Shown: one piece after another, positions 1 through 64,000 of the stretch
Position numbering within the stretch: the first letter of the stretch is position 1
Layout of the letters: the number at the start of each line of letters is the position of its first letter
Source of the DNA: Solibacillus merdavium
GTDB lineage: Bacteria; Bacillota; Bacilli; Bacillales_A; Planococcaceae
Length of the DNA: 64,000 nt
Assembly: GCF_014836935.1 (NCBI RefSeq)
Contig: NZ_JACSPW010000002.1
Location: 1-64,000 of the forward strand
Direction of reading: 5' to 3'
The notes under the pieces: model-generated
Seen by the model: only the letters and a program-made list of their open reading frames with translations
The model's database searches: none
What the model was told of the DNA's origin: nothing
Translations under genes and position numbers: made by a program

Positions 1-60
1 CGCGTCCCCTGGAATGGAAATCAACGGTTTTCATCAGTTAACTTTATTTTAAAACAAAAA

Positions 61-139
61 AGACTGTAGGCAAACTCGAATTTCTTCGAGTTTGTCTACA
101 GTCTGAAGCCATGTTCGAATGACATGGCTTCTGTTTTTT
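61..139. terminator. Back-to-back terminator hairpins downstream of yneB
   Basis: Two adjacent hairpins are visible. The first pairs 61-80 with 85-104 and, read on the minus strand, is followed by a T-rich run (complement of 50-60), so it fits as the end of the yneA-yneB transcript. The second pairs 105-113 with 123-131 and is followed by a T run at 134-139 on the plus strand, so it would stop a plus-strand gene lying left of the window. No gene is seen in positions 1-197. Confidence 0.75.
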
Positions 140-197
140 AAACTATTTGTTTTTTTATTTTCTTTATTTGCTGTTGAGATATTTAAATGGCATGTGA

Positions 198-1188
<991 letters not shown>

Positions 1189-1205
1189 AAGAAAAACCCC
1201 TCTTT

Positions 1206-1219
1206 CGAATATACGTTCG
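1206..1219. promoter_or_regulatory. LexA (SOS) box 1
   Basis: CGAATATACGTTCG matches the Gram-positive SOS consensus CGAAC-N4-GTTCG with one mismatch. It lies in the yneA leader just upstream of the yneA ribosome binding site. Confidence 0.75.
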
Positions 1220-1233
1220 GAATGTTTGTTCTC

Positions 1234-1262
1234 ATAATAATACGAACATATGTTTTTGTCAA
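1234..1262 (-). promoter_or_regulatory. SigA-type promoter of yneA
   Basis: On the minus strand, TTGACA (complement of 1257-1262), a 17-nt spacer and TATTAT (complement of 1234-1239). The spacer contains LexA box 2, so repressor binding would block RNA polymerase directly. Confidence 0.75.
1243..1256. promoter_or_regulatory. LexA (SOS) box 2
   Basis: CGAACATATGTTTT fits the B. subtilis form CGAACRNRYGTTYC with one mismatch. It sits between the -35 and -10 of the yneA promoter. Confidence 0.75.
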
Positions 1263-1271
1263 TCGTTTTTT

Positions 1272-1285
1272 CGAACTTATGTTTG
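1272..1285. promoter_or_regulatory. LexA (SOS) box 3
   Basis: CGAACTTATGTTTG matches CGAAC-N4-GTTCG in all but one base. It overlaps the predicted lexA -35 element, as expected for autoregulation. Confidence 0.75.
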
Positions 1286-1311
1286 CATTCGTGTTCGCAT
1301 ACTGCTATACT
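1283..1311 (+). promoter_or_regulatory. Promoter of lexA
   Basis: TTGCAT at 1283-1288, a 17-nt spacer and TATACT at 1306-1311, about 38 nt before the lexA start. The -35 overlaps LexA box 3. Confidence 0.6.
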
Positions 1312-1349
1312 TACACTAAGAAAAATAGCATGATAAAGAGGTGAGTTAG

Positions 1350-1973
1350 TTGACACAAAAAATTTCCAAACGACAAGAAGCTATTCTAACTTTTATAAAA
1401 GAGGAAGTTCGTTCAAAAGGCTATCCGCCATCAGTTCGTGAAATTGGAGAGGCTGTAGGCTTAGCTTCTAGCTCAACTGTCCACGGGCATTTAGCTCGAT
1501 TAGAGAGTAAAGGGCTTATACGTCGCGATCCTACTAAACCGCGTGCCATTGAAATTTTGGATCAAGAAGAGCTATCAATAGCTAAACAAGGTGTAATTCA
1601 CGTACCATTAATCGGTAAAGTTACAGCTGGTTTACCTATCTCGGCCATTGAAGATATCCAAGAATATTTCCCGTTACCCGATGCATATGGTTCATCAGAA
1701 GATGAATTATTTATGCTTGAAATAATGGGTGAATCAATGATTGAAGCCGGCATATTAAATGGGGATTACGTTATTGTCAAGAAAACTTCCACTGCGAGCA
1801 ATGGAGAAATCGTCGTTGCAATGACCGAAGAAGATGAAGCGACTGTCAAGCGTTTCTATAAAGAAAAAACTCATTTCCGCTTACAGCCTGAAAACAGTTC
1901 GATGGAGCCAATCATTGTTAATCAAGTATCTATTTTAGGAAAAGTAGTTGGGCTATATCGAAATATTCATTAA
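1350..1973 (+). CDS. lexA: LexA, SOS-response repressor
   Basis: 207 aa, TTG start preceded by AAAGAGGTGAG. The N-terminal winged helix-turn-helix (about residues 1-65; [13 protein letters not shown]) binds SOS boxes. The C-terminal S24 protease domain holds the self-cleavage bond A93-G94 (VTAGLP), the catalytic serine S129 (MGESM) and the lysine K167 (TVKRFY). RecA filaments trigger self-cleavage and derepress DNA-damage genes. It is divergent from yneA-yneB, and the shared intergenic region carries three SOS boxes, so both directions are likely LexA-controlled. Length and motifs match the Bacillus protein. Confidence 0.97.
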
Positions 1974-1978
1974 TTAAG

Positions 1979-2013
1979 AAGCTTGCCATTCTAATAGAAT
2001 CGGCAGGCTTTTT
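1979..2013 (+). terminator. Rho-independent terminator of lexA
   Basis: Nine-base stem (1979-1987 with 2002-2010, one G-T pair) followed by a T run, six bases after the lexA stop. Confidence 0.8.
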
Positions 2014-2020
2014 CTATTTC

Positions 2021-2054
2021 AAACAAAAAAGACCCAGCCGAAATCGACTGGATT
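2021..2054 (-). terminator. Terminator of the peptidase C26 gene
   Basis: Hairpin of CCAGTC/GGCTGG type at 2032-2054. On the minus strand it is followed by a T run (complement of 2025-2030). Confidence 0.65.
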
Positions 2055-2059
2055 TTCCT

Positions 2060-2755
2060 CTACTTTTTACATGCATTTATAAAACTTCTAAATAAACGTT
2101 GCGCATAAACATCACCATTTGGCGCCAACTCTTCAGGGTGCCACTGAACAGCAACACAATAAGGATGGGATTCGTGTTCGATTCCCTCAATAATACCATC
2201 TTTTGCAACAGCCGATGTGACTAGCCCTTTCCCCAGCTTACCTACTGATTGGTGATGGAAAGTGTTTACACGAAAAGATGCTTCACCAAAAATCTCTTTA
2301 AATCTTTGTGTTTTCACATCCACAGTATGGGCTAATTCTCCGCGCTTGGATGGTTGCTTATGTTGGACTATATTTTCCACCTGTGATGGAATATCCTGAA
2401 TGATCGTCCCCCCAAAGGCTATATTCATAATCTGCTGTCCTCGGCAGATGCCTAGAATGGGTATTTGTCTTTTAAATGCTTCATTCATTAGCAAAAGATC
2501 GCTATCATCACGCTTTCGCACTACGCTCCCAATATTAGGGTGTGGCTCTTCATTAAATATTAATGGGTCAATATCCGCACCACCAATCAATACAAGGCCA
2601 TCAACAATAGCCAATAGAGCCTCTACATTTTCTGCTGTCGCATTCGGTATACAAATCGGAATGCCACCTGCTTGTTCTATTGATGTTAAATAGACATTAT
2701 TAATATCCATTTTTTTATCAAAGTCATACATCGTTAACCCAATAATCGGCTTCAT
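2060..2755 (-). CDS. Gamma-glutamyl-gamma-aminobutyrate hydrolase family (peptidase C26)
   Basis: 231 aa with a class I glutamine amidotransferase fold. The nucleophile C104 lies in the elbow GICRG, and the His-Glu pair is H206/E208 in QWHPEE. The nearby GGADIDP and FHHQS segments are typical of PuuD-like hydrolases rather than of synthetase-coupled amidotransferases. The family cleaves gamma-glutamyl amides, in E. coli gamma-glutamyl-GABA in putrescine catabolism. No putrescine genes are adjacent, so the physiological substrate is unknown. It appears monocistronic, with its own terminator. Confidence 0.85.
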   Translation of the reverse strand: MKPIIGLTMYDFDKKMDINNVYLTSIEQAGGIPICIPNATAENVEALLAIVDGLVLIGGADIDPLIFNEEPHPNIGSVVRKRDDSDLLLMNEAFKRQIPILGICRGQQIMNIAFGGTIIQDIPSQVENIVQHKQPSKRGELAHTVDVKTQRFKEIFGEASFRVNTFHHQSVGKLGKGLVTSAVAKDGIIEGIEHESHPYCVAVQWHPEELAPNGDVYAQRLFRSFINACKK

Positions 2756-2840
2756 TCCTTCTATCCCCTTAAAGTTAAAAGATAATTCAAATAATTTAAA
2801 TTATACTATTATATCGCCTTAGATGACTACAAAAATTTAT

Positions 2841-2872
2841 AAAAAAAGGGATTGCTTAAATGCAATCCCTTT
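2841..2872 (-). terminator. Terminator downstream of the 5'-nucleotidase gene
   Basis: AAAGGGATTGC pairs with GCAATCCCTTT around a short loop. The minus-strand T run follows immediately. Confidence 0.8.
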
Positions 2873-2876
2873 ACGA

Positions 2877-3422
2877 TTAAACAATTTCGAGTTGTTTTAA
2901 AAAATATTGCTTAATTTCTTTCCAATTATGAACGCGTGTATATCCTTCTTCCGCCGTATTGTATGGCATTGAATACAATAGTCCTGTTCCTTTAAATGAC
3001 GCAAGCTGCCTTGGATTGTCGTCAATTAAATAATCGGTATGTATAACCGCTTTATTCCCGCAAAATACAATATTTTGTGTTTTAATGAATGGTAAATGTT
3101 TGATTAGCCAATCATATTTGGCAGTAAATGATCCTGGTACATCCATTGCAGCAGTAGCTATAAAAATTTCATAATGCTCCTGAAGCTCCTGAATGACTTC
3201 AATTGCATCTTCATCTAGTAACGCCAAATCGCGGAAGTAATCTGGCTCATTTAATAGTGCAAACAGTTTCTTTGCATCTTCACGTGGTAAATCACGCTGT
3301 GTAGTCAACAAAAATTCTTCTTCCGTAAAGGAAGTACCGAAATTCTCATTGTAAGTAATACGTAACTTTGAATAAAAGTCAGCTAATACTTGGTCCATAT
3401 CAATTGCAATACTTTTTTTCAT
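2877..3422 (-). CDS. 5'(3')-deoxyribonucleotidase-like HAD hydrolase (NT5C family)
   Basis: 181 aa from the ATG at 3422, preceded by GGAGG; the upstream extension of the frame lacks a better start. HAD motifs are clear: DMDQVLAD near residues 8-15 (nucleophile Asp and acid/base Asp), a Thr-containing ATAAM motif II, and the acidic LIDDNP motif near residue 138. This matches the small 5'-nucleotidase, deoxy(pyrimidine) type group, which dephosphorylates deoxynucleoside monophosphates. The exact substrate is inferred from family only. It is followed by a terminator and is probably transcribed alone. Confidence 0.8.
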   Translation of the reverse strand: MKKSIAIDMDQVLADFYSKLRITYNENFGTSFTEEEFLLTTQRDLPREDAKKLFALLNEPDYFRDLALLDEDAIEVIQELQEHYEIFIATAAMDVPGSFTAKYDWLIKHLPFIKTQNIVFCGNKAVIHTDYLIDDNPRQLASFKGTGLLYSMPYNTAEEGYTRVHNWKEIKQYFLKQLEIV

Positions 3423-3500
3423 GTAATTGGCCTCCTTGGAATTTCCTAATTTTAGTTTATACAATTATATTGTGAAATAACAAGGTATTACTCTCTACAA

Positions 3501-4208
3501 TTAACAACGAACATATTTACGTTTAAATCCGATACGCCCTTTTTCAACTTGCTTTACTATTTCTGCATACGCGTGTAATTTTCCGGGCTTTTTTCCTTCA
3601 CGCTTAATTTCCACTACACCAATATCATTAGCAATTTGCAATGCTTCATTATGTAAAGGCTTAAAAGAAACACCGACAGTCATTACAAAGTTATTCATCG
3701 CAACTTGTGTACGTAGCGGTACCAAATTGATATTTTGTTTTACCTGTTTAAGCATTCCCCGCAGTTTCTCAACTGAGAACTCCTCATCTTTTCTATTACC
3801 GAGGAGCCAGCAATAACAATGCCAGCCAGCAGACATTTTCAACTCGTCTCCACTTGCAATCCATTTATCACTTACTTGTTGGGCAATATCGGATTCTGCT
3901 AATGTAACTGCAACCACATAATCAGATATCATATAAAAATAAGCCTGGTCCATCCATCGATTATAATCTGCTTCCGACATTGCTTTTGAATCGGCGATGA
4001 TTCCTGCAAAGTACATTGCATCATAGTTACCCGTTGCATATAATTGTTCTGCAAGTTCATGGTTTATTTTTATTTGCTTAACATATGGTTTCATCGATCC
4101 AATCGTTACACCAAATACTGGCTCCTTGGCCCCGTTTGACATATATATTTTTTTTGTACGTTCTTTTCCTAATGTTTCTAATTCCTGTATTACAGTATTG
4201 AAATCCAT
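3501..4208 (-). CDS. DNA alkylation repair protein, AlkD-like HEAT-repeat family
   Basis: 235 aa, all-helical, with the HEAT-like layout of AlkC/AlkD proteins (GVTIGSMKP near residue 33; VSDKWI and CYCWLLGNR in the middle). The family includes glycosylases that bind distorted DNA and remove bulky or cationic alkylated bases. Aromatic residues in the middle repeats are compatible with that activity, but catalytic residues cannot be confirmed by eye. Its ATG lies one base after the stop of the upstream gene at 4210, so the two are translationally coupled. Confidence 0.75.
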   Translation of the reverse strand: MDFNTVIQELETLGKERTKKIYMSNGAKEPVFGVTIGSMKPYVKQIKINHELAEQLYATGNYDAMYFAGIIADSKAMSEADYNRWMDQAYFYMISDYVVAVTLAESDIAQQVSDKWIASGDELKMSAGWHCYCWLLGNRKDEEFSVEKLRGMLKQVKQNINLVPLRTQVAMNNFVMTVGVSFKPLHNEALQIANDIGVVEIKREGKKPGKLHAYAEIVKQVEKGRIGFKRKYVRC

Positions 4209-4209
4209 A

Positions 4210-4848
4210 TTAGTATCCTTTCTGAATTGATAAGTTGTTCTTACTCGATTGTTTTAATAATAAAATACTCTTCTCTATTGAAGTTTCAATATAGCCGACT
4301 ATTTGCTCCATTGTAAATACAGTAAGCGGTATTTTGAGTATTTCTGTATCATATTGCAGGTCACTTAAAATACTAGGAATAAATGCAGTTACTTCCTCAT
4401 GGGAAACCTCCTGCAAATAACATATTTCAAAGGGCTCTTTCAATAATGCAGAAAGCTGTTCATTCAAATGATAGTGCTCAACTAATTGTGCATTTAAAAT
4501 TTTAAAATCGTTATGATAAGCATTCAACAGTTCGGGCTTTGCTTCCAAACGATTTTTTAACCAAGGGATGAAAAATCCCTGCAACCATAAATCATCGGCA
4601 ATTAAATGTACATAATAACCATTGATATAGTTTTTTGAAACCTCATTTTTATACTTTTTATAAAATGCTTCGTAATTAATTGTTCTAGTAAACCTTTGTA
4701 GCTCTCCACTGTAAAAATGTGATGCGTCTTTAGCCATTATAGCTGCATCTGCTGCAATTCCACCTATTATAAATGTTGCTTGATCTTGTATGTTTAATGC
4801 CTCTGCCACTTTATAAGCAATAATAGCATGCATAATTCTTGAGCCCAT
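4210..4848 (-). CDS. Zinc-dependent phospholipase C-like protein
   Basis: 212 aa from the ATG at 4848, chosen because GGAGG lies 7 nt upstream. It begins MGSRIMHAIIAYKVA with a histidine near the N-terminus, followed by GGIAADAA, a KDASHF motif and HLIADDLW, a His/Asp pattern typical of bacterial proteins annotated as zinc-dependent phospholipase C family. No signal peptide is seen, so cytoplasmic location is likely and the true substrate is unknown. It is coupled to the downstream AlkD-like gene. Confidence 0.6.
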   Translation of the reverse strand: MGSRIMHAIIAYKVAEALNIQDQATFIIGGIAADAAIMAKDASHFYSGELQRFTRTINYEAFYKKYKNEVSKNYINGYYVHLIADDLWLQGFFIPWLKNRLEAKPELLNAYHNDFKILNAQLVEHYHLNEQLSALLKEPFEICYLQEVSHEEVTAFIPSILSDLQYDTEILKIPLTVFTMEQIVGYIETSIEKSILLLKQSSKNNLSIQKGY

Positions 4849-4979
4849 AAGTACCTCCATTATAGTATGTAATTTTAAATTCAATTTAACAGATAAAAAT
4901 CCCTTTTATTAAAAAGTTAAAATATACCACAGCATAATAAAGCAACCTCTGAACAGAATAAATTCAGGAGGTGATATTC

Positions 4980-5384
4980 ATGAAAAACAACAAAAACATG
5001 AATACTGAATTTGGAATGGAAACAGACGTTAACAAGGTTATTAAGCAAAACCAGCAGGCTGAAGCCAAAAAGCAGCAAGCTTCTGGTTTATACGCTAATA
5101 ACGGTTTACAAAAAAATCCAAGTTCAAAGAACGCGGAATTTGGTATGGAGACCGATGTGAACCAAGTTAAAAAGCAAAACCAACAAGCTGAAGCTAAAAA
5201 GCAGCAAGCTTCTGGTATTTTTGCAAATAGTGGTTTACAAAAGAAACTAAGTTCAATGAACGCGGAGTTTGGAATGGAAACAGATGTAAGCCAAGTTAAA
5301 AAGCAAAACCAACAAGCTGAAGCCGAAAAGCAGCAAGCTTCTGGATTATTTGCTAAAATTCGTTCCCAAAACGGTAATAAATAA
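4980..5384 (+). CDS. sspE: Gamma-type small acid-soluble spore protein (SspE-like)
   Basis: 134 aa from the ATG at 4980. AGGAGGTGAT at 4966-4975 is the ribosome site and rules out the ATG at 4971. The protein consists of three repeats with a 43-residue period (starting near residues 10, 53 and 96), each with EFGMETDV followed by KQNQQAEA and KQQASG. The EFGxETD segment is the expected GPR cleavage region. The composition is rich in Gln, Asn, Ala and Lys and lacks Cys and Trp, as in gamma SASPs that serve as an amino-acid store for germination. CATAATA at 4933-4939 resembles a SigG -10, but the -35 is unclear. The gpr protease gene lies at 25.2 kb. Confidence 0.92.
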   Translation: MKNNKNMNTEFGMETDVNKVIKQNQQAEAKKQQASGLYANNGLQKNPSSKNAEFGMETDVNQVKKQNQQAEAKKQQASGIFANSGLQKKLSSMNAEFGMETDVSQVKKQNQQAEAEKQQASGLFAKIRSQNGNK

Positions 5385-5400
5385 TCGAATATCATCCCCA

Positions 5401-5429
5401 AACCGGCAATTTTTATTGCCGGTTTTTTT
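5401..5429 (+). terminator. Terminator of sspE
   Basis: AACCGGCAA/TTGCCGGTT stem with a short loop and a T run on the plus strand. Confidence 0.88.
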
Positions 5430-5444
5430 CATTAAAAAAGAAAA

Positions 5445-5532
5445 AAAGCGTTGGAGCTTAGTGCCCCAACGCTTTCTTCTTAGTACATTTTCATATATTG
5501 ATCACGTTCCCACTGGTGGACAGTTGAACGGT
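5445..5532. repeat. Left attachment copy: displaced glnA 3' end and terminator
   Basis: 88 bp matching 7281-7368 without gaps and with 4 differences. Read on the minus strand it encodes the last glnA codons ([13 protein letters not shown], stop) followed by the glnA terminator hairpin, but no glnA body is attached on its right; identity stops at 5532. One difference is a synonymous Lys codon change and three lie in the terminator loop. This is what an integrase leaves when an element carrying its own gene end recombines into the 3' end of a gene. It is probably the original host end of glnA. Confidence 0.85.
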
Positions 5533-5635
5533 TTCTGCTCCTATATAATAGGTGGAAATTTAGTTCACTAGGAATGTTGATAAATCAATGTTTTGGGGAG
5601 TTCGTTCATTATAAAACACTGCAGAAAATTATTAG

Positions 5636-5680
5636 TTTGTGGGCAATTTGTGGGCAAAGTAGAAAATCATTTGTGGGCAA
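5636..5680 (+). repeat. Left set of three TTTGTGGGCAA repeats
   Basis: Exact 11-mers start at 5636, 5647 and 5670: two in tandem and a third 23 nt after the second. The set lies 104-148 bp inside the left attachment copy. The layout resembles integrase arm-type binding sites. Confidence 0.65.
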
Positions 5681-5947
5681 ATTTTATACAAGAAAATATG
5701 CATATTGGTAAAGGTTATCCACAGTGTTTATCGGACGTGCTATTTTACCTTTTGATCCATTCTTGACGATGGCTAATTAAAAGTTTTCCCTATCATCAAC
5801 CCAAAAATGAAATCTGCAAAAGGATATTTTACATAAATTATCCAAGATAGTATAATAATTCAAAGCCGTTATATGCAGTCCAATACGGCTATTAAATACT
5901 ATTGGTAAAATCATTATTGCTATGCAATTGAACAGGAGGATAAACTA

Positions 5948-6406
5948 TTGCAAAAGAAATTAAAAATAATTGAAGACAGAAAAGCTCTTCTTTTAGCTAT
6001 TGCTTTATTAATATTTATTTGGATCTTTTTCAGTAATTACTGGCATTATCCATCTCCACCATTTGAGTCTCTCACTTCAAAAGAGGTTATTCGTATTTTC
6101 GAGGAAGAAAGTTCTGAGAGCGGATTTTTGAAAATTGCTACTGAAAATAATTTTGATTGGTATACATGTAAGGATACTATCTGTATAGACAAGAATATAT
6201 TTTTCCCCCTTTCAGAGAGAGGTTGGGATAAACAAGATATAACTCCATATTATAAACCGAACGGAAAACTTATACGTATTGAGCATATTTACACTAAGAA
6301 TCAATTTGCCGGTAACTTAGGCACTACTCTAAAAATAGAAGTATACCATTGGGTGGATAATGAAGATATTATTTTTTTGAAAATACCTCAAGATGTAGAT
6401 TTTTAA
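5948..6406 (+). CDS. Uncharacterised membrane-anchored protein in the element
   Basis: 152 aa from a TTG start with AGGAGGA 7 nt upstream. One transmembrane segment (about residues 14-32, ILLAIALLIFIWIFF-like) follows a basic N-terminus, so the rest should be extracytoplasmic. The outer part has a Cys pair (YTCKDTIC) and a repeating beta-like pattern. I do not recognise a family. The base composition is AT-rich compared with the neighbouring chromosome. It lies in the glnA-integrated element and is likely cargo. The reading frame is intact. Confidence 0.55.
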   Translation: MQKKLKIIEDRKALLLAIALLIFIWIFFSNYWHYPSPPFESLTSKEVIRIFEEESSESGFLKIATENNFDWYTCKDTICIDKNIFFPLSERGWDKQDITPYYKPNGKLIRIEHIYTKNQFAGNLGTTLKIEVYHWVDNEDIIFLKIPQDVDF

Positions 6407-6571
6407 TTTAGATAAATTTAAACCAAGGCATATTTAGATAAATTCTAAATATGCTTTTTTATATTAAAAAGGATATTCATTTAGGAATAAAATGTAAATA
6501 ATAATTAAACATCATATAAAATTAAAAAAGGGTAGGCCAAAAATAAATTCTATAAAATAAGGAGTGATAGT

Positions 6572-6994
6572 ATGAAAAAAGCAATTGGAAGTTTACTGTT
6601 CATATTTGCGTGTATCATCCCAACTAGTGTTTTAGCTTCAGAAATTAAAGGCGATACTGAATATTCGTCTATTCAACAAGATGTAAAGTTAGAAAAACGG
6701 GCACAGGAAATAAACGATTACTTTGTCAAATTAGAAGAACTTAAAATTCAATTAGAAAAAAGCGCTTCCAAAGTTGAATCTGCAGTGAGTAATGGTATGA
6801 GTACACTCAACGCCCTTTCAAATTATGAGTCTGCCCTACAACAATATAATGATTACGAGAGCAATTCAATAGATATTGTTGGACTTGAAAAATTAGAGAG
6901 CGAAGCCCCATCAGTTCAGCCATTTTCCACAAAAAATAATGCAACGGTTAGATGGAAGCCCTCTTTCAAGATCAACGTTATGGAATGCCTTTAA
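6572..6994 (+). CDS. Secreted coiled-coil protein, C-terminus probably altered by a rearrangement
   Basis: 140 aa, with GGAGTGA upstream of the ATG. A signal peptide is visible (MKKAIGSLLFIFACIIPTSVLA, cleavage likely near residue 23), followed by a charged helical region (about 30-115) with heptad character. The last about 17 codons run out of frame over the integrase remnant at 6939-7220, so the natural C-terminus has probably been replaced where two DNA segments were joined near 6930-6945. No family is recognised. It is element cargo. Confidence 0.5.
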   Translation: MKKAIGSLLFIFACIIPTSVLASEIKGDTEYSSIQQDVKLEKRAQEINDYFVKLEELKIQLEKSASKVESAVSNGMSTLNALSNYESALQQYNDYESNSIDIVGLEKLESEAPSVQPFSTKNNATVRWKPSFKINVMECL

Positions 6995-7220
6995 ATCCGC
7001 TCAAGAGCACCTAGAACTTGAGCCAATTCCAATTCACTCTACACGGCACACGCATGCTGCTATGCTTATTGAAGCTGAATGGGATATGAAATCTATTGCT
7101 GATAGACTTGGTCATGAATCGCCAACAACTACTATCAATACTTATGCACACATATCGCATAAACATGCAGAAAATACACTTCATAATTTTGATGAATACA
7201 TGGAAAAATTGGGGCAATAA
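6939..7220 (+). pseudogene. Tyrosine integrase, C-terminal remnant
   Basis: 93 codons matching the end of phage/ICE-type tyrosine recombinases. DGSPLSRSTLWNAF leads into the catalytic HSTRHTHA (His and second Arg), LGHES (His/Trp position) and TINTYAHI (nucleophilic Tyr) motifs. The N-terminal arm-binding and core-binding domains, the first catalytic Arg and the Lys are absent. Upstream DNA encodes an unrelated secreted protein, so this is a truncated gene, not a small intact one. It lies 60 bp from the right attachment copy, the usual place for int, and reads toward glnA. Confidence 0.85.
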
Positions 7221-7225
7221 AAAAG

Positions 7226-7269
7226 TTTGTGGGCAAAATGTGGGCAATAAAAAATCAGCTTGTGGGCAG
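7226..7269 (+). repeat. Right set of TTTGTGGGCAA-type repeats
   Basis: Copies start at 7226 (exact), 7237 (AATGTGGGCAA) and 7259 (CTTGTGGGCAG), with spacing of 11 and 22 nt against 11 and 23 in the left set and in the same orientation. Similarity extends into the AAAATCA between copies 2 and 3. The set lies between the integrase stop and the right attachment copy. Confidence 0.65.
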
Positions 7270-7280
7270 CTAAAAGTATA

Positions 7281-7311
7281 AAAGCGTTGGAGCCTACAGC
7301 CCCAACGCTTT
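7281..7311 (-). terminator. Terminator of glnRA
   Basis: AAAGCGTTGG/CCAACGCTTT stem with an 11-nt loop just after the glnA stop, followed on the minus strand by a moderate T-rich run. The displaced copy at 5445-5475 has a longer T-rich tail. Confidence 0.8.
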
Positions 7312-7368
7312 CTTCTTAGTACATCTTCATATATTGATCACGTTCCCACTGGTGGACAGTTGAACGGT
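7281..7368. repeat. Right attachment copy: present glnA 3' end and terminator
   Basis: The 88-bp partner of 5445-5532. Here it is fused to the intact glnA body, so the gene end and its terminator hairpin (about 7281-7311, minus strand) are functional. By the logic of 3'-end integration this copy came with the element. Crossover must lie right of the last difference (7325), within the identical stretch up to 7368. Confidence 0.85.
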
Positions 7369-8650
7369 ACATATCAAACTCAATTTCTTTTGCTTCTTTA
7401 AAGTTTGCATAAATGTGGTTGCCTAATGCTTTTTGCACAACCTCGTCTTTTGCAAGTAATGTTAACGCGTCGTCTAAAGCTGCTGGTAAATTATCGATGC
7501 CGTTTGCTTTACGCTCTTCTTCGTTCATTACATAAATGTTACGGTTAATTGCTGGTGGTGGAGTTAACTTTCTACGAATACCTTCTAAACCAGCCTCTAA
7601 AATAACTGCCATCGCTAAATATGGGTTTGCAGATGGATCAACTGAACGAACTTCTATACGTGTTGAAACTCCACGAGAAGAAGGAATACGGATAAGCGGT
7701 GAACGGTTTTGCGCTGACCATGCTACATAACATGGCGCTTCATAACCTGGTACTAAACGTTTATATGAGTTAACTGTTGGGTTTGTAATTGCTGTAAAGC
7801 CTTGTACGTGCTCCAGAATCCCCGCCATAAATTGCATCGCCGATTCAGATAGGCCTAATTCAGTAGACTCATCATAAAAGGCATTTTCTTTTCCTTTAAA
7901 TAAAGAAACGTTAAAGTGCATTCCTGATCCGGCTTCACCGAATAAAGGTTTTGGCATGAATGTAGCATGTAAGCCATGCTTACGGGCAATTGTTTTAACA
8001 ACTAACTTGAATGTTTGAATATTGTCACAAGCCGTAATTGCATCTGCATATTTAAAGTCGATTTCATGTTGGCCAGGTGCAACTTCATGATGTGAAGCTT
8101 CAATTTCAAAGCCCATTTCTTCTAACTCTAAAACGATGTCACGACGGCAATTTTCGCCAAGATCTGTAGGTGCTAAATCGAAGTAGCCACCATGGTCATT
8201 TACTTCTAAACTTGGTTCACCTTTTGAATCTAATTTAAATAAGAAAAATTCTGGTTCAGGACCTAAGTTGAAGTTTGTAAATCCTAACTCTTCCATTTCT
8301 TTTAATACACGCTTTAAGTTGTTGCGTGGATCACCAGCAAATGGCGTACCGTTTGGATTATAAATATCACAGATGAATCGCGCTACTTTCCCTTTTTCGG
8401 CAGTCCATGGGAAGATCATAAATGAATCGTAATCTGGGTATAAGTACATATCCGATTCTTCAATACGTACGAAACCTTCGATTGAAGAGCCATCAAACAT
8501 CATTTTGTTATCCAATGCTTTATCTAGTTGGCTTACTGGAATTTCTACGTTTTTGATTGTGCCTAAAATGTCTGTAAATTGTAAACGAATGAATTTTACT
8601 TGTTCTTCTTGTACGAGTTTCTTAATGTCTTCTTTTGTGTATTTACCCAC
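7316..8650 (-). CDS. glnA: Glutamine synthetase type I
   Basis: 444 aa from the GTG at 8650, matching the length of B. subtilis GlnA; a GTG at 8662 overlaps the AGGAG site and is unlikely. It condenses glutamate, ammonia and ATP to glutamine. Class I motifs are clear: FDGSSIEGF near residue 53, [11 protein letters not shown] (metal ligands), the [13 protein letters not shown] region, [12 protein letters not shown] (ATP loop) and NRSPLIRIP. It lacks the adenylylation tyrosine region of E. coli, as expected for feedback-inhibited Bacillus enzymes. It lies downstream of glnR in a glnRA operon, with its 3' end occupied by an integrated element. Confidence 0.97.
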
Positions 8651-8713
8651 TAAATTCCACACTCCTAAAATTGTTCAGTAAACGATTCTTACCAAAGTTA
8701 TATAATTTACACG

Positions 8714-9097
8714 CTATTGATAAAAGCGTGATAAATCCCCTTGTCGAAGAGATGTTTTTTGCATGCGTTGTGCTTGACGCATTTCTTCACGCAAAATTTT
8801 ACGTAAATCTGAATCTGAAATAACCTCTTTACTCGCCTGCTGGATCGCTGGATCATTTTTCATGTCAAATACTTTTTTTATACCTGCCATGTTAATACCC
8901 TGTTCAAGCATATCCTTAATTTCCAATAAGATATCGACATCATTTAATGAAAACATCCGACGATTACCTTCTGTACGGTGTGGCTGAATTAAATCATGCT
9001 CTTCGTAATAACGAATTTGTCTGGCTGTTAGATCCGTTAATTGCATGACGATACTTATCGATAATAGTGGCATTGAACGTCGAATTTCACTACTCAT
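8714..9097 (-). CDS. glnR: GlnR, MerR-family nitrogen repressor
   Basis: 127 aa, RBS GGGAGGTG. The N-terminal MerR-type winged helix (about residues 10-75; LTARQIRYYEEHDLIQP) is followed by a helical dimerisation segment and a C-terminal tail that in B. subtilis senses feedback-inhibited GlnA. It represses glnRA in nitrogen-rich conditions. Two operator-like sites overlap or flank its promoter, so autoregulation is supported. The gap to glnA is 63 nt with no terminator. Confidence 0.95.
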   Translation of the reverse strand: MSSEIRRSMPLLSISIVMQLTDLTARQIRYYEEHDLIQPHRTEGNRRMFSLNDVDILLEIKDMLEQGINMAGIKKVFDMKNDPAIQQASKEVISDSDLRKILREEMRQAQRMQKTSLRQGDLSRFYQ

Positions 9098-9119
9098 TTA
9101 ATTCACCTCCCTTACCGCT

Positions 9120-9148
9120 ATATTACGACTTGTTACGTTCATTGTCAA
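9120..9148 (-). promoter_or_regulatory. SigA promoter of glnRA
   Basis: Minus strand TTGACA (complement of 9143-9148), 17-nt spacer, TAATAT (complement of 9120-9125), about 22 nt before the glnR ATG. Confidence 0.8.
9131..9147. promoter_or_regulatory. GlnR operator 1 (one mismatch)
   Basis: TGTTA-N7-TGTCA against the GlnR/TnrA consensus TGTNAN7TNACA: one mismatch. It covers the spacer and -35 of the glnRA promoter. Confidence 0.6.
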
Positions 9149-9153
9149 TTATA

Positions 9154-9170
9154 TGTTAGAAAAACTGACA
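9154..9170. promoter_or_regulatory. GlnR operator 2 (full consensus)
   Basis: TGTTAGAAAAACTGACA fits TGTNAN7TNACA at every fixed position. It lies just upstream of the -35, the two-site layout known for B. subtilis glnRA. Confidence 0.75.
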
Positions 9171-9274
9171 TACAGTGTTTAAGTTAGCATTTTATATACT
9201 GTTTCTAGAGAGGTGATGAGCAAATAATGAACTGACAATATACTATTACCCTTTTTTGTCAACTTTATAACAAA

Positions 9275-9305
9275 CAAAAAAATCGCCCGTTAAATTGGAC
9301 GATTT
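9275..9305 (-). terminator. Terminator of ynbB
   Basis: AATCGYCC/GGGCGATT-type hairpin at 9281-9304 with the T run on the minus strand. Confidence 0.65.
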
Positions 9306-9313
9306 TTTACAAA

Positions 9314-10561
9314 TTAAGTTAGTCTTTGTACAGCAGCACAAATCGCATATTTAACATGTTCATAAGTTAAGCCACCTTGTACAAAAGCTGTATATGGAGG
9401 ACGAATCGGACCATCCGCTGTCAATTCAATGCTTGACCCTTGAACGAAAGTTCCTGCTGCCATAATTACGTCATCTTCATATCCAGGCATATACGCAGGT
9501 TCTGGTGCGAAATGAGCATTGATTGGCGATGCTGCCTGAATTTCACGACAAAACGCTACCATTTGTTCAGGAGTACGGAATGCTACTGACTGAATTAAAT
9601 CTGTACGTACATCCGTGTAATGAGGGGAGGTCGTCATACCGATTTCTTCAAGCATTGCCGATGTAAAAATCGCGCCTTTTAAACTTTGCGCGACTATATG
9701 AGGTGCCATGAAAAAACCTTGATAAAAATCTGCTAACGTATTCAACGATGCACCAGCTTCTGCACCAATCCCTGGGGATGTCATACGGTATGCGCATTTT
9801 TCCACTAAATCTGTACGCCCTGCAATATAACCTCCTATTTTCGCAAAGCCACCGCCAGGATTTTTAATTAAAGAACCCGCCATTAAATCGACGCCTACTT
9901 CCGTTGGTTCGAGCAATTCAACAAATTCACCATAGCAATTATCAACAAATATAACTGCATTTGGTGCAATTTCACGAATTTTTAATACCATCTGGGAAAT
10001 TTGTTCAATTGTAAAGGATGGTCGTGTGGCATAACCTTTTGAGCGTTGAATTGCAATCATCTTTGTATTTTCATTAACTGCATTTTTCACACCTTCCCAA
10101 TCGATTTCCTTATTTCCGATTAAATCAACATGAGAATAGCCAATCTTAAAATCCTTTAATGATCCTGTATCCTTTTCACCACCGTCGACGATTGATTGAA
10201 GTGTATCGTAAGGCTTCCCTGTAATATAAAGAAGTTCATCACCCGGACGCAGAATGCCAAATAGACTTAATGTAATTGCATGTGTACCGGATATAATTTG
10301 AGGACGCACAATCGCCGCTTCCGCTCCAAAAGTTTCCGCATATACACGCTCTAAATTGTCGCGACCTTCATCATCATAGCCATATCCGGTAGAAGGATGC
10401 AGATGAAAATCACTTACTTGATTATTTCGGAAAGCAGCGAGCACCTTTTGTTGGTTATAAAATGCACGATCATCTACCTGCTGATGATAAGTACGTACTT
10501 TTTCTTCCACTTTCGTCGCTAGCTTTATAGTTTCAGGTGTTAATAATGATTGAAATGCCAT
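9314..10561 (-). CDS. ynbB: YnbB, PLP-dependent methionine gamma-lyase/aluminium-resistance family protein
   Basis: 415 aa from the ATG at 10561, with GGAG about 10 nt upstream. Fold-type I PLP enzyme: DEGRDNLERVYAETFG near the N-terminus, an ISGTHAI phosphate-binding segment, IFVDNCYGEFVE (cofactor-ring Asp) and the Schiff-base Lys in SLIKNPGGG. The family is annotated both as methionine gamma-lyase-like and as aluminium resistance protein, and its real reaction is unsettled. In B. subtilis ynbB also lies next to glnR-glnA; hflX, its usual neighbour, is not seen here. Confidence 0.85.
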   Translation of the reverse strand: MAFQSLLTPETIKLATKVEEKVRTYHQQVDDRAFYNQQKVLAAFRNNQVSDFHLHPSTGYGYDDEGRDNLERVYAETFGAEAAIVRPQIISGTHAITLSLFGILRPGDELLYITGKPYDTLQSIVDGGEKDTGSLKDFKIGYSHVDLIGNKEIDWEGVKNAVNENTKMIAIQRSKGYATRPSFTIEQISQMVLKIREIAPNAVIFVDNCYGEFVELLEPTEVGVDLMAGSLIKNPGGGFAKIGGYIAGRTDLVEKCAYRMTSPGIGAEAGASLNTLADFYQGFFMAPHIVAQSLKGAIFTSAMLEEIGMTTSPHYTDVRTDLIQSVAFRTPEQMVAFCREIQAASPINAHFAPEPAYMPGYEDDVIMAAGTFVQGSSIELTADGPIRPPYTAFVQGGLTYEHVKYAICAAVQRLT

Positions 10562-10680
10562 AATATTACTACTCCATTCTGTACAAACTGTAACCATTAT
10601 ACCTTAAAAAAATTAATTTTGACGAATGTTTGAAAAACTGCTATCCTTCATGGCGATAGTATTATTTGGGAGAGATGTTT

Positions 10681-11289
10681 ATGGCTTGGGAGGTATTCAG
10701 TGTTATTGGAACAATTGCATTTGCAATATCAGGTGCAATTGTGGCTATGGAGGAAGAATATGATTTATTTGGTGTATATATATTAGGAATTGTTACCGCT
10801 TTTGGTGGGGGTGCAATCCGTAATATATTAATTGGTTTACCCGTCTCAACACTATGGAATCAGGAAATGATGTTTCAAATTGCACTGTTTGCAATTACCG
10901 TTTTCTTTTTAATACCTCATCACCTCATAAAGCATTGGAATCGTTGGGGAAATGTTACTGATGCGATTGGATTGTCCGCCTTTGCGATTCAGGGTGGGAT
11001 GTATGCTGTACATTTAGATTTGCCACTTGCCGCTGTTATAGTAGCAGCTTTATTGACTGGAGCTGGCGGTGGTGTTGTACGTGACCTTCTTGCGGGAAGA
11101 AAACCTATTGTATTGCGCCATGAAATATATGGGGTTTGGGCTGCTAGTGCCGGCTTCTTGTTGGGTCTTGAAATCTTTCAGGGAGATTTATTTTTATATA
11201 TATTATTTGTCCTAATTACCGCTTTGCGTATTTTATCGTATACAAAGGGCTGGGGATTACCATCAAAAAAAATTAACATAGCAAAATAA
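10681..11289 (+). CDS. TRIC-type (UPF0126) cation channel family membrane protein
   Basis: 202 aa from the ATG at 10681, with GGGAGA 7 nt upstream; earlier starts in frame (TTG 10666, ATG 10675) sit on the ribosome site. Seven hydrophobic segments form two similar halves, each with a glycine-rich turn: TAFGGGAIRNILIG near residue 40 and TGAGGGVVRDLLAG near residue 127. This duplicated motif is the mark of the YadS/UPF0126 family, related to trimeric intracellular cation channels. The ion is not deducible. It is monocistronic with a strong terminator. Confidence 0.82.
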   Translation: MAWEVFSVIGTIAFAISGAIVAMEEEYDLFGVYILGIVTAFGGGAIRNILIGLPVSTLWNQEMMFQIALFAITVFFLIPHHLIKHWNRWGNVTDAIGLSAFAIQGGMYAVHLDLPLAAVIVAALLTGAGGGVVRDLLAGRKPIVLRHEIYGVWAASAGFLLGLEIFQGDLFLYILFVLITALRILSYTKGWGLPSKKINIAK

Positions 11290-11296
11290 CAGAAAA

Positions 11297-11340
11297 AAAA
11301 GCTGTATCAAAAGTTAATGCGACTTTTGATACAGCTTTTT
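11297..11340 (+). terminator. Strong terminator of the TRIC-family gene
   Basis: AGCTGTATCAAAAGT pairs with ACTTTTGATACAGCT, followed by TTTT. The stem is perfect over 15 bp. Confidence 0.88.
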
Positions 11341-11416
11341 AAGTAATAAAGTAAACGAGCTGGCTACTATCGTAAAGGTATGTCCAAAATAACACTGCAC
11401 ATTCACCTATCAATAA

Positions 11417-11719
11417 TTACTTGAATTCCAACTCTCCATCATAGGCCATCATGCCGCCTTCTAGATTCGTTACATCAAAGCCTTTTTCTATTAAATATTC
11501 ACAAGCATTCGCACTACGAACGCCACCTTTACATACAACAATATAAGACTTTGAACTATCTAGTTCATCTGCACGTTCCGGAACTGAGCCAAGTGGAATA
11601 TGTACTGCACCTGGGATCATTCCGTGCTCCACTTCAAAATCTTCACGTACATCGATTACATGCAAATCTTCATTTGCATCCAATAAATTGATCAGTTCAT
11701 CTGTTGTCATTGTTTTCAT
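11417..11719 (-). CDS. Single-domain rhodanese-like protein
   Basis: 100 aa, one rhodanese domain. It has HVIDVREDFEVEHGMIPGAVHIP at the front and the active-site loop VVCKGGVRS with the sulfur-carrying Cys near residue 63. Such small proteins pass sulfane sulfur in thiolation or detoxification pathways; the partner is not evident here. An AGGAGG-like site precedes the ATG. The neighbours hfq and the TRIC gene give no functional hint. Confidence 0.85.
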   Translation of the reverse strand: MKTMTTDELINLLDANEDLHVIDVREDFEVEHGMIPGAVHIPLGSVPERADELDSSKSYIVVCKGGVRSANACEYLIEKGFDVTNLEGGMMAYDGELEFK

Positions 11720-11794
11720 TATAATTCCTCCAATACTTGTACCATCTTAGTCATTATAATCAAACAATTAATATTGCGCTACCGTTTAGCCGGA

Positions 11795-12025
11795 TTACTC
11801 TTCTTCATCAAGTAATGTAACGTTTTTGGAAGGAACAAAGGTAGAAATGGCATGCTTGTAAATTAATTGCTGTTTCCCTTCCGACTCCAGTAAAACAGTA
11901 AAATTATCATAAGATTTAATTAAGCCTTTTAATTGGAAACCATTCAATAAAAATACCGTTACAAAAACATTATTTTTACGTAAATTATTTAAAAACGTAT
12001 CCTGCAAATTCAGTGATTTCATCAT
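11795..12025 (-). CDS. hfq: Hfq, RNA-binding Sm-like protein
   Basis: 76 aa from the ATG at 12025 (the next codon is also ATG); GGGAGA lies 7 nt upstream. The Sm1 segment with [13 protein letters not shown] and the Sm2 motif YKHAIS are both present, followed by a short acidic tail (LDEEE), as in Bacillus Hfq. The protein forms a hexameric ring that binds A- and U-rich RNA. It lies 78 nt downstream of miaA, the classical miaA-hfq order. Confidence 0.94.
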
Positions 12026-12102
12026 CGTCCAATCTCCCTTACCATAAAATACATGCAATAGTTAACTATTCGTTATCCATATATGATATACCTTTTAAAA
12101 TT

Positions 12103-13002
12103 TTAAATTAAACTAATTATCTTGTTCCAGTCATTCCCGATCCATGAGATATCCATTTTATTGCGGAAGTAGGTCAATTGGCGTTTAGCGTACCTGCGGG
12201 AGTTTTGCTTAATTTGTTCGATTGCTTCTTCAATCGTTACTAAACCATCAAAATATGCATATAATTCTTTGTAGCCAATAGCCTTAATCGACTGTACATC
12301 CCGGATGCCTGCATCATATAATGCACGTACTTCTTCAAGCAATCCTGCTTTCATCATTAAATCTACACGTAAATTTATACGTTCATATAATTTCTCGCGA
12401 TCCATGTCTAAGCCAATTATTAAATGATTGTATAAAGGAATATTTCCACGGTTGAATTGCTCTTCCGCTCGTGACACACCGGCAAGCTCTGCCATTTCCA
12501 ATGCACGTATGACGCGTCTCGTATTATTCGGGTGAATTTCTGCCGCAGAAACCGGATCAATCTTTGCCAACTTAGTATGCATCGCCTCTGGTCCTAATTT
12601 CACAAGTTCTTCATAATATTGAAGACGTGCTTTTTCATCGACTTCTTGCTTTGTAAATTGAAAATCATAGAGAACGGATTGCACATAAAGTCCTGTTCCT
12701 CCTACGATAATTGGCATTTTACCGCGGGCTTGAATTTCTTCAATTTTCCCTCGGACTAGTCGTTGATATTCCGCTACGGAAAATGCTTCTGTAGGTTCTT
12801 TAATACTCAGCAGATGATGTGGAATCCCTTCCATTTCATCATCAGTGATTTTTGCTGTACCGATATCCATATTGCGGTATACTTGCATTGAATCCCCATT
12901 AATAATTTCCCCATCTATTTCTTTTGCTAAACGTATGCTCAGCGCTGTTTTACCAGATGCTGTAGGGCCAATAATGGCCACTACATCAATTTTATTATTC
13001 AT
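12103..13002 (-). CDS. miaA: MiaA, tRNA dimethylallyltransferase
   Basis: 299 aa. The P-loop GPTASGKT (residues 12-19), [15 protein letters not shown] and GGTGLY motifs identify the enzyme that adds a dimethylallyl group to A37 of tRNAs reading UNN codons (i6A). MiaB at 20.0 kb then adds the methylthio group. The start overlaps the end of the upstream alpha/beta hydrolase gene by 8 nt, so the two are translationally coupled. Confidence 0.96.
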
Positions 13003-13921
13003 CTTTTAACCACCGTACTATTATTTCCATTACTTGATCCTTCTTTTTTTCATTTAATATTTCATGTCGCATTCCTTCAAGCAAATGTACCTTCACATGT
13101 TCCAGCCCAGCATCCACAAGCTGTTTACCTGTGCGAAGAACACTTTTTCCATTTTCATCTGCAATCGGGTCAAGTGTACCGCTTATAAGCAATATTTTTA
13201 AATCAGGGCGAATTCGTTCATTTTGACTTTTATTTTTTAACGTGAGAATCCCACCGGTTAAATCCGAAAAAAACTGGTGCGTCGCGATAAAACCGCATAA
13301 AGGATCCTCAATATATTTTTTCACTTCGTCGTCATCAGTAGTGAGCCAGTCAAAGTTCGTTTTTGGATTTTCTATGTGCCGGTTAAAACCTGCAAAACTA
13401 AGCTTATGCATTAGGAGGCTTTGCTCTTTTGCGCCTTGCAGCTTCACTAATTGACCTGCAATGGCATGACCGGCTTCATGTAGTAATTTCGAAGAACCTG
13501 TACCACTTAATACTAAGCGTTCAATCATTCCGCTATGTTGCTGTATGAAGCGTCGAGCGATAAATGAGCCCATACTATGACCAAATAATATAGGACGACT
13601 TACACTATCTTCTTTAAAATATGCGAGTATTTCATATACATCCTCCACTACACGGTCAAAACCATTCTGATCTCCATAATAACCGAGCATACCATTTTTT
13701 TGTGCTGTATATCCGTGACCTCGATGATCATGGGCCGTTACGAAATAGCCTTCTTCACAGAGTTTTTCGGCAAAAGCTTCATAGCGTTGACTATGCTCTG
13801 CCATTCCATGCAAAATATGAACATGTCCCATCGTTACTTGATTTGGTTTAAAAGTGCGCACAAATATATCGTGTCCATCTGACATTGTTACAAAGAAAGA
13901 TTGCTGTTCCAAAAACTCCAC
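12995..13921 (-). CDS. Alpha/beta hydrolase, monoacylglycerol lipase/lysophospholipase-like
   Basis: 308 aa, serine hydrolase fold. [10 protein letters not shown] forms the oxyanion region, the nucleophile elbow is GHSMGS (near residue 115), the acid Asp lies in SGTLDPIAD and the His in GMRHE. This Hydrolase_4 pattern is shared with YtpA-type lysophospholipases and monoacylglycerol lipases. There is no signal peptide. It sits between mutL and miaA, overlapping miaA by 8 nt and 13 nt downstream of mutL, so it is part of a mutSL-hydrolase-miaA transcript. The substrate is inferred from family only. Confidence 0.82.
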
Positions 13922-13934
13922 CCCTTTTAGGAAT

Positions 13935-15812
13935 TTACATTACTCGTTTGAACATTTTCTCGACTTCATATGATGTAAAATGAATTAAAACAGGGCGTCC
14001 GTGGGGACATGTAAATGGATTATCTGCTTTTCGCAAATCATTGATCAGTCTGTCCATTTGCTCTTTATTTAAATAATGATTTGCTTTAATCGACTTTTTG
14101 CAGCTCATCATAATAGCTGCATCTTCACGCAATTTTTTAATATCTGTTTTCCGTACTTTTAAAACTTGCTCGATCAATTCTTCAATAACTTCCTGCTCTT
14201 CCCCTTTTGGAAACCAAGTCGGATATTCCCGTACAACAAATGACGATAGTCCAAATTCCTCCAAATAAACACCTACTTCTTCAAGTGCTTCTTTGGATTC
14301 TTTTAAACGCAAAGCCTCATCTGCAGCATAATGAAATGTTAAGGGCATTAGTAATGTTTGACGTTCATTTGCATTTACTTCTCCCACTTTATCACGGTAA
14401 TATTCATATTTAATTCTTTCTTGGGCAGCATGTTGGTCGATTAAATAAAAGCCGTCTTCCATTTGAGCCACTATATAAGTTCCATGAATTTGGCCGACAA
14501 CTTCAACGTCTGGAAAATGACGTTTCACCTCAGGCTGAACAAATGGCTGTTCATCTTGTATAGGCTTTGATTCAATTGGCACTGCAGGTAATTCCGTCTC
14601 GGGCACTTCATTATGGACGTCCGCGTATTGTACAGAATGCTGATTTCCAATTGAAATTGGTGTATGCGGTTCTTTTACAACTGAAGAATCACCCGATAAT
14701 CTTTCCACAATAGTCGTTAGCTTATTCTCATCAAATACCGGTGCCGATGCTTTACTTGGATTCCAAATATTCATTTGCTCTTGCTGCGGACGAATTGGCT
14801 TTTCCTTTTTTTCGGCAAGCGGAATCCGAATTTCTTCACGAATAGCCAAGCGGATTGTATCTTCAATTAACTTTAATAGCTCTGGCTCTTTACTTAATCG
14901 AACTTGATGTTTTGCAGGATGTACATTGACATCCGTTAATTGTGGATCCCCTTCTACATAGAGGAGCACGATTGGAAACCGCTCAATTGGTAAATACGTA
15001 TGGTAGGCATTAATAATTGCCTTTTGAATGACGAAATGCTTGACCCACCGCCCATTGACGAATAATGACATATAATTTTTCGACGCACGGGTTACTTCTG
15101 GTAGGCTGGCAAAGCCATGGATCTTATAGTCATTATTACTAGCTTCAAATGGTAGCATTTTTTTTGCATGATGTGCTCCATATATTGCTGATAGTACTTG
15201 CTGTACTTGGCCGCGTCCATTTGTTTGAAGCAATGTTTGATCATTATGCACTAATTTTATCGCGATCGTTGGGTAGCCAAGCGCAATCCGATTAATAAAA
15301 TCAATTGTATGCCCTAGCTCCGTTTGAATCGTCTTTAAATATTTTAATCGTGCCGGTGTATTGAAAAAGAGCTGGGCTACTGTAATATCTGTCCCACGGC
15401 GAAGCGCAGTAGGCTGATGCTCTTTTAAATGGCCGCCTTCTAAATATAAATGCACACCCCCATCTCCATCCGATGTGCGCAGAGTTAATTTAGAGACAGA
15501 GGCAATAGATGCCAATGCCTCACCGCGAAAGCCAAGTGTGCGGATTCTGAATAAATCCTGCTCTTTTTCTATTTTTGATGTGGCATGTCGTGAAAAAGAT
15601 TTAAGTGCATCTTCTTCATCCATTCCACTGCCGTTGTCTATTACTTGAATAGAGCTAAGACCAGCTTCTTCAAGAAAAACTTCAATCGATGTACTGCCCG
15701 CATCAATTGCATTTTCAACTAATTCTTTGACGACGGATGATGGACGTTCCACTACTTCACCGGCTGCAATTTTATTGGATAGCCACTCATCCATTATTTG
15801 AATTTTCCCCAA
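13935..15812 (-). CDS. mutL: MutL, DNA mismatch repair endonuclease
   Basis: 625 aa. The N-terminal GHKL ATPase has NAIDAGS, DNGSGMD and GFRGEALAS motifs; a proline- and glutamine-rich linker runs from about 335 to 430. The C-terminal domain carries the metal-dependent nicking site DQHAAQERIKYE near residue 450 and the CPHGRP motif close to the end, both typical of MutL proteins in bacteria without MutH. The ATG lies 13 nt after the mutS stop, so mutS and mutL are co-transcribed. Confidence 0.97.
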   Translation of the reverse strand: MGKIQIMDEWLSNKIAAGEVVERPSSVVKELVENAIDAGSTSIEVFLEEAGLSSIQVIDNGSGMDEEDALKSFSRHATSKIEKEQDLFRIRTLGFRGEALASIASVSKLTLRTSDGDGGVHLYLEGGHLKEHQPTALRRGTDITVAQLFFNTPARLKYLKTIQTELGHTIDFINRIALGYPTIAIKLVHNDQTLLQTNGRGQVQQVLSAIYGAHHAKKMLPFEASNNDYKIHGFASLPEVTRASKNYMSLFVNGRWVKHFVIQKAIINAYHTYLPIERFPIVLLYVEGDPQLTDVNVHPAKHQVRLSKEPELLKLIEDTIRLAIREEIRIPLAEKKEKPIRPQQEQMNIWNPSKASAPVFDENKLTTIVERLSGDSSVVKEPHTPISIGNQHSVQYADVHNEVPETELPAVPIESKPIQDEQPFVQPEVKRHFPDVEVVGQIHGTYIVAQMEDGFYLIDQHAAQERIKYEYYRDKVGEVNANERQTLLMPLTFHYAADEALRLKESKEALEEVGVYLEEFGLSSFVVREYPTWFPKGEEQEVIEELIEQVLKVRKTDIKKLREDAAIMMSCKKSIKANHYLNKEQMDRLINDLRKADNPFTCPHGRPVLIHFTSYEVEKMFKRVM

Positions 15813-15825
15813 AGCTGTTCCCTCC

Positions 15826-18444
15826 TTATTTATTGCCTAATAACTTTTGTTGTAGTTCGTATAATAATGTCATTGCCTGCATCGGTGTCGTACCCATAAC
15901 ATTCAATTTTGTTAAAGTATCAAGCACTTCCTGCTGTTCGGGTGCAATAACGGGTTCCTCATTGATTGAGAATAATGAAAGCTGCAATTCTTCGTCTGCA
16001 GTTTTTTGAGGGACCTGCTCTAAAATGGATGGCGTTTGTTCACGAACAACGCTTGTATTAGGTTTTTCGATACTTGTTGCCTCAAATTGCTCAAGTAAAA
16101 TACGGGCACGCTGTAAAATGGCTTCAGGCATTTCTGCAAGTTCAGCCACATGTACGCCGTAGCTTTTGTCAGCTGCCCCTTTTTTTACTTTGTGTAAAAA
16201 TACGACACGGCCATCTTGTTCTGTGGCACTTACATGAACATTTTGCAATCGAACAAGTTCGTTCTCCAAGTCAGTCAGCTCATGATAATGGGTTGAAAAT
16301 AAAGTATTTGCCCCGATTTCTTCATGAATATATTCCATCATTGCCTGCGCTAAGCTCATACCATCATATGTTGAAGTTCCGCGACCAATCTCATCAAACA
16401 GCAATAAACTGTTTTTCGTCGCATGTGTGATCGCATGCTGTGACTCTAGCATTTCAACCATGAATGTCGATTGCCCGGCAACTAAATCATCCGCTGCCCC
16501 TATACGTGTAAAAATTTGATCGGTAATTGGCAGGATCGCTTCATCTGCTGGTACGTAACATCCCATTTGTGCTAATACGACGATTAGGGCAACTTGACGC
16601 ATATACGTACTTTTCCCCGACATATTCGGACCAGTAATAAGCATCATATTTTTATCATCGGTTAACACACAATCGTTCGGTACATAGCTTTGTTTATTAA
16701 GCATCTTTTCGACTACAGGATGTCGTCCTTCAATAATTCGCAGTGAGCGCCCCTCGTGAAATTCAGGCTTTGTAAAACGATATTTATCCGTCACCGCAGC
16801 AAAGCTCATCAAAACATCAAGTTCACTAATCTCAGATGCTAATGCTTGCACACGCGGAATATAGGCTTTCAATCGATCGCGCAATGCAACAAACAAATTA
16901 TATTCCAGGGCCAAACTTTGTTCTTCCGCATTTAAAATAAGTGCTTCCTTTTCTTTCAACTCTTCAGTAATAAAGCGCTCGGCATTAGCTAAAGTTTGTT
17001 TTCGGTCATACCGGCTTAAGTCCGTATTATTTAAATGAGACTTTGTGATCTCAATATAATATCCAAATACTCGATTATAGCCGATTTTCAGGTTTTTAAT
17101 TCCTGTTAGTTCCCGCTCTTTATGTTCAAGTTGGGCTATCCAATCTTTGCCGTTACGCGAAGCATCCCGATATTCGTCCAACTGTTCATTGTACCCATCG
17201 CGAATTACATCGCCTTCCTTAATCGAAATCGGCGGATGATCAGTAATTGCCTCTGCCAAAAGCCGCTCTACATCAGCACAAACATCCAGCTTTTGCCCAA
17301 GAATTCTACATTTTTCATGACCGCTATTAATTAATTTCTCTTGAATTGTTGGTACTTGACGTAAAGACTCTCGTAATTGGGCAAGATCACGCCCTCCAAC
17401 TGAACCAAATGCAACACGGCCCGCTAATCGTTCCAAATCATACACGTTTTTTAATAATCCTGTTAATTCATCACGTAAAAAGAAATCTTCTAACAACTCG
17501 GTCACAATTGATTGACGTGATTCAATTGCATTTTTATTAGCCAATGGTTGGTGTAGCCATTGCTTTAATTTCCGTCCGCCCATTGCCGTAACTGTTTCAT
17601 CCAACAGCCATAACAGAGTACCTTTTGAATCTCCACTCCGGATTGACTGGATAAGCTCTAAATTTCGTTTGGAATTTGTATCGATTCGAAGAAAATTGTT
17701 TGCCTCCGTATAATTGAACGGCTGAATATGGGATAAAGAGCGCATTTGTGTTCTTTCCACATATTGCAACAACCGTTTAGCCACACCTTGTAGATTGGCC
17801 GGTAAATGAGACACATATTGCGCAGCGCGTGCCCCTTCCATTTCCTCCATTTCCAATGACAATACGATGCCGCCTGCCTCGGCATACTCTGCAAGCAGTA
17901 ACTGTAGCTGCTCTGTAACGATCACTTCTTTTATTGCATATGACTGTACTTGCTGAATCAATTGTTTCGCACTGCCTTCAATAATTGAACAATTTGATTC
18001 CCCTGTAGATACATCTAAATAGGCAAAGGCGATTTCATTTTCCCCTATGCTTTCTGCGGCTGCAATAAAATGATTCGACTTCCCATCGAGCGCTTTTCCT
18101 TCAGTAATTGTTCCGGGCGTAATAACTTGGACAACTTCACGTTTCACAACACCTTTTGCATGTTTTGGATCCTCTGTTTGTTCACAAATCGCCACTTTAT
18201 AACCTTTTGCTACAAGTGTTTCAATATAGCCTTGTGCAGCATGATGTGGAACTCCACACATCGGGATGGGATTATCCGTATTACCTGCACGCGCCGTTAA
18301 TGTAATTTCCAATAATTGTGATGCATTTATAGCATCATCAAAAAATAATTCATAAAAATCGCCTAGACGATAAAATAAAAAAGCATCCTTATAATCTTGC
18401 TTTACGAGCATATATTGTTGCATCATCGGTGTGTATGTAGTCAT
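15826..18444 (-). CDS. mutS: MutS, mismatch recognition ATPase
   Basis: 872 aa from the ATG at 18444 with GAGGGA upstream; an in-frame GTG at 18459 overlaps that site. The N-terminal mismatch-binding domain has FYRLGDFYELF with the Phe-X-Glu wedge. The ATPase shows Walker A TGPNMSGKST, Walker B LLFDEIGRGTST and THYHELT. The end contains the dimerisation helix and a linker that in Bacillus binds the beta clamp. It forms an operon with mutL. Confidence 0.97.
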   Translation of the reverse strand: MTTYTPMMQQYMLVKQDYKDAFLFYRLGDFYELFFDDAINASQLLEITLTARAGNTDNPIPMCGVPHHAAQGYIETLVAKGYKVAICEQTEDPKHAKGVVKREVVQVITPGTITEGKALDGKSNHFIAAAESIGENEIAFAYLDVSTGESNCSIIEGSAKQLIQQVQSYAIKEVIVTEQLQLLLAEYAEAGGIVLSLEMEEMEGARAAQYVSHLPANLQGVAKRLLQYVERTQMRSLSHIQPFNYTEANNFLRIDTNSKRNLELIQSIRSGDSKGTLLWLLDETVTAMGGRKLKQWLHQPLANKNAIESRQSIVTELLEDFFLRDELTGLLKNVYDLERLAGRVAFGSVGGRDLAQLRESLRQVPTIQEKLINSGHEKCRILGQKLDVCADVERLLAEAITDHPPISIKEGDVIRDGYNEQLDEYRDASRNGKDWIAQLEHKERELTGIKNLKIGYNRVFGYYIEITKSHLNNTDLSRYDRKQTLANAERFITEELKEKEALILNAEEQSLALEYNLFVALRDRLKAYIPRVQALASEISELDVLMSFAAVTDKYRFTKPEFHEGRSLRIIEGRHPVVEKMLNKQSYVPNDCVLTDDKNMMLITGPNMSGKSTYMRQVALIVVLAQMGCYVPADEAILPITDQIFTRIGAADDLVAGQSTFMVEMLESQHAITHATKNSLLLFDEIGRGTSTYDGMSLAQAMMEYIHEEIGANTLFSTHYHELTDLENELVRLQNVHVSATEQDGRVVFLHKVKKGAADKSYGVHVAELAEMPEAILQRARILLEQFEATSIEKPNTSVVREQTPSILEQVPQKTADEELQLSLFSINEEPVIAPEQQEVLDTLTKLNVMGTTPMQAMTLLYELQQKLLGNK

Positions 18445-18520
18445 GTTTATTTCCCTCACTTGCTAAAACTTGTACAAGTATTATACCATTTGCCTCGTAA
18501 TTTTCCTTGTAAACGCAATG

Positions 18521-18558
18521 AAAAAAGGGATTGTTTGAAAGAAATCTTCAAACAATCC
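18521..18558 (-). terminator. Terminator of cotE
   Basis: GGATTGTTTGAA/TTCAAACAATCC perfect hairpin, followed on the minus strand by a CCCTTTTTT run. It lies about 70 nt after the cotE stop and before mutS. Confidence 0.85.
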
Positions 18559-18626
18559 TAAATTGTACAGATTATAATGTTGATAATGTTTACTATTTAC
18601 TATACACGTGTTCCGATTAAACCCGT

Positions 18627-19196
18627 TTACGAAAATGACGAGGATTCATAGTCTCCACTAGACGAACTAGATGAACTAGACGAGCTAGAAGATGACGTGC
18701 TGGATGGCTGCTGTGAGCTTTCCTCATAAGACCAATCTTCTTCATAGTCAAGTGGGTGCACATTAATCACTACCGTTGTTTCACCGATAATCTCCACTAA
18801 AAACTCGCGTTCGATCGTTACTTGGAATTTATCTCCCTGCTTCGTGATTATAGCCTCAATACAATTTGGCTGCTGCAATACACGAGTCTTCACATCATTT
18901 GAATCTACTTCTTCTCCATCACGGAATGACAGTTTTATACGATCCTTATAAGTGATTGTTTCAGTATGAACTGCCGTTTTTGAATGGTTGCTATAAGCAT
19001 ACCAAACATTCACATCGAATTTCCCTGTCACATCAACAAATTTACCATTACGCTTTGCCTGGTATTGATGATTGATTACCCAGCAACCTAAAATGCTTGT
19101 TGGTGCATTCGGTGGACTGAGCGTTTCAACACATTCGGTACGCTTTTTCCCTTTCGCTATAACTGCTTTTGTCACAATTTGGCGTAAACGCTTCAC
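18627..19196 (-). CDS. cotE: CotE, outer spore coat morphogenetic protein, with a serine-rich tail
   Basis: 189 aa. The conserved CotE core covers about residues 1-155: ITKAV/VTKAVIAKGKKR-like start, SILGCWVINHQY, VNVWYAY and VLQQPNC are diagnostic. CotE directs assembly of the outer coat around the forespore and is made under SigE/SigK control. The usual acidic C-terminus is replaced by a Ser-rich tail with 13 consecutive serines before GDYESSSFS. On DNA the tract is a run of four 9-bp repeats (18658-18693), a slippage-prone sequence. It lies upstream of mutS with its own terminator. Confidence 0.93.
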   Translation of the reverse strand: MKRLRQIVTKAVIAKGKKRTECVETLSPPNAPTSILGCWVINHQYQAKRNGKFVDVTGKFDVNVWYAYSNHSKTAVHTETITYKDRIKLSFRDGEEVDSNDVKTRVLQQPNCIEAIITKQGDKFQVTIEREFLVEIIGETTVVINVHPLDYEEDWSYEESSQQPSSTSSSSSSSSSSSSSGDYESSSFS

Positions 19197-19273
19197 CGAA
19201 CATCTCTCCTTTCTTCAACTACTCGATTTATTGTATGCGGCAGGTGCCTAAAGGGTGAAATGAGTTTTTATAA

Positions 19274-19305
19274 AAGAAAAAACTACTACAAACAAGTTGT
19301 AGTAG
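19274..19305 (-). terminator. Terminator after the EAL remnant
   Basis: CTACTACAAC/GTTGTAGTAG-type stem with the minus-strand T run (complement of 19274-19281). Confidence 0.7.
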
Positions 19306-19314
19306 CATCTTTCA

Positions 19315-19557
19315 CTATTGTACGGTCATTTCTTCAGCCAATAAATCATTGATTTGTTCAATAGGCATTGGTTTATAATAATAGTAACCCTGACCAATTT
19401 TACAGCATAACTTTTTTAATTCGTTATGTTGTTCTTCTGTTTCTATCCCTTCAGCAATTGAAACCTTATTTAAGTTGCTCGAAAGCTGGATAATTGTTTT
19501 AATGACGACATTCATTCATGGATTGGATAAATTATCCATCATCACAGATACAAATTT
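19315..19557 (-). pseudogene. EAL-domain (c-di-GMP phosphodiesterase) remnant
   Basis: The last 66 codons (from 19512) match the end of an EAL domain: VVIKTIIQLSSNL, AEGIETEEQ, GQGYYYYKPMP. Reading upstream in the same frame gives DIKFVSVMMDNLSN, which fits the preceding EAL segment (metal-binding D and K region), interrupted by a TGA at about 19516-19518. The catalytic E-x-L motif and the rest of the domain are absent. It lies between the cotE region and the ricA terminator and ends in an intact terminator, which suggests a local deletion rather than a transfer of a fragment. Confidence 0.75.
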
Positions 19558-19563
19558 GATATC

Positions 19564-19595
19564 AAAAAAGAAGATACCCTATATTGGGTATCTTC
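19564..19595 (-). terminator. Terminator of miaB-ricA
   Basis: GAAGATACCC/GGGTATCTTC perfect 10-bp stem with a minus-strand T run, just downstream of ricA. Confidence 0.85.
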
Positions 19596-19604
19596 TCATA
19601 TTAT

Positions 19605-20042
19605 TTATGAACATGAACCTGGTGTGCTATTACGTATTTTTGAACCAGTCTCACCTTTTAATAGATCGCCATCTGTAGAAGCAATCACTTCATCTGTAAC
19701 ATTGTTAGCAATAGCATTCGAAACTAATTGCAGTAAACCGTTTACCTCTGTTTGAGATTGTTTAAATTGTTGAACAACTGGTAAATCGTCAATTTCTTGT
19801 TCAATACCTGTTATTTTGCCTTCAATCATTTTTAACGCTTTCTCTTTCCCTAAGTGCTGGAAGTTAACGGCTTGCTTCTGCAATGTTTTTAATGATGCAA
19901 TTTTTTCACGGACAAATTGGTTTTCATTAATTTGCTCTTCCGCTTTTTTGAAGAACTCAACTTCTTCAGTATTGGCAATCATATGGGCAATTTCTTTTGC
20001 TTTTTCAATAATTTCGTCTTTAGTATATAATTTTGTTGTCAT
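19605..20042 (-). CDS. ricA: RicA/YmcA, Y-complex subunit
   Basis: 145 aa, helical YlbF/YmcA family ([23 protein letters not shown] and a coiled region). With RicF (YlbF) and RicT (YaaT) it forms the Fe-S containing complex that guides RNase Y-dependent mRNA maturation and promotes biofilm, competence and sporulation phosphorelay functions in B. subtilis. A C-terminal TPGSC supplies a cysteine where Fe-S ligation is expected. Overlaps miaB by 4 nt, the same miaB-ymcA pairing as in B. subtilis. Confidence 0.88.
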
Positions 20043-21574
20043 TTTACAAATTCCACCTCTTCGATTACTTCTTCTACAAACTCACCTAACAATGAATATG
20101 ATTTTGCTTCTAAAATCTTAACTTGCACAAGCTTTCCTATATACTTTGGATCTGCTTTGAAGTTCACAAGACGGTTTTTACGTGTATAGCCAGCTAAAAC
20201 ATCATCTCGTCTTTTACTGCTGCCTTCAACTAAAACTTCAACTGTTTGACCTTCCAAATCTTTTAATGCTTTTGCGGAATACTCTCCTACAACTGCATTA
20301 AGACGTTGTAAACGGTCTTTCTTCTCTTCATCCGTTACATTATCTGTCATTTTGGCTGCAGGTGTGCCTTCACGTGGCGAATAAATATACGTGAACGCCA
20401 TATCAAAACCTACCTGGCGATACAATTCAAGCGTTTCCTGGAACTGTTCTTCCGTTTCGTTTGGATATCCAACAATAATATCAGTCGTCAATGTTACACC
20501 TGGAATCGCCGCTTTAATTTTATCCACTAATTGTAAAAAGTGCTCCCGTGTGTACTTACGTGCCATGATTTTCAAAATTTCATTTGAACCTGATTGGACA
20601 GGTAAATGAATATGATCCACCAAGTTGCCACCTTTGGCCAGTACTTCGATCAGATGATCATCAAAATCTCGTGGATGACTAGTCGTAAAGCGAATACGTG
20701 GTATATCAATTTTGCGAAGTTCATCCATTAAATCGCCTAAACGATAGTCGATGTCGTCAAAGTCTTTCCCGTAGGCATTTACATTTTGACCTAAAAGCAT
20801 AATTTCTTTATAACCTTGTGCCGCCAGATCGCGCACTTCCTGAATAATCTCATCAGGTCTACGTGAACGTTCTTTGCCGCGCGTATACGGAACTATGCAA
20901 TATGTACAGAATTTGTCGCAACCGTACATAATATTTACCCATGCTTTGATTGAGCCTAGGCGTTTCTTCGGAAGGTTTTCAATTACATCGCCTTCTTTTG
21001 ACCAAACTTCTACAACCATTTCTTTTGACATGTATGCATCGTGTAATATATTTGGCAGACGGTGAATATTGTGTGTTCCAAATACCATATCGACATGCTG
21101 GTATTGTTTTAGGATTTTGTTGACGACGGATTCTTCTTGCGACATACATCCACAAACACCAATTAGCATTTCTGGGTTTTTACGCTTATATTTTAACAGG
21201 AAGCCAAGCTCACCGAATACTTTATTTTCTGCATTTTCTCGAATGGCGCAAGTATTTAGCAATACAACATCAGCCTCTTCGATTAATTCAGTCGGTGTAT
21301 AGCCAAGCTGCATGAAAATACCGGCCATTACTTCAGTATCATGCTCATTCATTTGACAGCCGTATGTGCGAATATAAAACTTTCGGTCTTGTCCCATACC
21401 TATATACTTTTCATCAATATCAAAATCTTTATGATATTTCACTTCTTCTTTACCGCGTTTTTTTGCATCTTTAAGTGAAGGAGCAGTAAATACTTTTTCA
21501 AAATATTTACTATAGTCTTTTTCTTCCTTAGGTTGCTTAATCTGCTGACTAGCTAGTCGTTGTTCCTCATTCAT
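20039..21574 (-). CDS. miaB: MiaB, tRNA-2-methylthio-N6-dimethylallyladenosine synthase
   Basis: 511 aa. An N-terminal MTTase domain has [11 protein letters not shown] and two further cysteines that bind the auxiliary cluster. The radical-SAM site is CDKFCTYC near residue 225, and a C-terminal TRAM domain (about 440-505) binds tRNA. It adds the methylthio group to i6A37 made by MiaA (12.1 kb). An N-terminal extension of about 60 residues matches Bacillus MiaB/YmcB. Operon with ricA. Confidence 0.96.
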
Positions 21575-21648
21575 CGACCCAGAGCCCCTCTCATTTATTA
21601 CATTTACTCATTTCATCATTATAGCGAACTGTTACTAGTCCCGACAAG

Positions 21649-21993
21649 TTAGTCAATGAATTTTTTATACCTATTTACATCATTCGTCCGCAAAATTGTA
21701 AGAAATGTGACACTTAATTTAATCACTTGAGTCCATTTCATCTCATATTTTGCTTCAAATTGGTGCTTTGGCAAACGCAAAACATCTTGAAACACTGTTT
21801 TTGCATCAAGCTCATGCTGTGATAAATATGCCAGGAAAGCCAAGAACAGCTTATGATCCTCTAATTGTAATTCTTTATTTTCTATTAGAGCATCCACTCT
21901 GCCTGCAGGTGAGTTGCCACGCTCGAACAGTTTCGTCAGTTCGCCCTCAAGTTTTTCGTTTTTATATTGTAGAAAGTTTAAAATGTCCGTCAT
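21649..21993 (-). CDS. Uncharacterised small helical protein
   Basis: 114 aa from the ATG at 21993 (a 5-codon longer form from 22008 is possible, but its ATGGGG looks like the ribosome site). The protein appears entirely alpha-helical and soluble, with a conserved-looking centre (LEDHKLFLAFLAYLSQHELDAKTVF) and no cysteine cluster or known motif. I do not recognise a family. It stands alone between miaB and lepA, exactly where two B. subtilis-like gene blocks meet. Confidence 0.6.
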   Translation of the reverse strand: MTDILNFLQYKNEKLEGELTKLFERGNSPAGRVDALIENKELQLEDHKLFLAFLAYLSQHELDAKTVFQDVLRLPKHQFEAKYEMKWTQVIKLSVTFLTILRTNDVNRYKKFID

Positions 21994-22074
21994 AGCATAC
22001 AGCCCCATTTTAAAAATTGGATTTCATTTCCTTCTTACTGTAGCAGATTAGTAAATATTTCTCACCCAAAAAGC

Positions 22075-22106
22075 AAAAGGCAGAAAGATTGCTCCATCTG
22101 CCTTTT
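22075..22106 (-). terminator. Terminator of lepA
   Basis: AAAAGGCAGA/TCTGCCTTTT stem, T run on the minus strand, 9 nt after the lepA stop. Confidence 0.8.
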
Positions 22107-22114
22107 TAAAAACA

Positions 22115-23944
22115 TTATTTACTATCATCCATTTTCAGTACCGCCATAAATGCTTCCTGTGGAACCTCTACTGAACCGACTTGTTTCATACGTTTTTTAC
22201 CTGCTTTTTGCTTTTCAAGTAATTTACGTTTACGAGAAATGTCACCACCGTAACATTTTGCAAGTACGTTTTTACCCATTGATTTAATTGTAGAACGGGC
22301 AATAATTTTTTGACCGATTGCAGCTTGAACTGGTACTTCAAACTGTTGACGAGGAATTAGTTCTTTTAATTTCTCTACAATTATTTTCCCACGCTCATAT
22401 GCAAAGTCTTTATGCACGATGAAACTTAGTGCATCGACTTGTTCACCATTTAATAAAATATCCATCTTGTTTAATTTTGATGGTTTGTATCCAATTAACT
22501 CATAATCGAATGATGCATAGCCTTTTGTATTGGATTTTAAGAAATCGAAGAAGTCGTAAACTATTTCAGCTAACGGCATTTCATAAACGATTTTAACTCG
22601 ACTATCATCAATGTAATCCATACCTGAGAAGTTTCCGCGTTTTTTCTGGCAAAGCTCCATAACTGCTCCTACGTAATCGTTAGGCACCATTATTGTTGCT
22701 TTAACATATGGCTCTTCAATTTCGTCAATCTTTTGTGGATCCGGCATCATTGAAGGGTTATCGACTTTCAATACTGTACCATCCGTTTTTGTTACTTCAT
22801 AAATAACAGAAGGAGCTGTCGTAATTAAATCAATATTAAATTCACGTTCAATACGTTCCTGGATAATTTCCATATGAAGAAGACCTAAAAATCCGCAACG
22901 GAAACCGAAGCCTAATGCTTGAGACGTTTCTGCTTCATATTGAAGTGCTGAGTCGTTTAATTCCAATTTTTCTAATGCTTCGCGTAAATCATTATATCTC
23001 GCTGTATCAATAGGATAAAGACCACAATATACCATCGGGTTTAACTTACGATACCCTGGTAGCGGCTCTGTCGCTGCACGACTGCCGGCATAAGTTACCG
23101 TATCACCAACGCGTGTGTCCTGTACATTTTTTATTGATGCAGTTAAATAGCCTACATCGCCAACAGTTAATTCAGCTTGAGGTATTGCTTTTGGTGTATG
23201 AATGCCAACCTCGATAACTTCAAACTCAGCACCGGTTGCCATCATTTTAATTGTATCGCCTGCTTTTACTGTTCCATTTACGATACGAATAGAAATGATA
23301 ACCCCTTTATAAGCATCGTAAACTGAGTCAAAAATTAATGCTTGTAATGGCGCATCCGGATCTCCCTGTGGTGCCGGTACTTTTTCAACAATTTGCTCTA
23401 AAATATCCTGAATCCCAATACCCGCTTTTGCAGATGCAAGTACTGCTTCAGATGCATCAAGGCCAATTACGTCTTCAACTTCCTGGCGCACACGCTCAGG
23501 GTCTGCAGCTGGTAAATCGATTTTATTGATTACAGGTAAAATCTCCAGATCATTGTCCAATGCTAAATATACGTTTGCCAATGTTTGCGCTTCAATTCCC
23601 TGCGCAGCATCAACAACTAAAATGGCACCTTCACATGCCGCTAACGAACGCGATACTTCGTATGTGAAATCGACGTGACCAGGAGTATCGATTAGATGGA
23701 ATGTATAAATTTCTCCATTTTTAGCATTATATTTTAATTGTACTGCATTTAATTTAATCGTAATTCCACGCTCGCGCTCCAAATCCATTGAATCTAATAG
23801 CTGTGATTTCATTTCACGCTGTGTAACTGTTTGTGTTGTTTCTAAAAGACGATCTGCTAAAGTTGATTTCCCGTGGTCGATGTGTGCAATAATCGAGAAA
23901 TTTCGGATATTTTCTTGACGTTTTAAACGTTGTTCTCGGTTCAT
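22115..23944 (-). CDS. lepA: LepA (elongation factor 4)
   Basis: 609 aa translational GTPase. G1 is in [11 protein letters not shown]2 RERGITI, G3 DTPGHVDF and G4 NKIDLP. The C-terminal domain unique to EF4 ([24 protein letters not shown]) is complete. It binds ribosomes and influences initiation and translocation under stress. In B. subtilis lepA precedes hemN; here the downstream neighbour is an uncharacterised gene and miaB instead. Confidence 0.97.
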
Positions 23945-24154
23945 GTATAATTCCTCTCCTAATTAGAAAAAACACCTGAGCCCATTATGGGTTGGTGTCA
24001 CTACGTATGTAGATTATCATCCATTTACTTTTCTACTAAAATACAGCCCCTATATCCATCCAATTTGAATGTAATGGAACAATAGAGGCTTTCTTATTTT
24101 AAATTATACTATGAATCGTAGTAAAACGACAACAGCGAACCTTCAACTGCCATA
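23945..24154. other. Intergenic DNA between spoIIP and lepA
   Basis: The gap 23945-24280 holds the spoIIP terminator (24155-24195) and presumably the lepA promoter. A short inverted repeat, CACCTGAGCCCAT/ATGGGTTGGTG, lies at about 23972-23996 just upstream of the lepA ribosome site. I see no further gene. Confidence 0.4.
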
Positions 24155-24195
24155 GGAAAAACGCATTTCGCTCAGACTACTGCGAAATGCGCTTT
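24155..24195 (-). terminator. Terminator of gpr-spoIIP
   Basis: GCGCATTTCGC/GCGAAATGCG stem with a 10-nt loop. The minus strand continues into TTTTT. Confidence 0.78.
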
Positions 24196-24280
24196 TACAT
24201 ATTTGTGCAAGGAGTAGTGTTTAAGTTCCTTTTAGGAATGCCACTGCTCACTTTCATTTTATAAATTCCCTCTAAAATAA

Positions 24281-25102
24281 TTACACCGCCGCCTCAACAA
24301 ATGCGAGTCGGATGGCCTGCGCTAATACTGCCATTGTTCGGTGAAGTTCTTCTTCCGTATTGTCAATACCGCCAAGTTCAATCAGCAACATATTCGGAGC
24401 AAGATCCTGGTTATAAACACCATTCACATGATCCCCTTGTTGTTTTAATATGCCGCGTGAAATACCAGGTAACATGTTGTTTAACTGTTTATCCAGCATT
24501 GTTGCATACGCTAAATTTGCTTCATATGCCGGGTGTTCCGCCCCCACGACAAATGCCACTTTTGCATAGCTTTCCTCATTCACTGTATGTGTAGTAGCCT
24601 TTTTCGGAACTGCATCACGGTGAAAATCAATTACCAGTCCGTATTCACGCTCTTCCAAATATTGTTTTAATATAGGGCGAGCAACTTTGTAGGCTTGAGG
24701 TAACCTTGCATCCACTAACTTCATTTCGTTCATTACATCAACATCAACAACATGTGGTGTGATTTCATTTAATTCGAAATAATACTGCATCATTTGCTGT
24801 AAAGAGAAAATATTCATTTCCTCATCATATACTGCCTGCATCCCTTTAGTTTGTTTGACAATTGGCTTATACGACTCATGAGAATGTGTAAACATTAGTA
24901 ATACATTAAATGGATCTGGATTATACGGCGGTTCTTCGACTACTGTTGGTAGCGGATCTGCTGCAGCATAGACGACGTGTGTATTTTCAGGTTTTTTTGT
25001 GGTCATTTCATTATTTGGAAAAGGGAATTGCCCAATAATGATAGGCAGTGAAAATAAAAATAAGAACAATAATGAGAAGCGTTTTAGTTTCCGCAAACAC
25101 AT
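24281..25102 (-). CDS. spoIIP: SpoIIP, engulfment amidase/endopeptidase
   Basis: 273 aa from the ATG at 25102, GGAGAAAGG upstream. An N-terminal membrane anchor (about 8-25) is followed by a linker and the SpoIIP hydrolase domain: FTHSHESY holds the first zinc ligands, VIDFHRD the third, and LIELGG is near the end. With SpoIID and SpoIIM it degrades septal peptidoglycan for engulfment of the forespore. It is shorter than the B. subtilis protein in the linker. It directly follows gpr, as in B. subtilis. Confidence 0.92.
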   Translation of the reverse strand: MCLRKLKRFSLLFLFLFSLPIIIGQFPFPNNEMTTKKPENTHVVYAAADPLPTVVEEPPYNPDPFNVLLMFTHSHESYKPIVKQTKGMQAVYDEEMNIFSLQQMMQYYFELNEITPHVVDVDVMNEMKLVDARLPQAYKVARPILKQYLEEREYGLVIDFHRDAVPKKATTHTVNEESYAKVAFVVGAEHPAYEANLAYATMLDKQLNNMLPGISRGILKQQGDHVNGVYNQDLAPNMLLIELGGIDNTEEELHRTMAVLAQAIRLAFVEAAV

Positions 25103-25191
25103 CACCCTTTCTCCAATACAATATGGGGGAAGAGCAAAACTTAGAACGTATAACTAGTTTTTAGTGTATCTAAAATTTATTTTTTCTTATT

Positions 25192-26220
25192 TTAAGTAGA
25201 TTGTTTTTGCTCTATCCAATTAAACAAGCTTTCCCCTAATAAAAAGGCATATTGACTTAGCCAAAAATCAACCTCTTTTGGCGTAACCATAAGACGCTCA
25301 GGATGGGTACTAAACACTTCTTCAAATAATTGTCGGCGGTCTTCATTTGGCCACGTTGCCCATTGTCCGAAAATCGGCTCCACTTTAGATAGGTCCACTT
25401 CTTCATTTACAGGTGTCCAATTTGTTACAGACAGCTTCCCGGAAGGCTTCCCTTTTTCTTGTATTTTTGCTGCAATCGACCTAAAAGCTACATCTATTGC
25501 ATCTGCAATCAATATCGGAGCTTCTACAACTGTTGGAATTCCGATTGCCGTTACAGGTACACCTAACACTTCCTTGGAAATTTCCTTACGATGGTTTCCT
25601 ACACCCCCACCCGGATGAATCCCTGTATCTGTTAACTGAATGGTTCTACATAAACGCGCACTACCACTTGTAGCGAGTGCATCGATTATAATTACGAGCG
25701 ATGGCTTTATTTTTTCTGTTAATGCATGAATGTAATCACTTGTTTCAAATCCAGTTTGACCCGTCACACCCGGCGCATATAAAATAAATTTAGGCTCCTG
25801 CAGTTCCGATTGTTTTTTATGCATTGCATCAATAGTATATGGACCAATTGCATCTGGTGTAATCGTCTTATTCCCTAAGCCTATTACTAAAACTTTTGAT
25901 TGTGCAGTAATTTTCAAATCTTTATGCAGATCATGTAAATAATGAATTAATGATTCCTGTAGTTGTGAAAAGCCATGTTGGTCTTCCGAAGTTAATGTAG
26001 GTATTGATAATGTAATATACACCCCTTGTTTTTTGCTGATTTGTTCTTGCCCAGCCGCATTCACTTCAACCTTAGTAATTTTTACTCGGTTTTGTTGCGA
26101 CTCCTCCATATGAACGCCACGTTCATGCTTTAATTTTTCCTTGTCCGCTTGCGTTTGCTGAAGTAGGACTCCTGCTGTTTCATCAATTAAATCTGTGCGA
26201 TTCCAATCTATTTTTTTCAT
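25192..26220 (-). CDS. gpr: GPR, germination protease
   Basis: 342 aa from the ATG at 26220 with GTGGAGGTG upstream; the open frame extends 57 codons further but without a plausible start. The A25 family is recognised by LVIGLGNKTITPDAIGP, the YAPGVTGQTGFET region and the IDALATSGSARLCRTIQ catalytic segment. It is made as a zymogen that loses an N-terminal propeptide in the forespore and cleaves SASPs at germination. A substrate, gamma SASP, is encoded at 4980-5384. Divergent from rpsT. Confidence 0.94.
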   Translation of the reverse strand: MKKIDWNRTDLIDETAGVLLQQTQADKEKLKHERGVHMEESQQNRVKITKVEVNAAGQEQISKKQGVYITLSIPTLTSEDQHGFSQLQESLIHYLHDLHKDLKITAQSKVLVIGLGNKTITPDAIGPYTIDAMHKKQSELQEPKFILYAPGVTGQTGFETSDYIHALTEKIKPSLVIIIDALATSGSARLCRTIQLTDTGIHPGGGVGNHRKEISKEVLGVPVTAIGIPTVVEAPILIADAIDVAFRSIAAKIQEKGKPSGKLSVTNWTPVNEEVDLSKVEPIFGQWATWPNEDRRQLFEEVFSTHPERLMVTPKEVDFWLSQYAFLLGESLFNWIEQKQST

Positions 26221-26324
26221 AAATGCACCTCCACATTCCAGTTTGTTCAAACTGTCAAGTAAATATTCTTTGCATTTATGTATTGCAATTCTTTCAATCC
26301 TTTGGTAGAATGATTTTTGTTGTA

Positions 26325-26352
26325 TTGACACATGAAACAGTGAGAAAATACT
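26325..26352 (+). promoter_or_regulatory. Promoter of rpsT
   Basis: Perfect TTGACA at 26325-26330 and a weak AATACT -10 at 26347-26352 with a 16-nt spacer. Confidence 0.5.
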
Positions 26353-26384
26353 CATCTCGTACCTAAATCTAGGAGGTGAAAGAA

Positions 26385-26633
26385 ATGCCAAACATTAAAT
26401 CTGCTATTAAACGTGTAAAAGTTAACGAAAAAGCTAACGCTGCTAACGTACAAGCAAAATCTGCTATGCGTACTACAGTTAAAAAAGCTGAACAAGCCAT
26501 CGCTACAGGTGCTGAAAACACTCAAGAATTAGTAGTTGCTGCTTCTAAAGCATTAGATAAAGCTGCTTCTAAAGGTCTTATTCACAAAAACGCGGCTTCT
26601 CGTAAAAAGTCTCGTTTAGCGAAAAAAGCTTAA
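26385..26633 (+). CDS. rpsT: Ribosomal protein S20
   Basis: 82 aa starting [11 protein letters not shown] at 26385; AGGAGGTGAA at 26371-26380 sets the start. Strongly basic and helical, ending in KSRLAKKA, as in all S20 proteins. It binds 16S rRNA early in 30S assembly. Divergent from gpr and followed by a terminator. Confidence 0.97.
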
Positions 26634-26645
26634 TTGTAAAGTTAT

Positions 26646-26680
26646 AAAGCCAACTGCGCATTTGTGCAGTTGGCTTTTTT
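26646..26680 (+). terminator. Terminator of rpsT
   Basis: AAGCCAACTGC/GCAGTTGGCTT stem followed by a T run. Confidence 0.9.
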
Positions 26681-26753
26681 CGTATAATATAAATAGTTTT
26701 ATAAGACGGTTATGAATCATTAAGTAGATGGATAAATCTTAAAATACCTTATC

Positions 26754-27764
26754 TTATAGCTTCCTCATTAAAAATAGCTCTAAATGACGTTCGCGATTTC
26801 CACCTGTTGTTTTCAGTTGAAGATCTACCTCAGCCAGACTGTAAAGCGCTTGGAGTAAACGCTGATCGGTAGGACGACTTTTTTGGTTCGAGATAATTTG
26901 GACACGGTAAGGATGGATTTTAAGTTGCTTTGCAATTTGCTGCTGATGATAGCCCTTTTTTTGCAAATAGAAAACTTGTGTCATTGTGCGAATATTATTT
27001 GCGAGTAACCCAACCAACTTAATAGGTTCTTCTTTTTGGCGCAATAAATCATGATAAATTTTAAGTGCCTCTTCTTGATTATGCTCCAAATAGGCATTCA
27101 GCATTTTGAATGCGTCATGTTCAAGCGTCTTCGCTACTAAATCTTCCACAAGTTCACGTGTAATTTCCAGCTCTTCACCTAAATATAATGCCATCTTTTC
27201 CATTTCCATTTGAAGTTGGAGCATATTAGGTCCAACCATTTCAAGCAACTTTCCGATTGCTTCATCCGTAATAGCTTTCCCGTGCTTATGGGCTTCATTT
27301 TGAACCCACACATTTAAATCATGATTTTGCGGTGTTTCTGCAAGGATAACTGTACATTTATCCTTCATAAGTTTCGTGATTTTTTTTCGTTCATCCAGCT
27401 TTTCATATGGAGCGATAAATACCGTAATTGCAGTATCAGTAGGGTGTTCGAGCCAGCTTTCAAGACGTTTTAAATCATGATCAATCTTTTCTTTTCCCTT
27501 TTCAGTTGCTTTTAAAAAAGATGTGTTTTTAGCAATTATTAGTTTGCGTTCAGAAAAAAACGGAATCGTATCCGCTTCATCGATGACATAATCTATCGGT
27601 TGTTCATTTAAATCAAAGGTCATCACTTCTGCTTCTTCCACTTTTTGAAGTGCAGATTTCAATTGCTTTATTGTTTCATCTACAAAATAAGATTCTTCTC
27701 CTACAAGCAAGTAAACCGGTGCGAAATTCCCTTTTTTAAAATCCTGCCACATTTTTGTTATCAT
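26754..27764 (-). CDS. holA: DNA polymerase III delta subunit
   Basis: 336 aa, AAGGAGGT 7 nt before the ATG. The N-terminal AAA-like fold starts with PVYLLVGEESYFVDE; the C-terminal collar domain contains KLVGLLANNIR and ends with GGNRERHLELFLMRKL. It is the clamp-loader subunit that opens the beta clamp (YqeN in B. subtilis). It is convergent with rpsT and downstream of the divergent yqzM, the order seen in B. subtilis. Confidence 0.94.
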   Translation of the reverse strand: MITKMWQDFKKGNFAPVYLLVGEESYFVDETIKQLKSALQKVEEAEVMTFDLNEQPIDYVIDEADTIPFFSERKLIIAKNTSFLKATEKGKEKIDHDLKRLESWLEHPTDTAITVFIAPYEKLDERKKITKLMKDKCTVILAETPQNHDLNVWVQNEAHKHGKAITDEAIGKLLEMVGPNMLQLQMEMEKMALYLGEELEITRELVEDLVAKTLEHDAFKMLNAYLEHNQEEALKIYHDLLRQKEEPIKLVGLLANNIRTMTQVFYLQKKGYHQQQIAKQLKIHPYRVQIISNQKSRPTDQRLLQALYSLAEVDLQLKTTGGNRERHLELFLMRKL

Positions 27765-28008
27765 CTGGGGAACCTCCTTTACTTTCGTATTTCTTAGTAT
27801 AACATTTTTTAATTAATTGAGAATGTACAGATTCGCTTACAATCCCGAAGAACAGGGAAAAACAATTTAAAATAACAAGCTAATTACTTTGTGGACTTTT
27901 CTTGAAATTTACACTTATTATTATCACCAATAAAAGGAATAATTAGCATTTCATATAGCATTTTTAATTAGATTATTCTATAATGATTGGAGATTAGGAG
28001 GGATACTT

Positions 28009-28182
28009 ATGGCAGGACATCAAGATCCAAACTATGTAACTGAAAACCCATTTGAAGGTCGTGGCCGTGCGATGAAAGGCAACGACTTCCCAGATGCTGG
28101 TTACGGTTTCGTAATTGGTGGCGGTTTCTTTATTACAATTTTTATCATTGCAATTATTGTAGAAGCAGCTACACGTATGTAA
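28009..28182 (+). CDS. yqzM: YqzM-like small membrane protein
   Basis: 57 aa, AGGAGGG 8 nt before the ATG. A polar N-terminus (AGHQDPNYVTENPFEGRGRA) precedes one transmembrane segment at about residues 33-52 with a GFVIGGGFF motif. Position between holA and comEC and size fit YqzM, a small protein of unknown role in B. subtilis. The N-terminal region is longer than I recall for B. subtilis. A TATAAT at 27979-27984 may be its -10, without a convincing -35. Confidence 0.75.
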   Translation: MAGHQDPNYVTENPFEGRGRAMKGNDFPDAGYGFVIGGGFFITIFIIAIIVEAATRM

Positions 28183-28186
28183 TCCT

Positions 28187-28232
28187 AAAATGGAGTGATT
28201 TCTATATAAATAATAGAAATCACTCCATTTTT
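28187..28232. terminator. Bidirectional terminator between yqzM and comEC
   Basis: AAAATGGAGTGATTTCTAT pairs with ATAGAAATCACTCCATTTT around a 7-nt loop, with T runs on both strands. Confidence 0.88.
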
Positions 28233-30546
28233 ATTTCAAATAAATTGAATTCGATTTTTCTATCGTAATTTCACCTTTAGTTATCGTTACTTCTATCGTT
28301 CCTTCCAATCCAGTTGTTGCGTGTGGGATATGGTATGATTCAAAACGATTTACTACATCAATATGCGGATGATTGTACCGATTGTTTTCCCCAGCCATAA
28401 ACACTGCAAATTTCGGGTTTGTCAGCGCAACAAACTCTTCAATGCTTGAAGTCTTGCTCCCATGATGACCGGCCTTTAACAAATCAATATTCCTTAGCTT
28501 TTCTGTATATAGTTGAATTAATTGCTGTTCCCCTTCTTTTTCAAGATCTCCTGTAAACAATGCCTTATACTGATTATGCGTTACCATAATAACAAGCGAA
28601 TCATTATTCCCTTCGTATTCAATATCAGCAGGCCATAAATACTCAAACGTCGTCGCACCAACTTTCCAATAATCCCCTGCCATCTTTTCGATAAGTTTTG
28701 TATTTGTCTTCTTCAGTTCCTGTAAAAAATCATTCATTACAGGCTTTGAAATCGAACCTGGCGTGACATGTACCTCTTTCACAATCACCTCTCGTAAAAC
28801 TTCTTCAGCCCCTTCCACATGGTCGGCATCGGCATGAGATAATACAAATGTATCAATCGATTGTATGCCGCGCCCTTTTAAATAAGGTACTACTATTTGG
28901 CGACCCACCTCATAAGGTGTTTGACGCTCTTTCCATTTCTCCTGATCAAATCTTAATAACCCTCCCGCATCAATCACTATAACGGATTTCCGGTAAGGTA
29001 ATTCAATAACAATGCAGTCTCCCTGCCCCACATTTACAAAGGAAATTTTTAAATCACCGTCCCAATAGGATTGGAAGTGAAAAACTATTGCAGGCAGTAC
29101 TAATAGTAAAATTGCCTTTAAAGTGGATTGTTTATCAAGCAAATAGAAGGTAATGAAAACGGAGCTATATAAGAAGACCAACCATAAGATAGATGGTTTT
29201 CCCGGGTTCCACATTTGAATAATTGGCTGTTGAATGATGAATATAAAGTTTGTAAGTGCCGTACGCAATGGCTCGTATAGGAGAAAAACAAAAGAATCAA
29301 ACGGGAGTGGTAAAAAAGTAAGAACTAAAACCGCAAGATTAATCGGTAGGATAACAAAAGAAAAAAGCGGTACGAAGAAGATATTCGCTATAAAAGAAGA
29401 AAGACTGATTTCAAAAAAGTGAAAGAGTAACAATGGGTAAACGAGGATTTGACAAACAAAGGTGATGAAAAAGGATTGAATCCAAAAGTTAGAATACCGC
29501 GCTAAAATCCGACTCGAGTACACTAAACTGTATGTAGCTAAATAAGAAAGTTGGAAACCTACTTGAAAAATAACACCAGGTTCTAATAGAACAAAAATGA
29601 TAAAGCTCAGTGACAAAGCATCATCCATCGGAATATTCCACCGGAAATACCGGGCAAGCATAATAAATTCAACAACACTTACTGCACGCCATATAGATGG
29701 AGCACCTCCTGCTACAATTGCATACATCGGTAATATTGCAAGAAGGAGAATTGTGGCCGACTCTCTGCGAATGCTCATTCTTAATAACAACTGGAAAAAT
29801 AGGAAAGAAACGAGGGCAACATGCAGTCCGGAAATCGCAAATAAATGTGTAATCCCTAATTTTTGATAGGCTCGGTTCAATTCATCATCGACATTATGCT
29901 GTAAACCGATTAAAAGGGCTTGTGCTTCAGCAACAAGCGAAGGAGGGAAAGTTTCTTCTATATGGAGTTTTAATCGAAAGCGTTGGTCATATAAAGGCTG
30001 TAAAAAAGAATTTCCCTTGCCCACAAAGGTAAGTTGGTGAATTTCGATAATCCCTCTCGCGTTTTTACTTTGCAAATACTGGGCCATAGAAAAGCCATAG
30101 CGGTGCGCAGGAACAGATGGGGATACTTGCTCCCCGACAACAAAAAAATTCGAACCAGCGAGTTGCTGGGCTTCCAGGAGTTGCTTTTCCTGTTCACTTT
30201 TTATTTCGTAGGTTACATATAGCTTTTCGCCTTCTGCATTGGTCATAAAACCTCGTAGCATAACGCCGTTAATTCTGTATTCATCAGACCATGTCAAGAT
30301 TGCCGGAAGTTCGACTGAAACGGAAAGCTTGTTTACTTCATAGGAAAATAAAAGATAACTCCCAATCCCCGTGAAAAAAACGAAGACGAGATGTATTTTG
30401 AGTAATTGCTTATAATGACAAAACAGCAACAGAATAACTAATAATGCAAGTAGCCTTACCGATTCTAATGCAGCACCTGCACTAATACAAATCGACAAGG
30501 CGTAAAATATCCAGTTATGCTTGAACAAGTTTACCAAATAAAGCAT
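28231..30546 (-). CDS. comEC: ComEC, DNA uptake channel
   Basis: 771 aa. Several N-terminal transmembrane helices flank an OB-like soluble loop; the central competence domain (GITHLFAISGLHV near residue 235) forms the membrane channel; the C-terminal part is a metallo-beta-lactamase-like nuclease with LSHADADHVEG and GHHGSKTS. It transports single-stranded DNA during transformation. The start overlaps comEB by 32 nt with GAGGAG inside comEB. Full length indicates that competence machinery is intact here. Confidence 0.95.
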   Translation of the reverse strand: MLYLVNLFKHNWIFYALSICISAGAALESVRLLALLVILLLFCHYKQLLKIHLVFVFFTGIGSYLLFSYEVNKLSVSVELPAILTWSDEYRINGVMLRGFMTNAEGEKLYVTYEIKSEQEKQLLEAQQLAGSNFFVVGEQVSPSVPAHRYGFSMAQYLQSKNARGIIEIHQLTFVGKGNSFLQPLYDQRFRLKLHIEETFPPSLVAEAQALLIGLQHNVDDELNRAYQKLGITHLFAISGLHVALVSFLFFQLLLRMSIRRESATILLLAILPMYAIVAGGAPSIWRAVSVVEFIMLARYFRWNIPMDDALSLSFIIFVLLEPGVIFQVGFQLSYLATYSLVYSSRILARYSNFWIQSFFITFVCQILVYPLLLFHFFEISLSSFIANIFFVPLFSFVILPINLAVLVLTFLPLPFDSFVFLLYEPLRTALTNFIFIIQQPIIQMWNPGKPSILWLVFLYSSVFITFYLLDKQSTLKAILLLVLPAIVFHFQSYWDGDLKISFVNVGQGDCIVIELPYRKSVIVIDAGGLLRFDQEKWKERQTPYEVGRQIVVPYLKGRGIQSIDTFVLSHADADHVEGAEEVLREVIVKEVHVTPGSISKPVMNDFLQELKKTNTKLIEKMAGDYWKVGATTFEYLWPADIEYEGNNDSLVIMVTHNQYKALFTGDLEKEGEQQLIQLYTEKLRNIDLLKAGHHGSKTSSIEEFVALTNPKFAVFMAGENNRYNHPHIDVVNRFESYHIPHATTGLEGTIEVTITKGEITIEKSNSIYLK

Positions 30547-31090
30547 GCATCTTCTCCTCTAGAGGGAGCAACTGTTCATTACTTGCACCTAACTCACGAA
30601 GCTTCTCGAGCATTTCAAATGTTAAGGCAAACTTTTCATCTTGAAGAAAATCTATTTTTGCTTCATCGAATGGGATGTGCTGAACATGGACATCAGCCTT
30701 CTTAAATAGTTCCAAAGCATATACATTATTTTTATAATCTTTGGCATAGTACACGTTTTTAATTCCTGCTTGAATTATCGTCTTCGAACAAGGCAAGCAT
30801 GGGAAATGCGTCACATAAAGGTCAGCCCCATTTGCTGGTGTACCATATTTAGCACACTGCAACAGCGCATTCGTTTCGGCATGGACTGTTCTGACACAAT
30901 GATTGTCCACTACATAGCACCCTTCTTCAATACAGTGTTCATCACCGGAGATTGATCCATTGTATCCACCGGCAATAATACGCTTCTCTCTTACAATAGT
31001 TGCCCCTACCGCAAGACGGGCACATGTACTTCTTAATGCAAGTAAATGGCTTTGCGCCATAAAAAATTGATCCCAAGTAATTCGCTCCAT
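30515..31090 (-). CDS. comEB: ComEB, dCMP deaminase
   Basis: 191 aa from the ATG at 31090 with GGGGG upstream; the frame extends 20 codons further without a good start. The zinc site is HAETNALLQ (near residue 70) plus PCLPC. Additional Cys/His near GDEHCIEEGC fit the second zinc site of phage T4-like dCMP deaminases. It converts dCMP to dUMP. In B. subtilis comEB is not needed for transformation although it sits in the comE operon. A C-terminal extension of about 40 residues follows the usual domain. Confidence 0.92.
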   Translation of the reverse strand: MERITWDQFFMAQSHLLALRSTCARLAVGATIVREKRIIAGGYNGSISGDEHCIEEGCYVVDNHCVRTVHAETNALLQCAKYGTPANGADLYVTHFPCLPCSKTIIQAGIKNVYYAKDYKNNVYALELFKKADVHVQHIPFDEAKIDFLQDEKFALTFEMLEKLRELGASNEQLLPLEEKMHALFGKLVQA

Positions 31091-31174
31091 ATGATAACCC
31101 CCAAAAATTATATCACTTATCAGTTTATACATAGTTCGAACCATTCGCAATGTATGATTTTTTGAAATTTCACT

Positions 31175-31822
31175 TTATTTTACATCAATTAAGTCCTTTA
31201 ACTGCTCGAATGTTTTGTCCCCGATGCCTGTCACCTGCTTCAAATCTTCAACCGTGCGAAAATTCCCTTGCTCTGATCGATGCTGAATAATTGCACTGGC
31301 TTTCGAAGGTCCTATTCCAGGCAATTGGGTTAACTCTGATTCAGCCGCTTTATTTATGTTAATTTTTCCGGAGCTGTTACCACTGCTTGTTGAATTTATT
31401 TCCGTCATTTGCAGAAAAAGTTCCATTTCTTCCAATGCATCTTCACTAGAATTAGGAATATAGACAACCATTTCATCCTGTAATTTTTGTGCATGGTTAA
31501 TGAGCATTGGATTTGCATCATCCGTATAGCCCCCTGCCGCTTCAATTGCATCGATAATTCGCTGTTCTTCTGACAAGGTATAAACACCCGGAAATTTTAC
31601 TGCGCCTTTTACATCAACAATAATTGTTTGTGGAGTGTCTTCCATTTCTGTTTCCGGAATATTAGGAGTAGAGCCTATAGTAGCCAAGGCGTTTTGGTCA
31701 ATTGTTTCAATCGTAGCACTGTTCGAGGAATCTTGAATAAAAAAGAAATAGACAACTATTACCGCAAGTACACTACCCAGAATAGTGACTTGCTTTTTAT
31801 ACTTCTCCACAAATGGCTGCAA
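31175..31822 (-). CDS. comEA: ComEA, DNA-binding competence receptor
   Basis: 215 aa from a TTG at 31822 with AAAGGGTG 9 nt upstream; a GTG four codons earlier (31834) abuts that site and is less likely. One N-terminal membrane anchor (VTILGSVLAVIVVYFFFI), an SLBB-like domain (VDVKGAVKFPGVYTL), a linker, then two helix-hairpin-helix motifs (LPGIGPSKASAI and VTGIGDKTFEQL). It binds double-stranded DNA at the cell surface and hands it to ComEC. First gene of comEA-EB-EC. Confidence 0.93.
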   Translation of the reverse strand: MQPFVEKYKKQVTILGSVLAVIVVYFFFIQDSSNSATIETIDQNALATIGSTPNIPETEMEDTPQTIIVDVKGAVKFPGVYTLSEEQRIIDAIEAAGGYTDDANPMLINHAQKLQDEMVVYIPNSSEDALEEMELFLQMTEINSTSSGNSSGKININKAAESELTQLPGIGPSKASAIIQHRSEQGNFRTVEDLKQVTGIGDKTFEQLKDLIDVK

Positions 31823-31836
31823 ATTAAAAAACACCC

Positions 31837-31901
31837 TTTCATAAAGAAGGTTTTATATATGGAGCTTACTTCCACTATACAAATTTCACTTCTTTATGAA
31901 A
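31837..31901. repeat. Perfect 13-bp inverted repeat around the comEA promoter region
   Basis: TTTCATAAAGAAG at 31837-31849 and its exact reverse complement at 31889-31901, 39 nt apart. Between and around them, on the minus strand, lies a candidate promoter (TTTTCA, complement of 31897-31902; 17-nt spacer; TATAGT, complement of 31874-31879). One arm overlaps the -35, the other lies next to the ribosome site, as in a pair of operators. Confidence 0.55.
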
Positions 31902-31918
31902 AGGTATTTCATCTAAAA

Positions 31919-31943
31919 CTGCCGAAACATTCTTTTTCGGGCA
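31919..31943 (-). terminator. Terminator downstream of yqeM
   Basis: TGCCCGAAA/TTTCGGCA hairpin followed on the minus strand by GTTTTA. It separates the yqeG-yqeM block from comEA. Confidence 0.6.
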
Positions 31944-31949
31944 TTTTAT

Positions 31950-32687
31950 TTATTTTACAGCACGGATAAAAATACGTTCACTTTCTTCAGTCGGCTCGTC
32001 GTTTGTCCAATCAGCCGAAACCTCGACATGTGAGAAACCGATTTCTTTTAGCCAAATAACATATTGTTCATAGCTAAAAGTTCTTTGAAAATGTTCTTCA
32101 TCAAATCGTTCATACAATCCACTTTCTGTCTGTAAGAAGAATGTCATTTGATGGTAGACTGAATGCGGATACTCCCCGTGCTCTGTATGCCACACATAGG
32201 AAATATCTCCGTCATCATACGTAAATGGACCGTCTAAAAATGTATCATCCATTTTGTATATGGAGTGCACATCGAAAAATAGCTGTCCCCCAGTCCGAAG
32301 ACTTTGGAAAATCCTTTTTAATGTTTCAATTACTTGATGTTCTTCTTTTAAATAATTAATCGAATCTATTGGAATGATTGCTACATCCAAGTCACTGAAA
32401 CCGTCTAGTTCGTCCATCGACATTGCATACAGTGGTATTGTAATGCCATTGACATCCATACGAGCGCTTGCAATCGAAAGCATTTCCTCAGATAAATCGA
32501 TACCTGATACATTGTAGCCTGATTGATGCAATAATAAAGCAAGTGTTCCCGTGCCACAGCCAATATCCAATAAATTTTTATAGTTCTGTGCAGGGGCATG
32601 CGATTGAATCCACTCTACATATTCCACGTACGGAATATCTGTCATCAACTCATCGTATACTTCTGCAAAACGCTCATAACTATTCAT
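31950..32687 (-). CDS. yqeM: SAM-dependent methyltransferase, YqeM-like
   Basis: 245 aa, class I methyltransferase. The SAM-binding LDIGCGTGTLALLL motif is near residue 40, followed by the acidic GIDLSEEM and an IIPIDSINYL stretch. The target is unknown. It overlaps rsfS by 8 nt, in the conserved order nadD-yqeK-rsfS-yqeM. Confidence 0.88.
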   Translation of the reverse strand: MNSYERFAEVYDELMTDIPYVEYVEWIQSHAPAQNYKNLLDIGCGTGTLALLLHQSGYNVSGIDLSEEMLSIASARMDVNGITIPLYAMSMDELDGFSDLDVAIIPIDSINYLKEEHQVIETLKRIFQSLRTGGQLFFDVHSIYKMDDTFLDGPFTYDDGDISYVWHTEHGEYPHSVYHQMTFFLQTESGLYERFDEEHFQRTFSYEQYVIWLKEIGFSHVEVSADWTNDEPTEESERIFIRAVK

Positions 32688-33033
32688 TGTCAGCTTGTGG
32701 TGCGTCTAATTGTGCTGCATCTCCCCATAAACGCTCCAAGTTATAGTATGCACGCTCATCTTTGTGAAAAATATGCGCTACAACATCACCCATATCAACT
32801 AAAATCCAACGTGCTGTATCAAAGCCTTCCAATTTACGAACAGTGTAGCCCGCTTCTTCAGCTTTATCTTTGATTTCTTTAGCAATAGCCTGTACTTGGC
32901 GTTCTGAACTACCTTCAGCAATAATGAAGTAATCAGCCAATAAAGAAATCCCCTTCATATTTAGGGCAACAATATCTTCCCCGCGCTTGTCATCTATTGC
33001 TTTGTACGTAATATTTAATAACGTTTCATTCAT
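32680..33033 (-). CDS. rsfS: RsfS, ribosomal silencing factor
   Basis: 117 aa, DUF143/Iojap family (YqeL in B. subtilis). Diagnostic segments are LADYFIIAEGSSERQVQAIA, the EGFDTARWILVDMGDVVAHIFH block and YNLERLWGDA. It binds L14 (uL14) of the large subunit and blocks joining of subunits when nutrients fall. It overlaps yqeM and follows yqeK by 6 nt. Confidence 0.95.
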   Translation of the reverse strand: MNETLLNITYKAIDDKRGEDIVALNMKGISLLADYFIIAEGSSERQVQAIAKEIKDKAEEAGYTVRKLEGFDTARWILVDMGDVVAHIFHKDERAYYNLERLWGDAAQLDAPQADNE

Positions 33034-33039
33034 GTATGT

Positions 33040-33600
33040 TTATTCCTCTCTCATTAAAAAGTTATAGCACTCAATTGATACAGGGTAAATAGCCTGCTGT
33101 GATGAAACTAAAAAACTGAGGGTATGTGTTATACATGCCCGAAATGCATCATCCAAATTAATGTCTGCATCGGCTCTTAGTTTTTCTACACCATGAAATT
33201 TACGGTTTGGCTCAATCATATCTGCAACAAAAATTATTTTTTCAAAAGTTGTCATATCCGCTCGCCCGGTTGTATGGTAACGAATTGCGTTTAAAATCTC
33301 TTCATCTTCAATGTGAAATTCAGTCTGGGCAATCCATGCCCCGATAGGACCATGTAAAATCTCAGCATTCCACTCAAGTAAACGAGGATCCATCTGCTGT
33401 TCAATCACAACTTTTTTCATCCATTCGACATCTGCATACTTCGCAATATCATGTAAAATGCCTGCGATTTCTGCCCTTTTTGGATCTTCCTGATATTTTT
33501 CGGCTAAACGAATCGCCGTTTCCATAACACCAATCGAATGAATATACCGTTTTTCGGGCATTCGCTCTTTAATTGCTGCCAATAACGTCTGACGATCCAT
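33040..33600 (-). CDS. yqeK: YqeK, HD-domain Ap4A hydrolase family protein
   Basis: 186 aa from the ATG at 33600 (GAGAGGAAGG upstream). HD-domain ligands are seen in RYIHSIGVMETA, GILHDIAKY, HGPIGAW and the later HTTG and IIFVADMIEPNR. The family hydrolyses diadenosine tetraphosphate symmetrically. It overlaps nadD by 32 nt. Confidence 0.92.
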   Translation of the reverse strand: MDRQTLLAAIKERMPEKRYIHSIGVMETAIRLAEKYQEDPKRAEIAGILHDIAKYADVEWMKKVVIEQQMDPRLLEWNAEILHGPIGAWIAQTEFHIEDEEILNAIRYHTTGRADMTTFEKIIFVADMIEPNRKFHGVEKLRADADINLDDAFRACITHTLSFLVSSQQAIYPVSIECYNFLMREE

Positions 33601-34162
33601 ACAAACCTTCCTCTCGAATAAACTGTTCAACAGCCTTAGGCAATATAAAATGCAAATTAGCCTTATCTTGCTGTAATCGGTTTCGGATATAAGTTGAAGA
33701 AAGGTCTATTTGGGGCGCATCAACCATGTGTACATTATAAGATGTTTGCGCTTCACTACCTGGACGCTTCACTCCTACAAATGTTACAAGCTCCATTAAC
33801 TCGTCAATTCGATGCCATGTAGGTAATGAATCAATCATATCCCCACCGATAATGAAATAAAACTCAGTTAGCGGTTCACGCTCACGCATAGCTTTCATCG
33901 TATCGAATGTATAGGATACACCTCCACGGTCAAGCTCAAAGGTCTCCACTTTAAAATAGGAGATTTCTTCAATCGCCAGCTCAACCATCCGAAGACGCTG
34001 TGCATTTGTAGCAGAACTCAACATTTCCTTATGTGGCGGCATTGCATTGGGCATAAAACGTATTTCCGCTAAATCAAGTGCAGCATACACTTCATTGGCC
34101 ATCATTAAATGTCCGATATGTGGTGGGTTAAATGTACCGCCAAAAAGACCGACTTTCTTCAT
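33569..34162 (-). CDS. nadD: Nicotinate-nucleotide adenylyltransferase
   Basis: 197 aa, cytidylyltransferase-like fold. GGTFNPPHIGHL at the start binds the nucleotide, and SSTYIRNRL near residue 170 is the signature STxxR-type motif. It adenylates NaMN to deamido-NAD in NAD synthesis. It lies between yhbY and yqeK, as in B. subtilis. Confidence 0.95.
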   Translation of the reverse strand: MKKVGLFGGTFNPPHIGHLMMANEVYAALDLAEIRFMPNAMPPHKEMLSSATNAQRLRMVELAIEEISYFKVETFELDRGGVSYTFDTMKAMREREPLTEFYFIIGGDMIDSLPTWHRIDELMELVTFVGVKRPGSEAQTSYNVHMVDAPQIDLSSTYIRNRLQQDKANLHFILPKAVEQFIREEGLYGSSDVIGSN

Positions 34163-34172
34163 TTCGATTCAC

Positions 34173-34478
34173 CTATTTCGTAGCTACTTTTGGTAATACG
34201 ATTTTTTTGTTATTGCGTGATTCTTTATATAAAACAACTGTTAAGCCAATTAGTTGTACCAGCTCTGCACGTGTTCCTTCAGCAAGCTCTTCTGCTACAA
34301 CATTTTTATCTTCTTCACAGTTATCTAAAATGCGTACTTTAATAAGCTCGCGTACTTCTAATACATCGCGTAATTGTGCAAGCATTGCATCATTTACGCC
34401 ACCTTTTCCAACTTGGAAAATTGGATCTAAGTGATGTGCCTCAGCACGTAAAAAACGTTTTTGTTTACCTGTTAACAT
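34173..34478 (-). CDS. yhbY: YhbY-type CRM-domain RNA-binding protein (YqeI)
   Basis: 101 aa. Single CRM domain: LTGKQKRFLRAEAHHLDPIFQVGKGG-type N-terminus and a basic C-terminal helix. The family associates with the pre-50S ribosomal subunit. It lies downstream of yqeH-aroE, within a ribosome-assembly neighbourhood, and follows the aroE stop by 6 nt. Confidence 0.92.
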   Translation of the reverse strand: MLTGKQKRFLRAEAHHLDPIFQVGKGGVNDAMLAQLRDVLEVRELIKVRILDNCEEDKNVVAEELAEGTRAELVQLIGLTVVLYKESRNNKKIVLPKVATK

Positions 34479-34484
34479 AATAAT

Positions 34485-35315
34485 TTACTTTCCTCCTAAT
34501 TGCGCCGTCAAACGGGCAATCATTGCATTTGTATTTGGATAATGGCCTAACCAATATTCATAGGCAATCGCCCCTTGATGCACGAACATGCCTAAACCAT
34601 TAACAATTGTCGCCCCTTTTTGCTCAGCCGCTTGCAAAAATGGCGTCATTAATGGATTATACACAATATCTGCAGCAATTGCGCTTGCCGGGAACTTTTC
34701 AAGCGAAAACGGCAGGGCAAAGTCCCCCGTTGTCATTCCTGCCGGTGTTGTTTGTATAAAAATTTGGAAAGCAGCTAAGTTCTGTTCTGCTTGTTGCAAT
34801 GAAATAGCTTGGCCTTCATTCATCTCATCTGTAATTTGCTGTGCATTTTCAACCGTTCGATTGGCAATCGTTATATCTGAATAACCTATAAGTTGAAGGG
34901 CAAATGCGATACCACGTGCTGCTCCACCGGCTCCGATTAATAGAATCGGTGCATCACGCTTGTTTGTACCGATTACTTGCTCTAATGCTTTCACAAATCC
35001 CGGACCATCTGTATTATAGCCCTTTAGTTTCCCTTCAGCTGTACGAACGACAGTATTGACCGCGCCCATCTTTGCAGCGAGTTCATCAAGTTCATCCAAA
35101 AAGGGAATAATCGTTTGCTTATGCGGTATTGTTACATTCCAGCCACTTGCGCCCAACAGCTTGAATGATGCTACAGCTTGTTGTAAATGTTCATGCTTCA
35201 CATGTACCGGAATATAAGCCGCATCCACATTCTCTTCTTCATACCATGCATTATGCATCTCCGGAGATTTTGACTGTGCAATCGGATCCCCAATAACCGC
35301 AAACCACTTCTTCAT
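34485..35315 (-). CDS. aroE: Shikimate dehydrogenase
   Basis: 276 aa from the ATG at 35315 with AGAAGG 8 nt upstream (an in-frame TTG is two codons earlier). Substrate-binding SKSPEMHN (near 15) and NVTIPHKQ (catalytic Lys region) precede the NADP-binding GAGGAARG. It reduces 3-dehydroshikimate in the aromatic amino-acid pathway. Confidence 0.95.
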   Translation of the reverse strand: MKKWFAVIGDPIAQSKSPEMHNAWYEEENVDAAYIPVHVKHEHLQQAVASFKLLGASGWNVTIPHKQTIIPFLDELDELAAKMGAVNTVVRTAEGKLKGYNTDGPGFVKALEQVIGTNKRDAPILLIGAGGAARGIAFALQLIGYSDITIANRTVENAQQITDEMNEGQAISLQQAEQNLAAFQIFIQTTPAGMTTGDFALPFSLEKFPASAIAADIVYNPLMTPFLQAAEQKGATIVNGLGMFVHQGAIAYEYWLGHYPNTNAMIARLTAQLGGK

Positions 35316-35352
35316 CAACAATACCTTCTTTCAACTTATCACAATCATTCAA

Positions 35353-36456
35353 CTAAATTAACGATGGGCGGATGAATACTTCTACCCCTTTTGGAGCATG
35401 AGCGGCTACAACTACATTCGCATGCTGTACCGTTACCCATCCTAATCCTGAAATGACCACATCTGTTTTTGCTTCTTTAATTGAGAATTCGTGGCGTACT
35501 AGCGGTGGCAGTTGTTCAATATGCTTTGTAGTTGGGGGAGCCAATAATTCACCTTTATGCTCTTCATATAAGCTATCCGCACGTTCCAGCTTCGTTCTGT
35601 GTATTGGTAAGTCGTTTGCTGCATGTATTGTAAATGCAGCACGTTCACCCTGAATAAAATCAAAACGGGCAAGTGCTCCAATAAATAATGTTTGCCCTGG
35701 ATTTTGCTGATAAACTTTTGGCTTAATTTCTTTTTTTGGCATAATGTATTTCAATTCGCTCGAATCAATATGGTGAGCCATTTGATGATGATTAATAATA
35801 CCTGGTGTATCATATAATGATGCACCGTCATCCAGTGGAATTCCAATCATATCCAATGTTGTCCCTGGGAAGTGAGATGTTGTTATAATTTCACCTTCCC
35901 CTGTAGCCTGCTTAATTATACGGTTAATGAATGTTGATTTCCCTACATTTGTACAGCCCACTACGTATACATTCTTGCCATTACGATATTCTTCAATTGC
36001 TTCGACTACTTCCTGCATACCCATTCCTTTATGAGCGGATACAAGTTTAACGTCGATTGGCTTTAACCCTAACGCCTTTGCTTCACGCTTTAGCCAATTA
36101 ATTACTTTCTTCTCTTTCACTGATTTAGGTAAAAGATCTGCTTTGTTGGCCACTAATAGCACAGGATTATTTCCTACAAAGCGGTGCAAACCAGGTAACC
36201 AGCTGCCATTAAAATCAAAGATATCTACGATTTTTACGATGAGGCCTTCCTGTTGTCCAAGACCGTTTAAAATACGTAAAAAGTCGTCATCTGTTAAGCT
36301 GACTGGTTGAATTTCATTGTAATTTTTTAAACGGAAACAGCGTTGGCAAATAATCATTTCCTTTTCTAGAGAGGATGCAGGGGCATACCCTAATCCATTT
36401 TTATCTTCTGTTTGAATCACTGTTCCACAGCCAATACATTGTGGCATTTCGTTCAT
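35353..36456 (-). CDS. yqeH: YqeH, circularly permuted ribosome-assembly GTPase
   Basis: 367 aa. An N-terminal zinc finger (CIGCGTVIQ...CQRCFR) is followed by GTPase motifs in permuted order: NKADLLPK (G4), SAHKG (G5), GCTNVGKST (G1), then DTPG (G3). The C-terminal domain is TRAP-like. It functions in 30S subunit maturation. Between yqeG and aroE as in B. subtilis. Confidence 0.95.
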   Translation of the reverse strand: MNEMPQCIGCGTVIQTEDKNGLGYAPASSLEKEMIICQRCFRLKNYNEIQPVSLTDDDFLRILNGLGQQEGLIVKIVDIFDFNGSWLPGLHRFVGNNPVLLVANKADLLPKSVKEKKVINWLKREAKALGLKPIDVKLVSAHKGMGMQEVVEAIEEYRNGKNVYVVGCTNVGKSTFINRIIKQATGEGEIITTSHFPGTTLDMIGIPLDDGASLYDTPGIINHHQMAHHIDSSELKYIMPKKEIKPKVYQQNPGQTLFIGALARFDFIQGERAAFTIHAANDLPIHRTKLERADSLYEEHKGELLAPPTTKHIEQLPPLVRHEFSIKEAKTDVVISGLGWVTVQHANVVVAAHAPKGVEVFIRPSLI

Positions 36457-36508
36457 TAACTATTTCCTCCTAACTGGTATTGCACAACTATACAACTTGG
36501 GCTACTTA

Positions 36509-37024
36509 TTAGTCTTCCCAAGGATACTTTCCTTTTCTTCTTAAATCATTGTAAACACGACGTTCTACAAAACGGTTAAATTTTGTAACAAGTCCGTCGG
36601 AATCTGCTACGGGGCGCACTAAAAATGTATACAGCTTTTGACGCTTCGCACCCATTACATCCGTCAATAATTGGTCTCCCAACATAGCTACTTCATGGCG
36701 ACGTAGACGTAACTGTACAAGCGCCGCATAATAAGCCGCACCTAACGGTTTTTTCGCCCTAAAAATAAACGGAATACCATGAGGTTCTGCAAATTGACGT
36801 ACGCGTGCTTCATTATTATTTGATGCAATAATAATTTTGATGCCTGATTCACGCATCATTTCAAACCATTGTACAAGTTCATCTGTTGCATCCGCACGAT
36901 CCCATTCCACTAGGGTATTATCCAAATCCGTAATAATACCTTTAATGCCTAATTCGTTTAATTTTTCTGGTGTAATTTCAAATACACTACGAACAAATTC
37001 ATCTGGTAATAAAAAGTTGTACAA
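36509..37024 (-). CDS. yqeG: YqeG, HAD-superfamily phosphatase
   Basis: 171 aa, HAD subfamily IIIA. Motif I is TDLDNTLVEW (nucleophile Asp near residue 33), motif II IASNNN, and motif III MLGDQLLTDVMGA with the lysine in RAKKP before it. Related to phosphatidylglycerophosphate phosphatases (GEP4-like); activity here is inferred. First gene of the yqeG-yqeH-aroE-yhbY-nadD-yqeK-rsfS-yqeM run. Confidence 0.9.
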   Translation of the reverse strand: MYNFLLPDEFVRSVFEITPEKLNELGIKGIITDLDNTLVEWDRADATDELVQWFEMMRESGIKIIIASNNNEARVRQFAEPHGIPFIFRAKKPLGAAYYAALVQLRLRRHEVAMLGDQLLTDVMGAKRQKLYTFLVRPVADSDGLVTKFNRFVERRVYNDLRRKGKYPWED

Positions 37025-37058
37025 AGCCGTTACCCCTAACTCAAAATTTATTTAATCA

Positions 37059-37841
37059 TTATAACATAGTAGCAAATGCTTCTCCCATTTTTATCTTCGC
37101 ACCATTCGTTACATTCTCAGTAAATTCAATAGCATTCTGTTCAAATAGCATAACAACAGTCGATCCGAAAGAAAAATAGCCGACTTCTTCCCCTTTTTTC
37201 CATTGCGTTGATTTGTTTGTAAGTTGAATAGAATTAACAAATGTTGCACCTACTTTAATAAAGGCAGTACAAAAATCTTTTTCATAGTTAATTTCGCTAA
37301 TCATACGATAATTATGACTAATCGGTTTTTTTCCATATTGTAGACCCATTTGGTTTACTGGGTAGGATTTCTTACCCAAAATGTATTGACGCGTAATGAC
37401 ACCATCAACCGGACTATGAATACGATGATAATCAGCAGGGCTTAAATAAAAGACAATATACTTGCCATTGCTATATCTGTTAGCCTGCTCTTCATTTCCC
37501 AATAAATCCACTAATGAATACGGTTTATTTTTAACTGTAAACATCATACCATCCTTAATATCGCCAAACGCTTCCAATTTCGCATCCACAGGACTCGCAA
37601 ATATATTTGAACGTATATCTACAGGACGCACTTCACCTTTTAGCTCACGGACAAAAAAATCATGTAAACTTGTAAAATCTTTTGGTGATTTTGAAACTTC
37701 TTGTATATTAATTCCGTATATTTGACTATAACTACGAATAAAATTTTTACTCATACGTGATTGAGCAACATGTTGTAAAACTTTCGAAGAGAGCTTACCG
37801 TTTGATAGTTCTATCAAATTGCGGTATAATTTTTCCTTCAT
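37059..37841 (-). CDS. psd: Phosphatidylserine decarboxylase
   Basis: 260 aa from the ATG at 37841; GGAGG is 8 nt upstream and an in-frame ATG at 37856 overlaps it. SPVDAK, YHRIHSPVDG and the self-cleavage motif FGST near residue 230 are present, giving a pyruvoyl group on the Ser of the small subunit. It makes phosphatidylethanolamine from phosphatidylserine. Its partner pssA is divergently oriented 158 nt away. Confidence 0.94.
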   Translation of the reverse strand: MKEKLYRNLIELSNGKLSSKVLQHVAQSRMSKNFIRSYSQIYGINIQEVSKSPKDFTSLHDFFVRELKGEVRPVDIRSNIFASPVDAKLEAFGDIKDGMMFTVKNKPYSLVDLLGNEEQANRYSNGKYIVFYLSPADYHRIHSPVDGVITRQYILGKKSYPVNQMGLQYGKKPISHNYRMISEINYEKDFCTAFIKVGATFVNSIQLTNKSTQWKKGEEVGYFSFGSTVVMLFEQNAIEFTENVTNGAKIKMGEAFATML

Positions 37842-37998
37842 TCTATGTCCTCCCATTTATAATAAATATGGAATAAAGATAAATTATATAATGTATAGGC
37901 GCTCAAGGAAAGGTATTATGCAGAATTAAACTATTACCTTTTTTTCTAAGGAAGAAGTATAATAGAGAATAGCCGAAGCGCAAGGGAGTGTTTTACCA

Positions 37999-38538
37999 AT
38001 GTTTTTACTTCAAAAAGTGGATTCAACATTAAAAAAAATTAAAGCCAATGCTGCAAATATTATTACAATTACAAATATGTCATTTGGTGGCGCCGCAATT
38101 ATGGCAACCTTAAATGAATACTATAGCTATAGTGTTTTATTAATTTTTATTGCTGCTTTTTTAGATCGTTATGACGGGAAAGTTGCCCGCAAATTTAATC
38201 AGGAATCCGAATTAGGAAAACAACTTGATTCCATGGCTGATATTATTTCTTTCGGTGTCGCCCCAGCCCTGTTAATGTATGAAATGGCGTTAATGGATGC
38301 AGGTATTACCGGTATGATGATGCCTGTACTATTTATTGCTGCTGGTGCATTAAGGTTAGCACGATTTAATGTAATGGATTCGACTGGATATTTCGTTGGT
38401 TTGCCAATTACAGCAGCCGGTACATTGCTCACGTTCTCTTATTTCTTTACAAATTCATTGTCTAACACATTTTACATGATTCTTTTCCCCGTATTAGCAC
38501 TACTGATGGTAAGTACATTTACATTAAAGAAGGTGTAA
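37999..38538 (+). CDS. pssA: CDP-diacylglycerol-serine O-phosphatidyltransferase
   Basis: 179 aa integral membrane enzyme with about six hydrophobic segments. The CDP-alcohol phosphatidyltransferase signature DG-x2-AR-x8-G-x3-D-x3-D is complete (YDGKVARKF...GKQLDSMAD, residues 55-77). Product is phosphatidylserine, used by Psd next door. ATG start with GGGAG upstream. Confidence 0.93.
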   Translation: MFLLQKVDSTLKKIKANAANIITITNMSFGGAAIMATLNEYYSYSVLLIFIAAFLDRYDGKVARKFNQESELGKQLDSMADIISFGVAPALLMYEMALMDAGITGMMMPVLFIAAGALRLARFNVMDSTGYFVGLPITAAGTLLTFSYFFTNSLSNTFYMILFPVLALLMVSTFTLKKV

Positions 38539-38566
38539 GAGCAAATTCAGCTCTTACACTTTTTTC
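38533..38566 (+). terminator. Terminator of pssA
   Basis: GTGTAAGAGC/GCTCTTACAC stem with a T run; it overlaps the last codons of pssA. Confidence 0.88.
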
Positions 38567-38585
38567 ATTTCTCCGCAAAATTTAT

Positions 38586-38593
38586 CATATACT
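38586..38593 (+). promoter_or_regulatory. Possible SigE-type -10 element of sigK
   Basis: CATATACT agrees with the SigE -10 CATACANT at 7 of 8 positions and lies 29 nt before the sigK start, but no clear -35 is seen. Confidence 0.3.
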
Positions 38594-38621
38594 GTCGAAA
38601 AGACGAAAGGATGTATATTGC

Positions 38622-39323
38622 TTGAGCGGTTTTGTGACAGCATTGCTTCAACTTTGGCTTGAGCTTCCCGCACTATTGGGCTATTTAAAAGGTCAAACGT
38701 TTTACAAACCTTTATCACGTGAGGAAGAAGAAGAAGTCATTAATCGTTTTATAAATGGCGATGAAACGGCACGAGTTGAACTGATTGAACGTAATATGCG
38801 ATTAGTTGCCCATGTCGTAAAGAAGTTCCATCCCCCTCATGACTTACTGGACGATTATATTTCAATTGGAACAATTGGTCTTATGAAGGCAGTAAGCAGC
38901 TTTACTCCTGAAAAAAAGACCCGCCTCGCTACTTATGCAGCACGTTGTATTGAAAATGAAATTTTAATGCATTTACGTGCTCAGAAAAAAGTACAAAAAG
39001 ACGTATCATTATTTGAACCAATCGGAGTAGACAAAGATGGACAGTCACTGCAAATACGGGATCTACTACAGTTGGATGAACCTTCGACCATTGAAAAAAT
39101 TGAATTACGGGAAGATTTCGCACAGCTGTATCGTTATTTAGATACGTTAGACCCTCGTGAACTTGAAATAATCTCTTATCGCTATGGTTTACAAAACTTT
39201 GACCCACATACTCAAAAAGAAATAGCAAAACGTCTCAATATTTCCCGCAGCTATGTATCCCGCATTGAAAAACGTGCGCTAATTAAGCTTTACCAGCAGT
39301 TTAAACATAGTGAGAAAGAATAA
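38622..39323 (+). CDS. sigK: RNA polymerase sigma-K factor, uninterrupted
   Basis: 233 aa, TTG start with GAAAGGA upstream. A hydrophobic N-terminal stretch of about 20 residues (FVTALLQLWLELPALLGYL) is the pro-sequence removed by SpoIVFB. Region 2 (LIERNMRLVAHVVKKF, LATYAARCIENEIL) and region 4 (TQKEIAKRLNISRSYVSRIEKRAL) are complete. It drives late mother-cell genes such as coat genes. The gene is continuous: there is no skin-like element splitting it as in B. subtilis 168. It stands alone between pssA and mtnN. Confidence 0.95.
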   Translation: MSGFVTALLQLWLELPALLGYLKGQTFYKPLSREEEEEVINRFINGDETARVELIERNMRLVAHVVKKFHPPHDLLDDYISIGTIGLMKAVSSFTPEKKTRLATYAARCIENEILMHLRAQKKVQKDVSLFEPIGVDKDGQSLQIRDLLQLDEPSTIEKIELREDFAQLYRYLDTLDPRELEIISYRYGLQNFDPHTQKEIAKRLNISRSYVSRIEKRALIKLYQQFKHSEKE

Positions 39324-39380
39324 GTTCTTTTTTACAAATTTTTCGGATACCCGAAGAGCATTAATTTAATTTTTATTGCT

Positions 39381-39417
39381 AAAAAACTGCCTAATCCTTT
39401 ATCAGCGATTAGGCAGT
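39381..39417 (-). terminator. Terminator of mtnN
   Basis: ACTGCCTAATC/GATTAGGCAGT stem with a minus-strand TTTTTAG run. Confidence 0.85.
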
Positions 39418-39453
39418 GTAAATTGAATTATTCTTGCCGTTACGTTTAACTAC

Positions 39454-40146
39454 TTAAAGTTTTGTAATGGCATTTAACACGACTTCTGTCGAGTGCTTTG
39501 CTGCTACCGGTAAAAACTCATCAAATGACATGCCGGATTCTTGTCCAGCAATGTCGGATAATGCACGAATGACAACAAATGGTGTGTTGAACTGATGGCA
39601 AACTTGCGCTACTGCAGCTGCTTCCATCTCCACTGCTTTCATTGTTGGGAAATCTTTTCGAACCGCCTCAACACGCTCAGGATTGCTCATAAATACATCT
39701 CCTGAACAGATGAGTCCCACACTGTAGTTATGTTCCCCAACTTCTTTTACAGCCTCTTTAGCAACTTCCATCAATTTTTCATCTGAGTTATAGCATGCAG
39801 GCATCCCGGCCATTTGACCAATTTCATAACCGAATGCAGTTACATCTACATCATGATGGCGCACTTCATCTGAAATGACAATATCCCCCACATTTAAAGC
39901 GGCATCAAAACCACCTGCCGAACCTGTATTAATTACAACTGTTGGGTTAAATTTCTCCAATAAAATCGTTGTTGACATAGCTGCATTTACTTTTCCGATA
40001 CCGCTTTTCAACAGGATAACTTCCTTACCCTCGTATGTACCTGTTGTGTATTCACTGTTTGCAATTGTTTCTGTATTCGTATTTTGTAGAGCACCTCGTA
40101 ATAATTCTACTTCCTGCTCCATTGCGCCAATTACTGCAATCTTCAT
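39454..40146 (-). CDS. mtnN: 5'-methylthioadenosine/S-adenosylhomocysteine nucleosidase
   Basis: 230 aa, PNP/UDP family. The motifs [10 protein letters not shown] at the start, [19 protein letters not shown] (ribose-binding Met-Glu) and RALSDIA (catalytic Asp) are present. It cleaves MTA and SAH, recycling methionine and relieving methyltransferase inhibition. 41 nt after yrrS, likely one transcript. Confidence 0.96.
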
Positions 40147-40187
40147 TTGTTAATTCCTCCAATAAAACTATTTCTTGAATTATATCG

Positions 40188-40847
40188 TTAAACACCTTCA
40201 AGAGTGTTTAGCACTTCAACTTGAATAGGTTTCCATCCTTCATTGTCAATCCATTCAATACTTACCCGATACTTTTGTTCCTTATCCATTGATGTCACAA
40301 CAGCAATTGCACTTTTTGCATTTCCGTTATTATTTACACGTACTACTATGCTGTTTTCCTGTTCCAATTCAATGACACTGAAGATCGCTTTTAGCTTTTC
40401 CTCATAGTCAATATGCCCTTTTTCGAATGTCGACACATGTTCACCTGTTTGTGCGGTCGGATAGACAGGCCAATTCGAATTTGTAATTACTTTTTGAACG
40501 GCCGCGGTATCTGAAGGGCTTACTGTATCCTCTGTTTCTTCAGGTAATGGATCCGCTTCATTGGATGCATCTTCGCCCTCTTCTTTAACATCTTGCCCTT
40601 CTTCTGCTGTTTGTTCATCTTCTGTCGCTTCTGATTCACCTGCAGCTAGATTAGCTGGTGGTTCCTCTTGCTGGGCTTCATTAGATGCTGGCTCTCGAGA
40701 AATAATAAAAATCAATGTCGCGACAATTAATACAGCAACAATTGCGATTAGGTAGTTTAGGCTTTTATCCGCTTTCTGAAACTTCGTTTGTTTTATTTTT
40801 TGTTCCGCATACTGTTGTCGTGTTTGAAATCGCCGTTTACGTTCCAT
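40188..40847 (-). CDS. yrrS: YrrS-like membrane-anchored protein (DUF1510)
   Basis: 219 aa, AGGAGG before the ATG. A basic N-terminus (MERKRRFQTRQQYAEQ) precedes a transmembrane segment (about 29-48), an acidic low-complexity linker rich in Glu, Asp and Ala (about 55-120) and the C-terminal DUF1510 domain (NWPVYPTAQTGEHVSTF onward). The domain should lie outside the membrane. In B. subtilis yrrS neighbours greA and a penicillin-binding protein gene (pbpI); the latter is not present here. Function unknown. Confidence 0.85.
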   Translation of the reverse strand: MERKRRFQTRQQYAEQKIKQTKFQKADKSLNYLIAIVAVLIVATLIFIISREPASNEAQQEEPPANLAAGESEATEDEQTAEEGQDVKEEGEDASNEADPLPEETEDTVSPSDTAAVQKVITNSNWPVYPTAQTGEHVSTFEKGHIDYEEKLKAIFSVIELEQENSIVVRVNNNGNAKSAIAVVTSMDKEQKYRVSIEWIDNEGWKPIQVEVLNTLEGV

Positions 40848-40952
40848 TTCAATCTCCTCCTATGCATCATTATTTTAGCATTAGAAAAACAGATTGTGCA
40901 CTAAAAACACACGAAAGAACATCATTTCGAATTACTTATATTTCTTGCAACA

Positions 40953-40988
40953 AAAGAAAAGCAGCTAGCGATTTCAATGCTAACTGCT
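40953..40988 (-). terminator. Terminator of greA
   Basis: AGCAGTTAGC/GCTAGCTGCT hairpin followed on the minus strand by TTTTCTTTT. Confidence 0.75.
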
Positions 40989-40994
40989 AAGAAA

Positions 40995-41480
40995 TTATTT
41001 TACTTCTAAAATAACAACTTCCATATCTCCGCCTGGTGTAGTTAATTTAACCACATCATCAACATGTTTTCCCATTAAGGCTTTTGCAATTGGTGAATCA
41101 TTTGAAATTTTACCTTCCATCGGATCAGCTTCTGCAGAACCAACAATAGTGTATGACTCTTCAAAATTAGCACGTTTCCCGTTAATTAACTCATCGAATG
41201 TAACAGTTTTCCCTAATGAAATAGTATTTGATGAATCATCTTCTGTAATGATTACTGAGTTACGAAGCATTTGCTCAATTAGCGAAATTCGCCCTTCCAC
41301 AAATCCTTGCTCTTCTTTTGCTGAATCATATTCCGAGTTTTCCGATAAGTCACCAAAGCTTCGAGCAGTTTTTATACGCTCCACAACTTCCGGACGCTTT
41401 ACCGTTTTAAGCGTGTTTAGTTCATCTTCTAATTTTTGCTTTCCTTCAAGTGTCATTGGATATTGCTTTTCGTTTGACAT
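40995..41480 (-). CDS. greA: Transcription elongation factor GreA
   Basis: 161 aa from the ATG at 41480 with AGGAG 8 nt upstream. The N-terminal coiled coil bears the acidic tip ([15 protein letters not shown], residues about 45-60) that stimulates RNA cleavage by stalled polymerase, and the C-terminal FKBP-like domain ends with [15 protein letters not shown] cre-like sequence lies 25 nt upstream of the start. Confidence 0.95.
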
Positions 41481-41504
41481 TATTCCCACTCCTTAGTAAT
41501 AACT

Positions 41505-41518
41505 TGAAAACGTTTACT
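41505..41518. promoter_or_regulatory. Cre-like site upstream of greA
   Basis: TGAAAACGTTTACT fits TGWNANCGNTNWCA except for the last base. Single sites of this quality occur by chance, so this is tentative. Confidence 0.25.
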
Positions 41519-41519
41519 T

Positions 41520-41831
41520 TTCTACGTTTTTCTCTTCTGTATTAGCGTTCATAAATAACAGAAAACCCGACTACTAGTTTACAGTATGTGTAAATTACTT
41601 CTTTTAGAAGAGATTTACACTGCAAATACTAGCAGCCGAATTTCATGAATACTTATTTATCTATCAACAAATTTTCGGCATAAATTACGCCCAGATTTTA
41701 TTCAAATACACTCGAATAACTCTCTAAAAAATCTGTGACATTGCCAGGTACTAACTTTTTACATCCACCAATTAAAAATATGAGAGTTGTATAAAGTAAA
41801 ATGTAAATATTGTAAATACTACATCATCATA
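41520..41831. other. Intergenic DNA between udk and greA with an unexplained hairpin
   Basis: No gene is seen in about 310 nt. It contains a composite hairpin at 41588-41620: GTGTAAAT pairs with ATTTACAC and, inside, CTTCT pairs with AGAAG around TTT. No T run follows on either strand, so it is not a typical terminator. CTAG occurs on both outer sides. The greA promoter should lie here. Confidence 0.45.
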
Positions 41832-42467
41832 TTACAAGTTTGCCTCAGTTTCAAGAATTGTTTTTATTTTCGTAACCATTAAGTCTATAGCAACGTTGTT
41901 ATCTCCGCCTTCTGGAATGATAACATCGGCATATCGCTTTGTCGGCTCGATAAACAGATTATGCATCGGACGAACTGCTGTTAAGTATTGTTCAATAACA
42001 GAATCAGCTGTACGGCCACGCTCTTTAATATCACGCTGAATACGACGGATAATACGTAAGTCCGAATCCGTATCAACGAATAATTTAATATCCATTAAAT
42101 CGCGTAAGCTTTCGTCTTCTAATACTAGAATTCCTTCGACTATTATAACATCTCTTGGCTCTACATGTATTACATCGGCCGAGCGTGTATGTTGAACATA
42201 GTCATACACCGGCTTTTCTACCGGCTGATAAGACAATAGCTCATTAATATGTTGGATTAATAACTGATTATCAAACGCAAGAGGGTGATCATAGTTTGTT
42301 TTTAGACGCTCTTCAAACGTCATATGACTTTGGTCTTTATAGTAATAATCCTGTTCGATTACAACTACCGAACGATCTTTAAAAACATCATATATTGCAC
42401 GTGTTACACTCGTTTTACCTGAGCATGAGCCACCTGCGATCCCGATGACAACTGGTCGCTTTGACAT
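41832..42467 (-). CDS. udk: Uridine kinase
   Basis: 211 aa. P-loop [10 protein letters not shown] near residue 11, DHPLAFD substrate motif, and [12 protein letters not shown] lid region. It phosphorylates uridine and cytidine for salvage. The ATG directly follows the trhP2 stop, with AAAGGAG inside that gene, so it is translationally coupled. Confidence 0.95.
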
Positions 42468-43745
42468 TTAGTTATTCTCCTTTCGCATCATATCAAAGTG
42501 TGATAATGAGCGATCTACTTTAAATTTTACAATTTGCAGTGGGTGTCGGGCAACATCAAGCTCATTGCCGTCTTCATCCCATATCTGACCAACTGTCATT
42601 TTGAATGTTTCCATATTTGGACCGAAAAATTCAACCGTATCTCCCGATTTGAAATAGTTTCGTTGTTCCAGCGTAACCATTTGTGTTTCAGCATCATAAT
42701 CCATTACAAATCCTGCGAAGTCCCATTTCATTTTATGTGAATGGAAGCCGAACATTTGCTGTTTATAGCTTGGTTCACCTTCAAAGAATGATGAAGCTGT
42801 TGCACGGTTTGCACAGCGTGCTAGCTCTTCTAGCCACTCTTTTTCAAACTTGAAATTTTCCGGGTCAGCACAGTAGGCATCGATCACTTTGCGGTATACA
42901 GAAACTACAGTGGCTACATAGTGAATAGATTTCATACGGCCTTCCACTTTTAACGAATCAATGCCCAATTCAATCATATGAGGAATAGATTCAATTAACT
43001 TCAAATCTTTTGGACTCATTGCGAAAGGTGCTTCACCTTCGTTAAATAATGCCACTTCTTCACCGTCATTGTTTTCATATAAATCATAATCCCAACGACA
43101 TGATTGACAGCAACCGCCTCGGTTCGAGTCACGTGCCGTCATATGGTTGGAAAGTGTACAGCGTCCTGAATAGGCAATACACATTGCACCGTGCACGAAT
43201 GCCTCGATTTCAATGTCTACCTCCTCTTTCATTTTGCGCATTTCTTCCCCGCCTACTTCACGTGCCAAAACTACTCGTTCTAAACCTTCATCTTTCCAGT
43301 ACTTTACTGCTTTCCAGTTCGATAAAGATTGCTGTGTCGATAAGTGGATTTCTAAACTTGGCGCTGCCTTTTTACACGTTTCGATAATAAGTGGATCCGC
43401 AACGATAATCCCTTTAACGCCGGCTCCCTCGATTGCTTGTAAATATTCTTCAAGCCCGTCCATATTTTCATTATGGGCAAAGATATTCGTCGTTACATAA
43501 ATAACCGCGCCGTATTTGTTGGCGAATTCAACGCCTTCCTTCATTTCCTCGATCGTGAAGTTACCCGCATTTGAACGTAAACCGAATTCCTGGCCACCGA
43601 TAAATACGGCATCTGCGCCGTAATGTACGGCTACTTTTAATTTTTCCAAGCTTCCTGCCGGTGCAAGTAACTCAGGCTTTTTTGTAATAACTGTTTTTCC
43701 GTTAATTGTTTCACGGATTTTTTCGTTTTGAATTAACTGTAGCAT
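42468..43745 (-). CDS. trhP2: TrhP2, U32-family tRNA hydroxylation protein (YrrO)
   Basis: 425 aa, peptidase U32 family. PELLAPAGSLEKLKVAVHYGADAVFIGG at the start and EAFVHGAMCIAYSGRCTLSNHM with CCQSCRW carry the conserved cysteines that in TrhP-type proteins probably bind an Fe-S cluster. The collagenase-like DUF3656/U32 C-terminal part follows. In B. subtilis YrrN and YrrO act in prephenate-dependent formation of ho5U34 in tRNA. Directly downstream of trhP1 and upstream of udk. Confidence 0.92.
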   Translation of the reverse strand: MLQLIQNEKIRETINGKTVITKKPELLAPAGSLEKLKVAVHYGADAVFIGGQEFGLRSNAGNFTIEEMKEGVEFANKYGAVIYVTTNIFAHNENMDGLEEYLQAIEGAGVKGIIVADPLIIETCKKAAPSLEIHLSTQQSLSNWKAVKYWKDEGLERVVLAREVGGEEMRKMKEEVDIEIEAFVHGAMCIAYSGRCTLSNHMTARDSNRGGCCQSCRWDYDLYENNDGEEVALFNEGEAPFAMSPKDLKLIESIPHMIELGIDSLKVEGRMKSIHYVATVVSVYRKVIDAYCADPENFKFEKEWLEELARCANRATASSFFEGEPSYKQQMFGFHSHKMKWDFAGFVMDYDAETQMVTLEQRNYFKSGDTVEFFGPNMETFKMTVGQIWDEDGNELDVARHPLQIVKFKVDRSLSHFDMMRKENN

Positions 43746-43760
43746 GTTGCGTTCTCCTTC

Positions 43761-44693
43761 CTAGTAAACTGTTTCCTTGTAAATGAAGCCAGTATCCAGT
43801 GGGCGTAACGCTGGCTGAATTGCTTCCACTTGTTCAAAGAGCGATGATTTGATTTCGTCATATGCATCTTCGCCTTGTTCAAAGTACGTATCAATAGCTT
43901 GACGGTAAAGATTTGTCACTGTCACAACATAATCAAATGAATGGAGAACACCATCAATTTTCAATGAGTCTATTCCCGCTTCAAATAATTCATTCAGTTC
44001 TTCGATAATACACATATCATTTGGTGAGAAAATGTGCGTACCGTTTAAATCTTCGTAAATCGGGTATTTATTTTTACGTTCTTTATCATGTAAAAACATA
44101 TTTTTATTTTCTTTACGATTTTCGATTTGCATCGCTTCATCACGGTATAGGAAATAATTACCCAATAGTGAACGCTTTGACTGGAACATACATGTCATCC
44201 CATGTACTTGCACTTCAATTTCATGTTTTGTGTTTTCTTTGATTTCAATGACCTCATCAACAGAAAGCTCACGGGCAAGTACAGCACGTTTACTACCGCG
44301 ATCACCCCAATAATTCACTTGGAAGTAATTTGTTGCTGTCGTTTCAGGATTCCAATGCAATGGAATAGTAATTCCTAATTCACGCACTGCTACGATAACG
44401 GCCGGATCACCAAAGATAAGTGCATCAACACCAATACGTTGCATTTCTTTTAAATATTCATCCAGTGCATCTAAACGGTCATTATGAAATAAAGCATTGA
44501 CAGCTACATACACTTTTTTATCTGCAGCATGGATTAATTTCGTAGCTTCTTCCACTTGTGCTACTGTAAATTCTCCAGCCAATCGCAGACCAAATTTCTG
44601 TTCACCAATAACGAAAGCATCTGCTCCTGCATCAAGTAATGCAGCCACATGCTCAACGGATTGGGGAGTAAGTAATAATTCTGGTTTATTCAC
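43761..44693 (-). CDS. trhP1: TrhP1, U32-family tRNA hydroxylation protein (YrrN)
   Basis: 310 aa from a GTG at 44693 with GAGGTG 6 nt upstream; an in-frame TTG at 44714 lies before the ribosome site. Same fold as TrhP2, but shorter and with fewer cysteines (VQVHGMTCMFQSKRSLLGNYF). It works with TrhP2 in tRNA uridine-34 hydroxylation. It follows trmR by 5 nt, so trmR-trhP1-trhP2-udk form one transcript. Confidence 0.92.
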   Translation of the reverse strand: MNKPELLLTPQSVEHVAALLDAGADAFVIGEQKFGLRLAGEFTVAQVEEATKLIHAADKKVYVAVNALFHNDRLDALDEYLKEMQRIGVDALIFGDPAVIVAVRELGITIPLHWNPETTATNYFQVNYWGDRGSKRAVLARELSVDEVIEIKENTKHEIEVQVHGMTCMFQSKRSLLGNYFLYRDEAMQIENRKENKNMFLHDKERKNKYPIYEDLNGTHIFSPNDMCIIEELNELFEAGIDSLKIDGVLHSFDYVVTVTNLYRQAIDTYFEQGEDAYDEIKSSLFEQVEAIQPALRPLDTGFIYKETVY

Positions 44694-44698
44694 TCTAA

Positions 44699-45331
44699 TC
44701 ACCTCTTCAAACAAATTAACAATCCATCACCGACTGGGAAAAAAGCGCTCGTATAATCCGGGTGCGACATAATCCAATCTGAGAATGTTTTTAAATTACG
44801 AATCATTGTTCTTTTTCTTCTAGGCACTTCTTTTATATCTAAATTTGAAAGCCCATGCATGTACATATTATCGATATATAATACCCCACCCGATGGAACA
44901 AGTGGAGAGTATTTTTCGAAAAACTTCATGTACTGACCTTTTGCCGCATCAATAAAAACAGCATCAAAAGTAGTTGGAAGCTTTTCCATTTCTACCTCTA
45001 ACGCATCGCCCTCAATTATTTGTATACTGTTTGCCGCCTCTGACCTTGCAATAAACTCTTTAGCATATTGAACGCGTGATTCATCCCGTTCAATTGTCAC
45101 AATCTGACAATCGGGTAATGCTTTTGCCATTCGCAGTGCAGAATAGCCAATGGCCGTACCAATTTCCAAAATAGCTTTCGGTTTTTGAATACGCAATAAT
45201 TGATTCAATGATTCAATTCCGGCAAGCTGCATAATTGGGACATGATGTTGTTTTGCGAAGTTTTCCATTTCTACTAATAACTCATCACGCTCAGAAATGA
45301 AGGAAGCAATATAAGCGTCTGATAATTCCAT
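44699..45331 (-). CDS. trmR: TrmR, tRNA 5-hydroxyuridine methyltransferase (YrrM)
   Basis: 210 aa, class I O-methyltransferase of the catechol-O-methyltransferase type. SAM-binding ILEIGTAIGYSALRMA near residue 57, the metal Asp in VFIDAAKGQY and IDNMYMHG near the end. B. subtilis YrrM converts ho5U34 to mo5U34, completing the pathway with the two TrhP proteins next to it. Confidence 0.93.
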   Translation of the reverse strand: MELSDAYIASFISERDELLVEMENFAKQHHVPIMQLAGIESLNQLLRIQKPKAILEIGTAIGYSALRMAKALPDCQIVTIERDESRVQYAKEFIARSEAANSIQIIEGDALEVEMEKLPTTFDAVFIDAAKGQYMKFFEKYSPLVPSGGVLYIDNMYMHGLSNLDIKEVPRRKRTMIRNLKTFSDWIMSHPDYTSAFFPVGDGLLICLKR

Positions 45332-45540
45332 TCTTCATTCTCCCTTTACCTGGTTGTTTACGCATATCTTATATCCATAAGAAAAAAGACGAAACGAAGA
45401 TGTTTGCGCCTACAAAATTGTTATATAAGGACAAAAAATCACAACTTATAATAGCATGAAAAGAAAAGGAATGCGAATAATCTTTACTAAAATTCATCTT
45501 TAGACGGATTTTAAAAGCTATCCGATTCCTTTCCTTCTAA

Positions 45541-46659
45541 TTATCGCAAATATTTCTCAATGTTTGCCAAATGCTCATCATATGATTTTGCGAAGTGATT
45601 CGTACCTTCTTTATCAGCCAGGAAGTATAAATAATCGGTTTGTGAAGGATTTAAAGCCGCTTCTATCGACGTTTTCCCCGCTCCTGCTATCGGTCCAGGA
45701 GGCAATCCTACATTCTGATACGTATTATATGGGTTGTCTACTTCTAAATCTTCATACAACACGCGATCCTTATGTGAGCCTAAAGCATATAAAACAGTCG
45801 GATCGGTTTGTAATGGCATATCAATATCCATACGGTTGTAAAATACACTAGCTATTGTTTCACGGTCAGTTTGCGCTGTTGCCTCTTCTTCAAGTAATGA
45901 AGCAAAAGTCAATAATTCGTGCACTGTCATTTCACGTTCTACCAAAATCGGTGTATATTCCGAAACAATTGTGTTCATCGAAGTGAGCATTGTCTTTACA
46001 ATCTCTTCAATCGATGGATTTTCTTCATAAAACGGATATGTTGCAGGATATAAATAACCTTCCAATGCATGGCGAATATTTTCATTTAAAATATTCTCTG
46101 TTAATAAATCTGGATATTCAGTCATTAACTGCTCCACATAAGTTTTGTCCGTTACTTTTTTCAAGAAATCTTCTGCTTTATGAGGTGTATTTTTCTGTAT
46201 GACACCAGCTACTTGCTCAAGTGTCAATCCTTCTGGAACTGTCATTGTAAATACTGGTTCACGATACACTCTGCCCGTTTTTAAACTTTCAATAATTTCG
46301 TCCAGGGTCATCGATTGTGTTAAAGAATAGTCACCCGCTTGGAATGCAGATTCATTTTTAAATTTTGTATAATATTTAAAAATCCTTGCATCTTTAATGA
46401 TTCCCTTTTCTTCAAGAATGCTTGAAATCAAAGTAATTCCCGAACCCATAGGAATTTCAACTTCAATTTGCTTATTTGATTCCGGATCCATTGGTTCTAA
46501 TGCGGATGATACATAATTATAGCCAGAGAATCCTGCAATGGCGATAATGATGAGAACGGCAAGTGCGATGATTCCTACAATTTTTCGCACAGTTTTAACT
46601 TCTCCTTTACGCTCATTCATCTTATTGAACATTTCTTTTTTTGAATTTTCATCTAGCAC
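45541..46659 (-). CDS. mltG: MltG, endolytic murein transglycosylase (YceG-like)
   Basis: 372 aa, GTG start with AGGGGGG upstream. A cytoplasmic N-terminus of about 25 residues, one membrane segment (IVGIIALAVLIIIAIAGF), a LysM-like domain and the YceG catalytic domain follow. The catalytic Glu lies in ASLLEEEA near residue 255, followed by VFYNRMDIDMPLQTDPTV. It cuts nascent glycan strands. It lies upstream of trmR with a 209-nt gap. Confidence 0.93.
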   Translation of the reverse strand: MLDENSKKEMFNKMNERKGEVKTVRKIVGIIALAVLIIIAIAGFSGYNYVSSALEPMDPESNKQIEVEIPMGSGITLISSILEEKGIIKDARIFKYYTKFKNESAFQAGDYSLTQSMTLDEIIESLKTGRVYREPVFTMTVPEGLTLEQVAGVIQKNTPHKAEDFLKKVTDKTYVEQLMTEYPDLLTENILNENIRHALEGYLYPATYPFYEENPSIEEIVKTMLTSMNTIVSEYTPILVEREMTVHELLTFASLLEEEATAQTDRETIASVFYNRMDIDMPLQTDPTVLYALGSHKDRVLYEDLEVDNPYNTYQNVGLPPGPIAGAGKTSIEAALNPSQTDYLYFLADKEGTNHFAKSYDEHLANIEKYLR

Positions 46660-46814
46660 GGGAGCCCCCCCTTTTTCTCTTTCATATGATACATAAATTT
46701 CACTTGCGATACAATAATGAACAATGAATGTTACATGATTTGTATTTTATTAGCGACGTTATATAGAATAAAATGTTCTATTTAAAAGTATATTTGATAA
46801 ATTTATTAACAATA

Positions 46815-46852
46815 TAAAAAAACCTAACTAACGAATAACGTCAGTTAGGTTT
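46815..46852 (-). terminator. Terminator of the tandem DUF1292 gene
   Basis: AAACCTAACT/AGTTAGGTTT stem followed by a minus-strand T run. Confidence 0.85.
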
Positions 46853-46856
46853 GGGA

Positions 46857-47369
46857 CTAATTTTGTGATAGTGAGTTTAAAACTTGCTCGACCATTTCCC
46901 ACTCGGCATCGGTTTCAATCTGCAATAAGTCATCTACTTCACCATTCTCACCTGGGATGTAGGCAGAAGCAAATACTTCTTCCAGTTGTGGCTCACCGTC
47001 TTCTAAAGTAGCGTAAAATAAATAATTTTTCCCGTCATTTTCGAATCGGTGTAATATTTGACACATAATTTCTTCATCGTCGTCATTCGTAATTGTGAAG
47101 TAATTTGTTTGATCTGCACCAAATTCAGCCATTAAAGTATTCATTACTTCCTCTACCATCGCCCACTCTTCATCTGTTTCAATATCAGAGAAGCTTCCCA
47201 TCTCGCCATTTGTATCCAGAACATAACGCAACGCTGAAATACCAGCCTCTTCATCACCAACTAGCGTAAACAGTACATATGAATGTTCATCTGAATCAAA
47301 AGTGAATACGACGCGGCATTGTTGCTCCCCGCCATCTTCTGTTTGTAAAATAAAAATATTATCTTCCAT
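46857..47369 (-). CDS. Protein with two tandem DUF1292 domains
   Basis: 170 aa from the ATG at 47369 with AGGAGGAAAAGG upstream. Two DUF1292 units are visible, about residues 1-80 and 85-168. Each has a beta-rich front (CRVVFTFDSDEHSYVLFTLV; CQILHRFENDGKNYLFYATL) and ends in an acidic helix (ETDEEWAMVEEVMN; ETDAEWEMVEQVLN). The protein is very acidic and has no membrane segment. It is a paralogue of yrzB directly upstream. Function unknown. Confidence 0.8.
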   Translation of the reverse strand: MEDNIFILQTEDGGEQQCRVVFTFDSDEHSYVLFTLVGDEEAGISALRYVLDTNGEMGSFSDIETDEEWAMVEEVMNTLMAEFGADQTNYFTITNDDDEEIMCQILHRFENDGKNYLFYATLEDGEPQLEEVFASAYIPGENGEVDDLLQIETDAEWEMVEQVLNSLSQN

Positions 47370-47387
47370 TCCTTTTCCTCCTAAATA

Positions 47388-47421
47388 ATAAAACAGAGAA
47401 GGCTCATCACCCACTCTGTTT
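47388..47421 (-). terminator. Terminator between yrzB and the tandem DUF1292 gene
   Basis: AAACAGAG/CTCTGTTT stem with a T-rich minus-strand tail. Some read-through into the next gene is possible. Confidence 0.6.
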
Positions 47422-47438
47422 TTATGGTATCGAATGAA

Positions 47439-47729
47439 TTATTCTTCTTCGCCTAATTCGTCTTCAATTTGGTTTAATACTTCTTCAATTAAATCCCATT
47501 CCGCTTCAGTTTCGATAGGCGTTAATTCACCATCTTCACCATTTTCAGCAGGAACGAATGCAGAAGCAAAGATTTCTACTGCTCCATCTTCATCTTCTTC
47601 TGCTCCTACTAAAGAATATAATACGTATGATTTACCGAATTCTTCAGAATCAAAAGTGTGTAAAATTTCGCAAAGTTGTTCATTGCCGTTTTCATCGACT
47701 ACAGTAATATTGTTTTGTTGTTCTGACAT
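47439..47729 (-). CDS. yrzB: YrzB, DUF1292 protein
   Basis: 96 aa from the ATG at 47729 with GAGGTG upstream. Single DUF1292 domain with [22 protein letters not shown] and the acidic C-terminal helix [20 protein letters not shown]. It is in the conserved alaS-yrzL-yrrK-yrzB order of Bacilli. Function unknown. The downstream gene encodes a duplicated relative. Confidence 0.9.
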
Positions 47730-47847
47730 GAAAGTCACCTCTTCATTAAATTTAAGTATTGCCGGTTGTTGCTTCGTATATTATACATAAAGCTAGTGCA
47801 TATAAATACAAATAAGCCCTAGTTTAAGCAACATTGTTAGAAAGGAT

Positions 47848-47890
47848 AAAACTAACCGCCTTGTTTGAAACAAAGCGGCGTTTAGTTTTT
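47848..47890 (-). terminator. Terminator overlapping the yrrK stop
   Basis: AAACTAAACGCCGC/GGCGGTTAGTTT imperfect long stem; the minus strand continues TTATCC after TTTT. Confidence 0.5.
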
Positions 47891-48298
47891 ACTGTCTAAA
47901 TAACCTTGTAAAATCATGACCGCAGCCATTTTATCAATCACTTGCTTACGTTTTTTTCGGCTAACATCCGCTTCAATAAGCATGCGCTCAGCAGCCATGG
48001 TCGTCATACGCTCATCCCACAGTTTGACAGGGAAACCGAAAGTATCTTCCAATAACTTTTTATAGTTTTCAGAAGCTTCCCCACGCGGACCGATAGTATT
48101 ATTCATGTTCTTTGGATAGCCCACAACGAATTCAGTAACATTGTGTGCCTTTACAAGCTCGTTAATACGTTTAATCCCAAACTCGCCTGCTGCTTCATCA
48201 ATTTTTATTGTTTCGATACCTTGCGCTGTCCAACCGAACGCATCACTAATTGCAACGCCGACTGTTTTCGTGCCGACGTCTAAACCCATAATCTTCAT
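47882..48298 (-). CDS. yrrK: YqgF/RuvX-family RNase H-like protein (YrrK)
   Basis: 138 aa. RNase H-like fold with [15 protein letters not shown] at the start (first acidic residue), VGYPKNMN and the DERMTT motif near residue 97. The family is described as putative Holliday junction resolvase and as pre-16S rRNA nuclease in E. coli. It overlaps yrzL by 4 nt. Confidence 0.92.
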
Positions 48299-48567
48299 TT
48301 TTCCGCCTCAGCATTCCTTCTAATATAAAACTTTACGAGCTCCTCTAAAATTTCATCGCGCTCCAGCTTGCGGATTAAATTACGTGCGTCCTGGTGGCGA
48401 GGGATGTATGCCGGGTCACCAGATAATAAATACCCTACAATTTGGTTTGTTGGATTATACCCTTTTTCCTCTAAAGCCGTATACACCTTCAGCATCACTT
48501 GCTTTACTTCTTGTTCCATAGATTCCTCTGGAAAACTAAATTTCATCGTTTTATCGAAAGAACTCAA
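48295..48567 (-). CDS. yrzL: YrzL, IreB/ReoM family regulatory phosphoprotein
   Basis: 90 aa from a TTG at 48567 with GCGAGGTG upstream; this matches the [10 protein letters not shown] start of Bacillus homologues. Conserved [32 protein letters not shown]-type core. The family are targets of PASTA kinases: IreB in Enterococcus, ReoM in Listeria, where it controls MurA turnover. The N-terminal Thr in SFDKTM is the known phosphorylation position. Confidence 0.93.
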
Positions 48568-48587
48568 GACCAGCACCTCGCTTTCAG

Positions 48588-48620
48588 CAATAAAGAGATG
48601 GAGCATAGAAGCCCATCTCC
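48588..48620 (-). terminator. Hairpin between alaS and yrzL
   Basis: GAGATGG/CCATCTC stem with a short T-rich tail (TTTATT) on the minus strand; a weak terminator. Confidence 0.45.
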
Positions 48621-48684
48621 ATTTTTATCATTATAACTTATTCCCGCAAGCACTTCAAATATGCTAGTAGTAAATTTTAGATGT

Positions 48685-51357
48685 TTAGAAAGATTTTACT
48701 TTTTCATAGACTCCATTTAACGCTTCTTCTAGTTTTGAAGCATCTTTAGCACCAGCCATAGCCATATCAGGACGGCCGCCGCCTTTACCGCCACATGCTT
48801 CAGCAACATCCTTTACAATGTTACCTGCATGGTAGTTACCACCTACGATATCTTTCGTTACACCTGCGCATAGCATTACTTTATCGCCATCTACTGCACC
48901 TAGTACAATAACAGCTGCCTGCATTTTTTCTTTTAAATCATCCATCATTTGACGTAATTGATTATTATCTTTTGCATCCACTTTTGTTGCAAGTACCGTT
49001 ACATCACCTATTTTTTGTGCTGCATCCAATACTGCGCCTGCTTGTGCATTTGCAATTTTTTGTGATAATGATTCATTTTCACGTTGTAATTGTTTATAGT
49101 CTGCCTGTAGACCTGCTACGCGTGTTGCTACATCTTTTGGATTTGCTTTTAAAAGAGCAGATGCTTCATTTAAAATTGCTTCTTCTTCTTTAATAGCTTC
49201 ATATGCTGCTTTACCAGTTACAGCTTCGATACGACGAGTGCCTGCACCGATACCGCCTTCTGAAACAATTTTGAAAATGCCAATTTCTGAAGAACGGCTT
49301 ACATGCAATCCACCGCATAGCTCAATCGAATAATCCGAAACAGCTACTACGCGTACAACATCACCATATTTTTCACCGAATAAAGCCATTGCGCCCATTG
49401 CTTTTGCAGAATCGATATCCATCTCCTGAATCACGACTTCGATATCTTCCCAAATTTTTTCATTTACTGCACGCTCTACTTGTGCAAGCTCCTCTTTCGT
49501 TGCTGCACCGAAGTGAGAGAAGTCGAAACGTAAACGGTCGGGTCCAACGTAAGAGCCTGCCTGTGCTACATGGTCACCTAATACATCCTTTAAGGCACGG
49601 TGCATTAAGTGTGTTGCTGTATGGTTTTTAAGGATTAATTTACGTTTTGATTCATCTACTTTCGCAGTAGCCTCATCCCCAACATTCATTTCACCTGATT
49701 CCACTACAACAGTGTGTAACGGTTGACCATTTGGCGCCTTTTGAACATCTTTAACAATTGCTGTAAATCCGTCTGCTTCAATGACACCAGTATCGGCAAT
49801 TTGACCACCCATTTCAGCATAGAATGGTGTTTCAGAAAGAATAATTAATGCTTCTTCTCCTTCATTAGCCGTTGTCGTTTCTTGACCATTTACAACAATT
49901 GCAGCAATTTTTGCTGAAGTTTCAAATGCATCATAAATAAATGTTGATTGCTGTTTTAAGTTTGAAAGTACTTCGTTTTGCACTTGCATAGAATCCACAT
50001 CTGCACGCGCGTTACGAGCTCGATTACGTTGTTGTTCCATAGAAGCTTCAAAACCATCATGATCTACTGTCATACCAACTTCTTCTGCATATTCTTCCGT
50101 TAATTCGATTGGGAAACCGAATGTATCGTAAAGACGGAATGCATCCGCGCCAGGAATAACTGTTTCACCTTTTGCTTTTTGGCTCTCCACTACTTCGTTA
50201 AAGATTGCCAGTCCTCCATCAAGTGTTTCATGGAAGCGAACTTCTTCGTTTTTAATAACACGTTGAATAAATGCTTCCTTTTCTTTTACTTGTGGATAGA
50301 AATCTTGCATAATCTCCCCAACAGTCGGAACTAATTCAAACATAAATGGCTTTTCAATACCGATTTTTTTCGCATAACGAACTGCTCGGCGTAATAAACG
50401 ACGTAAAACATAGCCTCGTCCTTCGTTTGATGGCAATGCTCCGTCACCTATTGCAAATGCTACTGTACGAATATGGTCCGCAATTACTTTAAATGGTGTG
50501 TTAATATCTTCTGCTGAACCGAAAATCTCTTTTAAATTTACTTCATGTGGACGTTTGTATGAACGGTTAGCAAAGCTTTCTGTTTTTTCGATAATCGGCA
50601 TGAAAAGGTCCGTATCAAAGTTTGTTGGTACATTTTGTACGACAGAAACGATACGCTCAAGACCCATACCTGTATCAATATTTTGCTTCGGTAGTGGTGT
50701 ATATGTCCCGTCAGGATTGTGATTGAATTGAGAAAACACTAAATTCCACACTTCTAAATATCGCTCATTCTCCCCACCTGTATACATTTCTTCTGGTGGT
50801 GCACCAAAACCATACTCTTCTCCGCGGTCATAAAAAATTTCTGAGTTCGGACCAGAAGGACCTTCTCCGATATCCCAGAAATTCCCCTCTAAACGGATTA
50901 AACGCTCTTTAGGAATTCCAATTTCGTTATGCCATACGTCATACGCTTCTTGGTCTTCAGGATGAATCGTTACTGATAATTTTTCCGGGTCAAAGCCCAT
51001 CCATTTTTCATCCGTTAAAAATTCCCAAGCATAATGAATGGATTCTTTTTTAAAGTAATCCCCGATTGAGAAATTCCCCAGCATTTCAAAGAAAGTATGG
51101 TGACGCGCAGTTTTCCCTACGTTTTCAATATCGTTTGTACGAATCGATTTTTGTGCATTTGTAATACGTGGATTGTCCGGTATAATACGTCCATCAAAAT
51201 ATGGCTTTAATGTTGCAACTCCTGAGTTAATCCATAAAAGTGATGGGTCATTGATTGGTACTAATGGTGCTGATGGTTCAATGTGATGCCCTTTTTCTTT
51301 AAAGAAATCAAGATATAGACGACGAATTTCAGAACCTGTCATTGTTTTTGTAGTCAT
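48685..51357 (-). CDS. alaS: Alanyl-tRNA synthetase
   Basis: 890 aa, AGGAGG before the ATG. Class II catalytic core at the N-terminus ([34 protein letters not shown]), editing domain with HTATHLMH and CGGLHVSR zinc ligands (about 565-675), and the C-Ala domain ending in [14 protein letters not shown]. Expression is controlled by a T-box leader. First gene of alaS-yrzL-yrrK-yrzB. Confidence 0.97.
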
Positions 51358-51399
51358 AATTATTTCCTCCTATAATGTTTTTGAAGTACGATGAATTGG

Positions 51400-51640
51400 G
51401 CACAAAAAAAGCCTTCATCCCGGTAAAGGGACGAAGACTATTATCTCGTGGTACCACCCTAATTTATAATGCAATAAGCATTATATCTCAAGTGCTTTTA
51501 ACGTAAGCATACGGCAGGTATTAGCTGCACTCTGGAGTAGCTTTCCGTAATTTTCGCGGAGATTTTTTCAGCCTAGAAATCTCTTTCTGCTCACGAAGTC
51601 CAATACGTACTTGTTCCATCATCGTTTTCATATATATATG
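51400..51640 (-). promoter_or_regulatory. T-box riboswitch leader of alaS
   Basis: On the minus strand the T-box sequence AGGGTGGTACCACGAGA lies at 51444-51460, followed by a terminator (AGTCTTCGTCCC/GGGATGAAGGCT with a T run, 51404-51439). Upstream, about 180 nt can fold into the Stem I region. A GCT (complement of 51524-51526) near the 3' side of Stem I is a candidate alanine specifier, but the fold was not computed. Uncharged tRNA-Ala should stabilise the antiterminator. Confidence 0.92.
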
Positions 51641-51646
51641 TTCTTC

Positions 51647-51675
51647 ATTATAAAAAATTGATTTCGTGCTGTCAA
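51647..51675 (-). promoter_or_regulatory. SigA promoter of alaS
   Basis: Consensus TTGACA (complement of 51670-51675), 17-nt spacer and TATAAT (complement of 51647-51652), just upstream of the T-box leader. Confidence 0.85.
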
Positions 51676-51685
51676 TCCGCAATCC

Positions 51686-52834
51686 TTAATAATTAAAACG
51701 ATTTTTCGTTAATAAGATCAAAACAATGGCTGGTACTGTACAAATAACCATTCCTAAAAATGCCAAACTAGGCTCGATTTCATACAGAGCTCCTCCTAAA
51801 AGAGTTAAGATGGCTGCACTTAAACTCATTGCAAGCGCAGAATAAATCCCCTGTGCATTAGGAATTTGTTCTTTCGGTAAAGCTTGAGAAATATAGCGAA
51901 TGAATGCGTAATGCGCCATTGCAAATGACAGGGCATGAAGTGCCTGTGACACAATAAACATTGGCATATTCGGAAAAGCATATATTAAAATCCAGCGAAC
52001 AGTAGAGCCAATTGCCGCCAGTAACATTAACGAAGACGGCTTCCATTTCGTTAAAAACGTATCTGCCTTTAAAAAATATATAATCTCAAATAACACTGCT
52101 ACATTCAAAATCATTCCAATATAAAACGGATTTACATTTAACTCCTGTAAATATATATATCCATAATTATAGTAAGATGCATGTGCTCCTTGAAGTAGAA
52201 TAACTACAAATAATACGACGATGAAACTTTTTACATCGAAAAGCCCTTTCATCGATAATGATTTTCCTGTTTCCTTTGCAGGAGCTAAACTCAATACATC
52301 AGGGGCAGGCATTAATTGAATTGCTAATAATGCTGTTAAACCGAAAATCATTGCCCATAAAATCATTTGCTCGCCGTACATTCCCGTAATCATACTAATA
52401 ATTAACACAGCAACTACGTATCCGAATGAGCCAAGTGAACGTGCTTTTCCATAATGAATTCCCCCGTGTTGCATTAATGTCGCTGCGCTGCTTTCCACTG
52501 CTGGTAATAATGCCGGATACAATGCACTAAAAAGCATCGTCATGATGAATAAGCCTATAAAAGAATCGATCGGTACATAGAGTATTGCGGTTACTAAAGA
52601 CGCTACTGTGAAGAATACGAGTACATTTTTATTACTCATTATTTTTGATACATACGGGAAAATTAGGATTGTTGATATTGCTCGTGCAACTAAACCAAAC
52701 CCCATTATAATACTCGCATCTGAAACGGTTAAACCTTTGTCATTAATAAGCCAGCCTGTCCAATAAGGTAAAAAAATACCCCATGTAATAAAGAACATAA
52801 AAAAATTCTTTGCCAGCCAACGCTGATTGTTCAT
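51686..52834 (-). CDS. MFS transporter, PPP (HcaT-like) family
   Basis: 382 aa from the ATG at 52834 (an alternative ATG is at 52855). Twelve hydrophobic segments. The N-terminal FFMFFITWGIFLPYW and the second-half YYNYGYIYLQEL and HALSFAMAHYAFIRYI segments match the MFS_1_like group that includes 3-phenylpropionate and YwbF-type transporters. The GKARSLGSFGY loop is conserved in that group. Substrate unknown. Divergent from the YeiL-type regulator, with a CRP-like palindrome between them. Confidence 0.75.
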   Translation of the reverse strand: MNNQRWLAKNFFMFFITWGIFLPYWTGWLINDKGLTVSDASIIMGFGLVARAISTILIFPYVSKIMSNKNVLVFFTVASLVTAILYVPIDSFIGLFIMTMLFSALYPALLPAVESSAATLMQHGGIHYGKARSLGSFGYVVAVLIISMITGMYGEQMILWAMIFGLTALLAIQLMPAPDVLSLAPAKETGKSLSMKGLFDVKSFIVVLFVVILLQGAHASYYNYGYIYLQELNVNPFYIGMILNVAVLFEIIYFLKADTFLTKWKPSSLMLLAAIGSTVRWILIYAFPNMPMFIVSQALHALSFAMAHYAFIRYISQALPKEQIPNAQGIYSALAMSLSAAILTLLGGALYEIEPSLAFLGMVICTVPAIVLILLTKNRFNY

Positions 52835-52896
52835 AATAATACAGCCTTCTTCCATTCTTATAATGTTGAATAATAGCACGACAATTTGTACAATAA

Positions 52897-52912
52897 TGTG
52901 AGATATCTCATA
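52897..52912. promoter_or_regulatory. CRP/FNR-like palindrome
   Basis: TGTGAGATATCTCATA matches TGTGA-N6-TCACA in 9 of 10 fixed bases; its core TGAGATATCTCA is a perfect palindrome. It lies in the divergent region between the MFS gene and the Crp/Fnr-family regulator gene. Confidence 0.55.
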
Positions 52913-52939
52913 TTTTCTATTAAGGAGTTGCTTTATAAT

Positions 52940-53608
52940 TTGAGAAAGTTATCACTAGAAGAAAGTAAACATTATATTGAGCATTACCCTATTTCTCAAT
53001 ATTTTTCATTTGATATTACTCCCTTTATCCAAGTATATGAATTTGATAAAGGAGAGTATATTTTCCATGAGCATTCATTTCCTGATTATTTATATTACAT
53101 GATTGAAGGAAAAGCGAAATTATATGTTACACATAAAAACGGAAAAATTTCTCTTATTGATTTTATAACATCTCCTACTTTTATGGGAGAAATGGAGTTA
53201 TTAAATGCGGAGCGCTATTCAAAAGGCATCCAGACCGTTACAACATCCATTTGTTTTGCAATCTCAATACGTGAAGTAAAGGAAAAATTATTAGCTGATC
53301 CGGTATTTTTAAAAATGCTCTGTCTTTTTTTAAGTCAAAAGACAATGAATGCGACAGCCAAATATACACAAAACCAGGCTTATCCTTTAGAAAATAGACT
53401 CGCATCATTCATTTTACTATCGTCTGATCAACAATTCTATAAAGAAAAACATACAGAGGTATGCGAATATTTAGGGGTATCATACCGACACTTATTATTT
53501 GTTCTTGCACATTTTTGCGAAGAAGAATACTTAACGAAGAAAGATCGGGGATATGTACTAACAAATCGACAAGCATTAGAAAAACTCGCTAGCGAAATTA
53601 CGTATTAA
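52940..53608 (+). CDS. YeiL-like Crp/Fnr-family transcriptional regulator
   Basis: 222 aa from a TTG at 52940, with AAGGAG 12 nt upstream; the frame is open to 52886. A cyclic-nucleotide-binding-like fold (FDKGEYIFHEHSFPDYLYYMIEGKAKLY, SLIDFITSPTFMGEMEL) precedes a winged helix with YLGVSYRHLLFVLAHF. That helix and the NQAYPLENRLASFILLSSD linker align clearly with E. coli YeiL. In E. coli yeiL is next to the NupC-type psuT gene; here a NupC gene also follows, in opposite orientation. The ligand is unknown. Confidence 0.8.
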   Translation: MRKLSLEESKHYIEHYPISQYFSFDITPFIQVYEFDKGEYIFHEHSFPDYLYYMIEGKAKLYVTHKNGKISLIDFITSPTFMGEMELLNAERYSKGIQTVTTSICFAISIREVKEKLLADPVFLKMLCLFLSQKTMNATAKYTQNQAYPLENRLASFILLSSDQQFYKEKHTEVCEYLGVSYRHLLFVLAHFCEEEYLTKKDRGYVLTNRQALEKLASEITY

Positions 53609-53645
53609 AAAGACTGTGCTAAAAGTAATTTTTAGCACAGTCTCC
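53609..53645. terminator. Terminator between the regulator gene and nupC
   Basis: AGACTGTGCTAAAA/TTTTAGCACAGTCT perfect 14-bp stem at 53611-53643 between convergent genes; TTTT follows on the minus strand. Confidence 0.75.
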
Positions 53646-53685
53646 TATAAAATAATTTCTTATATTTTGAACAAAATAAAAAAGT

Positions 53686-54918
53686 TTAAATAAACATACC
53701 TGCAATAGCAGCTGATAGTAGTGATGCTAACGTACCTGCAGCAACTGCCTTAACGGCAAGTTTTGCAATCATGCTGCGTTTTTCAGGAGCCATACCACCA
53801 AGACCACCGATTAAAATACCCATTGAGCTTAAGTTAGCAAACCCGCATAGGGCAAATGAAATAATAATCGCTGTCTTATCCGTAAACTCACCAATCATAG
53901 GACCGAAGTTAGAATAGGCTACGAATTCGTTTAAAATTAGTTTTTGACCAATAAACGAACCAGCGCGAACCGCTTCATCCCATGGTACACCAATTAAAAA
54001 TGCCAACGGAGCAAATACATACCCTAAAATCCCTTCAAGGGTTACGTTATCTAAGGCTGTCCATCCTGTATAGTTACCTATCCAGCCAGTTACGCCACCT
54101 AAAATACCATTCAGCAATGCGATTAATGCGATGAAACTTAGTAACATTGCACCAACGTTTACTGCTAATTTTAAACCGTCAGATGCACCAACAGCAGCAG
54201 CATCAATAACGTTTGTAGCTTCAGAATTACGTTCTAATTTGAAATCTGCTTCATCAATTTCTTCTGTTTCAGGAATCATTAACTTTGCCATAACCAAACC
54301 AGCAGGAGCAGCCATGAAACTTGCCGCCAATAAGTATTCAAGAGGAACACCTAATAAAGAATAGCCGATTAATACTGAACCAGAAACAGATGCAAGTCCA
54401 CCAGTCATAACAGCGAACATTTGAGATTTTGTCATTTTATTTAAAAACGGACGAATAACAAGTGGCGCTTCTGTTTGACCAACGAAAATGTTTGCAGCAG
54501 CATTCACTGATTCTGCCTTTGTTGTACCTAATACTTTTGATAAAAAGCCACCAATAATTTTAATAATGAATTGCATAATCCCTAAGTAGTAAAGAACAGA
54601 GATTAGAGAAGAGAAGAAAATAATAATCGTCAATACACTCATCGCAAATACAAAACCTACATTATCGGCATCTGCTAATCCGCCAAAAACGAAGGAAATC
54701 CCTTCATTTGCATAACTGATTAACTTTTGCACACCTCCAGAAAGTTCCATTAACTTCTCACGGCCATATGACCACTTTAAAACGATAAAAGCGAAGATTA
54801 GTTGTACAACTAAGCCTGATATAATAATTCTCCACTGAATTGCTTTACGGTTATTTGATAACGCTATAGCAATCGCTACAATTCCAACAATACCTATGAT
54901 TCCCCAAACGAAATCCAT
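53686..54918 (-). CDS. nupC: NupC-type concentrative nucleoside transporter
   Basis: 410 aa, CNT family. The gate domain GQTEAPLVIRPFL and the later LNEFVAYSNF motif carry the nucleoside- and sodium/proton-binding residues; FALCGFANLSSMGILIGGLGGMAPE is conserved at the end. It imports nucleosides with protons or sodium. It is a single gene, convergent with the YeiL-like regulator and with a cre-like site 26 nt upstream of the start. No nucleosidase or kinase gene is adjacent. Confidence 0.93.
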   Translation of the reverse strand: MDFVWGIIGIVGIVAIAIALSNNRKAIQWRIIISGLVVQLIFAFIVLKWSYGREKLMELSGGVQKLISYANEGISFVFGGLADADNVGFVFAMSVLTIIIFFSSLISVLYYLGIMQFIIKIIGGFLSKVLGTTKAESVNAAANIFVGQTEAPLVIRPFLNKMTKSQMFAVMTGGLASVSGSVLIGYSLLGVPLEYLLAASFMAAPAGLVMAKLMIPETEEIDEADFKLERNSEATNVIDAAAVGASDGLKLAVNVGAMLLSFIALIALLNGILGGVTGWIGNYTGWTALDNVTLEGILGYVFAPLAFLIGVPWDEAVRAGSFIGQKLILNEFVAYSNFGPMIGEFTDKTAIIISFALCGFANLSSMGILIGGLGGMAPEKRSMIAKLAVKAVAAGTLASLLSAAIAGMFI

Positions 54919-54943
54919 GTTTGCGCACCTTCTTCTTTAATTT

Positions 54944-54957
54944 TGAAAACCTTTTCA
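54944..54957. promoter_or_regulatory. Cre-like site upstream of nupC
   Basis: TGAAAACCTTTTCA is a nearly perfect palindrome and fits the cre consensus except for C in place of the central G. CcpA control of nucleoside uptake is plausible, not shown. Confidence 0.3.
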
Positions 54958-55210
54958 TTTTACATTATTTGACATTCAACTTCGGACGTCATATAAGTTT
55001 TTATTATACTAACATAATCAAATTCATATTATTAATTAATAGTTTCTTTAAAAACTTCTGACATTTATATTTTTTTGATAAATGTTCTCAAGATATTATG
55101 CACTTCCCATAATTTTTTATTATTATTTTAAAAACATTTCCCTATTTTATTGATGATAAACTATCCTAATTTTCAAATAAAAATCTTGAAATCAGTAACT
55201 TTTTATACAA
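54958..55210. other. AT-rich DNA between recD2 and nupC
   Basis: About 250 nt, very AT-rich, with no gene of significant length. I see no purine riboswitch or other leader motif. The nupC promoter should be within the first 100 nt. Confidence 0.4.
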
Positions 55211-55257
55211 TAAAAAACCAGCTATTTTTATTCATAACGAAAAAAATAGCTGGTTTT
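55211..55257 (-). terminator. Terminator of recD2
   Basis: AAACCAGCTATTTTT/AAAAATAGCTGGTTT stem with T run on the minus strand. Confidence 0.88.
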
Positions 55258-55258
55258 A

Positions 55259-57760
55259 TTATTCATTAAAGTCATATGGGGAAATGTCATTCATGCCAAT
55301 TAATGGGTGAATATATGGTGCAGTTTCTACCGTTAAATGATTCGGTAATGATTCTCCGATTTTATGTGAAGATGTAGTATTTAGAAGGCCTAACTGTTCA
55401 GTAGATGTTTTTGATTGTTTTTTGTCATTGAATTCAACTGCATTTTCTTCTTTTTTCGGTATTTCATTTACTACCTCGGTTGCTACAATTTCAGGATTAA
55501 GTCGTGCCTTTAATGTTGTCAGTCGTGTTAAATCATCATTTTTGGCTAAGCCACTCGCTAATACATCAGGCTCGCCACATAAAATTAAAAAGTTTTTTGC
55601 ACGTGTTATTCCCGTATACAGTAAATTTCTACGTAGCATTTTAGAATAGCTGCGAACTACCGGCATAATTACCGTTTGAAATTCCGAGCCCTGGGATTTA
55701 TGAATGGAACAGCAATATGCCAAAGTAATTTGATTTAAATCTGCACGTTGATATGTCACTTCAATCCCATCATAACTAACAATCAGCAAATCCTGCTTTT
55801 CCACTGTTTCCTTTGCTCGAATAATGGAAATCACTTCACCCATGTCACCGTTAAATACATTATTATCTGGCTGATTGACAAGCTGGAGTACTTTATCCCC
55901 GATTCGGTATATCGTATCTCCAAAAACGATTTCCTTTCGTGTTCCGTCATTCGGATTGACAAGCTGTTGTATTTCTTTGTTCAAGCTATCAATTCCAGCC
56001 GGACCTTTATACATTGGAGCAAGTACTTGAATATCACGAATTGCTTGCCCTTTAGCAAGAGCACCTTTCACAATTTGTGTAACAACACTTGTCACTTGTG
56101 CAGTTCCGGCCTGAATGAACGAGCGGTCCGTTGTTTTAGCAGTTAATGTTTCTGGAACAGTCCCCTTCTTAATCTGATGGGCCATTTCAATAATTGTAGA
56201 ACCTTCTGCCTGACGGTAAATATCAGTTAATTCTACTGTTGGAATTTGTTTAGATGCAAGCAGATCTTTTAAAACTTGTCCAGGACCTACAGGCGGCAAC
56301 TGGTCCTGATCCCCTACAAATACGACCTGCACATCTTCATGAAGCGCTTTAAGCAGCTGATGGGCAAGCCATGTATCTACCATTGACATCTCATCGATAA
56401 TAATGAGGCGACCTACAACTTCACGCTCAGTTTCCTCATCCTTTTCCTGACCATTAAAACCTAATAATCGGTGAATTGTCATTGCTGGTAAACCTGTTGA
56501 TTCGGCTAACCTTTTCGCTGCCCGGCCAGTTGGTGCTGCCAGGACAATAGGAAACGGCTCTTCTTTTTCAGCATAAGTTTTTGGATTTAATGATAATCCG
56601 TGAAGTTCTGCATAAACTTCGACTAGACCACGCACAACAGTCGTTTTCCCGGTACCCGGACCACCTGTTAAAATCATAACAGCAGAGTTTAGAGCCGTTT
56701 CAATAGCTAATGCTTGCGTAGGTGCATATGTCACATCGTACTGTTCTTCAATATCACCAATTGCTTTACGAATTTCATCACGTGAAAAATTCTCAGCTAC
56801 TTTATTTTTTTCTTTAAGCTCATTTATCTTGCTGGCAATGCCGACTTCACTAAAATACAAAGAAGGTAAATACATACGCGTTTCTTCGCCGCATATTTTT
56901 GAATCCTCTCGCATATCAATCGCTGCTTTTGAGATCGCTTCATATGGAATTTCGATACGCTGGCTTTGCTCAAGCATTTCTTTAACCATTGGAAGTACCA
57001 TTTCCGCATCCAAATAGACATGACCTTCTGATAATGCTGCATTAGTCAGTACATGGAAAATGGCCGCTTTTATACGGTCCGGATGATTTCCGGTTATCCC
57101 TAGCTTGGCACCAAGTTCATCGGCACGAATAAATCCAATTCCTTCTACTTCTTCAATAAGGCGGTAAGGATTTTCTGTTAATAAACTTAAGGTTTCTTCA
57201 CGATATGCCTGGTATATCTTCATACCGAGCTGTGGTCCAAATCCCCACTCATTGAGACGAACCATTACCCTCTCTAACCCTAGATTTTCTTCGATTGTTT
57301 GACGAATATGTAACTTCTTTTCAGCAGATAAACGAGGAACCGCATCAAGTGCAGATGGATCTTCTAAAATTTTCGTTAACGCATCCATCCCCAACTTCTC
57401 AACAATTGTTTCTGCTGTTTTTCTCCCTACTCCTGAAAATAAGTCACTGGATAAATAATGGACAATCCCTTGCTCTGTTGTTGGTACTTCTTTTTCAAAT
57501 GTTTCAATCTGAAATTGCATCCCGTATTTTGGATGACTTTTCATTTGTCCGGTGAATCGATATAGTTCATCGTCTACTAACTTTGGAAAATAGCCTACGA
57601 CAATAATTTCTTTTTCATCATACTGAAGATTTGTTTCTTGTATTTTGACACGAACAATGGAGTACATATTCGTTGCATTATGAAAAATTGTTACAATAGG
57701 TCGACCTAAAATAAATAACTTATTTATGTCAAACAAATTTAGATTTTCCGCCATTTTCAT
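55259..57760 (-). CDS. recD2: RecD2, 5'-3' DNA helicase (YrrC)
   Basis: 833 aa. An N-terminal OB-like domain and helix-hairpin-helix region (YLSSDLFSGVGRKTAETIVEKLG) are typical of RecD2 and absent from RecD. The superfamily 1 helicase has Walker A GGPGTGKTTVV, IIDEMSMVD, GDQDQLPPVG and SIHKSQGSEF. The start may be the ATG two codons later. It acts in replication-fork and mismatch repair in B. subtilis. The C-terminal about 80 residues are low complexity. Confidence 0.95.
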   Translation of the reverse strand: MKMAENLNLFDINKLFILGRPIVTIFHNATNMYSIVRVKIQETNLQYDEKEIIVVGYFPKLVDDELYRFTGQMKSHPKYGMQFQIETFEKEVPTTEQGIVHYLSSDLFSGVGRKTAETIVEKLGMDALTKILEDPSALDAVPRLSAEKKLHIRQTIEENLGLERVMVRLNEWGFGPQLGMKIYQAYREETLSLLTENPYRLIEEVEGIGFIRADELGAKLGITGNHPDRIKAAIFHVLTNAALSEGHVYLDAEMVLPMVKEMLEQSQRIEIPYEAISKAAIDMREDSKICGEETRMYLPSLYFSEVGIASKINELKEKNKVAENFSRDEIRKAIGDIEEQYDVTYAPTQALAIETALNSAVMILTGGPGTGKTTVVRGLVEVYAELHGLSLNPKTYAEKEEPFPIVLAAPTGRAAKRLAESTGLPAMTIHRLLGFNGQEKDEETEREVVGRLIIIDEMSMVDTWLAHQLLKALHEDVQVVFVGDQDQLPPVGPGQVLKDLLASKQIPTVELTDIYRQAEGSTIIEMAHQIKKGTVPETLTAKTTDRSFIQAGTAQVTSVVTQIVKGALAKGQAIRDIQVLAPMYKGPAGIDSLNKEIQQLVNPNDGTRKEIVFGDTIYRIGDKVLQLVNQPDNNVFNGDMGEVISIIRAKETVEKQDLLIVSYDGIEVTYQRADLNQITLAYCCSIHKSQGSEFQTVIMPVVRSYSKMLRRNLLYTGITRAKNFLILCGEPDVLASGLAKNDDLTRLTTLKARLNPEIVATEVVNEIPKKEENAVEFNDKKQSKTSTEQLGLLNTTSSHKIGESLPNHLTVETAPYIHPLIGMNDISPYDFNE

Positions 57761-57915
57761 GCCACACTTTCTAATAATTGTATGCTCATTTTATCATACA
57801 CACAGCGCTCTGTCTTACTATATAGTGCATGAACTGTTACGTCTGATTTTTCTATTAATTTAGTATAGTAAAATGTTATGATAGGAATAGATTTCAAGAG
57901 AAAGTAGTGAAAAAT

Positions 57916-58677
57916 ATGAACTTTAGACCTTGTATTGATTTACATGACGGGAAAGTTAAACAAATTGTCGGAAGTACGCTTGGATATGAGAATAAAGAAG
58001 TCATTGAAAATTTTACATCCGATCAGGATGCCTCCTATTACGCTTCATTATTTCAGCAAAACAATTTAACTGGTGGACATGTTATCATGCTTGGTCCTGG
58101 GAATGAAGAAGCAGCCATTCGTGCATTACACGCATATCCAAATGGACTACAAATTGGTGGCGGCATTACTGCAGATAATGCGCAAAAGTATATCGATTCC
58201 GGGGCAACACATGTCATTGTCACTTCATATATTTTCCATGATGGATTGCTTGATTTAAATCGATTGGAACAATTAGTTGAAAAAATCGGTAAAGAACATC
58301 TTGTCATTGATTTAAGCTGCCGCAAGCGAGATGATAAATGGTTTGTAGTGACTGATAAATGGACAAAATTCAGTGATTTTGAAGTAAATGCTCAATCGAT
58401 AAAAGAAATTGAAGCATATTGCGATGAGCTGCTTATTCATGCAGTTGATGTTGAAGGTAAGCGTGGAGGCATGCAGGCGGATTTAGTACGTGATTTGGCT
58501 GAATGGACAACGATTCCAACAACGTATGCTGGAGGCGTTCGTTCGCTTGATGACCTGAAAAAGTTTGAAGCCATTTCAAAGGGTAAATTACATGTAACAA
58601 TCGGTAGTGCACTGTCCATTTTTGGTGGGGACTTAGATTTTCAAACGGTTGTGAATTACTGTGAAGGCATTGTTTAA
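57916..58677 (+). CDS. hisA: HisA-like isomerase of the eukaryotic (HIS6) type
   Basis: 253 aa from the ATG at 57916 (a GTG at 57907 is possible). The sequence follows yeast HIS6, not ordinary bacterial HisA: RPCIDLHDGKVKQIVGSTL, GGHVIMLGPGNEEAA, LQIGGGI, VIVTSYIF, VIDLSCRK, the TKFSDFEVNA block, LLIHAVDVEGKRGG and YAGGVRSLDDL are all recognisable. Catalytic Asp candidates are D8 and D132. It would convert ProFAR to PRFAR in histidine synthesis. No other his gene is nearby, and it lies divergent from recD2 with a shared terminator behind it, so its pathway role is inferred from sequence. Confidence 0.85.
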   Translation: MNFRPCIDLHDGKVKQIVGSTLGYENKEVIENFTSDQDASYYASLFQQNNLTGGHVIMLGPGNEEAAIRALHAYPNGLQIGGGITADNAQKYIDSGATHVIVTSYIFHDGLLDLNRLEQLVEKIGKEHLVIDLSCRKRDDKWFVVTDKWTKFSDFEVNAQSIKEIEAYCDELLIHAVDVEGKRGGMQADLVRDLAEWTTIPTTYAGGVRSLDDLKKFEAISKGKLHVTIGSALSIFGGDLDFQTVVNYCEGIV

Positions 58678-58707
58678 ACAAAACTTATAACAGCCTTCAG
58701 CAAAATT

Positions 58708-58740
58708 AAAGCTGCTAAAGAGTAATTTCTTTAGCAGCCT
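58708..58740. terminator. Terminator between hisA and the Mn-catalase gene
   Basis: AAGCTGCTAAAG/CTTTAGCAGCCTT stem between convergent genes, with T-rich flanks on both strands. Confidence 0.7.
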
Positions 58741-58747
58741 TGTTACT

Positions 58748-59641
58748 TTATATATTCGCCATCAGACGTTTTGCAATCATTTGGAATTCTTCAGGACCAA
58801 TACCAGGCGCAAATTCTTCCGGCAATTCATCTAAATCAGGCATTTTTGCACCCTTTGGCATTCCTTCCTCTACAATGAGGGGAGCATTTGTCCATGGATG
58901 TGTTCCTTTCCAAATTTTGTTTATATCCTGATAATCCCCTACATAATTCCACGTAAACAGTACATTTCCGTATCCGCGATCTTCATACTTCCGCGCGTGA
59001 TCAAATACATGATTATCAAGGCTAGGTATCGGGAGCATCTTTGTTACATCCAATCCTGTCGCCATCTCAATTGCTTTCGCATAAGCAACAACATGTGTAC
59101 CACCTCGCACTAATAAATAGCCAATCATTTCACGTGCTGTCGGATGATCTGTCATTTCATACACACGCATTTTATGAGTCCGCGCCCCACATTCCAAAAA
59201 GAAATTGTGCAGTAAATCAAGCACTAAATTTCCACTAGAAAACACATATTCCCCGTTCCATGGTTTCCCCATCGAATCGACAGGTAAAGATGTTTGTGCA
59301 GATGCAATGAAACTTTGCGTATTGCGCATATTTTTAGCGTTCATCATCGGTGCAAGATTCGGGTTTCCGGAAAACGTTGTATCCTTGCTTAATAAATTAA
59401 TCGTAGTGGCTACGAGTTCTACATGTCCAAATTCTTCTGCTGTAATACTCGCCACTAAGTCATAAAAAGGTTTTAATTTTTTCTTACCACGGAAGTTGAA
59501 TGACTGATACATATAGTTGTTCAGAGTCGACATTTCTCCGAATTTCCCACCTAACAATTCTTGTACCGCACTTGCTGCATTTGCATCCCCATATTCAACC
59601 TGTGGTAAATCAATAGCTAAACGATTAACGCGTTGGAACAA
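58748..59641 (-). CDS. ydbD: Manganese catalase
   Basis: 297 aa, non-haem dimanganese catalase. The ferritin-like bundle carries the expected ligands: E36 (GEMSTLNNY), E69/E70 and H73 (TAEEFGHVEL), E150 (FFLECGARTH) and H183 (GGTHVVAYAKA). It degrades hydrogen peroxide without haem. B. subtilis YdbD and the spore coat protein CotJC belong to this family; the length fits YdbD rather than the shorter CotJC. Monocistronic, convergent with hisA. Confidence 0.9.
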   Translation of the reverse strand: MFQRVNRLAIDLPQVEYGDANAASAVQELLGGKFGEMSTLNNYMYQSFNFRGKKKLKPFYDLVASITAEEFGHVELVATTINLLSKDTTFSGNPNLAPMMNAKNMRNTQSFIASAQTSLPVDSMGKPWNGEYVFSSGNLVLDLLHNFFLECGARTHKMRVYEMTDHPTAREMIGYLLVRGGTHVVAYAKAIEMATGLDVTKMLPIPSLDNHVFDHARKYEDRGYGNVLFTWNYVGDYQDINKIWKGTHPWTNAPLIVEEGMPKGAKMPDLDELPEEFAPGIGPEEFQMIAKRLMANI

Positions 59642-59706
59642 TAAAGCACCCCCTAATTGTCATAGTAAGCTTATGACAAATTGAGGATGCGTAGACCAGA
59701 ATCATA

Positions 59707-59922
59707 TTATTTTTTTAGAAATGGCATAATCGATACAATTTTGTCAATACGAATATAAAACGGTGTTTGACAAACATCGAGCACAATATAATCAGGACAG
59801 ATAGCCGCTAAAACTCCTTGTTGAACGCGATTTCCATCTTGTTGTACAGCCACCATTTGCCCTAAATAGTTTTGAATTGCTTCCAACCAATAAGCATTTG
59901 GAAAAGTACTCATTTGAACCAA
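59707..59922 (-). CDS. DUF2642 (YuzF-like) small protein
   Basis: 71 aa from a TTG at 59922 with AAAGGAG 7 nt upstream; an ATG three codons later is an alternative. It has LGQMVAVQQDG, GVLAAICPDYIVLDV and FYIRIDKIVSIMP, the pattern of DUF2642 proteins, several of which are spore-associated in Bacillus. Small beta-rich domain, no membrane segment. It has two Cys. Function unknown. Confidence 0.65.
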   Translation of the reverse strand: MVQMSTFPNAYWLEAIQNYLGQMVAVQQDGNRVQQGVLAAICPDYIVLDVCQTPFYIRIDKIVSIMPFLKK

Positions 59923-59983
59923 AAAATCACTCCTTTGTATGCATACTGTACAATATGCTTTCAAGGAGTGATGCGTTCATTGA

Positions 59984-60430
59984 TTATTTAGCTTTCGATT
60001 CTATCGTAATTGTGATTGGTCCGTCATTAATAAGTGAGACATCCATCATAGCTCCGAAAACCCCTGTTTCAACATGTAAACCATGTGCTTTTAATTGTTC
60101 ATTAAAAGCATTCCATAAAGGTTCAGCCTGCTCTGGTCTAGCTGCTTCTACAAAGCTCGGTCGCTTCCCTTTACGTGTATCAGCATATAAAGTAAATTGT
60201 GAAACGGATAAGATGTCGCCCCCCATTTCCAGTATAGAGCGATTCATCTTTCCTTCATCATCTTCCCAAATTCGCAAATCCGCAATCTTCTTTGCCACAT
60301 AAGCGACATCCTCTTCTGTATCGCTATGTGTAATGCCAACTAACAGCACATAGCCTTTATCAATGGCACCAGTTTTTTTTCCGTCAACTGTTACTGAAGC
60401 CTGTTTTGAACGTTGTAATATTACTCGCAT
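59984..60430 (-). CDS. dtd: D-aminoacyl-tRNA deacylase
   Basis: 148 aa. [17 protein letters not shown] start, the catalytic SQFTLYADT motif (residues 77-85) and the NDGPITI gate motif are complete, where the cross-subunit Gly-Pro gives D-specificity. It hydrolyses D-Tyr- and Gly-mischarged tRNAs. 17 nt after relA, as in most Bacilli. Confidence 0.96.
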
Positions 60431-60447
60431 AACATAACCTCTATCTA

Positions 60448-62643
60448 TTAATTAATTACACGTTGTACCGAATAAATATCCGGTAGCTGCTTAATTTTCT
60501 CAACTACTCTATGAAGTCCTGAAATATTTGAAATTGCAATTGTTAAATGAATCGTTGCAATCTTTTCACGATCAGCTCTACCTGTAACTGCTAAAATATT
60601 CGTTTTTGCTTCACTTACTGCGTGCATCACATCATTTAAAATACCAGGACGATCAAAAGCGGAAATCTCGATATCTACTGGATAATCTTTACGTATTTGT
60701 GTGCCGTCATTTTCCCACTCCACTTCAATAAGACGCTCTAAATTTCCATCTTCCTGAATGTTTGGACAGTCGGCTCGGTGTACCGATACACCTCTACCTT
60801 TTGTTATAAACCCGACAATATCATCACCTGGAACCGGCGTACAGCAGCGTGAGAGGCGAATCAGTAAATTGTCAATGCCTTTAACAATAACACCTGATTC
60901 AGTACGTTTTTTAGGTGTAGGATTGTTCATGCTTTTAACGATTTTTTCAAGCGCCTCTTCCTGTTCACGCTCTTTTCGCATCTTTTCAGCTAAACGATTG
61001 ACGATTTGCTGTGCCGTAATGCCACCGACACCAACAGCTGCATATAAATCCTCTTCATGTGTATAGTTGAATTTATCAATAACGCGTTTAATATTTTCAG
61101 GTGTCAGTACTTCCTTCATATCAAACTCTTGTGCTTTTATTTCTTTATCTACAAGCTCTTTACCTTTAATAACACTTTCTTCACGAACATGCTTTTTGAA
61201 GAACTGTTTAATTTTATTTTTCGCTTGTGAACTTTGTGCAATTTTAATCCAGTCACGGCTTGGCCCAAATGATTGTTTTGATGTTAAAACTTCAACAATA
61301 TCCCCTGTTTTTAATGGGGTATCAAGCGGTACCATTTTGCCGTTTACTTTTGCACCGATTGTTTTATTTCCAACTTCTGAATGCACACGATACGCAAAAT
61401 CGATTGGGACAGATCCCGCTGGAAGTTCGATAACATCCCCCAATGGCGAGAATACGTAAACCATGTCTGAAAATAAATCAAATTTTAATGATTCCATAAA
61501 TTCCGCTGCATTTGAAGATTCATTCTGGAATTCCAAGATTTCACGGAACCATGTTAACTTTTGGTCAATATTTTCCGTACTACGCTCGACTGTTTTGCCT
61601 TCTTTGTATGCCCAATGTGCCGCGATACCGAATTCAGCAATTTTATGCATTTCTTTCGTACGAATCTGCACTTCCAGCGGGTCACCATATGGACCAATAA
61701 CCGTTGTATGCAAAGATTGATATAAGTTTTGCTTTGGCATCGCAATATAATCTTTAAAACGGCCAGGCATCGGCTTCCATAATGTATGGATAATTCCAAT
61801 AACTGCATAACAGTCTTTAATACTATCGACCAAAATTCTTACAGCCAACAAATCGTAAATTTCATTGAATTGCTTTTTTTGAAGAACCATTTTCCGATAG
61901 ATGCTATATAAATGTTTGGGACGACCATAAACATCCGCCTCAATTTCAACTTCCTGAAGCTGAGAATTGATCTCGTCCATTACATTATCTAAATAGGCTT
62001 CGCGCTCATCACGCTTTTTCTTCATTAAACTAACAATTCGATAATATTGCTGTGGATTTAAATAGCGTAATGCCGTATCCTCCAGTTCCCACTTCACTTT
62101 CGAAATTCCTAAACGGTGCGCTAACGGGGCAAAAATCTCCAGTGTTTCCTGTGAAATGCGACGCTGTTTTTCAGCCGGCAAATGTTTCAATGTCCGCATA
62201 TTGTGTAAACGGTCTGCCAGTTTGATTAAAATGACACGTATGTCCTGAGCCATAGCGACGAACATTTTACGATGGTTTTCTGCCTGTTGCTCTTCTTTTG
62301 ACATATATTTAATTTTTCCAAGCTTCGTTACACCATCTACAAGCTTGGCAACTTCTTCACTAAATTCATTCACTAAATCTTCACGTGTTACGTCCGTATC
62401 TTCTACGACATCATGTAAAAATCCAGCGGAAACTGTTTCAGGATCCATTTGCAGTTCTGCCAAAATACCTGCTACTTGTACTGGGTGAATAATATATGGT
62501 TCTCCAGAGCTCCGGAACTGCTCCTTATGTGCTTCTTTCGCTACCTCATATGCTTTTACAACAAAGGCAACATGTTCTTCATTCATATAAGATTTGACGA
62601 GCTCGAAAACATCTTCGGGCGCCAATATTTGTTCTTTCGCCAT
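60448..62643 (-). CDS. relA: RelA, bifunctional (p)ppGpp synthetase/hydrolase
   Basis: 731 aa from the ATG at 62643 with AGGTGGA upstream. Order of domains: HD hydrolase ([20 protein letters not shown]), synthetase ([21 protein letters not shown]), TGS ([16 protein letters not shown]), zinc-finger region ([12 protein letters not shown]) and ACT (about 655-731). The intact HD motifs show that it can also hydrolyse (p)ppGpp. In the conserved recJ-apt-relA-dtd order. Confidence 0.96.
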
Positions 62644-62792
62644 CAATTAGTCCACCTGTTCTTTTAATTTTCGCAATAAGTATAACTTCAATTGTATAAA
62701 AGATAGCTACTAAATGTAAAGACACGCGTTCATTTAGTTTATAGAAAGTCGAAATTTGTAGAATTATTGTGACAGTGGCTAGTAATAATTTC

Positions 62793-62829
62793 AAAAAAAA
62801 ACTATCTCACATAAACATGCGAGATAGTT
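62793..62829 (-). terminator. Terminator of apt
   Basis: ACTATCTC/GAGATAGT stem with a long T run on the minus strand (complement of 62793-62800). Confidence 0.85.
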
Positions 62830-62839
62830 GGATGATAAA

Positions 62840-63352
62840 TTAATATTGAATTAAAGTTTTAATCGGAACAGTGCCGATTTTGTTACGTCCTTTTAATTCT
62901 GTAAGCTCTATAATGAATGCAGCGCCTACTACCTCGCCGCCTAACTGCTCAATTAAGCGTACTGTTGCTTCCACTGTACCGCCTGTTGCAAGTAAATCAT
63001 CACAGATTAAAACTTTTTGACCTGGCTTTACAGCATCATTATGCATTGTTAAAGTATCTGTTCCGTATTCTAAACCATAATCTGCAGAAATTACTTCACG
63101 TGGTAATTTCCCTGGTTTACGTACTGGTGCAAAACCGATTTCTAGTGCATATGCAACCGGACAACCGATAATAAATCCGCGCGCTTCTGGACCTACAATA
63201 ATTTCTGCGCCAACTTCTTTTGCATATTTAACAATTTCATCTGTCGCATATTTATATGCAGGACCATTATCCATGATTGTTGTAATATCTTTAAAGCTGA
63301 TGCCTTCTTTCGGCCAATTTTCAACTGTTGTTACGTATTGTTTTAAATCCAT
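62840..63352 (-). CDS. apt: Adenine phosphoribosyltransferase
   Basis: 170 aa. The PRPP-binding [16 protein letters not shown] motif (about 120-135) and the adenine-side region [10 protein letters not shown] are typical. It salvages adenine to AMP. 16 nt after the recJ stop and upstream of relA, with its own terminator. Confidence 0.97.
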
Positions 63353-63368
63353 TCTTCCTATGTCCTCC

Positions 63369-64000
63369 TCAAGAACTCAATCGTTCATTAAACCATTGTT
63401 TAAGCTCGCTGTATGTAGCATATACCAGCTTCTGCTCAAGCTCGATCTGTTGTGTACGCATTTTATATGACGGGGCTTCTGACAATGCTTGTTTTGGTAC
63501 ATTTTCATTTACTGTCGTCAGACCATTCTCTATTGTAACAAATCCTAGCTCAAAAAACACTGTTGTCATAAATTTAATTACTTCCATATTTAGGCCAATA
63601 TGTTGCGACAATTTCTCAATATGTTCATTTAAGTTAAATGCAGGACGTTTTTTTAAAAAACCATAGTACCATTTGAAATGATCCCGTGTTGGCATTCCGT
63701 TCATATAAGCCGATTGATCCGTATGGAAATGTGCATAAATACGCTCAATCTGTACTTTGTGCAACAATTTTTCCAACAGCGAAAAATTCCCAGGTAAATC
63801 AAGCAAAACAATATTTTTACGAAGCGTTAAAGGATTTACCTCGTCTGTTAAGTGTATAATCTCTTTTGGAATCGCTTGTTCAAAATGATCCTTTGTCTGT
63901 TTAGTAAATGCAATAAAATCGGTTTTTTCAATATTAACTTTTGCTACCCAATTGCTTGTTTGACTTTTTCCGCGGTAATCATATAGTTGCCACTCATCTA
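63369..64000 (-). CDS. recJ: RecJ single-strand exonuclease, C-terminal part (runs off the window)
   Basis: The frame is open from the stop at 63369 to the window edge at 64000 (about 210 codons); the 5' part lies outside. The visible part corresponds to the C-terminal DUF-type domain of Bacillus RecJ ([48 protein letters not shown]), past the DHH nuclease and OB domains. RecJ acts in recombination and replication-fork repair. First gene of recJ-apt. Confidence 0.88.

Follow-up and report, generated by a model that had tools for sequence, protein, structure and literature searches.

Positions 5445-7368 of the window, by which we mean the whole 64,000-nucleotide stretch of Solibacillus merdavium DNA analyzed here, are almost certainly the fossil of an integrative element that targets glnA, with an integrase probably from a Bacilli clade that is almost exclusive to this gene. 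The feature in the window is a fossil of a known mechanism, and the notable result is the clade locked on its target. In Table 1, we report the features of the locus.

Table 1. Features at the 3' end of glnA, in window coordinates.
Feature	Positions	Strand	Remarks
Gamma-type small acid-soluble spore protein (SASP) gene, left flank	4980..5384	+	PF04259, E 7.4e-20; same neighbour at the relatives' empty site
attL, displaced glnA end (terminator, stop, 16 codons)	5445..5532	+	84/88 to 7281-7368; left flank like the G003 empty site
Crossover zone in attL	5520..5524	.	inferred, invariant -42..-38
Three TTTGTGGGCAA arm-type direct repeats, left end	5636-5646, 5647-5657, 5670-5680	+	putative integrase arm sites
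Cargo ORF, 152 aa	5948..6406	+	relatives elsewhere in genus and family
Truncated cargo ORF	6572..6994	+	relatives in G218
C-terminal tyrosine integrase fragment	6939..7220	+	PF00589 positions 101-171 of 172, E 1.9e-16
Three arm-type repeats, right end	7226-7236, 7237-7247, 7259-7269	+	putative integrase arm sites
attR, glnA-proximal copy	7281..7368	+	element-derived terminator and glnA end joined to native glnA body
Crossover zone in attR	7356..7360	.	inferred, invariant -42..-38
glnA, restored target, 448 aa, open	7316..8662	-	

The two copies of the glnA end align without gaps at a distance of 1,836 bp and are identical at 84 of 88 positions, as the original prediction described. The runner-up 88-mer in the whole window, considering both strands, has only 40/88 identities, so the repeat is not a chance occurrence. 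Each copy contains the glnA terminator, the stop codon and 16 full codons, where 14 codons had been proposed. Three of the mismatches are in the terminator loop (5458, 5461 and 5462) and one is synonymous (5489), a distribution also given before. The terminator hairpin is strong in both copies relative to shuffled sequences (z of -6.7 and -7.4). The interval between the copies is AT-rich as claimed, with 31.9% G+C versus 37.5% for the window. The glnA frame is uninterrupted for 448 codons, and the orphan end stops after 16. ARAGORN finds no tRNA genes in the 64-kb window, which rules out a tRNA gene as the target. On the left side, the SASP gene is the flanking host gene, the flank is undisturbed, and the attL copy is mostly original host DNA. 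The two window copies are closer to each other than either is to the sequence of G003, a relative in the genus with an empty site, which could reflect gene conversion or an attP that already matched this glnA (glnA1). The SASP gene itself contains three 129-bp repeats.

About 1.7 kb of the element remain between the copies. They comprise both element ends with their arm-type repeats, as well as two cargo ORFs and the last quarter of the integrase. An integrase fragment beside the intact glnA had been reported as the C-terminal half of the protein; it is C-terminal, but it amounts to the last quarter, residues 276-376 of the intact 376-aa integrase of genome G009 (82% identity), and the N-terminal three quarters are absent. 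According to the alignment, the fragment is missing the region where full-length relatives have what we take to be the first catalytic arginine. The window element has no complete integrase, only this fragment, as expected of a remnant; full-length frames are present in G009 and other genomes. The integrase stop is at 7220 and the glnA stop at 7316, with the two 3' ends facing each other at a spacing within the roughly 90-200 bp typical of the clade. The cargo ORF at 5948-6406 matches no family of Pfam or PHROGs at E 0.1. It has relatives in 57 of 261 genomes of the family, its own genome included, and it is 84-88% identical to genes at other loci of genomes G015 and G006. As its closest relatives sit elsewhere in the genus, it may derive from the host and have been acquired later, or it may be ordinary cargo. 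The second ORF, at 6572-6994, has matches in two other genomes and no known family above chance in Pfam or PHROGs. G218 contains two of its relatives, whose frames are 295-299 aa long. Because the match of the ORF to the G218 relatives stops at the start of the integrase fragment, one internal deletion near 6940 probably fused this ORF to the integrase remnant. No phage structural family appears above chance among the three element ORFs scanned. The cargo ORFs as a key to the function of the element were rejected, as they match no known family above chance.

In the mechanism that we propose, the element, probably a prophage or a satellite, would have been inserted into the 3' end of glnA by its tyrosine integrase through site-specific recombination. 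Its attP would have carried the last ~16 codons of glnA, the stop codon and the terminator. Because attP would have carried this copy of the gene end, integration would have replaced the native tail with the element tail and moved the native one to the far end. Internal deletions would then have stripped away the bulk of the element and the N-terminal portion of its integrase, and both att sites, the arm sites, the two cargo ORFs and the integrase C-terminus would have survived. That the element carries a gene end of its own and restores glnA was the core of the original prediction, and it agrees with the repeats, the empty site, the intact relatives and the synonymous tails.

The same genome provides a second case. 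A search of it with the 88-bp repeat returns four matches: besides the two window copies, contig C11 has a pair separated by 7.9 kb and adjoining a second glnA (81% protein identity). The C11 island (L041:7728-15662, 7.8 kb) includes an integrase remnant 91% identical to that of the window, with an internal stop. Because the C11 glnA2 also has a tail pair and an integrase remnant, both glnA copies of the S. merdavium genome carry decayed elements. These two remnants are the only matches of the G009 integrase in this genome at E<=1e-30, and the fragment has further integrase-like matches there, which are 23-37% alike.

The 88-bp repeat finds matches in each of the 16 genomes of the genus, and the state of glnA1 rests on 11 of them. 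The site is occupied in three (G000, G001 and G002), has an integrase fragment in G015, and is empty in seven (G003, G004, G005, G006, G009, G010 and G014). In the empty sites the SASP terminator is directly joined to the glnA terminator, which is the form that had been anticipated. For G007, G011 and G013, no integrase is present within the short stretches of about 630-680 bp available at glnA1. In G003, GlnA is 98.7% identical and the left flank is like that of the window up to the repeat; this genome excludes the adverse case of a 1.8-kb region conserved everywhere with no empty form.

Larger islands with a full integrase were also expected in relatives, and we present the case of glnA2 in G009, where a full 376-aa integrase is found about 60 bp from the repeat and the distal tail copy is 28 kb away. 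The genes that follow the integrase are presumably those of an IrrE-like peptidase and terminase-like proteins. The interval is absent from glnA2 of G003, G005 and G014, in which glnA2 and its outer flank are present. The left end of the window element is 81% identical over 197 bp to the distal end of the G009 island and 90% over 198 bp to that of the G006 island, and the right end is 95% identical over 121 bp to G009. Parts of the G009 interval (L042:17143-18501 and L043:7328-9081) resemble DNA of the S. merdavium genome outside the C11 tail pair, so the 28-kb interval may be composite. A membrane-protein/regulator-like gene pair occurs twice in the G009 interval, in these same parts, and again just outside the C11 pair (L041:16346-18172). 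The element-side edge of attL is glnA1-like in the window and glnA2-like in the G009 and C11 islands. Since these edges follow the local paralogue, they suggest attP variants matched to each glnA paralogue; gene conversion is the alternative. The glnA2 of several relatives (L042/L043, L045, L047, L049, L051 and L053) has extra partial GlnA tails, from about 0.6 kb to several kb apart, which suggests stacked or repeated insertions.

Such further tail copies, together with the 84-88% identity of ORF 5948-6406 to other loci of G015 and G006, are what one would look for if the interval were the product of two events, an older glnA element and cargo ORFs that came in afterwards by unrelated means. 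We regard this as unlikely, as the window has a single att pair and element ends are found on both sides of the cargo.

On the + strand, the 64-kb window has six copies of the motif TGTGGGCA, of which three lie just inside each element end and none elsewhere; the reverse strand has one copy, at 30018. Judging from this layout, the repeats would serve as integrase arm sites. Reading by eye the DNA from the integrase stop to the glnA terminator in relatives, we see in many of them a short motif that is present as two direct copies, often with an inverted one in addition, and that may be TGTGGGCA, GTGGTCA, TTTTGGTCA, GTGGGTG, ATCGGGCA, CCGGTCA or others. The arm motif differs among branches and the glnA target is constant.

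The association of this integrase with glnA extends far beyond the genus. In the 261 genomes of the family, the integrase is found in 14 at E<=1e-60, several of them fragmented or with stops. Thirteen adjoin glnA, and the remaining one lies at the edge of its contig, where the sequence is terminator-like. From a scan of named genomes, we kept by score the best 80 of 211 confirmed integrase relatives. Amongst these best 80 loci, the integrase is opposite a full glnA at 67, opposite a tail copy at 10 (five of them at contig edges) and opposite neither at 3, such that 77 of the best 80 of 211, in 27 genera, are at glnA or a tail copy. The distance from the integrase end to the GlnA end at these loci has a median of 127 bp and ranges from 93 to 1539; at L109, glnA is 1.5 kb off, and the tails at L112 and L130 are weak matches. 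The three loci with no glnA tail are L086, where the contig ends 130 bp on and has glnA-terminator-like sequence, L117, which has arm-like repeats, and L097, where nothing similar is found.

Some loci of the clade have arrangements of their own. In Domibacillus mangrovi (NZ_MRWQ01000005, L093 and L156), a single glnA has two clade integrases in tandem, 15 kb apart, and three tail copies are found along the contig. In Priestia abyssalis (L160), the clade integrase adjoins a diverged glutamine synthetase homologue of 54% identity, so that the target may have shifted to a paralogue. In Geomicrobium sp. JCM 19038 (L142), the alignment of the glnA next to the integrase breaks into two near the gene end, perhaps because of a frameshift or a sequencing error.

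At the level of the class, 210 of 398 genomes have a match at E<=1e-40, and we fetched 30 loci. The 18 top-scoring loci are all at glnA and the nine lower-scoring full-length ones are all (9/9) elsewhere; of three fragment loci, two are at glnA and one (L273) is not. Three loci of family f9, with 28-31% identity and 303-316 bits, are at glnA. The scores of the 18 go down to 303.4 bits and the best non-glnA locus has 302.3, and since the score has no gap at the edge of the clade, the tree is the better divider from other integrases. In a tree of 102 integrases (74 at glnA, 24 elsewhere and 4 unclear), all 74 are in one group of 79 rows with SH-aLRT support of 98; the group also includes the 4 unclear integrases and that of the Staphylococcus epidermidis phage PhiSepi-HH1. 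This is a quick tree, rooted for drawing only and made with no bootstrap. It omits near-duplicate glnA integrases (20 names) and everything under 330 aa, and the glnA-tail matches of L012 and L275 are counted as spurious. The window fragment is too short for the tree and was left out; its 82% relative, the G009 integrase, falls inside the clade. The f9 loci at glnA (L264-L266) group with PhiSepi-HH1 inside the clade, and the PhiSepi-HH1 record ends 22 bp past the integrase match. Viral contigs say little about the target, because most of the 80 loci taken from them end soon after the integrase stop. Five other phage integrases have no glnA tail in their records, two of which break off no more than about 220 bp from the integrase.

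We searched 33 host genomes of loci among the best 80 of 211 with a protein profile of the tail, a search that favours protein-like tails and does not require exact identity. Orphan GlnA tails are found at E<=1e-6 in 30 of the 33 (none in G621, G636 and G637). In 22/33 genomes, an orphan tail shares contig and strand with glnA and is in every case downstream of it, at 4 to 126 kb. The displaced tails lie within short frames and start near the M-F-R codons, 16-18 codons ahead of the stop; the copy at 5445-5532 does not extend into a full second glnA, an adverse case named beforehand. After the stop, some displaced tails share the terminator and others diverge at once; therefore, the terminator is supplied by the elements themselves. 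Of 61 evenly drawn Bacilli genomes, 54 have any match and 6, including that of the window, have orphan tails (E<=1e-5).

The common boundary of these displaced tails makes a simple duplication unlikely. A scenario in which the glnA end was duplicated segmentally and unrelated DNA was captured between the copies, the integrase fragment being there by accident, would suit a remnant this short and a cargo ORF (5948-6406) with relatives elsewhere in the genus. It would leave unexplained that the tails of 22 other genomes share the M-F-R start at element-sized distances downstream of glnA, that the integrase clade is nearly always at glnA, that the arm-type repeats of this strand of the window are confined to the two element ends, and that both window ends are common to the G009 element. 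We give such a duplication very little credence.

We compared element-borne and displaced tails in 24 pairs (22 host genomes, the window and G009). For G627, the nearer tail was used and the outer one dropped; the C11 pair is excluded from the codon count, its displaced copy having a one-base deletion that breaks the register. The pairs differ at 54/384 codons, of which 53 are synonymous and 1 is non-synonymous, and 23 of 24 pairs are identical in protein. Because 53 of the 54 differences are synonymous, the elements restore and preserve the GlnA protein end. The C-terminal helices of glutamine synthetase (GS) join its two rings and are implicated in its oligomer state, in the part of PMC9249791 that we draw on, and a structurally important end fits the strict synonymous pattern. 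A device selected to change the GS C-terminal helix, beyond a mere mobile element, would act on just this extreme C-terminus, where helices hold the rings together (PMC9249791, same part), and it is highly improbable given that 23/24 tails are protein-identical and that the 53/54 synonymous differences lend no support to a phage-driven change of the GS tail.

The pairs also point to the position of the strand exchange. Sense positions -42 to -38 have 0 mismatches in the 24 pairs, and the adjacent -43 and -37 have 6 and 8. Since it is mismatch-free there and variable on both sides, we place the likely crossover at -42 to -38. Positions -30 to -26 are also invariant, but they do not include a freely varying third base. 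In many hosts, read by eye, an inverted GTTCC..GGAAC repeat is centred on -42 to -38.

Elements that occupy the 3' end of icd, guaA or rumA are known. They are like the window element in that the end of a conserved gene is used and its frame restored, and they differ in the target gene. One of these targets, guaA, is mentioned in the portion of PMC12016501 considered here. The original prediction knew of no described element of the Bacillales at glnA, but two reports are in print. One sentence of PMC6368776, with no att analysis beside it, names the glutamine synthetase gene as the site of the S. epidermidis phage phi909 and of an incomplete phage of S. aureus MCRF184; the target gene is the same as in the window, and the likeness is one of reported site alone. 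These phages may be kin of the clade, because L264-L266 group with PhiSepi-HH1 inside it. The relevant portion of PMC12016501 reports Macrococcus prophages downstream of glnA, the same site as reported there, likened by site alone and with prophages in place of a remnant. An extract of PMC9570271 gives an S. aureus site between glnA and its neighbour. The closest description of a gene-locked family concerns the dusA-associated tyrosine integrases, which in the sections of Farrugia et al. 2015 (PMC4482086) used here serve diverse prophages and islands in many bacteria at one protein-coding gene. As in the glnA clade, the family is locked on a gene and the element supplies the replacement gene end; by description, the two differ in that dusA is used at its 5' end in Proteobacterial lineages and glnA at its 3' end in Bacilli. 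No description of a glnA-targeting integrase family was found in the literature searched, a set that has most subscription papers outside it.

A single fossil thus leads to a rule, in which a clade of Bacilli phage integrases is recognisable by its target. Orphan GlnA tails become precise prophage borders in Bacillus, Paenibacillus, Brevibacillus, Halobacillus and other genera. Natural attL/attR pairs are available for locating the crossover, and the glnA end is a candidate cross-genus integration site for genetic tools. Lysogens are a clean case of phage DNA that codes for the end of a core host enzyme. Taking these results jointly, we think it rather likely that the clade stays locked on glnA despite ~28-40% identity and a changing arm motif, that it keeps a pool of GlnA ends that are recombined into hosts, and that in this genus its attP-derived sequence is matched to one of the two glnA paralogues. 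If true, part of the sequence history of the GS C-terminus runs through phages.

An attP-like tail is found in an isolated phage. SPbetaL5 (OQ921345), a 127-kb phage of B. subtilis, has a clade integrase 38% identical to that of G009. About 120 bp past the integrase, in DNA with no annotated gene, it has MFRTQVHPWEREQYMSQY followed by a stop, and this GlnA tail is flanked on both sides by GTGGTCAA-type direct repeats. SPbetaL5 and the window element have in common a GlnA tail, repeats and probably a clade integrase, and they differ in that one is a 127-kb phage and the other a 1.8-kb remnant. An SPbeta-like phage has structural and SPbeta core genes, whereas the ORFs scanned in the window element show no phage structural family. 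SPbeta itself has spsM as its site and uses a serine recombinase, according to the part of PMC8270828 consulted. Searching 50,697 phage records for GlnA tails, we find eight that match. Five are unannotated Listeria records, and the others are SPbetaL5, an Enterococcus record and a Curvibacter record in which the match is in a tail fibre gene.
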